A DNA stretch of 50,408 bases from an uncultured Bacteroidia bacterium (GCA_905478335.1 CAJQIC010000046.1:1-50408); one strand, 5' to 3'. Shown: positions 1 through 50,408, counted from the first letter of the stretch. Notes: a model not told the origin generated them from the sequence alone. A program made the numbers and translations.

Positions 1-36
1 CAGGATGCACCAGTATTAGTACCCGAAGAACTATAG
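1..36 (+). CDS. 3' end of an upstream gene (partial)
   Basis: Frame 1 is open from the first base and ends at TAG 34-36, giving the tail QDAPVLVPEEL. An acidic/hydrophobic tail followed by AT-rich non-coding sequence fits the end of a real gene that starts outside the window. Eleven codons are too few to identify the product, and chance openness cannot be excluded. Confidence 0.35.
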   Translation, partial: QDAPVLVPEEL

Positions 37-231
37 TGTACAAATATTACGGTTGCTTGTGTTTCAAAGGAAAGAAAGCATAAAGATGCTAGTAAAATAA
101 ATAAGTAAGTTTTTTGCATTGGATTTTACGTTAAACGTTCCGCAATCTAACAAATTTCAATAAATCTTAAAATAGATTGTAGACCTCAGATTTAAAAGTT
201 CGATAACGTTCTGATTCCCCCTATCGAGGTC

Positions 232-483
232 GTGAATGAAATGAATGCTCAACATGCAGAGAAATTTGCGCATGTAAGCAAACAAGAAACACTATCACTG
301 CTGCGAAGAAATAGCAAAGAAGCGGCTGATTCGGTTCGTTCCTTTACGGATGCAGAACTAGATCAATCTGGTAAAGTGTCACTGAATGCAAATGCACCAC
401 TAACCGCCCAATTCTTTATTGAGGACCACGCACTTCGACATAGCTATCATCATTTTGAAAAAATACGGCAAACCATCAAGTGA
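232..483 (+). pseudogene. DinB-like protein, C-terminal fragment
   Basis: The 83 residues resemble the C-terminal half of DinB/DUF664-type four-helix-bundle proteins. There is a helix with alternating Leu/Arg, a stretch like SFTDAELDQSGKVS, and a final helix with an ALRHSYHHFEKI motif carrying the last metal-ligand His of the fold. Full DinB proteins are usually about 150-170 residues, so the first two helices are missing. The frame is open back to TAA 193-195, but the DNA further upstream is AT-rich with stops in all frames and shows no displaced N-terminus. Possible starts are GTG 232 or ATG 241. I infer a decayed remnant; a short functional protein is less likely. The family link rests on pattern only. 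Confidence 0.5.
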
Positions 484-527
484 TACACTAATGTCTTAAC
501 CTGCCATAGAACTAATCACGTTATACG

Positions 528-535
528 TAATTTTG
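528..535 (+). promoter_or_regulatory. TAnnTTTG-type -7 element
   Basis: TAATTTTG matches the Bacteroidota -7 consensus and lies only 4 nt before the ATG at 540. Initiation would fall at or beside the start codon, so the transcript would be leaderless if this element is used. No good -33 TTTG is visible. Confidence 0.4.
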
Positions 536-539
536 GCCC

Positions 540-1271
540 ATGAAAAATACAATTCTGGGAGTGTTGGTTCTGGTAGCATTAGGCTGCGGCAAAAAACCTT
601 CACAAGAAACAAAGGAAGTTGTCCAGAGAAAAGTTGAGGAGCATAATTTACAAGAGTATTATTTTCCCCTTTCTGATACCATGGTACCAACAACCTATAC
701 CTACGAGGTGGTAACGGCATCAAAAGATAAATCACCAGAATTCTATTACGAGAGTTTAACTTTTAGGCGACATGACGATGGGAATTATGCGTTCACTAGA
801 TACGATAAAAGAAACAATTTAATAGACAGTTTAGTCTTTACTCTAGACCAAAAAGGGGCAAACGTTGCGGGCCATTTTATCAAAACGGAAAACAATGATT
901 TTGTGAAAGCTGATGTGAGCCCTAGCCTAATGTTTCCTTGGAAAAGGGAACTGAATGGTCGTATGACAAACATTTTTAAATATCGATCAATGGTAAACGG
1001 GCAGTTAATCTCAACTTCGGTTAACGTCAACAATGGGTTTGTGGGATTTTTACCAGTCGATAACGCTTTGTCGAACGAAAATTCATGCATCAAAATTGTA
1101 CATCAAACAGAAACGCGGTTTGAGATATTGGAAACACAAGAAGCGTTCAACTATTCGTCGAAAGGCGAAATAATAGATTTAAAAGGGGTGGGACTTTACA
1201 AGTCGATTGAGATGAACAACCATGGAGATACGACTATCAAAAAACTTGTAGAGATAAAACGAGATATTTAA
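540..1271 (+). CDS. Putative lipoprotein, unknown function
   Basis: The 243-residue protein starts with a short lipoprotein signal: MKNT, a hydrophobic stretch, then a lipobox ending LVALGC with Cys16. It is therefore likely to be lipid-anchored in the cell envelope. The mature part is rich in Tyr, Asn and beta-type sequence and contains no catalytic motif I recognise. Fairly even polarity and the absence of further hydrophobic segments suggest a soluble periplasmic or surface domain. It stands alone, 40 nt before the DUF2200 gene, with a promoter-like element almost touching its ATG. The lipoprotein call is solid; the function is unknown. Confidence 0.75.
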   Translation: MKNTILGVLVLVALGCGKKPSQETKEVVQRKVEEHNLQEYYFPLSDTMVPTTYTYEVVTASKDKSPEFYYESLTFRRHDDGNYAFTRYDKRNNLIDSLVFTLDQKGANVAGHFIKTENNDFVKADVSPSLMFPWKRELNGRMTNIFKYRSMVNGQLISTSVNVNNGFVGFLPVDNALSNENSCIKIVHQTETRFEILETQEAFNYSSKGEIIDLKGVGLYKSIEMNNHGDTTIKKLVEIKRDI

Positions 1272-1311
1272 ATTCGGAAGTGAAATTAGGCAGCTATCAC
1301 AAGAATTTACA

Positions 1312-1674
1312 ATGACGACAACACCGGAACACGACCAACGCATAGCTAAATTAACTTTTGCATCGGTCTATCCTCACTACATAACTAAAGTAGAAAGTAA
1401 AGGGAGAAGCAAAGAAGAATTGCTGCAAGTGATTGAATGGCTAACCGGTTTTAATGAAGCCTACTTAGACGAGCTAATACAAGAGAAAGCAACGTTTGAG
1501 ACGTTTTTTCAGCGGGCGACTTTAAACCCAAATGCGTCGTTGATCAAAGGCGTAATCTGTGGTTATCGGATAGAAGATATTGTAACACCTTTGACCAAAC
1601 AAACCCGCTATATGGACAAACTCGTTGACGAATTAGCGAAGGGTCGTAAAATGGAAAAGATCTTACGGGCATAA
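1312..1674 (+). CDS. DUF2200 family protein
   Basis: The 120-residue protein matches the DUF2200 family nearly end to end by recall. It has the N-terminal TPEHDQRIAKLTFASVYPHY, a central EELLQVIEWLTGF helix, the NPNASLIKGVICGYR block and the basic C-terminus DELAKGRKMEKILRA. The family is small, cytosolic, conserved in many bacteria and has no established function. The length is typical, so the gene appears intact. It is not clearly co-transcribed with the transporter downstream: the 141 nt gap has no terminator I can see. Confidence 0.88.
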   Translation: MTTTPEHDQRIAKLTFASVYPHYITKVESKGRSKEELLQVIEWLTGFNEAYLDELIQEKATFETFFQRATLNPNASLIKGVICGYRIEDIVTPLTKQTRYMDKLVDELAKGRKMEKILRA

Positions 1675-1815
1675 CTGTCTCCTCCTTTAAACGAAAATAA
1701 GCCTCTAAAACCCTTCCCAATGAGCGGTGTTTCACACTATGTTCAGTCAATCCGAAGGATTTTTTATTAAAATGTGTTATTTTTCAAAGCTAATGTTTGG
1801 TCAAAATTGTAATAC

Positions 1816-4035
1816 GTGAAAAAAACGAGAGTCACACCTAAGGCGGGGTTTAAAGGGTTAATAGAAAACTGGCAAAGTGATTTAATCGCGGCGGTCAGCG
1901 TTGCCTTAATCGCGTTGCCACTGTCTTTAGGTATTGCTTTGGCAGCAGGTGCTCCTGCCATGTCTGGGATAATATCCGCAATTGTGGGTGGTGTGGTGAC
2001 AACACTTTATCGGGGCGGACACATTTCAGTAAATGGTCCAGCAAAAGGGGTAATTGCCGTAATTTTATTAGGCATCGGTTTAATGGACGATGGGACTGGG
2101 CAAGCTTTTAACTATGTCCTTGCAGCCATTGTTGTATCCGGTGCGATTCAAGTTGTTTTAGGGCTGCTCAAACTTGGACGATTGGCAGATATATTCCAAT
2201 CTTCTGTCATTCACGGACTTCTGGCGGCTATCGGTATCATCATTTTCGCCAAACAAATACACGTTGCCTTAGGCACTCATTCTGATAGCCATAACATCGT
2301 GCAAAACCTTATTGACGCGGTCAAAATGTTGCCAGAGGCGAACCCTTTTGTCGTAATTATTTCTCTACTCGGGTTGCTATTGCTCTTGTTTCATTCTAAA
2401 ATTAGTTACCACTTTTTTCACCTCTTACCAACTCCGATGTGGGTCATTGCTTTGTCCATACCCATGGTGTATATTTTTGGGTTTCACGATGCGCAAACAC
2501 TTTCTTTTTTCGGTAGATCCTACGACGTAGGACCACATTTATTATTAGATATTCCGGATAACATAATGGATTCCATTATGCATCCAAATTTTGGGAAGAT
2601 ACATACCATCGAATTCTGGACTACTGTCGTGTCTATTCTCATCATCACAAGCATAGAATCACTGGCCATCGCCAAAGCGATTGACAAAATAGACCCATAC
2701 AAGCGAAAGACAGACTTAAATAAAGATTTAACAGGGATAGGTTTAAGTACAATGGCTGCAGGCATGTTGGGCGGTTTACCCATTATCTCGGTAATTATTA
2801 GAAGTACAGTGAATGTACATAATGGGGCTAAGACCAAATGGTCGAACATGTATCAAGGCCTAATCTTGTTGCTTTTTATTGTGGTGTTGAGTCCGATTAT
2901 GCAACAGGTGCCGCTGTGCGCTTTTGCTATTTTATTGGTTTACACGGGTTTCAAACTCGCTTCACCTTCGGTCTTTAAACAGGTTTACAACCATGGTGTG
3001 GAACAGCTGATTTTTTTCATCGGAACTATGGTGTTAACCTTATATACCAACCTGCTTATCGGGTTGTTAGGCGGGCTCTTATTGGCGTTGCTGAGTCATT
3101 GGATTTTATCTCGTGTTTCTATTCCTAGGTTCTTCCAAATGATATTTGATTCTGGATCCATAGTGGTTTTAAACCCTGACGGAACATACATATTAAAGAT
3201 TAGGGGGGTGGCAAATTTTCTTAGCATCCTGAATATTAAAAAGCTGATTGCTCAAATACCTGCTGGCTCAAATGCTACTATCGATTTGTCGGAAACTAGG
3301 CTCATTGGGACTACAGTGTTAGAAGACATATATGATTTTAGAAAAAGCCATAAAGACAGCGGTGGTGTCTTAAATATCAAGGGCTTAGATCAACACATTT
3401 CGTCTACCAATCATAAACTCGCTACAAAAATCAAGACTAATATTCTGCAACCACTCAATAGACGCCAGAATTTATTGAAAGAAATGGCCGAAAATTATGG
3501 GTGGAATTTTGAGGTTGAACCCCAGGAAGATTTAGAATATTACCAGTCGTTTTACTTCTTCAAAACGCGACCATTAGAAATCCAGAAGAACTGCATATCT
3601 GACAATGACAAGGATATGCATATGCGCTTATTGGATGTGCGCTTCGAAGAAGGTGCAGACATTTTTCCTGATGAGTATAGCACAACACTTGGGCTGTTAA
3701 AACTGCCATTTAAGATTCCAAAGTTCACGATCGAGAAAAAAGATTTCTTAGATAAAGTATTACATATCGCTCAGCATAAGGACATAGATTATATTGTTTA
3801 CGAGGATGCGATTGAGGATTACATTGTGAAGGTAAACGACGTTGACGAAATGGGCGCATTCCTATCGGAGCGACTTAAGGTCCTGATCGAGATTAGCGGT
3901 ATTCATCACCTCGAAAGCAACGGGGAAGCTATCCTGATTATGAGCAAAAACCTTGCACTCGCTCAAGTCAAAGACTATATCCGTATGATTCAATTTGTAG
4001 AGAATGTGAAGGATATGCTTAAGCAGAAACGTTAG
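1816..4035 (+). CDS. SulP family inorganic anion transporter with C-terminal extension
   Basis: This 739-residue SulP/SLC26-type carrier starts with GTG at 1816. About twelve hydrophobic segments span residues 20-435, including the family's LPLSLGIALAAG region and AIVGGVVTTLYRGG. A STAS-like domain follows at about 455-560, then roughly 140 further residues (600-739) with no membrane segment, which is longer than many SulP proteins. Known relatives move sulfate, bicarbonate or other anions across the inner membrane, often driven by Na+ or H+. The substrate cannot be read from sequence alone, and no carbonic anhydrase or sulfate-assimilation gene lies beside it. The GTG start puts a basic KKTR stretch just before the first membrane segment, as expected. 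Confidence 0.9.
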   Translation: MKKTRVTPKAGFKGLIENWQSDLIAAVSVALIALPLSLGIALAAGAPAMSGIISAIVGGVVTTLYRGGHISVNGPAKGVIAVILLGIGLMDDGTGQAFNYVLAAIVVSGAIQVVLGLLKLGRLADIFQSSVIHGLLAAIGIIIFAKQIHVALGTHSDSHNIVQNLIDAVKMLPEANPFVVIISLLGLLLLLFHSKISYHFFHLLPTPMWVIALSIPMVYIFGFHDAQTLSFFGRSYDVGPHLLLDIPDNIMDSIMHPNFGKIHTIEFWTTVVSILIITSIESLAIAKAIDKIDPYKRKTDLNKDLTGIGLSTMAAGMLGGLPIISVIIRSTVNVHNGAKTKWSNMYQGLILLLFIVVLSPIMQQVPLCAFAILLVYTGFKLASPSVFKQVYNHGVEQLIFFIGTMVLTLYTNLLIGLLGGLLLALLSHWILSRVSIPRFFQMIFDSGSIVVLNPDGTYILKIRGVANFLSILNIKKLIAQIPAGSNATIDLSETRLIGTTVLEDIYDFRKSHKDSGGVLNIKGLDQHISSTNHKLATKIKTNILQPLNRRQNLLKEMAENYGWNFEVEPQEDLEYYQSFYFFKTRPLEIQKNCISDNDKDMHMRLLDVRFEEGADIFPDEYSTTLGLLKLPFKIPKFTIEKKDFLDKVLHIAQHKDIDYIVYEDAIEDYIVKVNDVDEMGAFLSERLKVLIEISGIHHLESNGEAILIMSKNLALAQVKDYIRMIQFVENVKDMLKQKR

Positions 4036-4113
4036 TAGGAATTAGGGTTACGTTTGCTATGAATTTGCTAAATGCACAAGAACAAAGAGAATAGAACATA
4101 GAGAATAGACGAC

Positions 4114-4166
4114 CATTCACTCATTCCTCATTCACTCATTCCTCCTTCAATCCTTCAATCCTTCAG
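4114..4166. repeat. Short tandem repeats (15 bp x2, then 8 bp units)
   Basis: Two perfect 15-bp copies of CATTCACTCATTCCT (4114-4128, 4129-4143) are followed by CCTTCAAT units at 4144-4151 and 4152-4159 and a decayed unit to about 4166. The array fills the space between the convergent SulP and AAA-block genes and ends 16 nt from the stop codon of the minus-strand gene. It uses the same 8-mer as the array at 9604-9643. Confidence 0.85.
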
Positions 4167-4182
4167 CCCTTCAAACCTTCCT

Positions 4183-5772
4183 TCACTCCTCCCCCCAATA
4201 CGCGCTCATGTGAGCCTCAGCTTGACGAATCCAACTGTCGTTGTTGATTAACGAGTCTTGGTTGATCCACGTTACTTTGCCGTGTGTCGCGTCTGTTAAG
4301 GTCAATTCAGGGATGCTACCTCCGATGTATTCCCCATCGTCACCTGCTTTGGTTACAATAGTGCTTAACCACATGAATCGAGGGGTGCCATTGACAAAAC
4401 GAACAAATGGACGACTTTCAGCGGGATAGTTTTTACTCCAATCATAATTCTTTTTACTTTCTATGATTTTTGCTGATATGGCACTGCTTCCAATAAAGGG
4501 GTCTTTGGAGTTACGGTGATCAACGAAATACACTTTTTTGTCGTTGTCCCCAGGAATTAACAAACTCAAGCTTAACCCTTTTTTAGATTCTTCATACGGT
4601 TCAAGACCGAAGAAATTATACAGTTTTGCGTCTTTATTTACATTAAAAAATGTCACAAACGGTTGTGGGTTTGACTCGTTTGGTAGTTCTGGGATACGAA
4701 TATCGCCCTCGTGGTAAAAAGGCATTGGTGCAAAGAAACCATTCGTGAATCTGAAGCTTTCAGCTGTAAATCGAGCGACGCGTTTGGGGATTAAATTTTG
4801 GCCTTTTAGGTAGCTAATGGTAGGAACACTATCTACGGCTACATAATCACCTCTACCTAAAAGCACACGGGTTACATATGCGTCGTCCTCACTTTTTTCA
4901 TGAATGACAAAAACACCTCCAAAAACGGGTCTTGGAAACAAAAAACCTTTCCATCGTATAATGGGTACAACTTGCACCCAATGATTGTCTTCATCTGCTA
5001 AATAAAACGGAGTCGCAGTCTCACAATTTAGATATTGCAACAAAGAGAATCGTTTAGTCACTGCGGAAGAGGTTTTCTTACTAAATAGCAGTAATTCACC
5101 AATATCGAAATTTACATCCTTGCGGTACTTTGCTGAGAAAACAGGGGCCGGCAGGTTGGATGGTACGTGAATGACTTCGTACATATTTTTTTGCAGTTGC
5201 TGCAGTTTATATGCCTTCGATGGTCCAACAGCGCAACTGTAGTAATAGGCGTCGTTTTTCCCTCTTATAAATCTAGGGGGTGTCGCATCTTCAGTTTCAG
5301 ACAGGGCTTCTTGATTAATCAACGTTTTGACAGAGTTTAAAGGTTGAATACGCTCATGTCCTGTCTCTGGCAATGCTTGTAACACCACCTTTTCAATACC
5401 GGTATAATGATAGTATAAACTCAAATATTTGAATATGCTGGGGCCTGCCATATAAGAGAATGCAATAAATACTAAGAGCACTACAGACGAAAATACATTG
5501 TCTTTGTTGCTGCGTTTGCTCCATCCGTTGAAATACCAAATTGCGATGATCAATCCAATAATCACCAACAAGGCGTATTTTCTAACCGCCAAAACACCTG
5601 GTTGAATAGTGGCACGGTTGATAAACAGCAAAGCTAGAACCAAAACCAAACAAATAATGGTTTTGACAGGGTGCTTCTTTATCTGTGTTTTAAGAAATGC
5701 GCCAAACCGTTTACGAATATTATATACGGTCCAATAAATGCGGTTTCCAGATTTTTCGTTGTTCGCTGCCAT
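4183..5772 (-). CDS. Membrane-anchored protein of the AAA+ gene block, unknown function
   Basis: This 529-residue protein is the last gene of the block. After a basic N-terminus there are three hydrophobic segments, at about 36-52, 65-82 and 92-110. A large, mostly beta-looking domain of about 410 residues follows and carries no motif I recognise. If the topology is simple, this domain is extracytoplasmic, but the positive-inside pattern was judged only by eye. The gene follows the small membrane protein after 5 nt, so the two are probably translated together. Its place at the end of an operon with an AAA+ ATPase suggests a membrane platform or client for the ATPase. That is inference; no homologue is recognised. 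Confidence 0.75.
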   Translation of the reverse strand: MAANNEKSGNRIYWTVYNIRKRFGAFLKTQIKKHPVKTIICLVLVLALLFINRATIQPGVLAVRKYALLVIIGLIIAIWYFNGWSKRSNKDNVFSSVVLLVFIAFSYMAGPSIFKYLSLYYHYTGIEKVVLQALPETGHERIQPLNSVKTLINQEALSETEDATPPRFIRGKNDAYYYSCAVGPSKAYKLQQLQKNMYEVIHVPSNLPAPVFSAKYRKDVNFDIGELLLFSKKTSSAVTKRFSLLQYLNCETATPFYLADEDNHWVQVVPIIRWKGFLFPRPVFGGVFVIHEKSEDDAYVTRVLLGRGDYVAVDSVPTISYLKGQNLIPKRVARFTAESFRFTNGFFAPMPFYHEGDIRIPELPNESNPQPFVTFFNVNKDAKLYNFFGLEPYEESKKGLSLSLLIPGDNDKKVYFVDHRNSKDPFIGSSAISAKIIESKKNYDWSKNYPAESRPFVRFVNGTPRFMWLSTIVTKAGDDGEYIGGSIPELTLTDATHGKVTWINQDSLINNDSWIRQAEAHMSAYWGEE

Positions 5773-5777
5773 ACAGA

Positions 5778-6290
5778 TTACCTGTCTAAAAAGTCTTGCA
5801 CCCCTTTACGCCAATCGTCGTCTTTTTTCTTTTCTTGTTTGGGTTCTGGCTTATCTAATTTTTCGGGCTCAATTACTTTTTTAGGCGCTTCCTTAGCTCC
5901 TAAATCAGCTTCCAACGCATCTATCTTTTTTAATGTTTCGTTGGCTTTGGCCAAGCCCTGTGGCAGTTTCTTGGCGATAAACGGACCAACATAAAAACCT
6001 ATTAAAACCGCTATTAGGGCAATTGCGCCGTGTAACATGGTGATTAATGGATTCAGGTTGCCCAACCACCATGTTATATACATAAACACACCGGTGATTA
6101 GGATAGCTGGAACAAGTCTTTTTGAAAAAGGTTGGTTACGTATAAAGGTCAAATCCGTGCCCTCGGGTAATCGTTCTTTATGGGTTAAATCAAACCACCG
6201 TTTGTGCCATTTCAATCCTTTTTTGTGATCCCAAAGAACGAAACTGATGCCTAATACAAGGCCGATGATTAATGATAAAAGCGTATCCAT
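5778..6290 (-). CDS. Small membrane protein of the AAA+ gene block
   Basis: The 170-residue protein has three hydrophobic segments (about 4-20, 60-77 and 84-105). The cytoplasmic-type stretch between the first two is rich in Lys, Trp and His. After the last segment comes a charged tail of about 65 residues (Lys/Glu/Pro-rich, with EPEKLDKPEPKQEKKKDDDW) that looks disordered or coiled. This architecture suits a membrane anchor with a flexible docking tail. It begins 4 nt after the 423-residue gene and ends 5 nt before the large membrane protein. No family is recognised. Confidence 0.75.
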   Translation of the reverse strand: MDTLLSLIIGLVLGISFVLWDHKKGLKWHKRWFDLTHKERLPEGTDLTFIRNQPFSKRLVPAILITGVFMYITWWLGNLNPLITMLHGAIALIAVLIGFYVGPFIAKKLPQGLAKANETLKKIDALEADLGAKEAPKKVIEPEKLDKPEPKQEKKKDDDWRKGVQDFLDR

Positions 6291-6294
6291 AATG

Positions 6295-7566
6295 CTAGAT
6301 TAGTTGATTGTAAATATGTTTATGAGCCAGTATTTTGTTGATTGTCCAAACCTGGAGTTGTTCGTTCCAAGTCTGATACTCCGTATAGAATTTCGACTTG
6401 TCGAACAAGTACATCATTACTGGGTTGGCATTGTTGTAATTTGAAAGAAGTTGCCACAGTACTGCTTTTTCTTGACCAGCTAAATTTGTATTCGGATTCA
6501 ATAAATATGGTCTCAAAGTTTCGGAAATATCAGCTGTTTTTAGCGGCCTTTTATCCTTCAGTTGTGCGTGAAAACGCTCAAAGTCAAAATAAACATCTGG
6601 CAGAGAGCCATCCTGAGCCATTCGGTTTACAAGCCCTTTTCGTTGGTTTCTATTCAGTACTGTATAGTCTACATCGGAATCTAGTTTGGACAGTGCCGTC
6701 ATCATAACATGTTCTTGCATTACCTCCACCAAACCAGGGTTTGATTCAAAAAGTGAAACATCACTCGAGATCAAACCAGCATTATACAGATAACTGATAA
6801 GGCTCGGATCTTTAATATTGTATTCTACATGGCCGTGTTCTATTTCGCCAGATACGCCAGTTTCAGCGCCCTCATATACCAATAATGGTTTGTCATTTTT
6901 TAACCGTTTGAATACATAAATGCCTTGAAATGCCGCTGTATAAAATGTGTCGATATCGTTAAAAGGGTGCGCAGGTATTTCGAACTTCATATACCTTAAA
7001 TCGCCGTATTTTTTACATGATTCTATGATGTCGCTCCGCAGTTGATCATCTGACCAAGCCTGTGGTTTGTCATAAAATTCTCTAATTAACGCACGCTGTT
7101 TTTTACTTGCATTCATTAAACGCCCTACAGACGAGAAGTTTACTTTGATATAGTCCATCATAAGTAAATCTTGGGGTGAACGGTAAGCAGAGATTTCTTG
7201 ATCTAGTTCAAACCATAAACCTGTTTTGGAGGTGATGTCGGCAATTTGTGCGCCGTATTCTGCGAATAGATTTTTGTGTATTTGTCTGTCAAAACTGTGG
7301 AAAGGCATATAGATAGCACTCTCGGCTTGCTTTGGTGATATAACAACGCCGTACGGATTGGCTAACCCATGTGACAGATAATATCGATCCCCTTGTTCGT
7401 CAGCAATCTCTGGGCTCCATCCCCATCCATCTATATGGAACTTTTTAAGTTTAGTTGGGGCCAGACCAATGTCGTTAAGGCATTCGTTGTAACGTTTGAC
7501 CATCGTTGGATTACTAACCTCTATGAGGTTATGTCCGAACAACTCACTTTCAATCAGCTTAATCAT
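6295..7566 (-). CDS. Unknown soluble protein encoded next to the AAA+ ATPase
   Basis: The 423-residue protein lacks a signal peptide and membrane segments, so it is probably cytosolic. It is rich in aromatic residues, with several Trp/Tyr-containing blocks such as FHIDGWGWSPEIADEQGDRYY near 43-63. Its start overlaps the end of the AAA+ gene by 8 nt, a sign of translational coupling and of a physical or stoichiometric link. No catalytic motif or known domain is apparent. An adaptor or substrate role for the ATPase is a guess from position only. The start is ATG 7564-7566. Confidence 0.75.
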   Translation of the reverse strand: MIKLIESELFGHNLIEVSNPTMVKRYNECLNDIGLAPTKLKKFHIDGWGWSPEIADEQGDRYYLSHGLANPYGVVISPKQAESAIYMPFHSFDRQIHKNLFAEYGAQIADITSKTGLWFELDQEISAYRSPQDLLMMDYIKVNFSSVGRLMNASKKQRALIREFYDKPQAWSDDQLRSDIIESCKKYGDLRYMKFEIPAHPFNDIDTFYTAAFQGIYVFKRLKNDKPLLVYEGAETGVSGEIEHGHVEYNIKDPSLISYLYNAGLISSDVSLFESNPGLVEVMQEHVMMTALSKLDSDVDYTVLNRNQRKGLVNRMAQDGSLPDVYFDFERFHAQLKDKRPLKTADISETLRPYLLNPNTNLAGQEKAVLWQLLSNYNNANPVMMYLFDKSKFYTEYQTWNEQLQVWTINKILAHKHIYNQLI

Positions 7567-9523
7567 TTATATCTCCGCTCAATAAAGTTTTGTTGGCCTG
7601 TTGTTGGATGTACATGCGTTTGGCCTGCTCTTTAATTTCTCTATTCACACCAGTTTGGTTAATTCGGATTGAATTTTCAATGTAATTCAGTGCTTCATAA
7701 AGTCTTACATCGGTAAATGAAACACCTTTCATGTTTTGTTTCATCAGGTCTTTCAATATGTCGAGTTTCTTTGTGTATGGTTGCGTGAAGAAATCGTCTG
7801 GATTGTCCCACCAAATTTCAGGGAGGTCAAAGTCGATTAATCGGGCGTCTACTGCCTTTTGAATATTCCGTAAATCACGTGAGGAGAAAAACGGATACTT
7901 CTCTAACACTTGGTTGTAAAACTGACCGAAAAATTCGTGCGCTGTGGTGTCAACTTGTTTGCCCACATTGTGATATAATTCTTGAACTTCAGGTAGTTCA
8001 AATTCATACGTTGTATTTACCAGTTCGTTGATGGATTTGGCTGCTTGCTGGGCATCCATGTAGTCATAGTCCTTCGGATTTTTGCCGTCGACAAACTTCT
8101 TATCCAATTCTTTGTATTTCTTCCACCACAGATAGTCTTGATCCATAAAATCATACTTACTTGAGGCACCTTCCATTGATATGCGCATTTGTATCCGTGA
8201 TAAAACGGCCTTGTCAATTTGATCAGGGATGTTAGTGAAAAGGCTAATTAGTCGATTTCCAAGATTGACGGCATAAGCACCTTCTGTGTTTCTTAAGAAT
8301 ACACCGATAAATTCTCTAACCCCTGCTGAAACACCTTGTCTAGTACGTTCTTCCAAGTTGTTTTCAGCATCATCTATGGGTGCAAATACGATCTTGTTTG
8401 GGTCTTGCATGGGTTTAAACCATTCCATCGCACGCTCGGCTGTTCCCCCTTGAAAAGTAGAGACAATGGTTTCTGGCAATGGCCAAAATAAGAAAGGGTA
8501 GCCCAGTTGATCGCACCGCTCTTGAATCAAAGTAGCTGTTGCGGCAATGAGCATACTCTTACCAGTTCCTGGCTTACCCTCTGCCATGGTTATGGAAGGA
8601 AGACCACCCAATTCATTTATGGGGTTTTTCTTTGTGTCAAAGTCATAACACAACAAACGTTCGGCGTATCGCTTAAACAAGTGTTTGGCTTGTTTATTGG
8701 CAACGATGGCTTCCATGCGCGTCGGGTTGAACTGCATGCCTTTTACGCGTACAGATGATTGCGTTTCGAAGCCTTGCAATACAAACTCGCTGTTTTCTAA
8801 TTTGTAGTGATTCTGTGAGAAAGCGTCAGCATATTTTAACGCATTTTTTCGAAGAATGATTTCTTCCATCAACCGCTCAAAATACAACAAGGTCAGCTTA
8901 ACAAAATGTAAATCGGAATGCACAATTCCAGACCGCTCTATATAAGCAGCATAGTAATATAGGCTGCATTGAATGGCTTTGCTTGGACGTGTAAGGCTAA
9001 CCTCTGGGATTCCACCAAAGTCAATTTGAATTGACGACACCTGGTCGGCTAAATAATCTTGTAAGGCATATTGAATATATGACGCGGCAGAAAACAACAA
9101 TACTGCACTTTGTGTTTGACTTTTGTCGTGAAACTCCGGAAGTTCGGATTGATGCAAGCTCCCGTTTTGATTCTTTTGTTGCAACAAACCAAGGCCGCAG
9201 GCTTCTGCATATTGACTGGCTACGTATTTGCCGATGCAATACCCGGTGCGCACCGCATTCAGTATTTGACTGCTAGCACTTGACAGGATGATTCTATCAT
9301 TACTTATTTTAATGGCTGCCTTAAGCACTGATGCCTCATCTTCTTGGGCAAGATTCATTGCTTTATTGACGTTGGTAAGAAAGTTTAAGTCAATGCCGCT
9401 TGAGGAAGTTGATTTGTTGTCGGGTTTCCACCCAACTTGTTTCAAATAGTTTGTTATCTCGTCTTTGTATTGACTAAGATCTTCTTCTTTTATTTTTAGT
9501 AATGATGATTCTTGTTTTTCCAT
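7559..9523 (-). CDS. AAA+ ATPase, central gene of an uncharacterised six-gene block
   Basis: This 654-residue ATPase has an unassigned helical N-terminal region (1-290), one AAA+ core (about 300-450) and a long C-terminal region. Walker A is GKPGTGKS at 316-323. The pore-loop position holds FQGGTAERAMEWF (357-369), comparable to the YxGxSE...LF segment of classical AAA proteins. Walker B reads IVFAPIDDAEN (378-388), so Asp stands where the catalytic Glu of a DE pair is usual. A sensor-1-like Asn431 (LFTNIP) and an Arg-finger-like LSR at 441-443 follow. AAA proteins remodel or thread client proteins using ATP. The unusual Walker B may slow hydrolysis or shift catalysis to Glu387. Its client is unknown; neighbours suggest one linked to the membrane. 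Confidence 0.85.
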   Translation of the reverse strand: MEKQESSLLKIKEEDLSQYKDEITNYLKQVGWKPDNKSTSSSGIDLNFLTNVNKAMNLAQEDEASVLKAAIKISNDRIILSSASSQILNAVRTGYCIGKYVASQYAEACGLGLLQQKNQNGSLHQSELPEFHDKSQTQSAVLLFSAASYIQYALQDYLADQVSSIQIDFGGIPEVSLTRPSKAIQCSLYYYAAYIERSGIVHSDLHFVKLTLLYFERLMEEIILRKNALKYADAFSQNHYKLENSEFVLQGFETQSSVRVKGMQFNPTRMEAIVANKQAKHLFKRYAERLLCYDFDTKKNPINELGGLPSITMAEGKPGTGKSMLIAATATLIQERCDQLGYPFLFWPLPETIVSTFQGGTAERAMEWFKPMQDPNKIVFAPIDDAENNLEERTRQGVSAGVREFIGVFLRNTEGAYAVNLGNRLISLFTNIPDQIDKAVLSRIQMRISMEGASSKYDFMDQDYLWWKKYKELDKKFVDGKNPKDYDYMDAQQAAKSINELVNTTYEFELPEVQELYHNVGKQVDTTAHEFFGQFYNQVLEKYPFFSSRDLRNIQKAVDARLIDFDLPEIWWDNPDDFFTQPYTKKLDILKDLMKQNMKGVSFTDVRLYEALNYIENSIRINQTGVNREIKEQAKRMYIQQQANKTLLSGDIND

Positions 9524-9603
9524 GTTTCAATGCGATAATGCTTAACTGCTTTATTGCGTTTATGTGCTTTTTATTATTGTTTTAAACTCTCTTTTTTTAA
9601 TTT

Positions 9604-9643
9604 CCTTCAATCCTTCAATCCTTCAATCCTTCAATCCTTCAAT
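9604..9643. repeat. Five perfect copies of an 8-bp tandem repeat
   Basis: CCTTCAAT is repeated five times without a mismatch, followed by a near-copy CCTTTCAA. The array lies 8 nt behind the stop codon of the minus-strand gene ending at 9652, inside the AAA+ block, and would be transcribed as a purine-rich (GATTGAAG-type) track. The repeat unit is shared with 4144-4159. Confidence 0.95.
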
Positions 9644-9651
9644 CCTTTCAA

Positions 9652-10752
9652 CTACTCATCATACACATGTACAGGCGCAGCCAAACTTTTAAGCATTTCT
9701 GGTTCTGTGTCATTCAAGTACTGCAGCACGTCGTGTGATGTAATCATATACGAATGCATATCAGAGATCATCCGCTCCATACATTCTTTGTTCGACTCGT
9801 CTATATGAAATATTTGTCTTAATTCTCCTTTTGACAAGAATGACTTTGTCCGCCGTTCACCCGTCGAGAAAACAACCTCTGTTTTATAGGTCATTAAAAA
9901 CTGATCATCCGGAAAATGTTTTCGTAACATGATGGTATAGGCATGTTTGTCGCGACTATATTTTCCAAAAATTGGCCCAATTTCTATCCGCTTAAGCACC
10001 TTGGGCATAATGTGTTCATACGCGTTATCAATGTCTGACGCAATTACCTTTAAAGGAGACGAGTTGTGTGTTAAACGCTTGATGGTTTCCTCAAACGTCG
10101 CGTCATGGGTAACATCAGAGGTAGGTTCTTTGGCCTTCAATGGATTGTCAAAAACCATGGTATACACATAGGGTTTGTTGGTAACGCTATCGTACGAGGC
10201 CCATGAATAAAAATACGTGCGGGTTTTGTTTTCGTCTGTATGTTGATTGAGCAATTCCAAACCACCTGGTGTAAACTCAGTAAACAGATTAGTCCATTGC
10301 AGTCTAATATAATAACTTGACTTGCTGAGTTGATTCAACAGCTTGAGCGGATCGGTCTTTTTACGAATAAGGTTGTCTAAAATGGACTGTTTCAAAGAGT
10401 CTTTGCTAGGCAATTGAGCCAACGCGATGTCTTTTTTTGCGATGTCGTCATTCAACTTTTTAAACTCCATGAAGTTTGGGAAACCACTTTCTGTGAGGTC
10501 AACCAACATGGAATTCGTCTTGTCGTAAGCGTATTTCAGTCTAAACGCTTCAATAGTGTTTAGAAATTTCTGCGCAAATTGCTTTAGTACTTTTACCTCG
10601 AGTGGGCTTTGCCCAGTCAAATTGTCAATAGAGTTTAAAAGAATCTCAAGACAATTCTTCACATAGTTGAAGTAGTCCGCATACGCGTTTTCACCTTCTA
10701 GAACACTCCTGTCTAGTTCCGTAAAATGATTATTTATGTCAATCGTCTTCAC
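9652..10752 (-). CDS. Unknown soluble protein of the AAA+ gene block
   Basis: The 366-residue protein, starting with GTG at 10752, has no signal peptide or membrane segment. The first half (1-150) is predicted helical, with heptad-like Leu/Ile spacing; the second half is mixed. I recognise no domain. It begins 9 nt after the coiled-coil gene and is separated from the AAA+ gene by 128 nt that contain the 8-bp repeats, the only real gap in the block. An internal promoter for the AAA+ gene could sit there, but I see no TAnnTTTG element. Role unknown. Confidence 0.72.
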   Translation of the reverse strand: MKTIDINNHFTELDRSVLEGENAYADYFNYVKNCLEILLNSIDNLTGQSPLEVKVLKQFAQKFLNTIEAFRLKYAYDKTNSMLVDLTESGFPNFMEFKKLNDDIAKKDIALAQLPSKDSLKQSILDNLIRKKTDPLKLLNQLSKSSYYIRLQWTNLFTEFTPGGLELLNQHTDENKTRTYFYSWASYDSVTNKPYVYTMVFDNPLKAKEPTSDVTHDATFEETIKRLTHNSSPLKVIASDIDNAYEHIMPKVLKRIEIGPIFGKYSRDKHAYTIMLRKHFPDDQFLMTYKTEVVFSTGERRTKSFLSKGELRQIFHIDESNKECMERMISDMHSYMITSHDVLQYLNDTEPEMLKSLAAPVHVYDE

Positions 10753-10761
10753 TAAGAATTG

Positions 10762-12135
10762 TTAATCCATTAAATCATTAACAGACCCTTCTCCGTTGTT
10801 TTTAGGCGCATCATCATTGCTTGGTGTTTCATTCGTTTCCTCATGTTTAAAAGAGAACGTTTCCGAAACGTCGATGCCAAACTTCTTACTGTGTTGGTCC
10901 ATAATTTTGGCGTCTTCTTCTTTGTATTTGGCAGTAGCCTCAGCCATGGCAACCAACACCTGGTGAAGTTCTGTCATACGTTTAGGGTGTTTTTTAACAC
11001 GTTCAATCCTGTCTTTCTCAGAACCTACAAGTACTTTGGCGGCTATTTCAGTAATTTTTTGATCCGTTTTAACACCGGCTTCTTCATACATAGAAGCGGC
11101 TTCTTGAGCTGTCGCAGATTGAATCAATTGTAGACCTGATTCGTATGTAGCAACTCTTTCTTCCGTATCACTTTTTAACTGACCAATCAATTGCTTCAAG
11201 TTGTTTTTGGTTGTTGTTTGTGCTTCTAGGTGAATCACTATTTGATCAACGAATCGCTCTTTAGATTGAAATATACCCAAAGCGATGTTGAACTTACCTT
11301 TTAACTCAGCACGCTGCTCTTTTAAATCCGCAACTTTCTTTTCTTGAGCGGTGTATTCTGGACTATTATTTGGAAGCTCGGTCAGTTCAATTTCTGCTTG
11401 TTTAAGCTGGTTTTCGGTGGTTTCTAAATCCGCTTTACGTTCCTCCATAATCGAAGCAGCTTTTTCTTTGGTTTCAAAAGCCAGTTCTTTTCTGTTTTTG
11501 AGGGATACAATTTGTGTATCTACGTCAAGTATCATATTCTCCACGATTCCAACCATGCCTTGTACTTGGCTGATGATTCGATTTAAGCTTTCTCCGATGT
11601 CGGCATTTTTAAGTCGATCGCGGTAACGGCGTTGTGCTTCTTCTTCTGCCGCTTTCAGGTCTGCAATTTTGTCGGCAAGTTCTGCTTTGGTTTTTCGAAC
11701 CTTGCTGTTTTTATATCCAAACAAAATATTCCATGCATTCGACATGTTTTCAGCAGTTTTTGCCTCGAATTCTGCATCTTCTCTGGCTTTGGTTGCATTG
11801 GCAACCAGCTTTTGCTCAGAAGCGTTTAGTTCTTGAAGCTTAGAGAATTCACCTCCACAGCTGTCAAGCATCGAACGCAGGTGAAGCATCAGTTCTTGCA
11901 AGTCCTGCTCTGTAGCCTCAACATCTCCGTTAAGTGAATTAAAGTTAGCGTTGATGATGCCATCAACTATTTCTTCAGCTGATCGATTTTCACCAACTGC
12001 TTTTTCGATATCTGCTTCTATCTGGTCTAGTTTGGAGGAAATATCCCCTCCAGATTTTTTTTCAAGTTTGGCTTTAAGGCTTTCTACTTTTTTTTGGTCT
12101 CCGAGTTGGTCCAACAGGTCAAAGGAGTCTGACAT
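10762..12135 (-). CDS. Long coiled-coil protein, first gene of the AAA+ block
   Basis: With the start at ATG 12133-12135 (MSDSFDLLDQLGD) the product has 457 residues. The frame is open 16 codons further up, but those codons overlap the probable promoter at 12162-12169, so I reject them. The protein is highly charged, mostly helical, and has long heptad-like stretches at about 110-180 and 190-285. A Ser/Asn/Asp-rich tail ends in NDLMD. There is no membrane segment or signal. It faintly resembles TelA/toxic-anion-resistance-type coiled-coil proteins, but I see no defining motif. It probably forms a filament, scaffold or ring partner of the downstream ATPase (inference). It is followed after 9 nt by the 366-residue gene. 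Confidence 0.75.
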   Translation of the reverse strand: MSDSFDLLDQLGDQKKVESLKAKLEKKSGGDISSKLDQIEADIEKAVGENRSAEEIVDGIINANFNSLNGDVEATEQDLQELMLHLRSMLDSCGGEFSKLQELNASEQKLVANATKAREDAEFEAKTAENMSNAWNILFGYKNSKVRKTKAELADKIADLKAAEEEAQRRYRDRLKNADIGESLNRIISQVQGMVGIVENMILDVDTQIVSLKNRKELAFETKEKAASIMEERKADLETTENQLKQAEIELTELPNNSPEYTAQEKKVADLKEQRAELKGKFNIALGIFQSKERFVDQIVIHLEAQTTTKNNLKQLIGQLKSDTEERVATYESGLQLIQSATAQEAASMYEEAGVKTDQKITEIAAKVLVGSEKDRIERVKKHPKRMTELHQVLVAMAEATAKYKEEDAKIMDQHSKKFGIDVSETFSFKHEETNETPSNDDAPKNNGEGSVNDLMD

Positions 12136-12161
12136 ATATTTCGTTTTTAGGTTAAGAGTCC

Positions 12162-12169
12162 CAAATTTA
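12162..12169 (-). promoter_or_regulatory. TAnnTTTG-type -7 element of the AAA+ block
   Basis: On the minus strand TAAATTTG lies 26 nt before ATG 12135. The predicted start of transcription near 12158 gives a leader of about 20 nt and excludes the longer reading-frame start. A T-rich stretch upstream (around 12186-12189) is a weak -33 candidate. Confidence 0.55.
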
Positions 12170-12341
12170 ATAAATATGGGCACATAAAAGGGTTAAGAAT
12201 AGATGGTATTGTGGTTTTTTAAGACAGACGAAATACGTGTTTACATGAGTGATACAGATCAATAGGGGTTGAATAATTGTAATACGATGTAAGCACCGAT
12301 TAGTTACATTTTTTTCTATTTAAATGTCGTTTATTTGAACC

Positions 12342-13274
12342 ATGATTTCTGTCATCATTCCGATTTACAACGAAGAACAAAATATTCTACCCATGTATGA
12401 CCGCATGGAAGCTGTGTTTGATAAGCTAAACATAAAGCGAGAATATATTTATGTAAACGACGGAAGTGCAGACGAAAGTGAACACGTAATTAAGCAGTTG
12501 GCGAAACAACATGCAGACGTAAAATACATCAACTTTAGCCGAAACTTTGGTCATCAAGTGGCTGTTAGTGCTGGTTTAGACAAGGCCAAGGGAGACAAAG
12601 TGGTGATGATTGACGCCGATGGCCAAGACCCACCAGAAGTAATCGAAGAACTCTATTTAAAAAGTCTAGAAGGTTACGAAGTAGTTTATGCAAAGCGTGA
12701 AAGCAGGAAGGGCGAATCTGCCATGAAGATTGCCACAGCCAAGTGGTTTTATCGTGTACTTAATCGTATTACAAGTTTTGAAATACCGCTAGATACAGGT
12801 GATTTTAGAATAATGGATCGAAAAGTAGTGGATCAGTTGATTAATATGCCAGAGCGTCATAAATTCTTGCGCGGACAGATTTCTTGGATTGGGTTTAACC
12901 AAACGTATGTGTCGTTTAAACGTGACGAACGCATGAGTGGTGAAACTGGATATACGTATGCAAGAATGATTCGGCTAGCGTTAGACGGGATCACGTCTTT
13001 TAGCAATTGGCCTCTCAGGATTGCTACCATATCTGGGTTTGTATTTTCATTTGTCGGATTCATTCTGATTTTGTACACCCTATATTCTAAATATTATTCA
13101 GAAACGTATCAGGCAGGTTGGGCTTCGCAGATGATTACTTTAATATTTATTGGCGGCATTCAACTTATTGGAATTGGAATAATCGGTGAGTATATAAGTC
13201 GGATGAATGAAAACATTAAGGATCGTCCTTTGTATATTGTAAGAGACTCTAATATTTCAGATGCATCAGATTGA
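12342..13274 (+). CDS. Glycosyltransferase family 2, GtrB/DPM1-like with two C-terminal TM segments
   Basis: The 310-residue protein has a GT-A fold: ISVIIPIYNEEQN at 2-14, VNDGSADES at 38-46 and the DAD metal site at 91-93 (IDADGQDPPE). Two membrane helices follow, at about 228-252 and 265-288. This matches bactoprenol glucosyl/glycosyl transferases and dolichol-phosphate sugar synthases, which move a sugar from a nucleotide donor to a lipid phosphate at the inner membrane. The donor sugar cannot be deduced. Its last 14 nt overlap the next gene, suggesting coupled translation. The family call is firm; the precise pathway (polysaccharide or glycan modification) is open. Confidence 0.93.
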   Translation: MISVIIPIYNEEQNILPMYDRMEAVFDKLNIKREYIYVNDGSADESEHVIKQLAKQHADVKYINFSRNFGHQVAVSAGLDKAKGDKVVMIDADGQDPPEVIEELYLKSLEGYEVVYAKRESRKGESAMKIATAKWFYRVLNRITSFEIPLDTGDFRIMDRKVVDQLINMPERHKFLRGQISWIGFNQTYVSFKRDERMSGETGYTYARMIRLALDGITSFSNWPLRIATISGFVFSFVGFILILYTLYSKYYSETYQAGWASQMITLIFIGGIQLIGIGIIGEYISRMNENIKDRPLYIVRDSNISDASD

Positions 13275-13839
13275 GCCACATTATCTATGGCGACATGTGT
13301 ATAAAGCAAGTAACGACCAGAATAGTCCGTTCTACCAAACACAGCACAGCCAGTTCGAGTACACGAATAAGATTTACAATTATTTGGTCCACCCTCAATG
13401 GGATTTTTTTGGCAGTGAAACGTTGTTGCTAAAAGTCCTTTTTGTTGACTACGATATCAAATATGCTGTTATCGAAATGATTGGTGAGTGGAATGATACC
13501 ATTAACAATGACATAGCCATTTTGAAGCGTGAAGTGATTGATGAAATGATCGATCTTGGTATCGAAAAGTTTATCATCCTTGGAGAAAATATATTGAATT
13601 TTCACCCTAGTGATGACGCGTACTATCAAGAATGGTGGGAAGATACACCGGGTGGTTGGGTAGCCTTTTTGCATTGTCGTGATCACATCCTTCAAGAGAT
13701 GGAATCGGTTGGAATTGACAAATTCATACGTTTGGAGGAAGAAGATGAGAACACCTGGAATTGGAAAACCAAAAAACCAGAGCATCTTTTCGAAATCGTC
13801 GATGAAATGATGATGAAGACGCTGACGAGCAGCTCCTAA
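13261..13839 (+). CDS. Conserved-looking hypothetical protein coupled to the glycosyltransferase
   Basis: The 192-residue protein is acidic, soluble and rich in Trp, Tyr and Asp (for example YYQEWWEDTPGGWVAFLHC). ATG 13261 lies inside the end of the glycosyltransferase gene and gives a 14-nt overlap. It has no signal peptide or membrane segment. It may belong to an uncharacterised family of the phylum, but I cannot name one. Coupling suggests a partner of the glycosyltransferase; chance operon membership is equally possible. Confidence 0.75.
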   Translation: MHQIEPHYLWRHVYKASNDQNSPFYQTQHSQFEYTNKIYNYLVHPQWDFFGSETLLLKVLFVDYDIKYAVIEMIGEWNDTINNDIAILKREVIDEMIDLGIEKFIILGENILNFHPSDDAYYQEWWEDTPGGWVAFLHCRDHILQEMESVGIDKFIRLEEEDENTWNWKTKKPEHLFEIVDEMMMKTLTSSS

Positions 13840-13878
13840 TTTTTAATTCTTAATGTTTGATTGGGTTGTTGCACTTCT

Positions 13879-15144
13879 TTAGTCGTTCTCCAACTTCAAC
13901 TTAACCGTTTCGATACGGTGGTCTTCAGAATGTAAGATGGTAAAAATAAACCGACCAAGGTCAATCGTGTCACCCTCGTTTGGAATGCTTTGATGTTCAG
14001 AAATGATAAATCCACCAAGGGTTTCATAATCACCTTCAGGAATCTTTAGGTTATACTTTTCGTTAAGAAAGTCCACTTCTAACTTAGACGACAATTCATA
14101 TTCTAAATCAGATATTTTTTTATCGATTATGTCCGTTTGGTCGTCGTGCTCGTCTTCAATTTCGCCAAAGATTTCTTCGATAATATCTTCGGTGGTTACA
14201 ATTCCGGACGTGCCACCAAACTCGTCAACAACAACGGCAATACTCTTTCTGTTAATGGTAAACTCATTCAACATTTCGTTGGCCAGTTTCGACTCTGTAG
14301 TAATCAGAATTGGAATTAGAATTGAACTTATGGTTTTAGGCTCTTTGAATAAATCAATGTGGTGCACGTAACCGATGATGTTGTCAATGGTGTCCCGATA
14401 AACCAGAATCTTGCTGTGGCCACTTTCCATAAACAAGGTTAGCAGCTCTTGTACAGAACTGTTTAAGTCTATAGCGACAAGTGCGGTTCGCGGTACCATG
14501 CATTCTCTAATTTGAACGCTACCGAAGTCCAACGCATTTTTAAGAATGTCGGTGTCAACGTCTCGATCATCTTCGTGTTTGTGTTTTTGGCTTTCAGTGA
14601 TATAATGGTCTAGGTCCAAACGGCTAAACGTTGGACTCTCTTCTGTAAATTCTTTATTTAAGAAAATTCTAAGCATACGCTTGGCCATCCACAGTGTGAA
14701 ACGTACAAGTGGCGACAAAAGCTTCGCAAAAAATTGAAACGGATAAATGAGCACACTCAGGATACCCGTTGGGTTGATTCTAAAAAGTGCTTTTGGTACA
14801 AACTCGGCCAATACCAAAACAACCAAGGTCGAGATGAATGTGATGATGAGCATTTGTGCAATGCCTTCTAGGTGAATCCCGAACACATCTGAAAGACTAC
14901 GGTTTAATAATCGCTCCATGGCTAAACCATAAATCACGATGGCAATGTTGTTGCCAACAAGAATGGTACTGATAAATCGAGAAGGTGTCTTGATATATCG
15001 AGCGCAAACCATGGCCCATTTTACGCCTTGACCGCTCTTTAATTCAATACGCAACTTGTTCGCCGATAAGAAAGCGATTTCAAGCCCCGAGAAGAAGGCT
15101 GATAAAAGAAGGGTTAGGAGAATGACTATAAAGGTGGATTCCAT
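13879..15144 (-). CDS. CNNM/CorC-type (hemolysin family, UPF0053) membrane protein
   Basis: The 421-residue protein has the usual order for this family. A CNNM transmembrane domain with about four segments spans 1-165 and includes FFSGLEIAFLSANKLRIELK. A CBS pair lies at about 205-325 (MVPRTALVAIDL; VVVDEFGGTSGIVTTEDIIEEIFGEI). A CorC_HlyC C-terminal domain covers roughly 335-420. Relatives take part in Mg2+/Co2+ handling. In Bacteroidota the gliding protein GldE is a close cousin, so gldE cannot be excluded, but no gliding genes are adjacent. It is divergent from gltX with a promoter-like element in between. Confidence 0.9.
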   Translation of the reverse strand: MESTFIVILLTLLLSAFFSGLEIAFLSANKLRIELKSGQGVKWAMVCARYIKTPSRFISTILVGNNIAIVIYGLAMERLLNRSLSDVFGIHLEGIAQMLIITFISTLVVLVLAEFVPKALFRINPTGILSVLIYPFQFFAKLLSPLVRFTLWMAKRMLRIFLNKEFTEESPTFSRLDLDHYITESQKHKHEDDRDVDTDILKNALDFGSVQIRECMVPRTALVAIDLNSSVQELLTLFMESGHSKILVYRDTIDNIIGYVHHIDLFKEPKTISSILIPILITTESKLANEMLNEFTINRKSIAVVVDEFGGTSGIVTTEDIIEEIFGEIEDEHDDQTDIIDKKISDLEYELSSKLEVDFLNEKYNLKIPEGDYETLGGFIISEHQSIPNEGDTIDLGRFIFTILHSEDHRIETVKLKLEND

Positions 15145-15160
15145 GTTGCCTTAAGCAATA

Positions 15161-15168
15161 CAAAAGTA
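15161..15168 (-). promoter_or_regulatory. TAnnTTTG-type -7 element of the CNNM gene
   Basis: On the minus strand TACTTTTG ends 16 nt before ATG 15144, giving a leader of about 13 nt. The -33 region is poor. Confidence 0.5.
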
Positions 15169-15214
15169 TGTAAATTATCGAATTCTAGGGCTTTCTCTAC
15201 CCAAGTCAAAGACT

Positions 15215-15222
15215 TATTTTTG
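15215..15222 (+). promoter_or_regulatory. TAnnTTTG-type promoter of gltX
   Basis: TATTTTTG ends 13 nt before ATG 15236. A TTTC at 15192-15195, separated by 19 nt, fits the usual -33/-7 spacing with one mismatch to TTTG. This is the best two-element promoter in the window. Confidence 0.6.
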
Positions 15223-15235
15223 CGGCGTTTTACTC

Positions 15236-16768
15236 ATGGATAGAAAAGTTCGCGTACGTTTTGCGCCTAGTCCAACAGGACCTTTACACATCGGAGGTGT
15301 TCGCACCGCCTTGTTCAATTATTTGTTTGCGAAAAAGCATGGTGGTGATTTCATTTTAAGAATTGAAGATACCGACCAAAAAAGATTCGTTGAAGGCGCT
15401 GAAGCCTATATCAATGAATCGCTAGAATGGTTAGGGATATCGCCAGACGAAGGCGTTGTTCAAGGAGGAGATTATGCGCCGTATCGCCAAAGTGAACGCA
15501 TGTCTATGTATAAACAGTATGCTGACCAGTTGATTGAAGCAGGTCACGCCTATTACGCATTTGATACTTCTGAGGAGTTGGATGAAATGCGCAAGAAGTT
15601 AGAGGCGGCTCGTATGAGTGCTAAATACGATGCCACGTCTCGAATGAACATGAAGAATTCGTTGAGTTTGAGCCAAGACGAAGTGAACAAACGATTGGCA
15701 AATGGCGATCCTTATGTGATTAGAATTAAGCTTCCTCGTAAAGAAGAAGTTCGGTTTCACGACGAAGTTAGAGGATGGGTAGTGGTACATACAAGTCAAA
15801 TGGACGACAAGGTTTTGCTGAAGCAAGACGGCTTGCCGACATACCATTTGGCTAACGTAGTAGACGACCATATTATGCAAATTACCCATGTGATACGTGG
15901 CGAAGAATGGTTGCCTTCTGCGCCCTTACATGTTTTGTTATATAGGTACTTCGGATGGGAAGATTCGATGCCCAAATTTGCCCACCTATCGTTACTCTTA
16001 AAACCGGATGGTAAGGGTAAACTAAGCAAGCGTGATGGAGATCGATTGGGATTCCCTGTCTTTCCATTAGAATGGAAGGACCCCAAAACCAATGAAATTA
16101 GCTCAGGTTATCGAGAAGGCGGATACTTGCCCGATGCTGTCATTAACATGCTCGCACTTTTAGGTTGGCATCCATCAGACAATCAAGAGATGTTTACTTT
16201 GACGGAATTGGTTGAAGCTTTTTCGCTTGAAAAAGTGTCAAAAAGTGGCGCCAAATTTGACGCAGATAAGGCGAAGTGGTTTAACAACAAGTATTTGCAA
16301 TCGATGGATAACCAAGCGTTAGCAGATATCGTTAGACCAATGATGGCCGAAAAAGGATGGGAGAGTGAGAACGACTATTTGGTTGATGTAGTAACCATGG
16401 TGAAGGAAAAAGTAAACTTTGCTCCCGAAATTTTAAATGTTTCTGAATACTTTTTTGTTGACCCGACCTCATACGATGAAAAGGCAGTAAAGAAAAAATG
16501 GAAAGGTGAAACTCCAGAAACTATCCTGTCGCTAGCAGAAGTCTTTTCCAGTATGGACCAATTTGCTGCCGATGATATTCAAGCGAAGTTTAGTGCTTTT
16601 GCAGAGGCGAAAGGCGTATCTCCAGGGTCTATAATGCAACCTTTAAGACTGTCCGTTAGTGGAATGGCAGGAGGCCCACCAATATTTGATATGTTGGCTT
16701 TGTTAGGGAAAGAAGTTGTGGTATCGCGCATGCAAGCGGCTAACGGTCGCATAATATCTACAGTTTAG
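15236..16768 (+). CDS. gltX: Glutamyl-tRNA synthetase
   Basis: The 510-residue class I aminoacyl-tRNA synthetase charges tRNA-Glu with glutamate using ATP in the cytosol. The N-terminus RVRFAPSPTGPLHIGGVRTA carries the HIGH-type motif (LHIG at 17-20). The Rossmann core is continuous, and the KMSKS equivalent GKLSKRDG lies near 260-267. The C-terminal anticodon-binding helical domain runs to residue 510. Length and motifs are typical. It is transcribed from its own promoter-like element. I see no sign of a second, GlnRS-like paralogue or of truncation. The discriminating versus non-discriminating state cannot be read by eye. Confidence 0.98.
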   Translation: MDRKVRVRFAPSPTGPLHIGGVRTALFNYLFAKKHGGDFILRIEDTDQKRFVEGAEAYINESLEWLGISPDEGVVQGGDYAPYRQSERMSMYKQYADQLIEAGHAYYAFDTSEELDEMRKKLEAARMSAKYDATSRMNMKNSLSLSQDEVNKRLANGDPYVIRIKLPRKEEVRFHDEVRGWVVVHTSQMDDKVLLKQDGLPTYHLANVVDDHIMQITHVIRGEEWLPSAPLHVLLYRYFGWEDSMPKFAHLSLLLKPDGKGKLSKRDGDRLGFPVFPLEWKDPKTNEISSGYREGGYLPDAVINMLALLGWHPSDNQEMFTLTELVEAFSLEKVSKSGAKFDADKAKWFNNKYLQSMDNQALADIVRPMMAEKGWESENDYLVDVVTMVKEKVNFAPEILNVSEYFFVDPTSYDEKAVKKKWKGETPETILSLAEVFSSMDQFAADDIQAKFSAFAEAKGVSPGSIMQPLRLSVSGMAGGPPIFDMLALLGKEVVVSRMQAANGRIISTV

Positions 16769-16823
16769 TACAGGTTTCGTTCTGATGTTTATTATTCTGT
16801 CTGGCAAGAAGGCCATTCTGGTG

Positions 16824-16831
16824 TAGCTTTG
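16824..16831 (+). promoter_or_regulatory. TAnnTTTG-type -7 element of the FtsB/DivIC-like gene
   Basis: TAGCTTTG ends 4 nt before ATG 16836, the same spacing as at 528-535. If used, the transcript would begin at or next to the start codon. Confidence 0.45.
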
Positions 16832-16835
16832 TGTT

Positions 16836-17120
16836 ATGTCGCGTCCGTTGTACAAAAATCGTTATTTCATAGTCTTTGTGGTGTTGGCCGCCTGGTTGAC
16901 ATTTTTTGATCAAAACAACTTCGTGTACCAGTACAAATTGCGTAAACAAATTACTGCACTAGAGGTCGAGAAAGCTTTTTACGAAGCTGAAATAGTAAAA
17001 CTGAAGGAGCAAAAAAAGCAGTTAAGTACAGACGAGGAAATGCTTGAAAAGTTTGCTCGAGAACAGTATTTAATGAAAAAAAAGGATGAGGTTTTGTTTC
17101 TTTTGAATGAAGAAGAATAG
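16836..17120 (+). CDS. FtsB/DivIC family septum formation protein
   Basis: The 94-residue protein has a short basic N-terminus, one membrane helix (about 10-28) and a coiled coil (about 30-65) with regular heptads. A FAREQYLMKKKDEVLFLL segment near the C-terminus is characteristic of the family. FtsB/DivIC proteins bridge FtsL and FtsQ in the divisome at the inner membrane. Size and architecture are typical for this phylum, where the protein is often annotated only as a septum formation initiator. It lies between gltX and icd without obvious operon links. Confidence 0.85.
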   Translation: MSRPLYKNRYFIVFVVLAAWLTFFDQNNFVYQYKLRKQITALEVEKAFYEAEIVKLKEQKKQLSTDEEMLEKFAREQYLMKKKDEVLFLLNEEE

Positions 17121-17159
17121 TACCTATCCACTTCGAATATTCCCCTGTTTTCATCCTAA

Positions 17160-19436
<2,277 letters not shown>

Positions 19437-19454
19437 GCTTTTTTGTTCTTACAT

Positions 19455-19489
19455 TAGGCTTAACAGCCTATAACCGTTCCAAAAGAACG
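19455..19489. terminator. Two small hairpins between convergent icd and fabD
   Basis: TAGGCT-TAAC-AGCCTA (19455-19470) and CGTTC-CAAAA-GAACG (19475-19489) are perfect short inverted repeats in the gap between the convergent ends. Neither is followed by a strong T-run on either strand, so termination is possible but unproven. Confidence 0.35.
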
Positions 19490-19495
19490 AAGCTT

Positions 19496-19523
19496 TCAAC
19501 TATCAACTATCAACTATCAACTA
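19496..19523. repeat. Four perfect copies of a 7-bp tandem repeat
   Basis: TCAACTA is repeated four times. The last copy includes the stop codon of fabD (complement of 19521-19523). Like the other two arrays in the window it sits at the 3' end of a minus-strand gene. Confidence 0.9.
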
Positions 19524-20402
19524 AGAAACCCCACTCGTAGTAAGAGCACGATCTACCTTCTTAATCATTCCTTGTAGTGCACGACCAGGGCCTACTTCAA
19601 TGAATTCTGAAGCGCCGTCAGCAACCATATGCTGAACACTTTGTGTCCATTTCACTGGCGCTGTGAGTTGCGCAATGAGATTGTTTTTAATTGTTTGTGG
19701 GTCAGTTTCGCCAACAGTAGATACGTTTTGATAAACAGGGCATGCAGGCGTATTGAAATTGGCATTGTTGATCGCATCAGCCAATTCTGTTTTTGCTGGT
19801 TCCATTAGCGGCGAGTGAAAAGCACCACCGACCGGTAACGGAAGTGCCCGTTTTGCACCTTTTTCTAGCAGTCTTTCACAGGCTATTTTCACACCTTCAT
19901 TGCTTCCTGAAATTACCAATTGGCCGGGGCAATTGTAATTGGCTGCAACTACAACTTCATCCGCTATTTCAGCGCAAACAGACTCCACATCCGCATCGTC
20001 AAGACCTAAAATAGCAGCCATTGTAGATGGGTTTTGTTCGCAGGCTTTTTGCATTGCTGTAGCCCTTGTGCTAACAAGTTTTAATCCGTCTTCAAAACTC
20101 AAAACATCAGCCGCAACAAGTGCAGAAATTTCACCTAAAGAATGACCTGCAACCATGCTCGGATTAAAGTCTTCCATGGTTTTAGCAACAATAACAGAAT
20201 GCAGGAAGACAGCAGGTTGAGTGATTTTGGTTTGTTTTAAATCTTCGGCAGAACCTTCAAACATGACATCTGTAATGTTAAAACCAAGTATCTCGTTAGC
20301 TTGGTCAAACATTGCTTTTGCTGTCGCATTAGATTCGTAAAGATCTTTCCCCATTCCTGTGAATTGAGCGCCTTGTCCTGGAAAAACGTATGCCTTTGTC
20401 AT
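19521..20402 (-). CDS. fabD: Malonyl-CoA:ACP transacylase
   Basis: The 293-residue enzyme transfers malonyl from CoA to acyl carrier protein in fatty-acid synthesis (cytosol). The N-terminal FPGQGAQFTGMGKDL, the nucleophile motif GHSLGE with Ser88, and the FHSPLM motif with catalytic His196 are all present. Length is normal. It is the last gene of a minus-strand group headed by nif3-like, 5 nt after a lipoprotein gene. This is not the usual fab cluster, so it may share a transcript with unrelated genes. Confidence 0.97.
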   Translation of the reverse strand: MTKAYVFPGQGAQFTGMGKDLYESNATAKAMFDQANEILGFNITDVMFEGSAEDLKQTKITQPAVFLHSVIVAKTMEDFNPSMVAGHSLGEISALVAADVLSFEDGLKLVSTRATAMQKACEQNPSTMAAILGLDDADVESVCAEIADEVVVAANYNCPGQLVISGSNEGVKIACERLLEKGAKRALPLPVGGAFHSPLMEPAKTELADAINNANFNTPACPVYQNVSTVGETDPQTIKNNLIAQLTAPVKWTQSVQHMVADGASEFIEVGPGRALQGMIKKVDRALTTSGVS

Positions 20403-20407
20403 ATGTG

Positions 20408-20971
20408 TTAATTGTTTTGAGTTTTAGGATGTATAAATTGACCTACAATCTGGTATGATTCCGTACCCATTATTTTCGTAGATCGATTAACGTGGACAGA
20501 ATATCCAACGTTTTGCGTATAGCTTATACCTGTTGTTGAAGTTGATATCTTCCCTTTGTCTATAATTTGTGCCGAAAAGCGGTTTATAGAGCTGTCTGGG
20601 TTCAGTTTAATCTTAAAGCTTTGAATTTTCTGGTTCGGGTTTGTAGTCTCATATACACTGGCTGTTTCATTTGGATCGTCATGAGTTTCTACACGAACGA
20701 AATCTGTTTTCCAAACAGCGGGTTTGATCTTAATGTCTAAAAAGGCAAAAAGTTCCTTCGACCACTCCGGTTTGTTTAGAGTGTCACTATTTGATGTGGA
20801 GTCCATTCTGGTTCGTTTGTACAAACCTGTTTGATTTTTGGTAAGAAGCGTAATTTCTGATTGAAAGAACTGCTGAACATCAACAAAAGCGTCTTGATTT
20901 GTTGATCGCTCACTACTTGTATTGCAACCAAATGCGAGAATAGATAGTACTATGAAAAACGTAAATTTCAA
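20408..20971 (-). CDS. Putative lipoprotein, unknown function
   Basis: The 187-residue protein starts with MKFTFFIVLSILAFGC, a lipoprotein signal with lipobox Cys16. The Ser/Thr/Asn-rich stretch after it looks like a linker to an envelope-located domain of beta character. I recognise no domain. It lies 24 nt after the TPR gene and 5 nt before fabD, so it is probably in the same transcript. The lipoprotein nature is clear; the role is not. Confidence 0.75.
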   Translation of the reverse strand: MKFTFFIVLSILAFGCNTSSERSTNQDAFVDVQQFFQSEITLLTKNQTGLYKRTRMDSTSNSDTLNKPEWSKELFAFLDIKIKPAVWKTDFVRVETHDDPNETASVYETTNPNQKIQSFKIKLNPDSSINRFSAQIIDKGKISTSTTGISYTQNVGYSVHVNRSTKIMGTESYQIVGQFIHPKTQNN

Positions 20972-20995
20972 GTCGTCAAAAATAAAGTAGATTCC

Positions 20996-22519
20996 TTAAT
21001 TCTGGTCAATGCGATCTAACCCATTTTTCGCCCTATGTTCTATACTTTTTTTGTATTCTTTATTGGCATCGTAAGACATGGACATTTTGAAGTATTTTTT
21101 GGCATTCACGTCATCACCATTTCGTTCATACATTTCTGCCAAATATAATGTTGCATAGGAGGCATAGTATTGCGGCAGCAGAATGCCTTCTTGTATAGCT
21201 TCCAAATAAAATGCCTTGGCTAGGTCTATGTTGTTAAGCACGTCGTATATCCGGCCTTTTCGATAGAAATATTCTGTTCGTTCTATACCTTTTGAAAAAT
21301 CACCAGCCTTTTTTGGTCTAATAATTTTTAACGCTTTTGCATAATACCCGCCATCAAATAACAATCTGGTTTTTAAAAGCGTAGAATTTAGGTTTAAGCG
21401 TTGCGTTGCAAACTTTTGCGCTTGTTCATCTTCCTCAAGTTCAGTGGAACCGGTTTGTTTTAATAGATTTAGGTAGTAGTCGTACTTGTCGTCGTTGCCA
21501 TTGATCGCTGAATGCCAGACGAGTTTTTGATAGCAACTTTTCACGTAACTTTCGCCTTGATACTGATCGATATACTGCAACAAATAGGTGTCCGCGTCAG
21601 GGTCTAAGCGGTTCAGTTTAGCCTTGCCCAACATAAAGGAAAGAAAAGGGATTTGCTTTTGAGTAGCGCTATGCTGACCTTGGGAAATAACGCGTATTAT
21701 TTCATCATTTTTTCTGCATTTATCTGCAAAATTGACTCGTGCGAAACGACTAAGTGGGTTTTGTTTGTGGTCCTTGGTTAGGCTATCAATAAGGTCCCAA
21801 GCTGTTACTTTGTCGTTTTTAAGGTACAGGTGAATAGAGGCGACAAAAAATTGCGCTTCTTTTTTCATTACATCCCATTCTGGGCGATCACTTTTTGCTG
21901 TAATAAAGCTGTTAAGATCCTCAAGCCCTTTGTCCATACTCGATTCAAAACCGAAGAATTGAACTAGTTTTTGATAATTAGTGGGTAAGCTACCGAAACC
22001 CGATTGCAGGAGGCCTAACGATTTTTTCGCAGCAATGTACTTTGGGTAGTTTTTTAGGACTTGTGTCCCGTATTTGTAACAATTTCTTACATCATTGGCT
22101 GCTGCCAAGTTGTTGCCTTTTTTGCCATTTACAACTGAAGAATAAAAGTAAACTTCTTCTAAAAGGAAATCTCTTGCACCATCATTATCAGCCGCCGAAG
22201 AGATGTTTTTAATGGCTAATCCTTTTAACGAATCAAAGGTGACAAACCCTTGTTTCGTTTCATTGGTGGTGAAAGATAACATGCTATGCATAACCATTAG
22301 GTAGTTGACAGCAGCATTCTCTGGATTTGTTTCTGATGCTATGGCTAGATGTGATGCGGCAGCATCCAATTCAAATTTAAATAGAGCTTTTTGAGCCTCT
22401 AAGCAATGCTCAGAAAATACAATAGCGTTCGCACCCCATGCCTGTGACGCTGCACAGCAAAGCACAAAAACAGATAGGCGTATAGAGTTGGTAACACGCA
22501 TTTGGACAAAGGTATTCAT
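20996..22519 (-). CDS. Secreted or periplasmic TPR-type repeat protein
   Basis: From ATG 22517-22519 the product has 507 residues. The frame is open 45 codons further upstream, but those codons lie inside the zinc-ribbon gene, and a GGAGG stretch (complement of about 22522-22530) sits just ahead of this ATG. The N-terminus then reads as a signal peptide (RLSVFVLCCAASQAWGA). The rest is helical with TPR-like spacing of Ala, Gly and Tyr, clearest near the C-terminus (AKAFYLEAIQEG; AEMYERNGDDVNAKKYFKMS). TPR proteins are scaffolds; the partner is unknown. ATG 22501 (MRVTNS) is an alternative start. Confidence 0.78.
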   Translation of the reverse strand: MNTFVQMRVTNSIRLSVFVLCCAASQAWGANAIVFSEHCLEAQKALFKFELDAAASHLAIASETNPENAAVNYLMVMHSMLSFTTNETKQGFVTFDSLKGLAIKNISSAADNDGARDFLLEEVYFYSSVVNGKKGNNLAAANDVRNCYKYGTQVLKNYPKYIAAKKSLGLLQSGFGSLPTNYQKLVQFFGFESSMDKGLEDLNSFITAKSDRPEWDVMKKEAQFFVASIHLYLKNDKVTAWDLIDSLTKDHKQNPLSRFARVNFADKCRKNDEIIRVISQGQHSATQKQIPFLSFMLGKAKLNRLDPDADTYLLQYIDQYQGESYVKSCYQKLVWHSAINGNDDKYDYYLNLLKQTGSTELEEDEQAQKFATQRLNLNSTLLKTRLLFDGGYYAKALKIIRPKKAGDFSKGIERTEYFYRKGRIYDVLNNIDLAKAFYLEAIQEGILLPQYYASYATLYLAEMYERNGDDVNAKKYFKMSMSYDANKEYKKSIEHRAKNGLDRIDQN

Positions 22520-22553
22520 TGTCCTCCATGAAATTAATACGAAAGAGACGTGG

Positions 22554-23333
22554 TTACGCTTTTTTTCGACGTCTTGATTTTGGTTTTTCTTCAACCACTT
22601 CTTCAACAATACCAGCCATTTCAGCATCAACGTTGATTCGACCGCAATGTTCACATATCACGATTTTCTTACGTTGTCTGATGTCCGACTGAAGTTGTGG
22701 TGGAATTTTTGCGAAACAACCTCCGCAAGAACCACGTAATACTGGCGCTACACCTAAACCATTGAAAACGTTCTTACGAATACGCTCGTAAGCTTTCAGA
22801 AGTTTCTCGTCAGCAGCTTTAACTGCTTTGTCGCGATCTTTAGCAATCTTGCCTTCTTCCTTTTCGGTTTCAGCGCTGATTTCTTCTAGTTCTTTTTTCT
22901 TATTCTCTAAATCGATTTTACGGCCATCTAAGTCTTGCTTAACTTCCTCAATCAATTCATTTTTCAAAGTAATGCTGTTTTGCAATTCGCCGATCTTCTT
23001 CTCAGCTGCAAGAACTTCTAAACCTTGAATTTCAATTTCTTTGTTCAATGCGTCAAACTCACGGTTGTTCTTAACCTTGTTTAACTGCTCATTGTATCGC
23101 TTACTAAGCTGTTGTGCCTGGCTGATTTTCTCTTTGTTTGCAACGATGTCTGAATCAAAATCAGCAATTTCTTGCTCAAATTTGTCAAGTCTCGTTTGCA
23201 AGCCTGCAAGTTCGTCTTCCAAGTCAGCCACTTCCATAGGAAGTTCGCCTCTAACTGCTTGTAACTGATCTAAATTTTTATCGATGGTTTGTAGATTCCA
23301 AAGACCTTGAAGTTTTTCTTCTATTGATGCCAT
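22554..23333 (-). CDS. Coiled-coil protein with C4-type zinc ribbon (DUF164/CT398-like)
   Basis: The 259-residue protein has a long helical hairpin coiled coil (about 5-180) and a C-terminal zinc ribbon with CxxC at about 203-206 (CGGC) and 227-230 (CEHC). It ends in a Lys/Arg-rich tail. This is the architecture of the CT398/DUF164 family, widespread in bacteria but without a settled function; a nucleic-acid or secretion role has been proposed for relatives. It begins 3 nt after the nif3-like gene, and that pairing recurs in many genomes as far as I recall. Confidence 0.9.
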   Translation of the reverse strand: MASIEEKLQGLWNLQTIDKNLDQLQAVRGELPMEVADLEDELAGLQTRLDKFEQEIADFDSDIVANKEKISQAQQLSKRYNEQLNKVKNNREFDALNKEIEIQGLEVLAAEKKIGELQNSITLKNELIEEVKQDLDGRKIDLENKKKELEEISAETEKEEGKIAKDRDKAVKAADEKLLKAYERIRKNVFNGLGVAPVLRGSCGGCFAKIPPQLQSDIRQRKKIVICEHCGRINVDAEMAGIVEEVVEEKPKSRRRKKA

Positions 23334-23336
23334 AAA

Positions 23337-24437
23337 TTAGTAAAAATAATTTACCGGGTTCGTATCTGTTTCCGTGAAAAGGATTGCAAAATTAGGTATT
23401 TTTTCCGATAAAAAATCACGTAATAATTCGATTGTAAATTGCTCACTTTCAAAGTGGCCTACATCGCAAATCATGAGTTCATTTTCTCCGTCAAAAAACT
23501 CATGATATTTAACGTCTCCGGTAACATAAGCATCTGCTCCTGCAGCCTTTGCGACATTTATCAAAAAGCTACCAGAACCGCCGCAAACAGCCACCCGTGA
23601 TATCTCCTTTTTATCTGTATCAGTGAACCGCACTACTGTAGCCTGCAGCTGGTTCTTTACAAAAGCCAAAAAATCTTGCGGGTTTAACGGTTGTTTTAAT
23701 GTTCCGATTAATCCCGCTCCAACGTGCAAAGATTTATTTTCTAATGGATGAAGATCAAATGCTACTTCTTCATAAGGATGTGCTTCTAACATGGCATTAA
23801 TGACCTTATCTTGTAGATGTTTAGGTATTACAACTTCCAGTTTTGTTTCTGGTTCAAGATGTCTTTCGCCTGGTTCACCTACAAAAGGCTTTGCATTAGC
23901 ACCGCCTCTAAAACTACCGATTCCTTCACTCACAAAACTGCACTCATCATAATCACCTATATGGCCAGCTCCAGAATTAAACATGGCAGACTGCACAAGC
24001 TGTAAATGCTCGTTGGGTACGTACACGGCTAATTTTAATACTGTTCCAGTTTTTTTGGCCAAAATCTCCGTTTGGTCTAAGCCAAGCTTTTGTCCAATTT
24101 TTTGATTGACACCGCCTTCCAACACATTGTCTAGATTGGTGTGAATGGCGTATATCGCGATGTCGTTTTTTATGGCTTTAATGACGGTACGTTCCACATA
24201 ATTCTTTCCATTAATTTTCTTCAACCCTTTAAAAACGATTGGATGATGCGCAACGATTAGGTTGCAGTTTTTGGAAATGGCTTCGTCAACGACAGATTCA
24301 GTTGCATCAAGTGACACCAGAATACCGGTAACCAACATATTTGAATCGCCAACAATTAATCCAGCGTTGTCGTATGATTCTTGTAAACTTGGTGGTGCGA
24401 GTTCACTAAGTAAACCTGTAATATGATTAAGTTTCAT
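23337..24437 (-). CDS. Nif3-like dinuclear metal centre protein (YbgI/YqfO type)
   Basis: With the start at ATG 24435-24437 (MKLNHITGLL) the protein has 366 residues; the frame extends ten codons upstream without support. Typical Nif3 blocks are APPSLQESYDNAGLIVGD, VAHHPIVFKGLKKI with metal-ligand His residues, AIYAIHTNLDN, and near the C-terminus GDVKYHEF and CDVGHFESEQ. The middle insert (about 130-230) is the YqfO-type extra domain. Nif3 proteins form hexamers binding two metal ions; proposed roles include GTP cyclohydrolase-type or hydrolase activity, none settled. The gene heads the minus-strand group running to fabD and is divergent from lpxK. Confidence 0.93.
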   Translation of the reverse strand: MKLNHITGLLSELAPPSLQESYDNAGLIVGDSNMLVTGILVSLDATESVVDEAISKNCNLIVAHHPIVFKGLKKINGKNYVERTVIKAIKNDIAIYAIHTNLDNVLEGGVNQKIGQKLGLDQTEILAKKTGTVLKLAVYVPNEHLQLVQSAMFNSGAGHIGDYDECSFVSEGIGSFRGGANAKPFVGEPGERHLEPETKLEVVIPKHLQDKVINAMLEAHPYEEVAFDLHPLENKSLHVGAGLIGTLKQPLNPQDFLAFVKNQLQATVVRFTDTDKKEISRVAVCGGSGSFLINVAKAAGADAYVTGDVKYHEFFDGENELMICDVGHFESEQFTIELLRDFLSEKIPNFAILFTETDTNPVNYFY

Positions 24438-24498
24438 AGGTGTGGCAGCTTTTGTACTGCACAACAAAACAACAATAAATAGTATAAATGCGGTGTAA

Positions 24499-25530
24499 AT
24501 GGTGGCAAATTTATTAATGCTTAATGCGTTAAATTTGCCTCTCTTGAACAGGATTAGATGGATATTGTGGCCGTTTTCAATTGCCTACGGCTTGGTAATG
24601 GAGCTGCGGAACTGGGGTTTTCGCGTTGGGCTACTTAAATCTGTTTCTTTTGATGTACCCGTTGTTTCAGTGGGAAATTTGGCTGTTGGTGGAACTGGAA
24701 AAACGCCAATGGTTAAGTATTTGATTCAGGAATATCAAGGTACCAAAACAATAGGCGTGTTAAGTCGCGGATACGGAAGAATAACTAAAGGTTTTGGACT
24801 TGTCGAAATAGATTCTTTAGCCAAAAATGTAGGGGACGAGCCTTTGGAAATCAAAACCTTGTATCCAGATACCACTGTTACCGTCTGTGAAAACCGTGCG
24901 CTCGGAATACCAGAGATGCTTGCGATCAATCCTGATATTGACTTAATTATTTTGGATGATGCCTACCAACACCAATATGTTAAGCCCGATGTATCTATAC
25001 TTCTAAGCACCTATGCCAACCCTTATCATACCGATTTCGTGATGCCAATGGGCAGACTACGGGAGTTTCGCAAAAACATAAACAGGGCTGATGTTTTAAT
25101 CTATACGAAGTCACCAGATTTAAACCAACACCATAAGAGTGACTTACTTCCGACCTTGAGCAGTCAGTTGCATTACGAAGATTTGATCAAAGTATTTGGA
25201 GAGGAACGTCAAGTGGAACGTCCTATAATTGTAAGCGGGTTAGCTGATAATTCATTACTACAGCAAACCATACAAAACCAATACCCGAATGCAGTATTGC
25301 TAGGATTTAAGGATCACAGGAATTACTCCATCACCGAGGTAAAGCAAATGATTTATGATGCGGATCGTTTGGACAATAATATCATCACGACTGAAAAAGA
25401 TTGGGTTAAGCTCAAAACGTTTGTCTTAGATTTAAAGCCTGATGTGACCTTTTGGATACAACCCATTAGACTTGGTTTTTCAGATCCCAATTTGTTAAAG
25501 AAATTAATTGACCAGAAAATAAATGCCTAA
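24499..25530 (+). CDS. lpxK: Tetraacyldisaccharide 4'-kinase
   Basis: The 343-residue enzyme phosphorylates the 4' position of the lipid A disaccharide at the inner membrane, using ATP. A membrane-associated N-terminal helix (about 12-35) is followed by the Walker A GGTGKT at 64-69 in PVVSVGNLAVGGTGKTP. The LSRGYGR motif and LDDAYQHQ near 152-159 are also characteristic. ATG 24499 was used; ATG 24517 (MLNALNLP) is also plausible. It overlaps rsmA by 8 nt. The presence of lpxK shows a Gram-negative outer membrane with lipid A. Confidence 0.95.
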   Translation: MVANLLMLNALNLPLLNRIRWILWPFSIAYGLVMELRNWGFRVGLLKSVSFDVPVVSVGNLAVGGTGKTPMVKYLIQEYQGTKTIGVLSRGYGRITKGFGLVEIDSLAKNVGDEPLEIKTLYPDTTVTVCENRALGIPEMLAINPDIDLIILDDAYQHQYVKPDVSILLSTYANPYHTDFVMPMGRLREFRKNINRADVLIYTKSPDLNQHHKSDLLPTLSSQLHYEDLIKVFGEERQVERPIIVSGLADNSLLQQTIQNQYPNAVLLGFKDHRNYSITEVKQMIYDADRLDNNIITTEKDWVKLKTFVLDLKPDVTFWIQPIRLGFSDPNLLKKLIDQKINA

Positions 25531-26299
25531 ACAAGTTCGAGCAAAAAAGTTTTTAGGTCAGCATTTTCTAAAAGATGAAAGTGTAGCAGAGCAAACGGCT
25601 AATCTAGTAGGCCGTAATTCGGTCAAAAATTGGCTGGAAATAGGGCCAGGAATGGGCGTGCTCACGAAGTATTTGATAGAAAAACCTATTGAATTAAAAG
25701 CGGTAGAATTGGACCGAGATTCCGTCACATATTTAGAAAAGGAAATGCCAACCCTAGAGGTACATGAGGCCGATTTTTTAAAGATAGATGTTGGCGCACT
25801 CTTCGACAATGAATATGGGGTGATTGGAAACTTTCCGTACAATATATCGTCTCAAATACTATTCAAAATTCTTGACAACAGATTGGTTGTTCCTGCATTT
25901 GCTGGAATGTTTCAATTGGAGGTGGCTAAACGCATTGCAGGCCAACCCAATAATAAAACATATGGCATATTGTCTGTTTTGGTACAAGCGTTTTACAACA
26001 TCACCTTAGAGATTGAGATTCCTCCGACAGCATTTAATCCACCACCCAAAGTGCAATCAGCTGTGATATATGGCTACCGTATCGACCAAGATGTGGAATG
26101 GAATGTAAAGTTGTTTTTTGATGTGGTAAAAACAGCGTTTCAACAAAGAAGAAAAACCTTGTCTAATGCACTAAAGAAATTTAACCTACCAAAGGACGTC
26201 CGACTCAATAATCAAATGTTTAAATTGCGTGCAGAGAACTTATCGGTTGCCGATTTTATCGGTTTAACCCATTTGATTGAGCAAAATCAGGCGCAATAA
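25523..26299 (+). CDS. rsmA: 16S rRNA dimethyladenosine transferase (KsgA)
   Basis: The 258-residue enzyme dimethylates two adjacent adenosines near the 3' end of 16S rRNA, using S-adenosylmethionine. The N-terminal KKFLGQHFLKD, SAM motif LEIGPGMGVLT (38-48) and catalytic NFPY (103-106) are present, followed by a C-terminal helical domain with FQQRRKTL. The gene overlaps lpxK by 8 nt and mgtE by one base of TAATG, so the three are translationally linked. Confidence 0.97.
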   Translation: MPKQVRAKKFLGQHFLKDESVAEQTANLVGRNSVKNWLEIGPGMGVLTKYLIEKPIELKAVELDRDSVTYLEKEMPTLEVHEADFLKIDVGALFDNEYGVIGNFPYNISSQILFKILDNRLVVPAFAGMFQLEVAKRIAGQPNNKTYGILSVLVQAFYNITLEIEIPPTAFNPPPKVQSAVIYGYRIDQDVEWNVKLFFDVVKTAFQQRRKTLSNALKKFNLPKDVRLNNQMFKLRAENLSVADFIGLTHLIEQNQAQ

Positions 26300-27651
26300 T
26301 GGAAGCATTTGAGCTAAGTAAGGAGTTTTTAGAGGAGTTTGTTACCCAACTTGACCTACAAAAGGAGGACGAACTTATCCCTGTGTTGGAGCGTTTGTTT
26401 CCTGCCGATATTGCTGAAACATTTGATAGTTTATCTCTAAATCAAGCAGTCTATGTTACATCACTCCTTGACGCAGATAAAAAGATTGACGTTTTAGCCG
26501 AGTTAGATCCAGAGGTTCAAATTAAATTTTTTGAAGGATTTACACGTGAGGAAATTGCGCTGAATTTTATTCAAAACATGGACAGTGATGATGCCGTTGA
26601 TGTTTTGAGTGTGTTGGATACCACGGTTGCATCTGAAATCATTTCATACATACCTGATAAGCAAGATTCACTTTACCTAACAAGACTACTGCGTTATCCT
26701 GATACCACAGCAGGTGGTTTGATGGCAGGTGAGTTGATAAAAGTCAACATCAACTGGAATGTGGCTCAGTGTACCGAAGAAATTCGTAAACAAGCTGAGG
26801 AGGTGTCTCGAGTGTACACCGTTTATGTGGTAGATGATAGTGATATACTATTGGGGTGGGTTTCGCTTAAGAAAATCATATTAGCCAAGGCTTCAACACC
26901 CATATCTGAAATATTTGATAGTAATATCAAATATGCCACAGTGACTACGGATGGCGAAGACATCGCCACTACAATGCAGAAGTACGATTTGATTGCACTG
27001 CCGATTGTGGATTCACTCAACAGACTTTTAGGCCGGGTAACGATCGATGATGTTCTGGATTTTGTAAAAGAGGAAGCCGATAAAGATTATCAAATGCTTT
27101 CTGGTATTAGTAAGAGCGTTGAAGTAAAAGACAAGGTATGGGTTTTGTCGAAAGCCAGACTACCGTGGTTAATCATTGGATTATTTGGGGGTGTGTTAAG
27201 TTCTATTGTTATCGGACAATTTGATGGGGAACTACAGGAAAATGTTCAGTTAGCACTGTTTATGCCGCTGATAATGGCAATGGCAGGTAATATTGGCGTT
27301 CAGAGTTCTTCAATAATTGTTCAAGGTCTTGCAAACAATACCATAGACAGTAGCTCGGTGTTTGGAAAGTTGGGCAAAGAGCTGACGGTGGCATTGATAA
27401 ACGGTTTGGTCTGTTCTGCCCTATTAATGGGTTACGGTTTGGTTTCAGGCAAAACCAATAGCATCATGACAACAGTAAGTATAGCCTTGTTAGCGGTCAT
27501 CTTACTTGCAGCCGTAGTCGGTACAGTGGTTCCTCTAATATTAGACAGATTTAAGATAGACCCAGCTTTAGCGACGGGTCCGTTTATCACAACGAGCAAT
27601 GATTTATTAGGCTTGTTTTTATATTTTATGATTGGTAAAATGCTGATATAG
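26299..27651 (+). CDS. mgtE: MgtE-type magnesium transporter
   Basis: The 450-residue protein has the MgtE order. An N-terminal helical domain (about 10-130) contains ADIAETFDSL. A CBS pair follows (about 135-255), then the five-helix membrane pore (about 280-450) with the MPLIMAMAGNIGVQSS signature and the DPALATGPFITTSNDLLGL segment. MgtE channels import Mg2+ (also Co2+) and are gated by Mg2+ bound to the cytosolic domains. The gene shares a stop/start overlap with rsmA and ends exactly at the base before meaB. Confidence 0.95.
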   Translation: MEAFELSKEFLEEFVTQLDLQKEDELIPVLERLFPADIAETFDSLSLNQAVYVTSLLDADKKIDVLAELDPEVQIKFFEGFTREEIALNFIQNMDSDDAVDVLSVLDTTVASEIISYIPDKQDSLYLTRLLRYPDTTAGGLMAGELIKVNINWNVAQCTEEIRKQAEEVSRVYTVYVVDDSDILLGWVSLKKIILAKASTPISEIFDSNIKYATVTTDGEDIATTMQKYDLIALPIVDSLNRLLGRVTIDDVLDFVKEEADKDYQMLSGISKSVEVKDKVWVLSKARLPWLIIGLFGGVLSSIVIGQFDGELQENVQLALFMPLIMAMAGNIGVQSSSIIVQGLANNTIDSSSVFGKLGKELTVALINGLVCSALLMGYGLVSGKTNSIMTTVSIALLAVILLAAVVGTVVPLILDRFKIDPALATGPFITTSNDLLGLFLYFMIGKMLI

Positions 27652-28635
27652 ATGACGACATCGGATGTAGATCAGCTATACACATCGCTTGTTCAGGGCA
27701 GCACAATAGCCTTGTCCAAATCTATCACCTTACTTGAAAGTACGCTTGAAAGCCATCAAGAGTTGGCCAATCAATTACTAGACAAATGCCTGCATCATAC
27801 AGGGGATTCTATTCGTATTGCGGTTACTGGTGTTCCAGGAGTTGGGAAAAGCACATTTATAGATGCGTTTGGAAAATATTTAATAGAAAATCACGATAAG
27901 AAAGTTGCCGTTTTGGCCATTGATCCAACGAGTCAAAAAACCAGAGGGAGCATTTTGGGTGATAAAACCCGTATGAATTATTTGTCTGTATCTGATCGAT
28001 CATTTGTACGGCCTTCGCCAAGTGGAGACACCTTAGGAGGTGTGGCGTCTGAAACTAGAGAGACTATTCTGTTATGCGAAGCGGCTGGTTTTGATGTCAT
28101 TTTGGTAGAAACGGTTGGAGTTGGTCAAAGCGAGACGTTGGTGCACAACATGGTTGATTTTTTTCTATTACTACTTTTACCTGGCGCAGGCGATGAGCTA
28201 CAAGGGATTAAACGTGGGATTGTGGAAATGGCAGATATGATTGCCATAAATAAATCTGATGCCAGCCCTAAACTTGCTAAGGAGGCTAAGCAACATTACA
28301 AGAATGCCCTCCATTTAATGCAAAGTACAAGGACAGAATGGGACGTTAGTGTTGAAATGATAGACGCGTTGAGCGGAAATAACATGCATGTGATTTACGA
28401 CCAAATTCAGTCCTTCGTTTCCAAACAAAAAGCAAATGGGCTTTTTGAGTCTGGTAGAAAACAGCAATCTGTATTGTGGTTAAACCAACACATAGACCAT
28501 GTTTTTCGGATGCTTATGAAGAACAATGATAAGATTCAAGAAAGATTGAACGTGTATCAAACAAATGTATCAGGCAACATACAGTCACCCCGGTCAGCCG
28601 CACAACAGTTCATTAAAGAATTGATTAACCCTTAA
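27652..28635 (+). CDS. meaB: MeaB/ArgK-type GTPase of methylmalonyl-CoA mutase
   Basis: The 327-residue G3E-family GTPase has Walker A GVPGVGKS at 60-67, AIDPTSQKTRGSILGDKTRM, VETVGVGQSE and a NKSD specificity motif. MeaB loads and protects adenosylcobalamin in methylmalonyl-CoA mutase. No mutase gene lies in the window, so the partner must be elsewhere. ATG 27652 follows the mgtE stop directly. Its own stop overlaps that of lipB on the opposite strand within the palindrome TTAA (28632-28635). Confidence 0.95.
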   Translation: MTTSDVDQLYTSLVQGSTIALSKSITLLESTLESHQELANQLLDKCLHHTGDSIRIAVTGVPGVGKSTFIDAFGKYLIENHDKKVAVLAIDPTSQKTRGSILGDKTRMNYLSVSDRSFVRPSPSGDTLGGVASETRETILLCEAAGFDVILVETVGVGQSETLVHNMVDFFLLLLLPGAGDELQGIKRGIVEMADMIAINKSDASPKLAKEAKQHYKNALHLMQSTRTEWDVSVEMIDALSGNNMHVIYDQIQSFVSKQKANGLFESGRKQQSVLWLNQHIDHVFRMLMKNNDKIQERLNVYQTNVSGNIQSPRSAAQQFIKELINP

Positions 28636-29288
28636 GAAAAGAACAGGTCTTTGAAGGTGTTAACATAACGGTCTTGCAGTTCATGCATATCCACATCAAG
28701 GCCTAATTCCTGTTTCATAGAAGTCACGGATTTATCCGCAATACCACAGGGGATGATATGATTAAAATACGTTAAATCCGTATTCACATTGAGGGCAAAA
28801 CCATGCATGGTGATACCTCGCGAAACTTTGATGCCAATGGCACCAATTTTTCTTGGAGGGCCATCCACCAGCCATATTCCAGTTATACCTTCTATTCTTT
28901 TCGTGTGAATGTCGTACGTTGAAAGCGTAGATATGATACTCTGTTCAAGGAGGTCTACATATTTCTTAACGCCCATTTGTAAATCATGTAAGTTCAGAAT
29001 TGGATAACCTACAAGTTGTCCTGGCCCATGATAGGTAATGTCTCCACCACGCTCGATCTGGTATTTCTGGGCATTTATAGAGGCTAAGAATGCATCACTA
29101 ATCAACAAGTTGTTTTGGTCCGCACTTTTGCCAAAGGTATAGACGTGATTGTGTTCACATAGGTTTAATGTGTCTTGTGTTTCATTCGATTGGCGAGATA
29201 AAACTTGCTTTTTTTGCAACGTCCAAGCCTCGGCATAATCAATTAGGCCTAATCTTTCTATGACTAACTGATCTGTTGATTGATCCAT
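28632..29288 (-). CDS. lipB: Lipoyl(octanoyl) transferase
   Basis: The 218-residue enzyme moves octanoate from ACP to lipoyl domains, the first step of lipoate assembly. The RGGDITYHGPGQLVGYP motif (80-95), Lys147 in PPRKIGAIG and the nucleophile Cys181 in PCGIADKSVTSM are conserved. Its start lies 25 nt inside the end of lnt. It is convergent with meaB, with the stop codons overlapping in TTAA. Confidence 0.96.
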   Translation of the reverse strand: MDQSTDQLVIERLGLIDYAEAWTLQKKQVLSRQSNETQDTLNLCEHNHVYTFGKSADQNNLLISDAFLASINAQKYQIERGGDITYHGPGQLVGYPILNLHDLQMGVKKYVDLLEQSIISTLSTYDIHTKRIEGITGIWLVDGPPRKIGAIGIKVSRGITMHGFALNVNTDLTYFNHIIPCGIADKSVTSMKQELGLDVDMHELQDRYVNTFKDLFFS

Positions 29289-30850
29289 TTTACAATAATG
29301 CTTAATCCAAGAACTAAAAATATGTACACGGCAACCTTACCAATATAGTCTCCGGTTTTGCTGTAGAAGGTTTCGTAAGTCAATTTGGGTGCTTTGACTT
29401 TGAGGTAACCCTGCTTCCAATAGCCCAACTGGTTTAATACTTTTCCATTGTCGTCAATAACACAGCTTATGCCAGTATTTGCACTCCTAATCACATATCT
29501 GCGGAATTCGATGGCACGCAATCGAGCATAATGCATATGCTGCTTGTGTCCTGGGGTATTGCCCCACCATCCGTCGTTCGTTATTACGGCAAGAACGTCT
29601 GCTTTCTGTTGAACAAAGTCTCCAACATACTCTCCGAATACGGATTCGTAGCAAATGAGTGGCGCTATGGATAGCTTCGTGTTTTTGGCCAATGTGTAGT
29701 GGAAGGTTTTGGCCGAAGGGTCTTTACCTAAGTTTCCAGAAACACCGCCCAAGTTTAGGTCCAATATGTTGTCGAACTTTCTAAATACTGAAGGAAAGGG
29801 TAGACTTTCTACGCCCGGGACAAGTTTCGACTTATGGTACGTAGATGTTTTACCATCAGCGTCAATTTGAAGTGCCGTATTATAAGAGTCGTAATATTTG
29901 TCAGCAGGTTCGTAGTATCGAGGATAAGGGGGTAATTCTTCCCCATCTTCATAGAAACGATGCGTGGAAGCACCAACAAGCATACCAACTCCAGGGTGGT
30001 TTGCTAAAAATGATTTAAGTCTTCGAACGCCATAATCCTGATGGATGAACTTTTCGTTCATGTTGCCTACAAGGGCCGTTTCTGGCAGAATGATTAGCTT
30101 AGTGCTCTCTGTAATCCCTGATTTGCAAAGGGAGATAAACGTGTCTATCTGAGCACGTTTTGTTTCAGATTCAAACTTTAAATACGGGTCTATATTGGGT
30201 TGGATAACCAATATCTCATGCGTCTGGAAACAAAAGGATTGCTTGTTTTTTAGATATGAAGACCAAAGTATGGGGGCCACCAATAAAACAACAACTGCAG
30301 CGGTAGTTAACTTTCTGAATTTGCTAAATGAATTAAAAACAAATGCGTTAACGCTGAGGATCCATAAGCTGCCACCAAGAGCACCCGTGTATTCGTACCA
30401 CTGAACCAAATTTGGAGATGTTGCAAAACCGTTTCCAAGGGTTAACCATGGATATGCTAAGCCCCATCGAAAATGAAGATATTCGAATGTAAGCCAACTG
30501 ACAATGAAGAAAAACAATGCGCGACCTTGACCAATCAATCGTTTGGTAACTCTGTAAAGCAAAAACGGAATCAACATCAGAAAGCTATTTGCAATCAGCA
30601 TAAAGACGGCTCCGCCTGCTGACGCGTTCCATACCCACCAGGTGGTTAAGAGGTTGAAGGTAAATAGGCCTAAATAGGTGTATAAGCCGTAGAACTTACC
30701 TCTACCTTTTTTACTGAAAAAAGTTTCTAAATACAGAAAAGGAACAAGACCTATAAATAATAAGAATGGCAATGTATTGGTTGGCCAACCAATCGAGAGC
30801 AAGCATCCACCCAAAAGGGTGATAAGGATATAGATTAATCTTTTTTTCAT
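29264..30850 (-). CDS. lnt: Apolipoprotein N-acyltransferase
   Basis: The 528-residue inner-membrane enzyme adds the third acyl chain to lipoproteins. An N-terminal block of hydrophobic segments (about 5-200) is followed by a nitrilase-type domain with the triad Glu257 (LPETALVG), Lys340 (YHKSKLVPG) and Cys400 (PLICYESVFGEYV). It overlaps rsmI by 4 nt and lipB by 25 nt, so the three genes probably form one transcript. Many lipoprotein signals elsewhere in the window fit the activity. Confidence 0.96.
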   Translation of the reverse strand: MKKRLIYILITLLGGCLLSIGWPTNTLPFLLFIGLVPFLYLETFFSKKGRGKFYGLYTYLGLFTFNLLTTWWVWNASAGGAVFMLIANSFLMLIPFLLYRVTKRLIGQGRALFFFIVSWLTFEYLHFRWGLAYPWLTLGNGFATSPNLVQWYEYTGALGGSLWILSVNAFVFNSFSKFRKLTTAAVVVLLVAPILWSSYLKNKQSFCFQTHEILVIQPNIDPYLKFESETKRAQIDTFISLCKSGITESTKLIILPETALVGNMNEKFIHQDYGVRRLKSFLANHPGVGMLVGASTHRFYEDGEELPPYPRYYEPADKYYDSYNTALQIDADGKTSTYHKSKLVPGVESLPFPSVFRKFDNILDLNLGGVSGNLGKDPSAKTFHYTLAKNTKLSIAPLICYESVFGEYVGDFVQQKADVLAVITNDGWWGNTPGHKQHMHYARLRAIEFRRYVIRSANTGISCVIDDNGKVLNQLGYWKQGYLKVKAPKLTYETFYSKTGDYIGKVAVYIFLVLGLSIIVKWINQQIS

Positions 30851-31527
30851 GACTTACCGGCCAGGCAAACGACAAATTCTCCTTTTATGGGTTGCTGTTG
30901 AACCAGCTTTAGAACCTCCTCAATGGTGCCCCTATAATGTGTTTCGTGAAGTTTGGATATCTCCCGAGATACGCTTACTTCTCTTGTTAAGTCAAAGGTG
31001 TCACCAAGTTGATTAAGCATTTTAATAATCCGGTGTGGGCTTTCATAAAAAACTATTGTCCGTTCTTCATCAACCAAGTTAAGCAGTCTTTTTTGTCTAC
31101 CTTTTTTATGGGGAAGGAAGCCTTCAAATACAAAACGATCACAAGGAAGTCCAGACACAACTAGAGCCGGAATTAAGGCCGTTGGTCCTGGTAAACATTC
31201 TACTTCAAAATCATTGGCTATGGCTTCTCTAACAAGTAAATAACCAGGATCAGAGATTCCGGGTGTTCCGGCGTCTGAACAATAACAAATGTGATTACCT
31301 TCTGTCAACAACCTCATTGCATAAGGCAATTTTGCATGCTCATTGTTTTGGTGGAAGGATTCTATTTTGGTATTGATTTCAAAGTGGTTCAACAACTTTT
31401 TGGTCTGTCGCGTATCTTCAGCAAGTATGAGGTCGCACATTTTTAAGTTATTGATCATTCGAATACTCATGTCTTCGAGATTACCAATAGGTGTGGGTAC
31501 TAATGTGATCTTGCTTTCTGCCTTCAT
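30847..31527 (-). CDS. rsmI: 16S rRNA 2'-O-ribose C1402 methyltransferase
   Basis: From ATG 31525-31527 (MKAESKITLVPTPIGNLED) the protein has 226 residues; the longer frame would begin at TTG inside the promoter-like element and is rejected. Typical RsmI blocks are VPTPIGNLEDMSIRM, AEDTRQTKKLL, CSDAGTPGISDPG and ALVVSGLPCDRFVFEGFLP. The enzyme is a tetrapyrrole-methylase-fold methyltransferase acting on C1402 of 16S rRNA. It heads rsmI-lnt-lipB. Confidence 0.96.
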   Translation of the reverse strand: MKAESKITLVPTPIGNLEDMSIRMINNLKMCDLILAEDTRQTKKLLNHFEINTKIESFHQNNEHAKLPYAMRLLTEGNHICYCSDAGTPGISDPGYLLVREAIANDFEVECLPGPTALIPALVVSGLPCDRFVFEGFLPHKKGRQKRLLNLVDEERTIVFYESPHRIIKMLNQLGDTFDLTREVSVSREISKLHETHYRGTIEEVLKLVQQQPIKGEFVVCLAGKS

Positions 31528-31536
31528 TATGTGTGG

Positions 31537-31544
31537 CAAAGGTA
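31537..31544 (-). promoter_or_regulatory. TAnnTTTG-type -7 element of rsmI-lnt-lipB
   Basis: On the minus strand TACCTTTG ends 9 nt before ATG 31527. It overlaps the longer TTG start of rsmI and so favours the shorter one. A T-run upstream (31561-31565) is a weak -33 region and is close to the terminator of the next gene. Confidence 0.5.
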
Positions 31545-31571
31545 TTGATTTGAATCAGAGAAAAAGGCAAA

Positions 31572-31599
31572 AAAAAGGCCCCGAACTCGGAGCCTTTTT
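31572..31599 (-). terminator. Rho-independent terminator of the Omp28-like gene
   Basis: Arms AAAAAGGCCCCGA (31572-31584) and TCGGAGCCTTTTT (31587-31599) pair with one wobble around a two-base loop. On the minus strand the stem is followed by a run of eight Ts. It lies 18 nt after the stop at 31618 and insulates rsmI from read-through. Confidence 0.85.
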
Positions 31600-31617
31600 A
31601 TATTGATTATATAAATA

Positions 31618-32499
31618 TTATTCAATTGTTAAATCAACGTGGATACCAGTGATCACGTCAGTTTTGCCTCTAGCAACAAAGATAACTACGTCTAAGTCTT
31701 CAGCAACAACTTCTCCACCACCTGGAGGGATAACTGCACCGTTGTAATCAGTAGGAACATCGTACGTTACCGTTTCAGTGTACCACTTGCCTTCTGCAGT
31801 GTTTTCTGAAGGTACTTCATGACCCCAAGGACCAGTTAAGAAATCTCTCATTACGTGCTTGTGTACGTAAGAGTTCCCGCCACCACTTTGCTTAGCGATC
31901 ATTCCACTTTGCAATAATGCGATGTTTACTCTGTTTTCGTTAGCTGACTCATCACCAGTGTAATACACTTCGTAAGTTACAGTTAATTCAGATTTAGCAG
32001 AATTGAAAACTGCTTTTGCACCAATGTTAACTGGAGACTCTTCTGCCATAACCGTAGCAGCAGTTTCAGCCCAGTAACCACGGCTCATTGCTAAACCAGT
32101 TCCTTTGTTTTGTGCTTTTCCTGGGAAATATTGTCTGTTCATGGTACCCGCTGGGTAACCAGCAACACCACTTTGGTCAACTAATGCTTGTCCGTAAGAA
32201 CTTGTGAAGTTAGCCCATCCTGCAGCAGGAGCAGCATAACTACCAGCATTAACACCAATAACAACAACTCTATCAGGGTTGTTAATTAACAGGTCGTTCG
32301 CAATTCTGTGACCATCAGGACAGTAACCACATCTAACACCTGTAAAATCTTCAAGAACAGCATTTCGGTTTGACTTCTCCATAGATGCCATCGTTGGATT
32401 GTTCGATGATGTACCAGGAGTAGTACCAGTTGTTCCGTCGTCTGAACAGCCAAACATTACCATGCTGGCTAAGACGCTAAGTAAAAAAATCTTTTTCAT
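31618..32499 (-). CDS. Omp28-related lipoprotein with thioredoxin-like CxxC
   Basis: The 293-residue protein has a lipoprotein signal with lipobox MFGC (Cys18), then a Gly/Thr/Ser-rich linker. A domain of the Omp28-like type follows, starting with LEDFTGVRCGYCPDGH, where Cys57 and Cys60 form a CxxC. Omp28-related proteins are Bacteroidota outer-membrane lipoproteins with a thioredoxin-related fold; their function is not settled. The gene ends with a clear terminator and is preceded by an 81-nt gap to uvrA without an obvious TAnnTTTG match. Confidence 0.88.
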   Translation of the reverse strand: MKKIFLLSVLASMVMFGCSDDGTTGTTPGTSSNNPTMASMEKSNRNAVLEDFTGVRCGYCPDGHRIANDLLINNPDRVVVIGVNAGSYAAPAAGWANFTSSYGQALVDQSGVAGYPAGTMNRQYFPGKAQNKGTGLAMSRGYWAETAATVMAEESPVNIGAKAVFNSAKSELTVTYEVYYTGDESANENRVNIALLQSGMIAKQSGGGNSYVHKHVMRDFLTGPWGHEVPSENTAEGKWYTETVTYDVPTDYNGAVIPPGGGEVVAEDLDVVIFVARGKTDVITGIHVDLTIE

Positions 32500-32580
32500 A
32501 TTCTATTATAAATGTATAAAACTCTATTGGGCTCGAATTTGATAGTAAATCTTTAGAAAAACAAGTAAATACACTTGTAA

Positions 32581-35445
32581 TTAGGCATTTGAAGCCATGA
32601 TATTGTCAAATTCCAATGACAAAAATTTGGCAGTGTGTCCTATTTTCGTCTCTACAACCTTCTCTGGGCTGCCTTCAACCATGATAGTGCCACCACCTTT
32701 ACCACCTTCGGGGCCTAAGTCTATAATATGATCAGCAACCTTAATCACATCCATATTGTGCTCTACCACAAGCACCGTGTTGCCCAGGTCTGCAAGGTTT
32801 TGAAGCACGCCTAAAAGAACGCTAATGTCTTCAAAATGGAGCCCTGTTGTTGGTTCATCTAAGATATAAAACGTGTTACCAGTAGATATTTTGCTGAGCT
32901 CACTTGACAGCTTAACACGTTGTGCTTCGCCACCAGAAATGGTTGTGCTGCTTTGGCCTAAGGTGATGTATCCTAAACCAACATCTTTTAGTGCTTTGAT
33001 CTTTCGATAGATCGACGGAATGTTTTCGAAGAATTTCGTGGCTTCTTCAACACTCATGTCTAAAACATCACTTATCGATTTTCCGCGATAGCGAATTTCG
33101 AGTGTGTCTCGGTTGTATCGTTTGCCTAGACACGTTTCGCATTCAACCTCAACATCTGGTAAGAAGTTCATTTCTATGACTCTTCTACCACCACCTTTAC
33201 ACGTTTCGCAGCGCCCACCTTTGACATTAAATGAAAATCGGCCTGGTTTGTAGCCACGAATCTTAGCTTCTGGAAGCTCACTAAACAAATTCCTGATGTC
33301 TGTAAAGAAACCGACATACGTAGCAGGGTTAGAGCGTGGAGACCGGCCAATGGGTGACTGGTCGATTTTAATAACCTTATCAATACTCTTAATCCCAGTG
33401 ATTTTTTCGAAAGCCAAGGGCTTCCTGCGAGAGTTATAGATGAACTCCGACAATATCGGATGTAAGGTTTCATTAATCAATGTACTCTTACCACTTCCGG
33501 AAACACCCGTAACACATATAAACTTGCCAAGAGGAAAGGATACAGACACGTTTTTAAGGTTATTACCTGTACAACCTGTCAGCGTTATTTTTTTGCCGTT
33601 ACCGCGACGACGTTTTGATGGGATTTTAATCTCTTTTGCCCCACTTAAATAGTCAGAAGTCAAGGTGTGAGACGACTTGATAGATTGCCATGGTCCTGAA
33701 GCGGTGATTTGACCACCAAACTTACCTGCCTTGGGTCCAATGTCAACAACAAAGTCGCTTTCAAGAATCATGTCTTTGTCGTGCTCTACAACAATAACCG
33801 AATTTCCAACATCCCTAAGTTTTTGCAACGACTTGATTAGTCGCATATTGTCACGTTGATGAAGACCAATACTCGGTTCGTCTAAGATGTATAACACTTC
33901 TTCCAGTTGCGAACCAATTTGCGTGGCAAGTCTTATTCTTTGCGCTTCACCGCCAGATAGCGTTCTTGCTGGGTTGTTTAGGCTAAGATATCCAAGTCCA
34001 ACGTTTGTTAAAAAACCTACCCGATTGCTAATTTCTTTGAGAAGCTCAGTGGCAATTACTTTCTGTCTGTCTGACAATTGATTGGTCAAATCGGCCAACC
34101 AGGTTTCCAGTTCAGAAATATTCATTTCGCCCAATTCGCCAATATGTCGTTTGGCTATGAAGTAATGCAGGGCTTCCTTTTTTAGTCTATAACCTTCACA
34201 ATCCGGGCACTTACGCATAATCATAAACTCTTCAGCCCATTGATATAAGCTGTCTTGTGATTTCTGCATGTAAGAGTTCTGAACCATCGGAATGACACCC
34301 TTAAAGGTTGTTTCGTAGGTTTGCTGACCTCCTCCAGAATAGGTATAGGTAACTTCGAATTTTTCTTCGCTACCATTTAATATGGTATCCAGAACCTTTC
34401 GGTCTAATTTTTCAATTGGATCTGCAAGGCTGAACTTCATCCGCTTAGCCATAGCTCGTAACTGAGTGAAAGTCCAATTAGATCTAAACTGGCCTAAAGG
34501 TGCGATGCCGCCTTTATTGATACTCAGTTTGGGATTTGGTATAATTAATTCCTCTTCGATATCTGCAATGGTGCCAAGGCCATTACATTTTGTGCAGGCA
34601 CCATAAGGTGAATTAAAGGAGAACGTATTGGGTTGTGGTTCGTCGTAAGCCAACCCTGATTCAGGGTCCATCAGATTTTTACTGAAATGGTGTGTCTCTT
34701 CACTATCAAAGTCAAACAACATCAACACACCGTTTCCTGACTTCAACGCAGATTTAACAGATTCAGAGACCCTAAATCTATTGTCTGCTTCTACTTCAAT
34801 TCGGTCAATAACCAATTCAATGTCATGGACCTTATACCTGTCAAGCTGCATGCCGGGTTCAATTCTTACGATTTCTCCGTCGACACGCATTTTGGAATAA
34901 CCTCTTTTGGCGTATTGTTCAAACAGGTCTCTATAATGACCTTTCCGCCCTTTCACAATCGGTGCAAGAACAGCGACTTTACTCCCAACGTATTTCTCTA
35001 AAATGAGGTTTATAATTTCATCTTCAGAGAAGCGAATCATTGGCTTATTTGTGAGATAACTATAGGCATCTCCTGCACGTGCGTATAAAAGCCTTAAGAA
35101 ATCATAGATTTCTGTTATGGTTCCAACCGTTGATCTTGGATTTTTGCTTACCGTTTTTTGCTCTATGGCAATTACCGGGCTCAAGCCTTCAATTTTGTCA
35201 ACGTCAGGCCGTTTCATGTCGCCAATAAATTGGCGTGCATAAGCAGAGAAGGTGTCCATGTATCTTCGTTGACCTTCTGCAAAGATGGTGTCGAATGCCA
35301 AAGATGATTTTCCACTACCACTTAAACCTGTAAATACAACGAGTTTACCCCTTGGGATGGTTAAATCGATGTCTTGCAAATTGTGTTCACGAGCACCAAT
35401 TATTTCAATTGAGCCATGCTCAAATATGTCTTCTTGTTTTGCCAA
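32581..35445 (-). CDS. uvrA: Excinuclease ABC subunit A
   Basis: The 954-residue DNA-damage sensor of nucleotide excision repair has two ABC modules. Walker A is GLSGSGKS at 40-47 and GVSGSGKS near 645. There are signature LSGGEAQR/ISGGEAQR motifs in both halves, and zinc-binding CxxC sets (CTKCNGLG; CPDC; CETCKGGG; CETCLGK). The start appears to be TTG 35443-35445 (MAKQEDIFEHG): no ATG or GTG lies in frame before the conserved IIGAREHNLQDID, and a TAnnTTTG element sits 13 nt upstream. A TTG start may reduce translation. All motifs are intact. Confidence 0.97.
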   Translation of the reverse strand: MAKQEDIFEHGSIEIIGAREHNLQDIDLTIPRGKLVVFTGLSGSGKSSLAFDTIFAEGQRRYMDTFSAYARQFIGDMKRPDVDKIEGLSPVIAIEQKTVSKNPRSTVGTITEIYDFLRLLYARAGDAYSYLTNKPMIRFSEDEIINLILEKYVGSKVAVLAPIVKGRKGHYRDLFEQYAKRGYSKMRVDGEIVRIEPGMQLDRYKVHDIELVIDRIEVEADNRFRVSESVKSALKSGNGVLMLFDFDSEETHHFSKNLMDPESGLAYDEPQPNTFSFNSPYGACTKCNGLGTIADIEEELIIPNPKLSINKGGIAPLGQFRSNWTFTQLRAMAKRMKFSLADPIEKLDRKVLDTILNGSEEKFEVTYTYSGGGQQTYETTFKGVIPMVQNSYMQKSQDSLYQWAEEFMIMRKCPDCEGYRLKKEALHYFIAKRHIGELGEMNISELETWLADLTNQLSDRQKVIATELLKEISNRVGFLTNVGLGYLSLNNPARTLSGGEAQRIRLATQIGSQLEEVLYILDEPSIGLHQRDNMRLIKSLQKLRDVGNSVIVVEHDKDMILESDFVVDIGPKAGKFGGQITASGPWQSIKSSHTLTSDYLSGAKEIKIPSKRRRGNGKKITLTGCTGNNLKNVSVSFPLGKFICVTGVSGSGKSTLINETLHPILSEFIYNSRRKPLAFEKITGIKSIDKVIKIDQSPIGRSPRSNPATYVGFFTDIRNLFSELPEAKIRGYKPGRFSFNVKGGRCETCKGGGRRVIEMNFLPDVEVECETCLGKRYNRDTLEIRYRGKSISDVLDMSVEEATKFFENIPSIYRKIKALKDVGLGYITLGQSSTTISGGEAQRVKLSSELSKISTGNTFYILDEPTTGLHFEDISVLLGVLQNLADLGNTVLVVEHNMDVIKVADHIIDLGPEGGKGGGTIMVEGSPEKVVETKIGHTAKFLSLEFDNIMASNA

Positions 35446-35458
35446 TTTTATAAGTCGG

Positions 35459-35466
35459 CAAAATTA
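35459..35466 (-). promoter_or_regulatory. TAnnTTTG-type -7 element of uvrA
   Basis: On the minus strand TAATTTTG ends 13 nt before the TTG start of uvrA. It supports that start and implies a leader of about 10 nt. No LexA-type operator was recognised. Confidence 0.5.
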
Positions 35467-35497
35467 CATCAAATAATGCCTTTTTAATCGTATTCAT

Positions 35498-35505
35498 TAA
35501 ATTTG
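35498..35505 (+). promoter_or_regulatory. TAnnTTTG-type -7 element of the lamin-tail protein gene
   Basis: TAAATTTG ends 20 nt before ATG 35526. Together with the element at 35459-35466 it forms a compact divergent promoter pair. Confidence 0.5.
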
Positions 35506-35525
35506 GGTAACAACCAAACTTGATT

Positions 35526-38081
35526 ATGAATACTGTAAAACGCATGCTTTTGTGTATAGTTTTTTGCTATGCCAATTTTTTCACTCAGGCCCAGATCACA
35601 AATCACCTTTTTAGCTTTGATTCTGACAGCACTTTTAACGAAATAAATTGGTTATGTGATGCCAGTAAATTTGTTCATGAATCTGGAAAACTAAGGTCAA
35701 ATAACGGAACCATTAACGACACCTTTGGTTTATCGTTTCAGATTCAAAAACGCGTCTTAACGGAATGGTCTGTTGAATTAGATTTGGGTATATCAACGTC
35801 TTCAGCAAATTATGTTGACGTGTATTTCTGGTCTAGTTCGGCGTGCTTGTTTGATGCACAATATGCCTGTTTTGTTCGTATTGGAGATACGAAAGATGCG
35901 ATTGTTTTATACAACGTATATGAGGGGACAAGAACACAGCTAAACACTAGTGATAATGGAATAACACATTCATTATCAGGTCGTTTAGTAATGTTTGTTG
36001 ATTCCATTGGAATTGGCAAGCTGACGTTTTACAGTGATGCTGGAAAGAAGGTGTTTAGTGCTGACAGTCTGCACGTGAATAGGGTAGACAGCTTTAGCTA
36101 TACGGGTATTTCGATTAGACAATCGACGCAAAGCTTTCACAACAAGCATTACTTTGATAATTTCTATTATGGGCCGCCAAGGAAGGATTCGCTTCCTCCA
36201 AAAGTGGATAATATTCAAGTAATCAACGATTCAATTTTGCAACTCCACGTGAACGAACGGATTTCAAGTGAAGACTTAAAACCGACAAATTTTATGGTTC
36301 AGCCGGACAGAAAAATACCAACTTTCGTCAGGTTAATTGAAGATACGCTTAGGTTGTATTTCATGACCAAATTTGAAACGGGTAGTTATTTGTTGACTAT
36401 TTCTCAGTTGTCAGATTCGTTTGGAAACGCTATGCGTGATGTGCAAATTCCATTTGAACACATCTTATTTGATTTCGAAGGGAGGCATGATGTCGTCATT
36501 TCGGAGATTTACGCGGACTATTCTCCCACCGTCGGTTTGCCTATGCACGAATACGTAGAATTGACGAATACCAGTGGTAAAACGTTGGATCTATACGGTT
36601 GGGAGTTAACAGATGGAAATAGAAGGAATTTTTTACCTTCTTACGTGTTGTGGCCTGACTCTACAGTGATTCTGTGTGATGTCAATTCTATAGACGCGTT
36701 TTTACCCAAAATGAATGTCTTAGGTGTCACCAATCTGATTGGTTTGAACAACTCGGGAGATAGCTTGTGGCTAAAAGGGGTTAATGGAGAGATGATCCAT
36801 GAAGTTTTTTATTCGTCTGATTGGCATCAGCCAACATGGAAACAAGTTGGTGGCTGGAGTTTAGAAATGATTGACGTTAACCGACCATGTAAACAAAGCG
36901 AAAACTGGACCTCAAGCGTACATCCGACCGGCGGCACACCCGGACAAATGAATTCTGTCAAGGCAGCACTGGAAGACAGGAATCCTCCCAAGGTTATGTT
37001 GGTCGAGACGCATAAAAGAAGTGTGGAGATAGTTTTTAATGAATCAATCTTGTCAAGTGATATCGAAATCAAAGATGACCCTGTGCCCAATATATCCATT
37101 GGGGAATTCACTTTACCAACGAACAATACGATGCAAGTAGTATTTGATGAAGACTTGGATATAGGAGTTCTTTATTCTATGCATATCTATGGCATTGAAG
37201 ACTGTTTTGGGAACATAGCGGACGAAATTTTAGTGACCTTTGGTATCGGCAAGAAACCTGCCAATGGTGATGTTTTGATTAATGAAGTCATGTACGATGT
37301 GTCGGAGAGTTGTGTTGAGTATATTGAGTTATGTAATGTGTCGGAACAGCTTTTGGATTTTACGGATCTTCATTTTGCGGTTAAGGATTCATCAAATGAA
37401 TGGAAGCATTTATACCCGATTCGAACATCAAGCCTGCCCTGTAAATCTCAAAACTACTACGCGATATGTGCTGATAGTATACGTTTAAAGGACTGTAAAA
37501 CGAATGCTGTACATATTATTCAGTCAGATAAACTACCAACGCTGGTTAATGGAAGTGGGCATGTTGGATTAACTACGATTTACGGTGACGTAGTTGATAC
37601 GTTTACATATTCTGACGCATTTCATTTCCCACTGCTGAGTGAGACGAAAGATGTAAGTTTGGAACGACTAAAACCACAGCTTTCGGAAAGGAATTGGCTA
37701 AGCGCCTCACAACACCACAATTTCGGTACTCCAGGGTTTGAAAATTCGCATATAGTAAAAGAAACACCAGATCTAAATACACTGACAATTCAAACCGACC
37801 CTGTCAGTCCAAATTTTGATGGTTACAACGACCAATTAATTGTTGCGGTAACTGTTTCCAATGAAAATGTAGCTCACCTTCGTATTTATGATCTCGTGGG
37901 TCGATTGGTCGCTTTTCCTGTAAACACTAACCTAATAGCAGGCACGAGTAATTTTGTATGGGACTGCTTGGACAAACATGGACGTATTGTAACGCCAGGC
38001 ATTTATGTTGCCGATTTTGAAGCGATAGACTTGGTCGGCAAGAAAACACGTGACCGCAGTGTATTCACGGTTACATGGTAA
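35526..38081 (+). CDS. Large secreted protein with lamin-tail-like and FlgD-like Ig domains
   Basis: The protein has about 851 residues from ATG 35526; a TTG two codons earlier is less likely. It has a signal peptide (MLLCIVFCYANFFTQAQ), an N-terminal beta domain (about 25-215) and Ig-like SLPPKVDNIQV... units. Two lamin-tail-like domains lie near 320-430 (VISEIYADYSP...MHEYVELTNTSG) and 575-690 (VLINEVMYDVS...EYIELCNVS). The last 90 residues (SPNFDGYNDQL...RIYDLVGRLV...WDCLDKHGRIVTPGIY) resemble the FlgD-like/T9SS type B-like end domain. It is probably exported to the outer membrane or surface. Ligand unknown. Only 6 nt separate its stop from that of bshB1. Confidence 0.85.
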   Translation: MNTVKRMLLCIVFCYANFFTQAQITNHLFSFDSDSTFNEINWLCDASKFVHESGKLRSNNGTINDTFGLSFQIQKRVLTEWSVELDLGISTSSANYVDVYFWSSSACLFDAQYACFVRIGDTKDAIVLYNVYEGTRTQLNTSDNGITHSLSGRLVMFVDSIGIGKLTFYSDAGKKVFSADSLHVNRVDSFSYTGISIRQSTQSFHNKHYFDNFYYGPPRKDSLPPKVDNIQVINDSILQLHVNERISSEDLKPTNFMVQPDRKIPTFVRLIEDTLRLYFMTKFETGSYLLTISQLSDSFGNAMRDVQIPFEHILFDFEGRHDVVISEIYADYSPTVGLPMHEYVELTNTSGKTLDLYGWELTDGNRRNFLPSYVLWPDSTVILCDVNSIDAFLPKMNVLGVTNLIGLNNSGDSLWLKGVNGEMIHEVFYSSDWHQPTWKQVGGWSLEMIDVNRPCKQSENWTSSVHPTGGTPGQMNSVKAALEDRNPPKVMLVETHKRSVEIVFNESILSSDIEIKDDPVPNISIGEFTLPTNNTMQVVFDEDLDIGVLYSMHIYGIEDCFGNIADEILVTFGIGKKPANGDVLINEVMYDVSESCVEYIELCNVSEQLLDFTDLHFAVKDSSNEWKHLYPIRTSSLPCKSQNYYAICADSIRLKDCKTNAVHIIQSDKLPTLVNGSGHVGLTTIYGDVVDTFTYSDAFHFPLLSETKDVSLERLKPQLSERNWLSASQHHNFGTPGFENSHIVKETPDLNTLTIQTDPVSPNFDGYNDQLIVAVTVSNENVAHLRIYDLVGRLVAFPVNTNLIAGTSNFVWDCLDKHGRIVTPGIYVADFEAIDLVGKKTRDRSVFTVTW

Positions 38082-38087
38082 GTCTAG

Positions 38088-38813
38088 TTATTTTAACTCG
38101 AGTATATTGTCTACACCGATTGGTCTCTCAACTGTGAAACCTTCTCCATATTCTACTTCTATAGATGATCCAAACTCTATAGCTCGAGCTTCGATATATT
38201 TAATAAACTTTGAAGAAGCGATTAGCGTTTCAGGCTCGTCGGAATTGGGGTCATGGAACTGACTTTTAAACGCCTTAATTGAGTTTAATTTTGTTTCCCA
38301 TTCGTCTGAAATGTCAACAACAAAATCCGGTTTGATATACCTGAACTGAATGTAGTGATAGATGTTTTTTGGTCGCCATGGTTTTTGAGGAACGCCATTG
38401 TCAACTGTTTCAATCCGGACCAATCCACTTAGAAAAAATGCCCTCGAAACTATTTGACTACCGCGTCCATGATCTGGGTGGCGATCTGAAACTGCGTTTG
38501 CTAAAACCACGTCAGGTTGATATTTGCGAATCGCATAAATAATTTTTTTAAGGTTTTCGTCTGACTCAGAGAAGAAACCATCTGGCATTTTTAAGTTCTC
38601 GCGTGCGGATAAGCCCATAATGGATGAAGAGGCAGCAGCTTCTTCAGCACGTATTTGGATTGTTCCACGTGTACCTAAGTCGCCTTGGGTAAGGTCGACA
38701 ATTCCAACTCTGTAACCTTGTTTGATGTGTTTGATTAGTGTGCCGGAACAGGCTAATTCTGCATCATCCGGATGAGCTGCGAATGCTAAGATATCTAACT
38801 TTTGTTCTACCAT
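38088..38813 (-). CDS. bshB1: Bacillithiol biosynthesis deacetylase BshB1
   Basis: The 241-residue zinc-dependent LmbE-family enzyme removes acetate from GlcNAc-malate during bacillithiol synthesis. The AAHPDDAEL motif (12-20) and HPDH (112-115) carry the zinc ligands, and the LTQGDLGTRGT block is typical of BshB1. Bacillithiol is known from Firmicutes and many Bacteroidota. No bshA or bshC is in the window. It has its own promoter-like element and lies beyond the terminator of the neighbouring T9SS cluster. Confidence 0.93.
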   Translation of the reverse strand: MVEQKLDILAFAAHPDDAELACSGTLIKHIKQGYRVGIVDLTQGDLGTRGTIQIRAEEAAASSSIMGLSARENLKMPDGFFSESDENLKKIIYAIRKYQPDVVLANAVSDRHPDHGRGSQIVSRAFFLSGLVRIETVDNGVPQKPWRPKNIYHYIQFRYIKPDFVVDISDEWETKLNSIKAFKSQFHDPNSDEPETLIASSKFIKYIEARAIEFGSSIEVEYGEGFTVERPIGVDNILELK

Positions 38814-38823
38814 GAGGATACAA

Positions 38824-38831
38824 CAAAGCTA
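38824..38831 (-). promoter_or_regulatory. TAnnTTTG-type -7 element of bshB1
   Basis: On the minus strand TAGCTTTG ends 10 nt before ATG 38813. Upstream, the T-run of the preceding terminator (38851-38856) may also serve as the -33 region, about 19 nt away. Confidence 0.5.
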
Positions 38832-38855
38832 CTTCATAAATGTTGACGAAAAAAA

Positions 38856-38871
38856 AGCCGGCGAACCGGCT
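38856..38871 (-). terminator. Rho-independent terminator with UUCG loop
   Basis: AGCCGG-CGAA-CCGGCT reads on the minus strand as AGCCGG-TTCG-CCGGCT followed by six to seven Ts. A UUCG tetraloop on a GC stem is a very stable terminator. It ends the T9SS-cargo cluster 20 nt after the stop at 38892. Confidence 0.9.
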
Positions 38872-38891
38872 ATGAATTATGCAATAGAATG

Positions 38892-39605
38892 TTATTGAAC
38901 AATAAACTTTTGCCTGCTTATGCCATTATTACCTAATACTTGAATGTAGTATAGACCTGGGATAAGACCTTCGCAATCTACAGTCGTTACAATACTATTC
39001 GGTGAAGTAAATTGGGACCTTGCTAATTGAGCATTACAGTTATAGACTTCGATTTTTGAACACCCGTGCTTATGATGAACAGTTACATTATTCGACATAA
39101 CTGGATTTGGGAAAAGTGTAATTTGAAAGTTTTTTCCCATTTCTTTGGTTGAGTTTATGTTTGAATCGATATGGCTAGTAGTAACACAGTGTTTGTTGTT
39201 ATCACGAGATTCTTTTTTCTCTTGTTGAATAGAATCTCTACCAATTCGATAAGCATAGGCTTCCGCACAAAATTGCATTTCAGCCACGTCGCCAGAGTAG
39301 TCGACATCTATTATTCTTTGATACACTGTACTATATCCTGGCTTTAAATATGCGTTAAACTTTTTAAACTCTGGAAACATGTGAAACGCACTAAACGTAA
39401 ATTTTACTGAGTATTCATCCATTGGTTGTAGCGTGTCAGGACCATTATTATAAATTAGAACTTTGATGTTTCTTGTGCCTGGACTTACAAACGAATCACC
39501 TGGCATTGGGTCAACTATTTCACAGGATAAATCAATTTGACGCCCTTGTGCAAACGTGTCGTTGCATAGTAAGAGCAATAGACAAAGAGATAAGAGATAT
39601 TTCAT
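38892..39605 (-). CDS. Secreted protein with T9SS type A C-terminal sorting domain (first copy)
   Basis: The 237-residue protein has a signal peptide (KYLLSLCLLLLLCNDTFAQ) and a beta-rich middle domain with LIYNNGPDTLQPMDEY. Its C-terminus has the order expected for type A sorting: ITLFPNPV...KIEVYNCNAQLARS...GLIPGLYYIQVL...KFIVQ. T9SS carries such proteins across the outer membrane and cleaves the domain. It overlaps the upstream paralogue by 4 nt (ATGA). The domain pattern is repeated in that neighbour, suggesting duplication. Function of the N-terminal part unknown. Confidence 0.88.
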   Translation of the reverse strand: MKYLLSLCLLLLLCNDTFAQGRQIDLSCEIVDPMPGDSFVSPGTRNIKVLIYNNGPDTLQPMDEYSVKFTFSAFHMFPEFKKFNAYLKPGYSTVYQRIIDVDYSGDVAEMQFCAEAYAYRIGRDSIQQEKKESRDNNKHCVTTSHIDSNINSTKEMGKNFQITLFPNPVMSNNVTVHHKHGCSKIEVYNCNAQLARSQFTSPNSIVTTVDCEGLIPGLYYIQVLGNNGISRQKFIVQ

Positions 39606-40327
39606 AGAATTAAGAGTTTTTCAGTGACCATACCTTCGGTGGTTTTTATTCGTGCAAAATAAACACCACTAGCGATTGCATTTGTATTGATTGAGTAAGT
39701 TTTATTGTTTACTCTGACCAATTGTATGTTGACTTTTTGACCGAATTCATTCAATAGATGAATTGACTCAATGCGTTCAGAACCGGATACGTGTACGCTT
39801 CCATTATGCACTGGGTTCGGGTATATAAGTACGTCTGAATACTTTATATCAGCGGTTTTTGAAAGATTGCCTGTGTGAAATAATTTGACTTGGTCTTTAT
39901 TGTCCCAGCGATCTTCACTGAATTCATTTTGAAGGTATAGTTTTCCATTATCGGGGCCAAAGGACATTGGCACTTGGGCAAAAGCGAGATAGAAGTTTTT
40001 GTTGAATGCACGTGCATTTATCTTAATGGAATCTGAAAAAAATACAGAATCGTTCGGTGCAAGAGTTTTTCTGAATGCTTGTTTCCTTTCGGTTGTAGTT
40101 TTTGAATAAGAGTGGCTAGGGGAATACAAGATTGAATCGCCTTGGAAAATAGTGTCTGGGCCGTTATTGACTATTTTGAATTGGAATGTTATCAAGCCTG
40201 GTGAATGCACTATTGTATTCTCGCTTGGGGAAGTAAATTCGACTTTTAGATCAGCATATCGAAATACTTGGCTTACACTAACTTGGCAAGTCAGCAGCAC
40301 AATTAATGTTGTAATTTGAATTTTCAT
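39602..40327 (-). CDS. Secreted protein with T9SS type A C-terminal sorting domain (second copy)
   Basis: The 241-residue protein has a signal peptide (MKIQITTLIVLLTCQVSVSQ) and a domain like its downstream neighbour's. KIVNNGPDTIFQGDSI compares with LIYNNGPDTLQPMDEY in the 237-residue protein. The sorting domain is VLIYPNPVHNGSVHV...IHLLNEFGQKV...GVYFARIKT...KLLIL. The two proteins share order and length, so I infer a tandem duplication that has since diverged. The genes overlap by 4 nt and follow the Cys-rich protein after 12 nt, probably in one transcript. Confidence 0.88.
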   Translation of the reverse strand: MKIQITTLIVLLTCQVSVSQVFRYADLKVEFTSPSENTIVHSPGLITFQFKIVNNGPDTIFQGDSILYSPSHSYSKTTTERKQAFRKTLAPNDSVFFSDSIKINARAFNKNFYLAFAQVPMSFGPDNGKLYLQNEFSEDRWDNKDQVKLFHTGNLSKTADIKYSDVLIYPNPVHNGSVHVSGSERIESIHLLNEFGQKVNIQLVRVNNKTYSINTNAIASGVYFARIKTTEGMVTEKLLIL

Positions 40328-40339
40328 TGTTACACTATA

Positions 40340-41290
40340 TTAGTTCTGAGGATAAGATTCACGAACATCACAATCACAGCATATAGTGAGTGGAAGTTCA
40401 ATTTCAACTTCAGGGCAATTTGCATCTGCATCAGTGCAAGGCAATAATGTACACTTCAAGGTAAAGTCGACACAACCACATGATATTGGCTCTATAACAT
40501 GAGCTGGTGCCGAGACACCAGTGCATTCGTTCTCACACCAACTTTGGCCATTAGTATGCACAGGTTGGTTAATTGTGAGCGGTGTGTTCATTGGTGTGTT
40601 CTGATTGAACTGTGACGTCCATCCCGATCCTACAGGTACTGGTGGTGCAAGAGAAATTGAAGCGTTAGCCAATCTCCCGCAAAATCCATTTAAGATGTGA
40701 TCGATGCCTAGATCAAAGTTGTCAAAAGTGAGGCATGGGGCATTATTTGAATTGGGTTTAAAAGCTTCTTCGGCTGATACGAGGTTCAATTTTAATTGAT
40801 ACAAGCTTGGGTCAAGTGTGCGGCTACCCTCGTCACCTGTCCAATGGTAGGTTGTGATTTCAACAGAGCCCACATAGTCGGAGAAAATAAATTCATTCTT
40901 GTTGACAAGCCATTTTTCTTTCCATACGTCTAAGCCATGCACAGCTACTAACATCCCGTAATCTGGATGACGGGTGACATTGTACATCTCATCACCTAAG
41001 CCCATATGCTCGTATTCGTAGCCAATGAATTCACCTTTGTCATCGTACAGGCGAACGCGTATAAAATCAGGCTGAACACCAGCATTCTGTGCGTAATCGA
41101 AATGAAAGGTTCCGACATTTAATACGTTTAAGGGTTGTCCGGTATTGTTGGGAATCAGTGCGTGATAACAGCTAAACAAGCCGTAGCCTATTGATTTAGG
41201 ACCTTGTGAAAAGCCAGTAAAAGTTGAACATACAAGCAATACTATAAAGCCCGTAGTTCTTGTAAAAAAATGTGAGGTGAATAAGTTCAT
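40340..41290 (-). CDS. Secreted Cys-rich protein without an obvious T9SS domain
   Basis: From ATG 41288-41290 (MNLFTSHFFTRTTGFIVLL) the protein has 316 residues; the frame extends seven codons further without need. A signal peptide ends near TFTGFSQ. The C-terminal quarter holds a dense run of cysteines (CENEC, CGCVDF, CTLLPC, CC-DC), which implies disulphides in the envelope or outside. There is no PNP/GLY-type sorting ending, so it may be kept in the periplasm or leave by another route. It is the first gene of the T9SS-cargo cluster. The family is unknown. Confidence 0.78.
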   Translation of the reverse strand: MNLFTSHFFTRTTGFIVLLVCSTFTGFSQGPKSIGYGLFSCYHALIPNNTGQPLNVLNVGTFHFDYAQNAGVQPDFIRVRLYDDKGEFIGYEYEHMGLGDEMYNVTRHPDYGMLVAVHGLDVWKEKWLVNKNEFIFSDYVGSVEITTYHWTGDEGSRTLDPSLYQLKLNLVSAEEAFKPNSNNAPCLTFDNFDLGIDHILNGFCGRLANASISLAPPVPVGSGWTSQFNQNTPMNTPLTINQPVHTNGQSWCENECTGVSAPAHVIEPISCGCVDFTLKCTLLPCTDADANCPEVEIELPLTICCDCDVRESYPQN

Positions 41291-41383
41291 GGTTGTTGGT
41301 TTATGGAACAATGATAAACCATGAATATTCTTGAAATCAAACTAACCTAACCAAGCGCTTTAGGTTGTTCTCCAGGCGTTCTT

Positions 41384-41992
41384 CTATTCCAATTCGTACG
41401 CCTTAATGATCATATCCAATTGGTAATCTACAATAGGATCGTACTCCTCTTTAAGACTTGCATCGTAAAGTTTTGCGAATGCACTCCAGTAGAAAGTTTC
41501 AATACTTCCTCGATAACCTTTTAGTAACTCATGGGTAGTTTTACCGGTCTCCCGATGAATCAGCTTAATGAGCAAAATACCTTGCGATCGACTGAAGTTT
41601 TTCATCGTTTCGATAAACTCATTTTTTAAAGATTTCTCTGTTTCCTTGATGTATTTCTCTTTGGCTTTTGGATCCTGAATGAGGTGCAAATTATCTTCCA
41701 TCATTTGCAGTCTAAAAGCAGCAAGTTTTGCGTAAGGCATTACTTTTTTTACGTTATACTTCAATTTTCTGTATTCCTTGCGTTGCTCAGGTGTTGTAAA
41801 ATCCTTCATGACAAGTTCTTCGAATCGGTAAAACATTAAAGTGTCACCACTTGCAGAGTCAACAATTATGCGTACAATCTCGATGGAATCTAGCCCCAAC
41901 TTGTCGACGGTTTCAGTTTTTGCTGAGTCGGTTTGACCGAGTGCAAGTAAAACATGTAGTATAAATAAAAAGGAGAATAGGAATTTCTTCAT
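41384..41992 (-). CDS. DUF4294 family exported protein
   Basis: The 202-residue protein has a signal peptide (KKFLFSFLFILHVLLALGQ) and a conserved block from VMPYAKLAAFRLQMMEDNL through EKSLKNEFIETMKNFSRSQGILLIKLIHRETGKTTHELLKGYRGS. This matches DUF4294, found almost only in Bacteroidota, with no known function. It follows the polytopic glycosyltransferase-like gene after 38 nt. Location is probably periplasm or envelope. Confidence 0.87.
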   Translation of the reverse strand: MKKFLFSFLFILHVLLALGQTDSAKTETVDKLGLDSIEIVRIIVDSASGDTLMFYRFEELVMKDFTTPEQRKEYRKLKYNVKKVMPYAKLAAFRLQMMEDNLHLIQDPKAKEKYIKETEKSLKNEFIETMKNFSRSQGILLIKLIHRETGKTTHELLKGYRGSIETFYWSAFAKLYDASLKEEYDPIVDYQLDMIIKAYELE

Positions 41993-42030
41993 CTTACATC
42001 ATATATGTCAAATCACGTGCCAGTATTATA

Positions 42031-43491
42031 CTAAACGCCATCTGTGCCTTTAATGGTATTTTTTAATTTTATGAACCATTGTTCAAAAGCACTTGGTTGT
42101 CTTTTTGGTCCGGTTTTGGGGTTGCTAATAATCTCAGGGTTACTAAAGATTTGAACATAGACGTAACCATGTTGGTAGGTTTTGGATGGCCATGCATTCA
42201 ATAAGGTCATCTCTTTATGGCTAAAATCCCCGCTTATGTTGCTAAACAAGACCAGCGGCGCTTTAGTGATGTCTTGATCATACAGTAGTTTGTAATCCTC
42301 TTTTTCATCAGCCAACTTGGTGTCCAAACTTGGATTGCCTAAAGGAGCATAGGAGTAGAATGTTTTTTGATCGAAATCTGTTTTGGCTTGTTCAAGCAAC
42401 GGAAATACGCTTCTATAAGATAGGGTCGCATCACCCATAATCTTACCAGGGTAAAACCAAAAATGACCGCTTATCAATAGGGCAAAAACAATTCCAACTG
42501 TTCGTAGTTTGAAATTCGATAGCCAAGACACGTTACCCATGATTAAAAAAGGGACACAGGGTAATAAGTATCGGTGCATTGGCCCAGTTTTGGTTGTAAA
42601 TCCAATGGCCAGTGCATTAAATAAAAACAATATGATAAATAAGCTGAAGGGGTGATCCCACTTCCAAGCAATCCTTTTTCTAAAAATGGCCAATACAGGA
42701 ATCAGCCAAAGCGCGACTTGTCCGTAGTCCACAATTCGCCAGTCCGCCATTATTAAATTGATAACAAACCGCTTAATGCCAGGGAATCCCCTATGTCCAG
42801 CATAGTCTGGTGAGCTAAGATACCAGCCTGTTATTGACTGATGATAAACCAACCAGGCTACAAAGAGCAAAAACGGGATTATCATTATTTGTGTGGTCTG
42901 TTTTATGCGTTGAGGCATAGACAGCGATTGGTCTTTAAAGAACCACCAAAGCCAAATTGGTGTAAGGTAATACAAACCTTGCAGGTGTGTCAAAAGCATT
43001 GCGCTAGCGAATACCACCTGGTGCCATCTTTTTCCAAATTGAAGACTGTAAACAAAGCCTAAAGCAAACAGGGTTAGAGGTAAATGTAAATTAGGGTTGA
43101 CTACTTGTGAGAGAAACAATGGGGTTACAGCAAGAAGTCCTGCACCGATATATGTCCGATGGCCATAGCCTAATTTTTTGCCCCACCGAACAAACAAAAT
43201 TAATGTAAGCAAACCGATGAAGAGGTTTAATAAATGACTAACCCACAGGTGTTTACCAAAGATTTGCCATAAACCAGCATGCAGTATGGAAAAGGTTAAC
43301 GGGTGGCCAGGGTCAAGATTTTTTGGATAGGCAATCTGCGTAAAATCAGAATTGTACATCTGATTACTGGCTCTTGAGATTGTTGATATTGCGTCGCCAA
43401 AAAATAGATCGTTATGGGTAAAGAAAAATAGAACTATAAACCCAGTAGAAACAAGACCCCAAAAAAGTTTGGTATACCGATGCATGCGCAA
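42031..43491 (-). CDS. Polytopic GT-C/GT39-like membrane glycosyltransferase
   Basis: The 486-residue protein has about ten hydrophobic segments. An N-terminal luminal-type loop carries acidic residues (YPKNLDPGHPLTFSILH, roughly 58-74), as in the dolichyl/polyprenyl-phosphate mannose-type GT-C families. A charged soluble C-terminal domain (about 360-486) follows. Relatives move sugars from lipid carriers to proteins or glycans at the outer face of the inner membrane. Donor and acceptor are unknown. It starts 20 nt after dapF and is probably in the sigma-factor transcript. Confidence 0.78.
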   Translation of the reverse strand: MRMHRYTKLFWGLVSTGFIVLFFFTHNDLFFGDAISTISRASNQMYNSDFTQIAYPKNLDPGHPLTFSILHAGLWQIFGKHLWVSHLLNLFIGLLTLILFVRWGKKLGYGHRTYIGAGLLAVTPLFLSQVVNPNLHLPLTLFALGFVYSLQFGKRWHQVVFASAMLLTHLQGLYYLTPIWLWWFFKDQSLSMPQRIKQTTQIMIIPFLLFVAWLVYHQSITGWYLSSPDYAGHRGFPGIKRFVINLIMADWRIVDYGQVALWLIPVLAIFRKRIAWKWDHPFSLFIILFLFNALAIGFTTKTGPMHRYLLPCVPFLIMGNVSWLSNFKLRTVGIVFALLISGHFWFYPGKIMGDATLSYRSVFPLLEQAKTDFDQKTFYSYAPLGNPSLDTKLADEKEDYKLLYDQDITKAPLVLFSNISGDFSHKEMTLLNAWPSKTYQHGYVYVQIFSNPEIISNPKTGPKRQPSAFEQWFIKLKNTIKGTDGV

Positions 43492-43511
43492 AGATAAAAA
43501 TCAGGTTGGCT

Positions 43512-44288
43512 TTATATCTCTATAGTACCTTCAAAAGTCTTTTTTGCTGGGCCAATCAGATAAATGTCTTCAAAGCCATTGTCGGTTGAGGTAAATTCTA
43601 CTTTCAATTCTCCACCTTCTACGTGTACTTGAGTGCTCATTTTTGTGCCGACTTTTTTCTCTTTGAACGCATTGGCCAAAACAGCAGCCGTCACACCAGT
43701 ACCGCAACTCAAGGTTTCATTTTCTACGCCTCTTTCATAGGTCCGAATTTTTAAAGCACTTTGTTCTTGCTCTACAAAATTTACGTTTATACCGGCGTCT
43801 TTATATGTGTCGTTGTATCTAATTTTTTGTGCTTGTTCTACAATTTCAATTGTTGAAACGTCATCAACAAATTCGATATAATGAGGGGAACCTGTATTCA
43901 ATTCGAAGGCGTCACCGTGTGTAACAACGTCAGAAACATCATGCATTTTTAGTGCAACGATACTGTTTGAAATACTCGCTTCATGCAATCCGTCGGTCGA
44001 TAAAAACGTAGTTTCGGAACTGATAAGGTCTAAACTTTTGGCGAATGCGACAGCACATCTACTCCCATTTCCGCAGAAGCTTTGGCTCCCGTCTGGATTG
44101 AAATAAATCATATTGAAATCTACCGTTTCGTGCAATTCGATAACAATTACGCCGTCTGCGCCTATACCAAATTTTCTATCACACATGGCGGTTATTGGCA
44201 AATTGTATGCATCAATTTTCCCATGTCGATTATCGATCATTATGAAGTCATTACCAGTACCCTGGTATTTTTCAAATCGTATTTCCAC
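43512..44288 (-). CDS. dapF: Diaminopimelate epimerase
   Basis: The 258-residue cofactor-free racemase interconverts LL- and meso-diaminopimelate, serving lysine and peptidoglycan synthesis. The two catalytic cysteines are Cys72 (FCGNGSRC) and Cys195 (SCGTGVTA); the N-terminal FEKYQGTGNDF is standard. The protein is slightly shorter than the roughly 270-residue enteric enzymes but complete. It begins 2 nt after the putative anti-sigma gene, an unusual link between an envelope-stress-like regulator and a cell-wall precursor enzyme. Confidence 0.96.
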   Translation of the reverse strand: MEIRFEKYQGTGNDFIMIDNRHGKIDAYNLPITAMCDRKFGIGADGVIVIELHETVDFNMIYFNPDGSQSFCGNGSRCAVAFAKSLDLISSETTFLSTDGLHEASISNSIVALKMHDVSDVVTHGDAFELNTGSPHYIEFVDDVSTIEIVEQAQKIRYNDTYKDAGINVNFVEQEQSALKIRTYERGVENETLSCGTGVTAAVLANAFKEKKVGTKMSTQVHVEGGELKVEFTSTDNGFEDIYLIGPAKKTFEGTIEI

Positions 44289-44290
44289 GG

Positions 44291-45334
44291 CTATTTTGAA
44301 TTTAAAACTTTAAGAACCTCTGCGTTAGAAACACGCACCATTTGGTTAAAGCTATTGTTAGGAACGATCATGTACCATGTTCCTGCCTTGTTTAAGTATG
44401 TTGTGTTAGTGAACGACTTAATGGCAACTGGGGTCGACACGGGTGTGTCGAAAAGCAGCAGTTTTTTGCCATCAAACTTGTAGCCTTTGAAATTTACAAT
44501 GCTCTCCCAAAACTCTACTCGAATACCAAAACTTGGAGATGTTTTTAAGGATTTTGTTGTAACGCTTTCAGCATCTTCAGTTTCCTTAGCCGTTTTGTCC
44601 TTACTTTTTCTATTGAACAAGCCATCTTTTTTGGCACGTTTAACGTCTGTCGTTTGGGTTGATTCTTGCACTTCATAGGCAACAACCAACAACATGACGT
44701 TTTTGCTTCCCAGCATCGAGTCGCGTTTTGCTTTAAACTTGTCGCCATCAATTTCGTCTTCATTCTTTTTTAACTCAGCAAAATCGACTTCATCCGAATC
44801 CGTGGTTAAAACACGTGCATCGTCAATGGCTTCATCATCTTCTACAACTTCAACCATTGCAATTTCAGGCGGTGGCGGCGAGATCATTGAATCCTGCTCA
44901 TCATTTTTAAACGTTGTAGCAATCTGTGCGGAGTCAGTTACAGGTACAGGTTTTTGGTTTTCTTCGGGTTCTTCAGTTTTAACTTGTTCTGTTTTGTCTG
45001 CTTGAGACAGTTCCTCACCACCTTGTGGTAACATTGTTTTGATAATCAACCCAAATGCGAGTAAGGATAAGATACTAGCAGCAACAGCTAAACTCCTATT
45101 GCCAAAAGGGATGATAAAACCTTTTTTAGGTTTTTTCGCATCAACGAGCATCGCTTTTAATTCGTTTCTTCTCGCCGTTTCAACGCTCTTGATAATTGCT
45201 TTTTGTACCTGAACTTGATTTAAAAATGCAGGATCATCCTTTAATCTGATCTTGAATTTGTCCAATTCTTGTCCTATCAATTCCCCATTGAGGTATTGAT
45301 CAATTAATTCGTGAATATGTTGTTGCTTATCCAT
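44291..45334 (-). CDS. Putative membrane-bound anti-sigma factor
   Basis: The 347-residue protein has a helical N-terminal region (1-75: HIHELIDQYLNGELIGQELDKFKI) like the cytosolic sigma-binding part of Bacteroidota anti-sigma proteins. One membrane helix lies at about 82-102. A long acidic linker of low complexity follows (about 105-230), then a C-terminal domain that is presumably periplasmic. No HxxxCxxC zinc motif is present. It lies 3 nt after the ECF sigma gene, the classic pairing. A direct sigma-binding test is needed; the assignment rests on architecture and context. Confidence 0.75.
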   Translation of the reverse strand: MDKQQHIHELIDQYLNGELIGQELDKFKIRLKDDPAFLNQVQVQKAIIKSVETARRNELKAMLVDAKKPKKGFIIPFGNRSLAVAASILSLLAFGLIIKTMLPQGGEELSQADKTEQVKTEEPEENQKPVPVTDSAQIATTFKNDEQDSMISPPPPEIAMVEVVEDDEAIDDARVLTTDSDEVDFAELKKNEDEIDGDKFKAKRDSMLGSKNVMLLVVAYEVQESTQTTDVKRAKKDGLFNRKSKDKTAKETEDAESVTTKSLKTSPSFGIRVEFWESIVNFKGYKFDGKKLLLFDTPVSTPVAIKSFTNTTYLNKAGTWYMIVPNNSFNQMVRVSNAEVLKVLNSK

Positions 45335-45337
45335 GAT

Positions 45338-45907
45338 TTAATTGAAAAAATCTTCTTTGTTAAATTTAGTCGTTACGGACGACTGTAGCCGCTTAAAACA
45401 TTGGTATTTTTTTGACTTCACCGTATCGGTGTTTGCAAAACCCATTTTTTCGGCAATCGTTTTATTGTCGAACCCGTCAAAATAGAAGTAACCGAGAAGT
45501 CTCATACATGTCTCGTCTAATTCGGCCACCATTTGATGAATGATTCTGTGATCCAAATGATCAGTTTTAATATCGTCAGCGGTAATTTTCTCTTGTAACG
45601 ATTCGTCAACAACTGTAAACCTAGTTTTCTTTTTGAGTTGTTTGTACCATAAGTTTTTGACAATAGCCATCAAATAGGTACTCATTTTTACCGTTAACGA
45701 GAAATGGGGTTTATTGACATTGCGCCAAACAGCTATGATGCTGTCTTGTAGCACATCATCAATTTCATCTTCACTACCGTTGTTTTTTAAAATAAAGCTC
45801 TTTACCATAGCGTAATACGATTTTTGCATTGACACCAACGCTTCTTCGTTTCCTGCTTTTATTTCCTCAACAAGTTGAGAATCAGAAAAACGTTTATTTA
45901 GAAGCAT
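45338..45907 (-). CDS. ECF-type RNA polymerase sigma factor
   Basis: The 189-residue protein has region 2 (about 15-90: EDEIDDVLQDSIIAVWRNV, then a TYLMAIVKNLWYKQL helix) and region 4 (about 125-180: CMRLLGYFYFDGFDNKTIAEKMGFANTDTVKSKKYQCFKRL). There is no region 1 or 3, as in ECF sigma factors. Such proteins redirect RNA polymerase in response to envelope or other stress and are held by a co-encoded anti-sigma. The gene is divergent from htrA across a 142-nt shared region. Confidence 0.92.
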   Translation of the reverse strand: MLLNKRFSDSQLVEEIKAGNEEALVSMQKSYYAMVKSFILKNNGSEDEIDDVLQDSIIAVWRNVNKPHFSLTVKMSTYLMAIVKNLWYKQLKKKTRFTVVDESLQEKITADDIKTDHLDHRIIHQMVAELDETCMRLLGYFYFDGFDNKTIAEKMGFANTDTVKSKKYQCFKRLQSSVTTKFNKEDFFN

Positions 45908-46017
45908 TTTGTAGAGCGTTAATATTGTTTAATCGAAATAGGTAAATGAAGCAGATACAATTTGTCTTTTTGAACGTTACAAATATCGAAATTTATGACA
46001 CAAATTGGTTGGAACGC

Positions 46018-46025
46018 TAAATTTG
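46018..46025 (+). promoter_or_regulatory. TAnnTTTG-type -7 element upstream of htrA
   Basis: TAAATTTG ends 24 nt before ATG 46050; a start near 46030 would give a leader of about 20 nt. It lies downstream of the longer reading-frame start at 46005 and argues for the shorter protein. The shared gap with the sigma factor may hold ECF-type elements that I cannot define. Confidence 0.5.
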
Positions 46026-46049
46026 TGTCTGTTGATAAGGAAAAGTAAT

Positions 46050-47510
46050 ATGAAAATTAAAAAAGTCTTAGGCGTTTTATTTATCGCTGTAATCGGAGGA
46101 GCAATGGCTTTGGGTCTTAACCAAGCCTTTTTCAAACAAGAATCGAAACCGCAAAGTTTTGAAGAACAGCAAAAGGTCCAATTTACAAATCAAGAGAAAA
46201 TAACGGATCAACCGGGTACTAATTTTGTTGCCGTTTCTGAACATGCAACGCCAACAGTGGTGCATATCAAAACAGAAATCCAGTCGCAAAAATCAGGAGA
46301 AATGGGTGAAATGTTTGATCCATTTGGGTTTTTCAATGACCCAAGGTTCAAAAACAACCAACCCAGACAAGGTTCTGGCTCTGGGGTTATAATTATGGAT
46401 AATGGATATATCGTAACCAATAACCACGTAATCGACAATGCGACCAAAATTGAAGTGATTCTGAACGACAAAAGAAGTTATGATGCTGAATTGGTTGGAC
46501 GCGACCCAGAAACAGATTTAGCCTTACTAAAGATCGAAGAGAAAGAATTACCATTCTTAGGTTTTGGTAATTCAGATGCTTTAAAGGTTGGAGAATGGGT
46601 GATTGCCGTTGGAAACCCATTCAACTTAACAAGTACGGTAACGGCGGGCATTGTAAGTGCCAAAGGAAGAAATATTAATCTGTTAAGACAAAATAGCGAG
46701 TACGCCATAGAAAACTTCATCCAAACAGATGCTGCTGTAAACCCAGGCAACAGTGGTGGTGCACTTGTGAATACGAGCGGAGAACTTATAGGTATTAATA
46801 CAGCGATTGCCTCTCAAACAGGCTCGTACGCAGGATATTCGTTTGCTGTGCCAGTTAATATTGCCAAAAAGGTATTGGATGATTTGCGTAAATACGGTGA
46901 GGTGAAACGTGCTATTTTAGGTGTAAGAATTCAAGACATCACGGCAGAACTTGCTGCTGATAAAGGTATCGAAGACATAAAAGGTGTATTCATTCCAGAA
47001 GTGGTTGACGGCGGAGCAGCTGAAAAGGCCGGAATAAAGGCCGAGGACGTAATTGTGCGCATTGATGGTGAAGAAGTAAACAAAGCGTCAGAACTACAAG
47101 AGGAAATTAGCAAATACCATCCTGGCGACGACGTAAACGTCACCTTGGTTCGTGATGGTAAACAAATTGAAAAAACGGTTAAACTTTTGAGTAAAGACGG
47201 CAAAAAAGAAATTTCTACCGAAACTGTTAGAGATGAAGCGACAGCACTTGGAGGGAAGTTTGAAAACCTTGGTCATACAGAGAAGATGGAGCTGAAGGTT
47301 AGAAACGGTGTAAGGATAAAATCAATTGGCAAAGGCCCATTAAAAGAAAAAGGTATTCCAGAAGGCTTTGTTATCACGATGATAGATAAGCAACGTGTCT
47401 ACACAACTAAGGATGTTGTGAAAGTAATCGAGGGAAAGACCGGATCGATTCTTATTGACGGAGTTACCGAAGATGGAGAAGAAGAATCCTACGCCGTTCG
47501 CATTGAGTAA
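46050..47510 (+). CDS. htrA: Do family serine endopeptidase (HtrA/DegP-like)
   Basis: From ATG 46050 the protein has 486 residues; the frame is open 15 codons earlier but the promoter-like element lies inside that stretch. An N-terminal membrane/signal segment (about 5-23) precedes a trypsin-like domain with the triad His126 (NNHVID), Asp156 (DPETDLALL) and Ser235 (GNSGGAL). Two PDZ domains follow, at about 300-390 and 410-486. HtrA proteases remove or refold damaged envelope proteins in the periplasm. Its divergence from the ECF sigma gene suggests envelope-stress control (inference). A terminator follows. Confidence 0.95.
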   Translation: MKIKKVLGVLFIAVIGGAMALGLNQAFFKQESKPQSFEEQQKVQFTNQEKITDQPGTNFVAVSEHATPTVVHIKTEIQSQKSGEMGEMFDPFGFFNDPRFKNNQPRQGSGSGVIIMDNGYIVTNNHVIDNATKIEVILNDKRSYDAELVGRDPETDLALLKIEEKELPFLGFGNSDALKVGEWVIAVGNPFNLTSTVTAGIVSAKGRNINLLRQNSEYAIENFIQTDAAVNPGNSGGALVNTSGELIGINTAIASQTGSYAGYSFAVPVNIAKKVLDDLRKYGEVKRAILGVRIQDITAELAADKGIEDIKGVFIPEVVDGGAAEKAGIKAEDVIVRIDGEEVNKASELQEEISKYHPGDDVNVTLVRDGKQIEKTVKLLSKDGKKEISTETVRDEATALGGKFENLGHTEKMELKVRNGVRIKSIGKGPLKEKGIPEGFVITMIDKQRVYTTKDVVKVIEGKTGSILIDGVTEDGEEESYAVRIE

Positions 47511-47533
47511 ACGAAGGATACAGTAAGAATTCG

Positions 47534-47565
47534 AAAGAGGGTGCTACCAGCACTCTCTTTTTTTT
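47534..47565 (+). terminator. Rho-independent terminator of htrA
   Basis: Arms AAAGAGGGTGCT (47534-47545) and AGCACTCTCTTT (47549-47560) pair with one G-T wobble around ACC and are followed by Ts to 47565. The structure begins 24 nt after the htrA stop codon. Confidence 0.9.
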
Positions 47566-47590
47566 GTTATCCTTGTAAGAACAATTTATT

Positions 47591-49003
47591 ATGGCAAAAA
47601 TCAAATTCTGTGGTGCAGCACAAACGGTAACAGGAAGTAGTCATTTAGTAACACTTGATGATGGGACCAATATTTTACTTGATTGCGGATTATACCAAGG
47701 CAATGAAGAGAAGTACGAAAATTTCAATCGCGAGTGGGGCTTTAACCCTGAAGAGATTGATTATATGATTTTAAGTCATGCGCATATAGATCATAGCGGA
47801 CGTATCCCGAAGTTATCTAAAGATGGTTACAAGGGCGACATTGTTTGCACAAGTGCCACGCGAGACTTGGCGTCCATCATGCTAATGGATAGCGCCTATA
47901 TCCAAGAAAAAGATGTTGTCTATCTAAATAGAAGAAAGGAACGATTAGGTCTAAAACCGGTTGAGGCGTTATATACCATTGAAGATGCACGAAACTGCAT
48001 GGACCAGTTTGTCGGAATTGGGTATAACAGATGGTATGCTATAAACAACACGATATCTGTTCGTTTTCGTGACAGCGGACACATTTTAGGAAGTGCGAGT
48101 GTAACGCTAAGAATAAAAAAAGAAGATGGGTACTACAATTACCTCGGCTTTACTGGTGATATTGGTCGGCCGGATCGACCGATATTAAGAAACCCCGTTC
48201 CCATGGATGATTTGGATTATCTTATTTGTGAATCTACTTATGGCGGTAAAGCCCACGGTGGTATGCCCGATAACAAACAAGAGTTATTGGACATTATTAA
48301 GCATACCTGTGTCGAGAAAAAGGGGAAGTTGATTATCCCTGCTTTTAGCGTAGGTAGAACACAGGAAATCGTATACATGTTGGACCAGTTGGAGACAGAA
48401 AAGAAACTGCCTCGAATTCCAGTGTATGTAGATAGTCCGTTAGCGGTCAATGCGACGGACATTTTTACCATGCATCCTGAATGCTTTGATGACGCTATTT
48501 TGGATTACATGAGCAAAGACCCAAACCCTTTCGGATTTAATGGGTTAAAGTATGTACGAAGTGTGGAACAATCAAAGGCGATTAATGGGATGAAGGGGCC
48601 AGCGATTATCATTAGTGCTAGTGGGATGATGAGCGCGGGTCGTGTAAAGCACCATTTGGCAAACAACATTGAAGATCGTCGAAACACAATTCTTGTTGTC
48701 GGTTATTGTTCTCCAGGAACCTTAGGTGGGCGTATTCGGAACGGAGCAGATGAGGTTCGAATATATGGTACCCATTACAAGGTTAATGCTGAAGTGAAGG
48801 TCTTAGACTCGTTTAGTGCGCATGGAGACCAACAGGAAATGTTAGATTATTTAGATAACCTTAATCGACACAAACTGAAAAAAATATTCTTGGTTCATGG
48901 CGATGTTCATCGACAAGAATTGTTTGAAACGGCATTGAAAGACAATAAATTTCAACAAGTGGAAATTCCTCATCTCGGGCAGAGTTATAAAGTTGATATT
49001 TAA
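47591..49003 (+). CDS. Metallo-beta-lactamase/beta-CASP hydrolase (RNA-specificity type)
   Basis: The 470-residue protein has the metal motif HAHIDHSG (His63, His65, Asp67, His68), a second ligand region at GSASVTL/GDIGRP, and a beta-CASP insert. The C-terminal part holds ISASGMMSAGRVKHHL and the HGD motif of the Zn-dependent RNA-specificity domain (FSAHGDQ; VHGDVHRQ). Relatives include RNase-type and CPSF73-like nucleases. An RNA-processing role is likely by family, not proven. It ends 2 nt before the FIST gene, so the two are probably co-transcribed. Confidence 0.93.
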   Translation: MAKIKFCGAAQTVTGSSHLVTLDDGTNILLDCGLYQGNEEKYENFNREWGFNPEEIDYMILSHAHIDHSGRIPKLSKDGYKGDIVCTSATRDLASIMLMDSAYIQEKDVVYLNRRKERLGLKPVEALYTIEDARNCMDQFVGIGYNRWYAINNTISVRFRDSGHILGSASVTLRIKKEDGYYNYLGFTGDIGRPDRPILRNPVPMDDLDYLICESTYGGKAHGGMPDNKQELLDIIKHTCVEKKGKLIIPAFSVGRTQEIVYMLDQLETEKKLPRIPVYVDSPLAVNATDIFTMHPECFDDAILDYMSKDPNPFGFNGLKYVRSVEQSKAINGMKGPAIIISASGMMSAGRVKHHLANNIEDRRNTILVVGYCSPGTLGGRIRNGADEVRIYGTHYKVNAEVKVLDSFSAHGDQQEMLDYLDNLNRHKLKKIFLVHGDVHRQELFETALKDNKFQQVEIPHLGQSYKVDI

Positions 49004-49005
49004 TT

Positions 49006-50085
49006 ATGTATTGTTCAAATGTTAAAGAAGTTGAGGCAGCCCTCTCTAAGATCAACTCCGGTGCAGTTGTATTGTTTGTGGCAGAGGAAAATTTTGATTT
49101 TTCAAAGCTTCATGAGAAAATAGAAAATGCTTCTATAGACGTAGTTGGGGCAAAATTTCCAGGTGTTATACACGAATGTAAATTGTATTATGAAGGGTAT
49201 GTGCTTTTACATTTTGAGCAAGAGTATGATTTGAGGTTTTTCAATTCGTCAAAAGATGTTCAAGAGTTAAAAGATTGGGAGATAAAGACGGGTGTAGGTT
49301 TAATTATTTTAGATGGTTTATCGTCTGACAAGCAAGAATTCCTTGACGAGCTGAATTACAATATTGGTGCTGATTTTGACTTTATCGGATCAGGTGCTGG
49401 TTCAAGCTCGCTTAAGCAAACACCGTGCGTTTTTAATAAGAATGGCATTCACAAAGACGCAGCATTTGTGCTACTTCTTGATACAACGATGAGTTTGGGT
49501 GTTGCACATGGATATGAAAGAATTAATGGTCCGATTATCGCAACTAAGGTGGAGAAAAATGTCATCATAGAGTTAAACTGGGAGACCCCAATGGATGTAT
49601 ACTCAAGATATGTTTCAGAACACTGCGGTCAGGAGGTAAATGCAGAAAACTTCTCGGAATGGTGCGCTAAATATCCGTTAGGAATAAATAGAAAAGGACA
49701 AGAAGACATCGTGCGAGACCCAATAGGCTGTAATGAAGCCGGCCATATAATTTGTATTGATGAAGTTCCTGCAAACGCAGCGCTTTATTTACTTTATGGA
49801 CATGAGCCTGGATTAATTAGCGCTGCACAAAAAGCATCTAAAACAGCAATTGCGGAGTCCAAAACAAACCCTGAACTTGGACTCATAGTTGATTGCGTTA
49901 CGCGTGTATTGTATTTAAGTGATTCTTTTGATAAAGAGATGGGAGTGATTTTTGACGCGTTCAACAAAGGTGGTAGGCGTGTTCCAATGTCAGGTTTACT
50001 TTCGATGGGCGAAATTTCGACATATGGTAAGGGGAGGTTAGAAATTAATAATAAAGCAATACTTTCAGCAGTCATAAATGAATAA
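49006..50085 (+). CDS. FIST domain sensor-type protein
   Basis: The 359-residue protein has the FIST N and FIST C order: an N-terminal alpha/beta part (about 10-190) with GVGLIILDGLSSDKQEF and DFDFIGSGAGSSSL, and a C-terminal part (about 200-350). There is no signal or membrane helix. FIST proteins are thought to bind small ligands such as amino acids and are often encoded beside histidine kinases. The next reading frame starts 8 nt inside its end and looks like the front of such a kinase or GAF protein, but is cut short. Confidence 0.9.
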   Translation: MYCSNVKEVEAALSKINSGAVVLFVAEENFDFSKLHEKIENASIDVVGAKFPGVIHECKLYYEGYVLLHFEQEYDLRFFNSSKDVQELKDWEIKTGVGLIILDGLSSDKQEFLDELNYNIGADFDFIGSGAGSSSLKQTPCVFNKNGIHKDAAFVLLLDTTMSLGVAHGYERINGPIIATKVEKNVIIELNWETPMDVYSRYVSEHCGQEVNAENFSEWCAKYPLGINRKGQEDIVRDPIGCNEAGHIICIDEVPANAALYLLYGHEPGLISAAQKASKTAIAESKTNPELGLIVDCVTRVLYLSDSFDKEMGVIFDAFNKGGRRVPMSGLLSMGEISTYGKGRLEINNKAILSAVINE

Positions 50086-50305
50086 CGATATATCCAAAAT
50101 AATGACAGACTTGGCAGACGTCTATGAATTGTCTCTGTCTATTGGAACTAGTCTTGAATTAGAGAAAAATTGTCAAACATTTTATAGAAGTTTAGTTCAG
50201 AGGAAAAATCTCAGTTTTATTGGTGTCTGGCACATGGTAGACAATACACTACAACTTCAATCATCGTTTCCGCATAAGGCGGTGTTCGACGTCAGCAAAA
50301 AGTGA
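50078..50305 (+). pseudogene. Truncated GAF-like N-terminus downstream of the FIST gene
   Basis: The 75 residues (for example ELSLSIGTSLELEKNCQTF, then RKNLSFIGVWHM) resemble the start of a GAF domain as found at the front of hybrid sensor kinases encoded after FIST genes. The frame ends at TGA 50303-50305, far before a full GAF domain (about 150 residues). Neither of the other two forward frames stays open: one stops at TAG 50311, the other at TAA 50325. I infer a truncation rather than a single frameshift. It overlaps the FIST gene by 8 nt, so coupled translation was once likely. A genuinely short protein remains possible. Confidence 0.55.
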
Positions 50306-50311
50306 ACTTAT

Positions 50312-50371
50312 AGGGGTTATGATTTAAGAGAGGGTTATTTAATATATTTATAACCTTTTAAATCAACCTTA
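50312..50371. repeat. Long imperfect AT-rich inverted repeat
   Basis: The core pairs TGATTTAA...GGGTTAT (50320-50338) with ATAACCT...TTAAATCA (50350-50365) around an AT loop. The outer parts GGGGTTA and AACCTT extend the pairing with bulges. It follows the truncated GAF frame and precedes a possible new start at 50372. It could be a terminator-like hairpin, a mobile-element end, or a chance palindrome in AT-rich DNA. Confidence 0.6.
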
Positions 50372-50408
50372 ATGGTAAACAAGAAAAGTACAAGTTCACT
50401 AATCAGTG
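50372..50408 (+). CDS. Possible start of a gene running off the window
   Basis: ATG 50372 opens a frame (MVNKKSTSSLIS) that continues to the window edge. A basic start after an intergenic hairpin is suggestive, but 12 codons cannot support identification and a chance frame is quite possible. Confidence 0.22.
   Translation, partial: MVNKKSTSSLIS

Follow-up and report, generated by a model that had tools for sequence, protein, structure and literature searches.

Bacterial PspA/Snf7-AAA operons have been reviewed (PMC11237479). Together with Vps4/ESCRT-III, these operons are the described systems that most resemble the locus reported here: a classical AAA ATPase is co-encoded with a long coiled-coil protein and with membrane proteins, and the coiled-coil protein carries short conserved tail motifs. 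The likeness is one of arrangement only. The NSF/Cdc48-family AAA ATPases are a further comparison: by profile, the solved AAA sequences nearest to the ATPase are VCP-like, proteasomal, and Vps4 rings, and the profile matches in the PDB also include NVL, PCH2, and katanin rings. The parts of the locus are partly known (an AAA ATPase and a Pfam DUF), and the whole system appears undescribed. The first-pass annotation of this DNA had recognised no partner family. One family does have a name, as the fourth gene belongs to DUF6638 (PF20343), a family that itself has no described function. DUF6638 is not named in the literature searched, which leaves out most subscription papers. Nor was a description of the operon found in that literature; an earlier one may exist under other names. 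The proposal of a conserved, undescribed gene system outside the known modules holds after the comparisons below.

The window analysed is a contig (C46) of 50,408 nucleotides from a 2.78 Mb Bacteroidota genome. Six minus-strand genes lie between positions 4183 and 12135, transcribed in the order CC, B, AAA, DUF6638, TM3s, and TM3L (Table 1). CC is the coiled-coil protein, and TM3s and TM3L are the small and the large membrane protein. The successive intergenic gaps are 9, 128, −8 (an overlap), 4, and 5 nucleotides, in agreement with the spacing first given, and the repeats reported in the 128-nucleotide gap are perfect copies of an 8-nucleotide unit. The six genes contain no internal stops, and pN/pS against two congeners is 0.05 to 0.28 for all of them, indicating purifying selection. 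The genes are therefore real. Pfam matched only AAA (PF00004) and the fourth gene product among the six proteins, and NCBIfam, PADLOC, and PHROGs gave nothing notable for any of them.

The block was described as headed by a TAnnTTTG element. The element is present. In the window, as in four of the seven relatives checked, it precedes the start codon of CC by 34 to 42 nucleotides. The motif by itself is not significant (43 copies observed in the window and 59 expected). The start of CC had been placed near position 12169. Comparison of loci instead puts it at 12135, at an ATG shared with the relatives.

Table 1. Location of the six genes and of the features discussed in the text (window positions).
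Feature	Position	Strand	Description
CC	10762..12135	-	457 aa, coiled coil, no TM; ORF reaches 12183, conserved ATG at 12135
B	9652..10752	-	366-aa soluble protein, without Pfam family
AAA	7559..9523	-	654-aa classical AAA ATPase, PF00004 E 5e-9
DUF6638 (PF20343)	6295..7566	-	423-aa soluble protein, E 7.8e-36
TM3s	5778..6290	-	170 aa, three TM segments, predicted cytoplasmic charged tail
TM3L	4183..5772	-	529 aa, three TM segments, then ~400-aa domain
TAnnTTTG, -7-type promoter element	12162..12169	-	position conserved in some relatives
8-nt tandem repeat	9603..9647	-	5.6 perfect copies, in the 128-nt B/AAA gap
Walker A GKPGTGKS of AAA	8555..8578	-	aa 316-323
Pore-loop-1 aromatic F/Y-Q-G of AAA	8447..8455	-	aa 357-359
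Walker B I-D-D of AAA	8369..8377	-	aa 383-385, invariant
C-terminal motif DDDWRKGVQDFLDR of TM3s	5781..5822	-	conserved, after variable linker

The six-gene order was searched for across the Bacteroidota and recurs in all complete loci read, with one exception (G817). It is intact in the complete relatives from the family and class (L002, L004, L007, L030, L031, L032, L033, and L034), as well as in the three Flavobacteriaceae loci that were read first. Nineteen of 20 further Flavobacteriaceae loci have the order CC, B, AAA, a variable gene, DUF6638, TM3s, and TM3L, with occasional inserted ORFs. The twentieth, G817, is a single-contig chromosome in which the operon is in three pieces, one at 1.83 Mb (CC-B-AAA), a second at 2.58 Mb (DUF6638-TM3s), and a third at 2.68 Mb (TM3L). 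All six genes are kept. Searches with AAA, DUF6638, and TM3L matched the identical four genomes in a 296-genome Bacteroidota sample; by our calculation, which takes no account of phylogeny, each further exact match would arise by chance with a probability of about 3e-9. The distance matrices of the six proteins correlate with r of 0.88 to 0.98 over 31 loci, and of 0.82 to 0.95 within the Flavobacteriaceae.

The block is absent from G328, a genome of the window's genus. The last 76 nucleotides of TM3L are fused there to the CC promoter and first codons. A short shared sequence, GAGTCT, is found at the joint, and the TAnnTTTG element is kept in the scar. The ancestor therefore had the block, and the G328 lineage deleted it. 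This scar argues for vertical inheritance with loss; an assembly error in the MAG is less likely. G328 also lacks the adjoining SulP gene.

The deep scans covered genomes of Bacteroidota together with three collections (plasmid, phage, and IMG/VR). AAA is present in 7 of 38 genomes of the window's family, 8 of 395 in the class sample, and 4 of 296 in the phylum sample. This patchy spread is what an anti-phage or conflict defence system might show. The effectors of such a system would be the membrane proteins or variable cargo genes, and its sensor would be the AAA/CC core. The deletion in G328 also fits such a system, as do the variable genes at the AAA-DUF6638 junction, which include NUDIX, a 2-TM protein, and a DUF559 nuclease-type domain in Sinorhizobium. 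Defence is nevertheless quite unlikely. PADLOC 2023 gave nothing notable for the six proteins and the ten flanking proteins tested, and the best matches of the six (JetB and IetA, E 0.003) are partial. No toxin or nuclease is recognisable in the six core genes. Within the Flavobacteriaceae, AAA is found in 114 of 397 genomes, nearly always as one copy, in a broadly vertical pattern with recurrent neighbours. The phage and IMG/VR collections yielded no relatives.

The genomic context had been proposed as a means of telling a defence island from a stable location. The genes flanking the block are housekeeping genes, on which ground a defence island was rejected. A phage or plasmid origin was also rejected, given the result in the phage and IMG/VR collections and the size of the plasmid-collection matches, which are very large replicons of 0.88 to 4.6 Mb typed as non-mobilizable. 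The recurrent neighbours in many Flavobacteriaceae include a 563-aa ABC-F-like protein.

Part of the system extends to the Proteobacteria. A tblastn search of the plasmid records with AAA identified ten large replicons from Vibrio and Rhizobiaceae, and DUF6638 is encoded on all ten. CC, B, AAA, and DUF6638 are in the same order in the loci read in detail, those of Vibrio, Sinorhizobium, Shinella, and R. leguminosarum. Scored with profiles built from Bacteroidota only, the Vibrio and Sinorhizobium proteins have E values of 3e-16 and 5e-12 (CC), 7e-45 and 2e-37 (B), 5e-90 and 7e-71 (AAA), and 2e-34 and 4e-63 (DUF6638), respectively. TM3s and TM3L were not found at the Proteobacterial loci read (Vibrio and Rhizobiaceae). 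In Sinorhizobium, the end of the locus is occupied by a DUF2333 membrane protein, and the same holds for Shinella, by both position and sequence. The Vibrio and R. leguminosarum cores have no membrane partner adjacent. It is therefore the four soluble genes that are conserved as a unit; the membrane part can be exchanged. The membrane pair, proposed at first pass as the platform on which the ATPase works with the coiled-coil protein, is thus not universal.

The sequences show the six genes behaving as a set in inheritance, in loss, and in splitting. The genes were found neither to occur separately in other genomes nor to belong each to a well-known, unrelated family, the two outcomes named at first pass as speaking against a system. 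Because of the shared order, the co-occurrence, the split in G817, the scar in G328, and the core in Vibrio and Rhizobiaceae, the set is almost certainly one real, undescribed system. More than a quarter of the sampled Flavobacteriaceae species carry AAA, and five of the six families have no described function.

The AAA protein reaches the Pfam gathering score for PF00004 (37 bits, cut-off 21.2) and has an N-terminal region of about 300 aa of a type that was not recognised. Across Bacteroidota and Proteobacteria, the protein keeps Walker A, an aromatic pore loop (S-x-F/Y-Q-G), sensor 1, and the arginines of the SRH. The ATPase identity first assigned is supported, and by its motifs the protein is a classical AAA ATPase with the set seen in threading classical AAA proteins. 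Walker B is Asp-Asp, not Asp-Glu, in every AAA sequence examined. Most AAA proteins have a catalytic Glu at the second position, which is usual but not universal, and the D2 ring of NSF has a similar D-D. This likeness makes slow hydrolysis possible, and the D-D of the AAA protein may also mean no hydrolysis.

The Asp at the site of the catalytic Glu in all sequences seen would suit a module for nucleotide or envelope signalling, with AAA as an ATP-dependent switch that does not hydrolyse ATP, and the NUDIX hydrolase within the operon of many Flavobacteriaceae could belong to such a module. Every other catalytic and threading motif of AAA is kept, however, and several Flavobacteriaceae loci, like the window's clade, lack NUDIX. 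A signalling module is very unlikely.

The coiled-coil assignment of the first gene agrees with the AF2 model of CC, which is almost wholly helix (pLDDT 71). A conserved aromatic loop, SNAWNILFGYKNS, joins two long helices. Both termini are conserved in 31 loci, with FDLL near the N terminus and DLM/DLL at the extreme C terminus, and the C-terminal NDLMD motif stands after a variable linker. The linkers that carry the FDLL and DL(L/M) ends are flexible. The fold search with CC gave no Foldseek match at E<0.001 and only generic helical bundles. VIA-align Z values reach 11.5, where helical bundles are meaningful only from about 13. No ESCRT-III or PspA is among the fold search rows, which does not amount to evidence of absence. 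CC of the window, Vibrio, and Sinorhizobium has no Pfam match at E<1, including PspA and Snf7, and the PDB sequence search returned only coiled-coil look-alikes (for example, keratin at E 0.002). TelA (PF05816) was considered for CC and rejected, as CC does not match it and neither the genome of the window nor any of 19 relatives carries TelA.

B has 16 residues that are invariant from Bacteroidota through Proteobacteria. DUF6638 scores 124 bits against PF20343 (curated cut-off 27) over model positions 2 to 390 of 439. The idea that the two proteins are paralogues was rejected, as profile-profile comparison shows no similarity. The PDB sequence search gave no significant match for B, DUF6638, or TM3L. 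The alignments used for the structure models contained no Proteobacterial rows.

The last two genes encode membrane proteins with three TM segments each, as annotated. The charge distribution of TM3s suggests that its tail is inside. TM3s ends in DDDWRKGxxDFLDK, or in KSARERLKDKGLL in the Flavobacteriaceae, after a variable linker. Conserved tails like those of CC and TM3s usually serve as docking motifs, a role that we infer here. The charge distribution of TM3L suggests that its N terminus is inside and its large domain outside. The TM3L model (pLDDT 77, pTM 0.79) combines a membrane part with an alpha/beta domain some 400 residues long. YpeB and YpmB head the VIA-align neighbours of this domain, and N-terminal domains from copper amine oxidases are also among the top ones. 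All of these are alpha-beta4 folds of cystatin/PepSY type. The Z values for YpeB and YpmB are 6.7 (68 residues, rmsd 2.9) and 5.9 (122 residues, rmsd 5.8), both under the caution level of 8, and TM3L has no sequence match in Pfam, PepSY models included. A PepSY/cystatin-like nature of the modelled alpha/beta repeats is weakly supported, and the repeats are probably outside the inner membrane.

The reading that we prefer is a coiled-coil-remodelling AAA machine at the membrane. Its probability is put at about one half. We infer all of its interactions, the existence of a ring, the direction in which it works, and its output. CC would form an assembly at the inner membrane, on the cytoplasmic side. 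The AAA ring would grip the terminal DLL/DLM tails of CC, or the TM3s tail, and, driven by ATP, would pull CC subunits apart or rearrange them. B and DUF6638 would be dedicated adaptors. TM3L would be an extracytoplasmic arm whose PepSY/cystatin-like repeats may sense or control something in the periplasm. The soluble core would be the same in Proteobacteria, coupled there to DUF2333 (Sinorhizobium and Shinella) or to no membrane protein nearby. Candidate outputs are envelope maintenance, division or shape, and stress response. Several points speak against a remodelling machine: the Asp-Asp of Walker B, the low Z values of TM3L, the merely generic helical matches of CC, and the Vibrio and R. 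leguminosarum cores that have no membrane proteins beside them. Conserved operons can, moreover, encode enzymes or transport complexes.

The aromatic pore loop and classical AAA signature would also suit a chaperone for quality control or complex assembly. The clients threaded by AAA would be membrane- or periplasm-bound, with CC serving as scaffold or adaptor instead of as the substrate. B and DUF6638 would then be the client adaptors. PepSY-type domains have been proposed as periplasmic inhibitors that bind enzymes of the periplasm (PMC2954215), which also suits this role. A protease partner is absent, however, and few proteins of the set are as well conserved as CC, whose terminal motifs are invariant. 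We judge such a chaperone rather unlikely.

The remodelling machine can be stated more fully. At the inner membrane, a Vps4-like AAA ring would remodel a coiled-coil assembly of non-ESCRT type, with adaptors of its own and a PepSY-like extracytoplasmic subunit for control. This envelope machine would be widely distributed, and its four-gene soluble core would have been re-used, Bacteroidota and Proteobacteria each pairing it with other membrane partners. This fuller version is tentative, and we would give it somewhat less than even odds. With its conserved tails and its fixed set of genes, the system can be tested directly.

The differences from known systems are as follows. Unlike in Vps4/ESCRT-III and the PspA/Snf7-AAA operons, CC matches no PspA/Snf7 model and AAA has no MIT domain. 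B, DUF6638, TM3s, and TM3L have no counterpart in either. The system is not filed under PspA/ESCRT-III because CC fails the PspA/Snf7 sequence test. Unlike NSF/Cdc48, AAA has a single AAA domain behind an unrelated N-terminal region. TM3L may resemble YpeB and YpmB in having tandem alpha-beta repeats after a membrane anchor, and differs from them in its three TM segments, the lack of a Pfam PepSY match, the weak Z values, and an operon without a germination or cell-wall hydrolase partner. If the proposed mechanism is right, the locus would encode a bacterial AAA/coiled-coil membrane-remodelling machine separate from PspA/ESCRT-III.

The six-gene block and the adjoining SulP transporter gene are both missing from L049, a locus of a congeneric genome (G328). 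The remnants of the block's terminal genes, TM3L (large three-TM protein) and CC (coiled-coil protein), are fused there, and a short sequence common to both lies at the joint. Coordinates are collected in the table below. An 8-nucleotide tandem repeat, TCCTTCAA, forms two arrays in the window, and a short repeat resembling it is also close to the deletion scar of G328.

Coordinates of features in the window and in related loci
Feature	Sequence	Position
TCCTTCAA array, within operon	Window	9603-9647
TCCTTCAA array, intergenic, past operon 3' end	Window	4114-4180
Deletion joint	L049	11053-11196
Counterpart of deletion joint	Window	1667-4258 and 12122
552-aa ORF, GTG start	Window	20996-22654
~246-aa protein gene, genus g162	L030	3960-4721
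~246-aa protein gene, genus g162	L031	13724-14467

The 552-aa ORF has no Pfam match and overlaps an upstream CT398-like coiled-coil/zinc-ribbon gene. The g162 protein, conserved and encoded upstream of CC, has two TM segments and belongs to no Pfam family.

The junction between the AAA ATPase and DUF6638 genes is the site of a variable gene in the Flavobacteriaceae set L085-L104. Depending on the locus, this gene encodes a NUDIX hydrolase (PF00293) or a conserved 2-TM protein of 210-215 aa, or a longer insert is present (amidohydrolase, S26 peptidase). The Sinorhizobium junction (L039) contains an ISRm16 transposase as well as a gene of the DUF559 nuclease type.

In Vibrio (L038 and L042), where the replicon measures ~0.9 Mb and was deposited as a plasmid, the four-gene core lies directly upstream of an mfd gene; this may be an extra copy. 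DUF2333 is the membrane partner of the core in Rhizobiaceae. At a Pseudomonas fluorescens MFE01 locus, DUF2333 has a NUDIX hydrolase gene and a gene for a putative amidase as neighbours (PMC5256989), and this NUDIX gene echoes the one found in Flavobacteriaceae operons.
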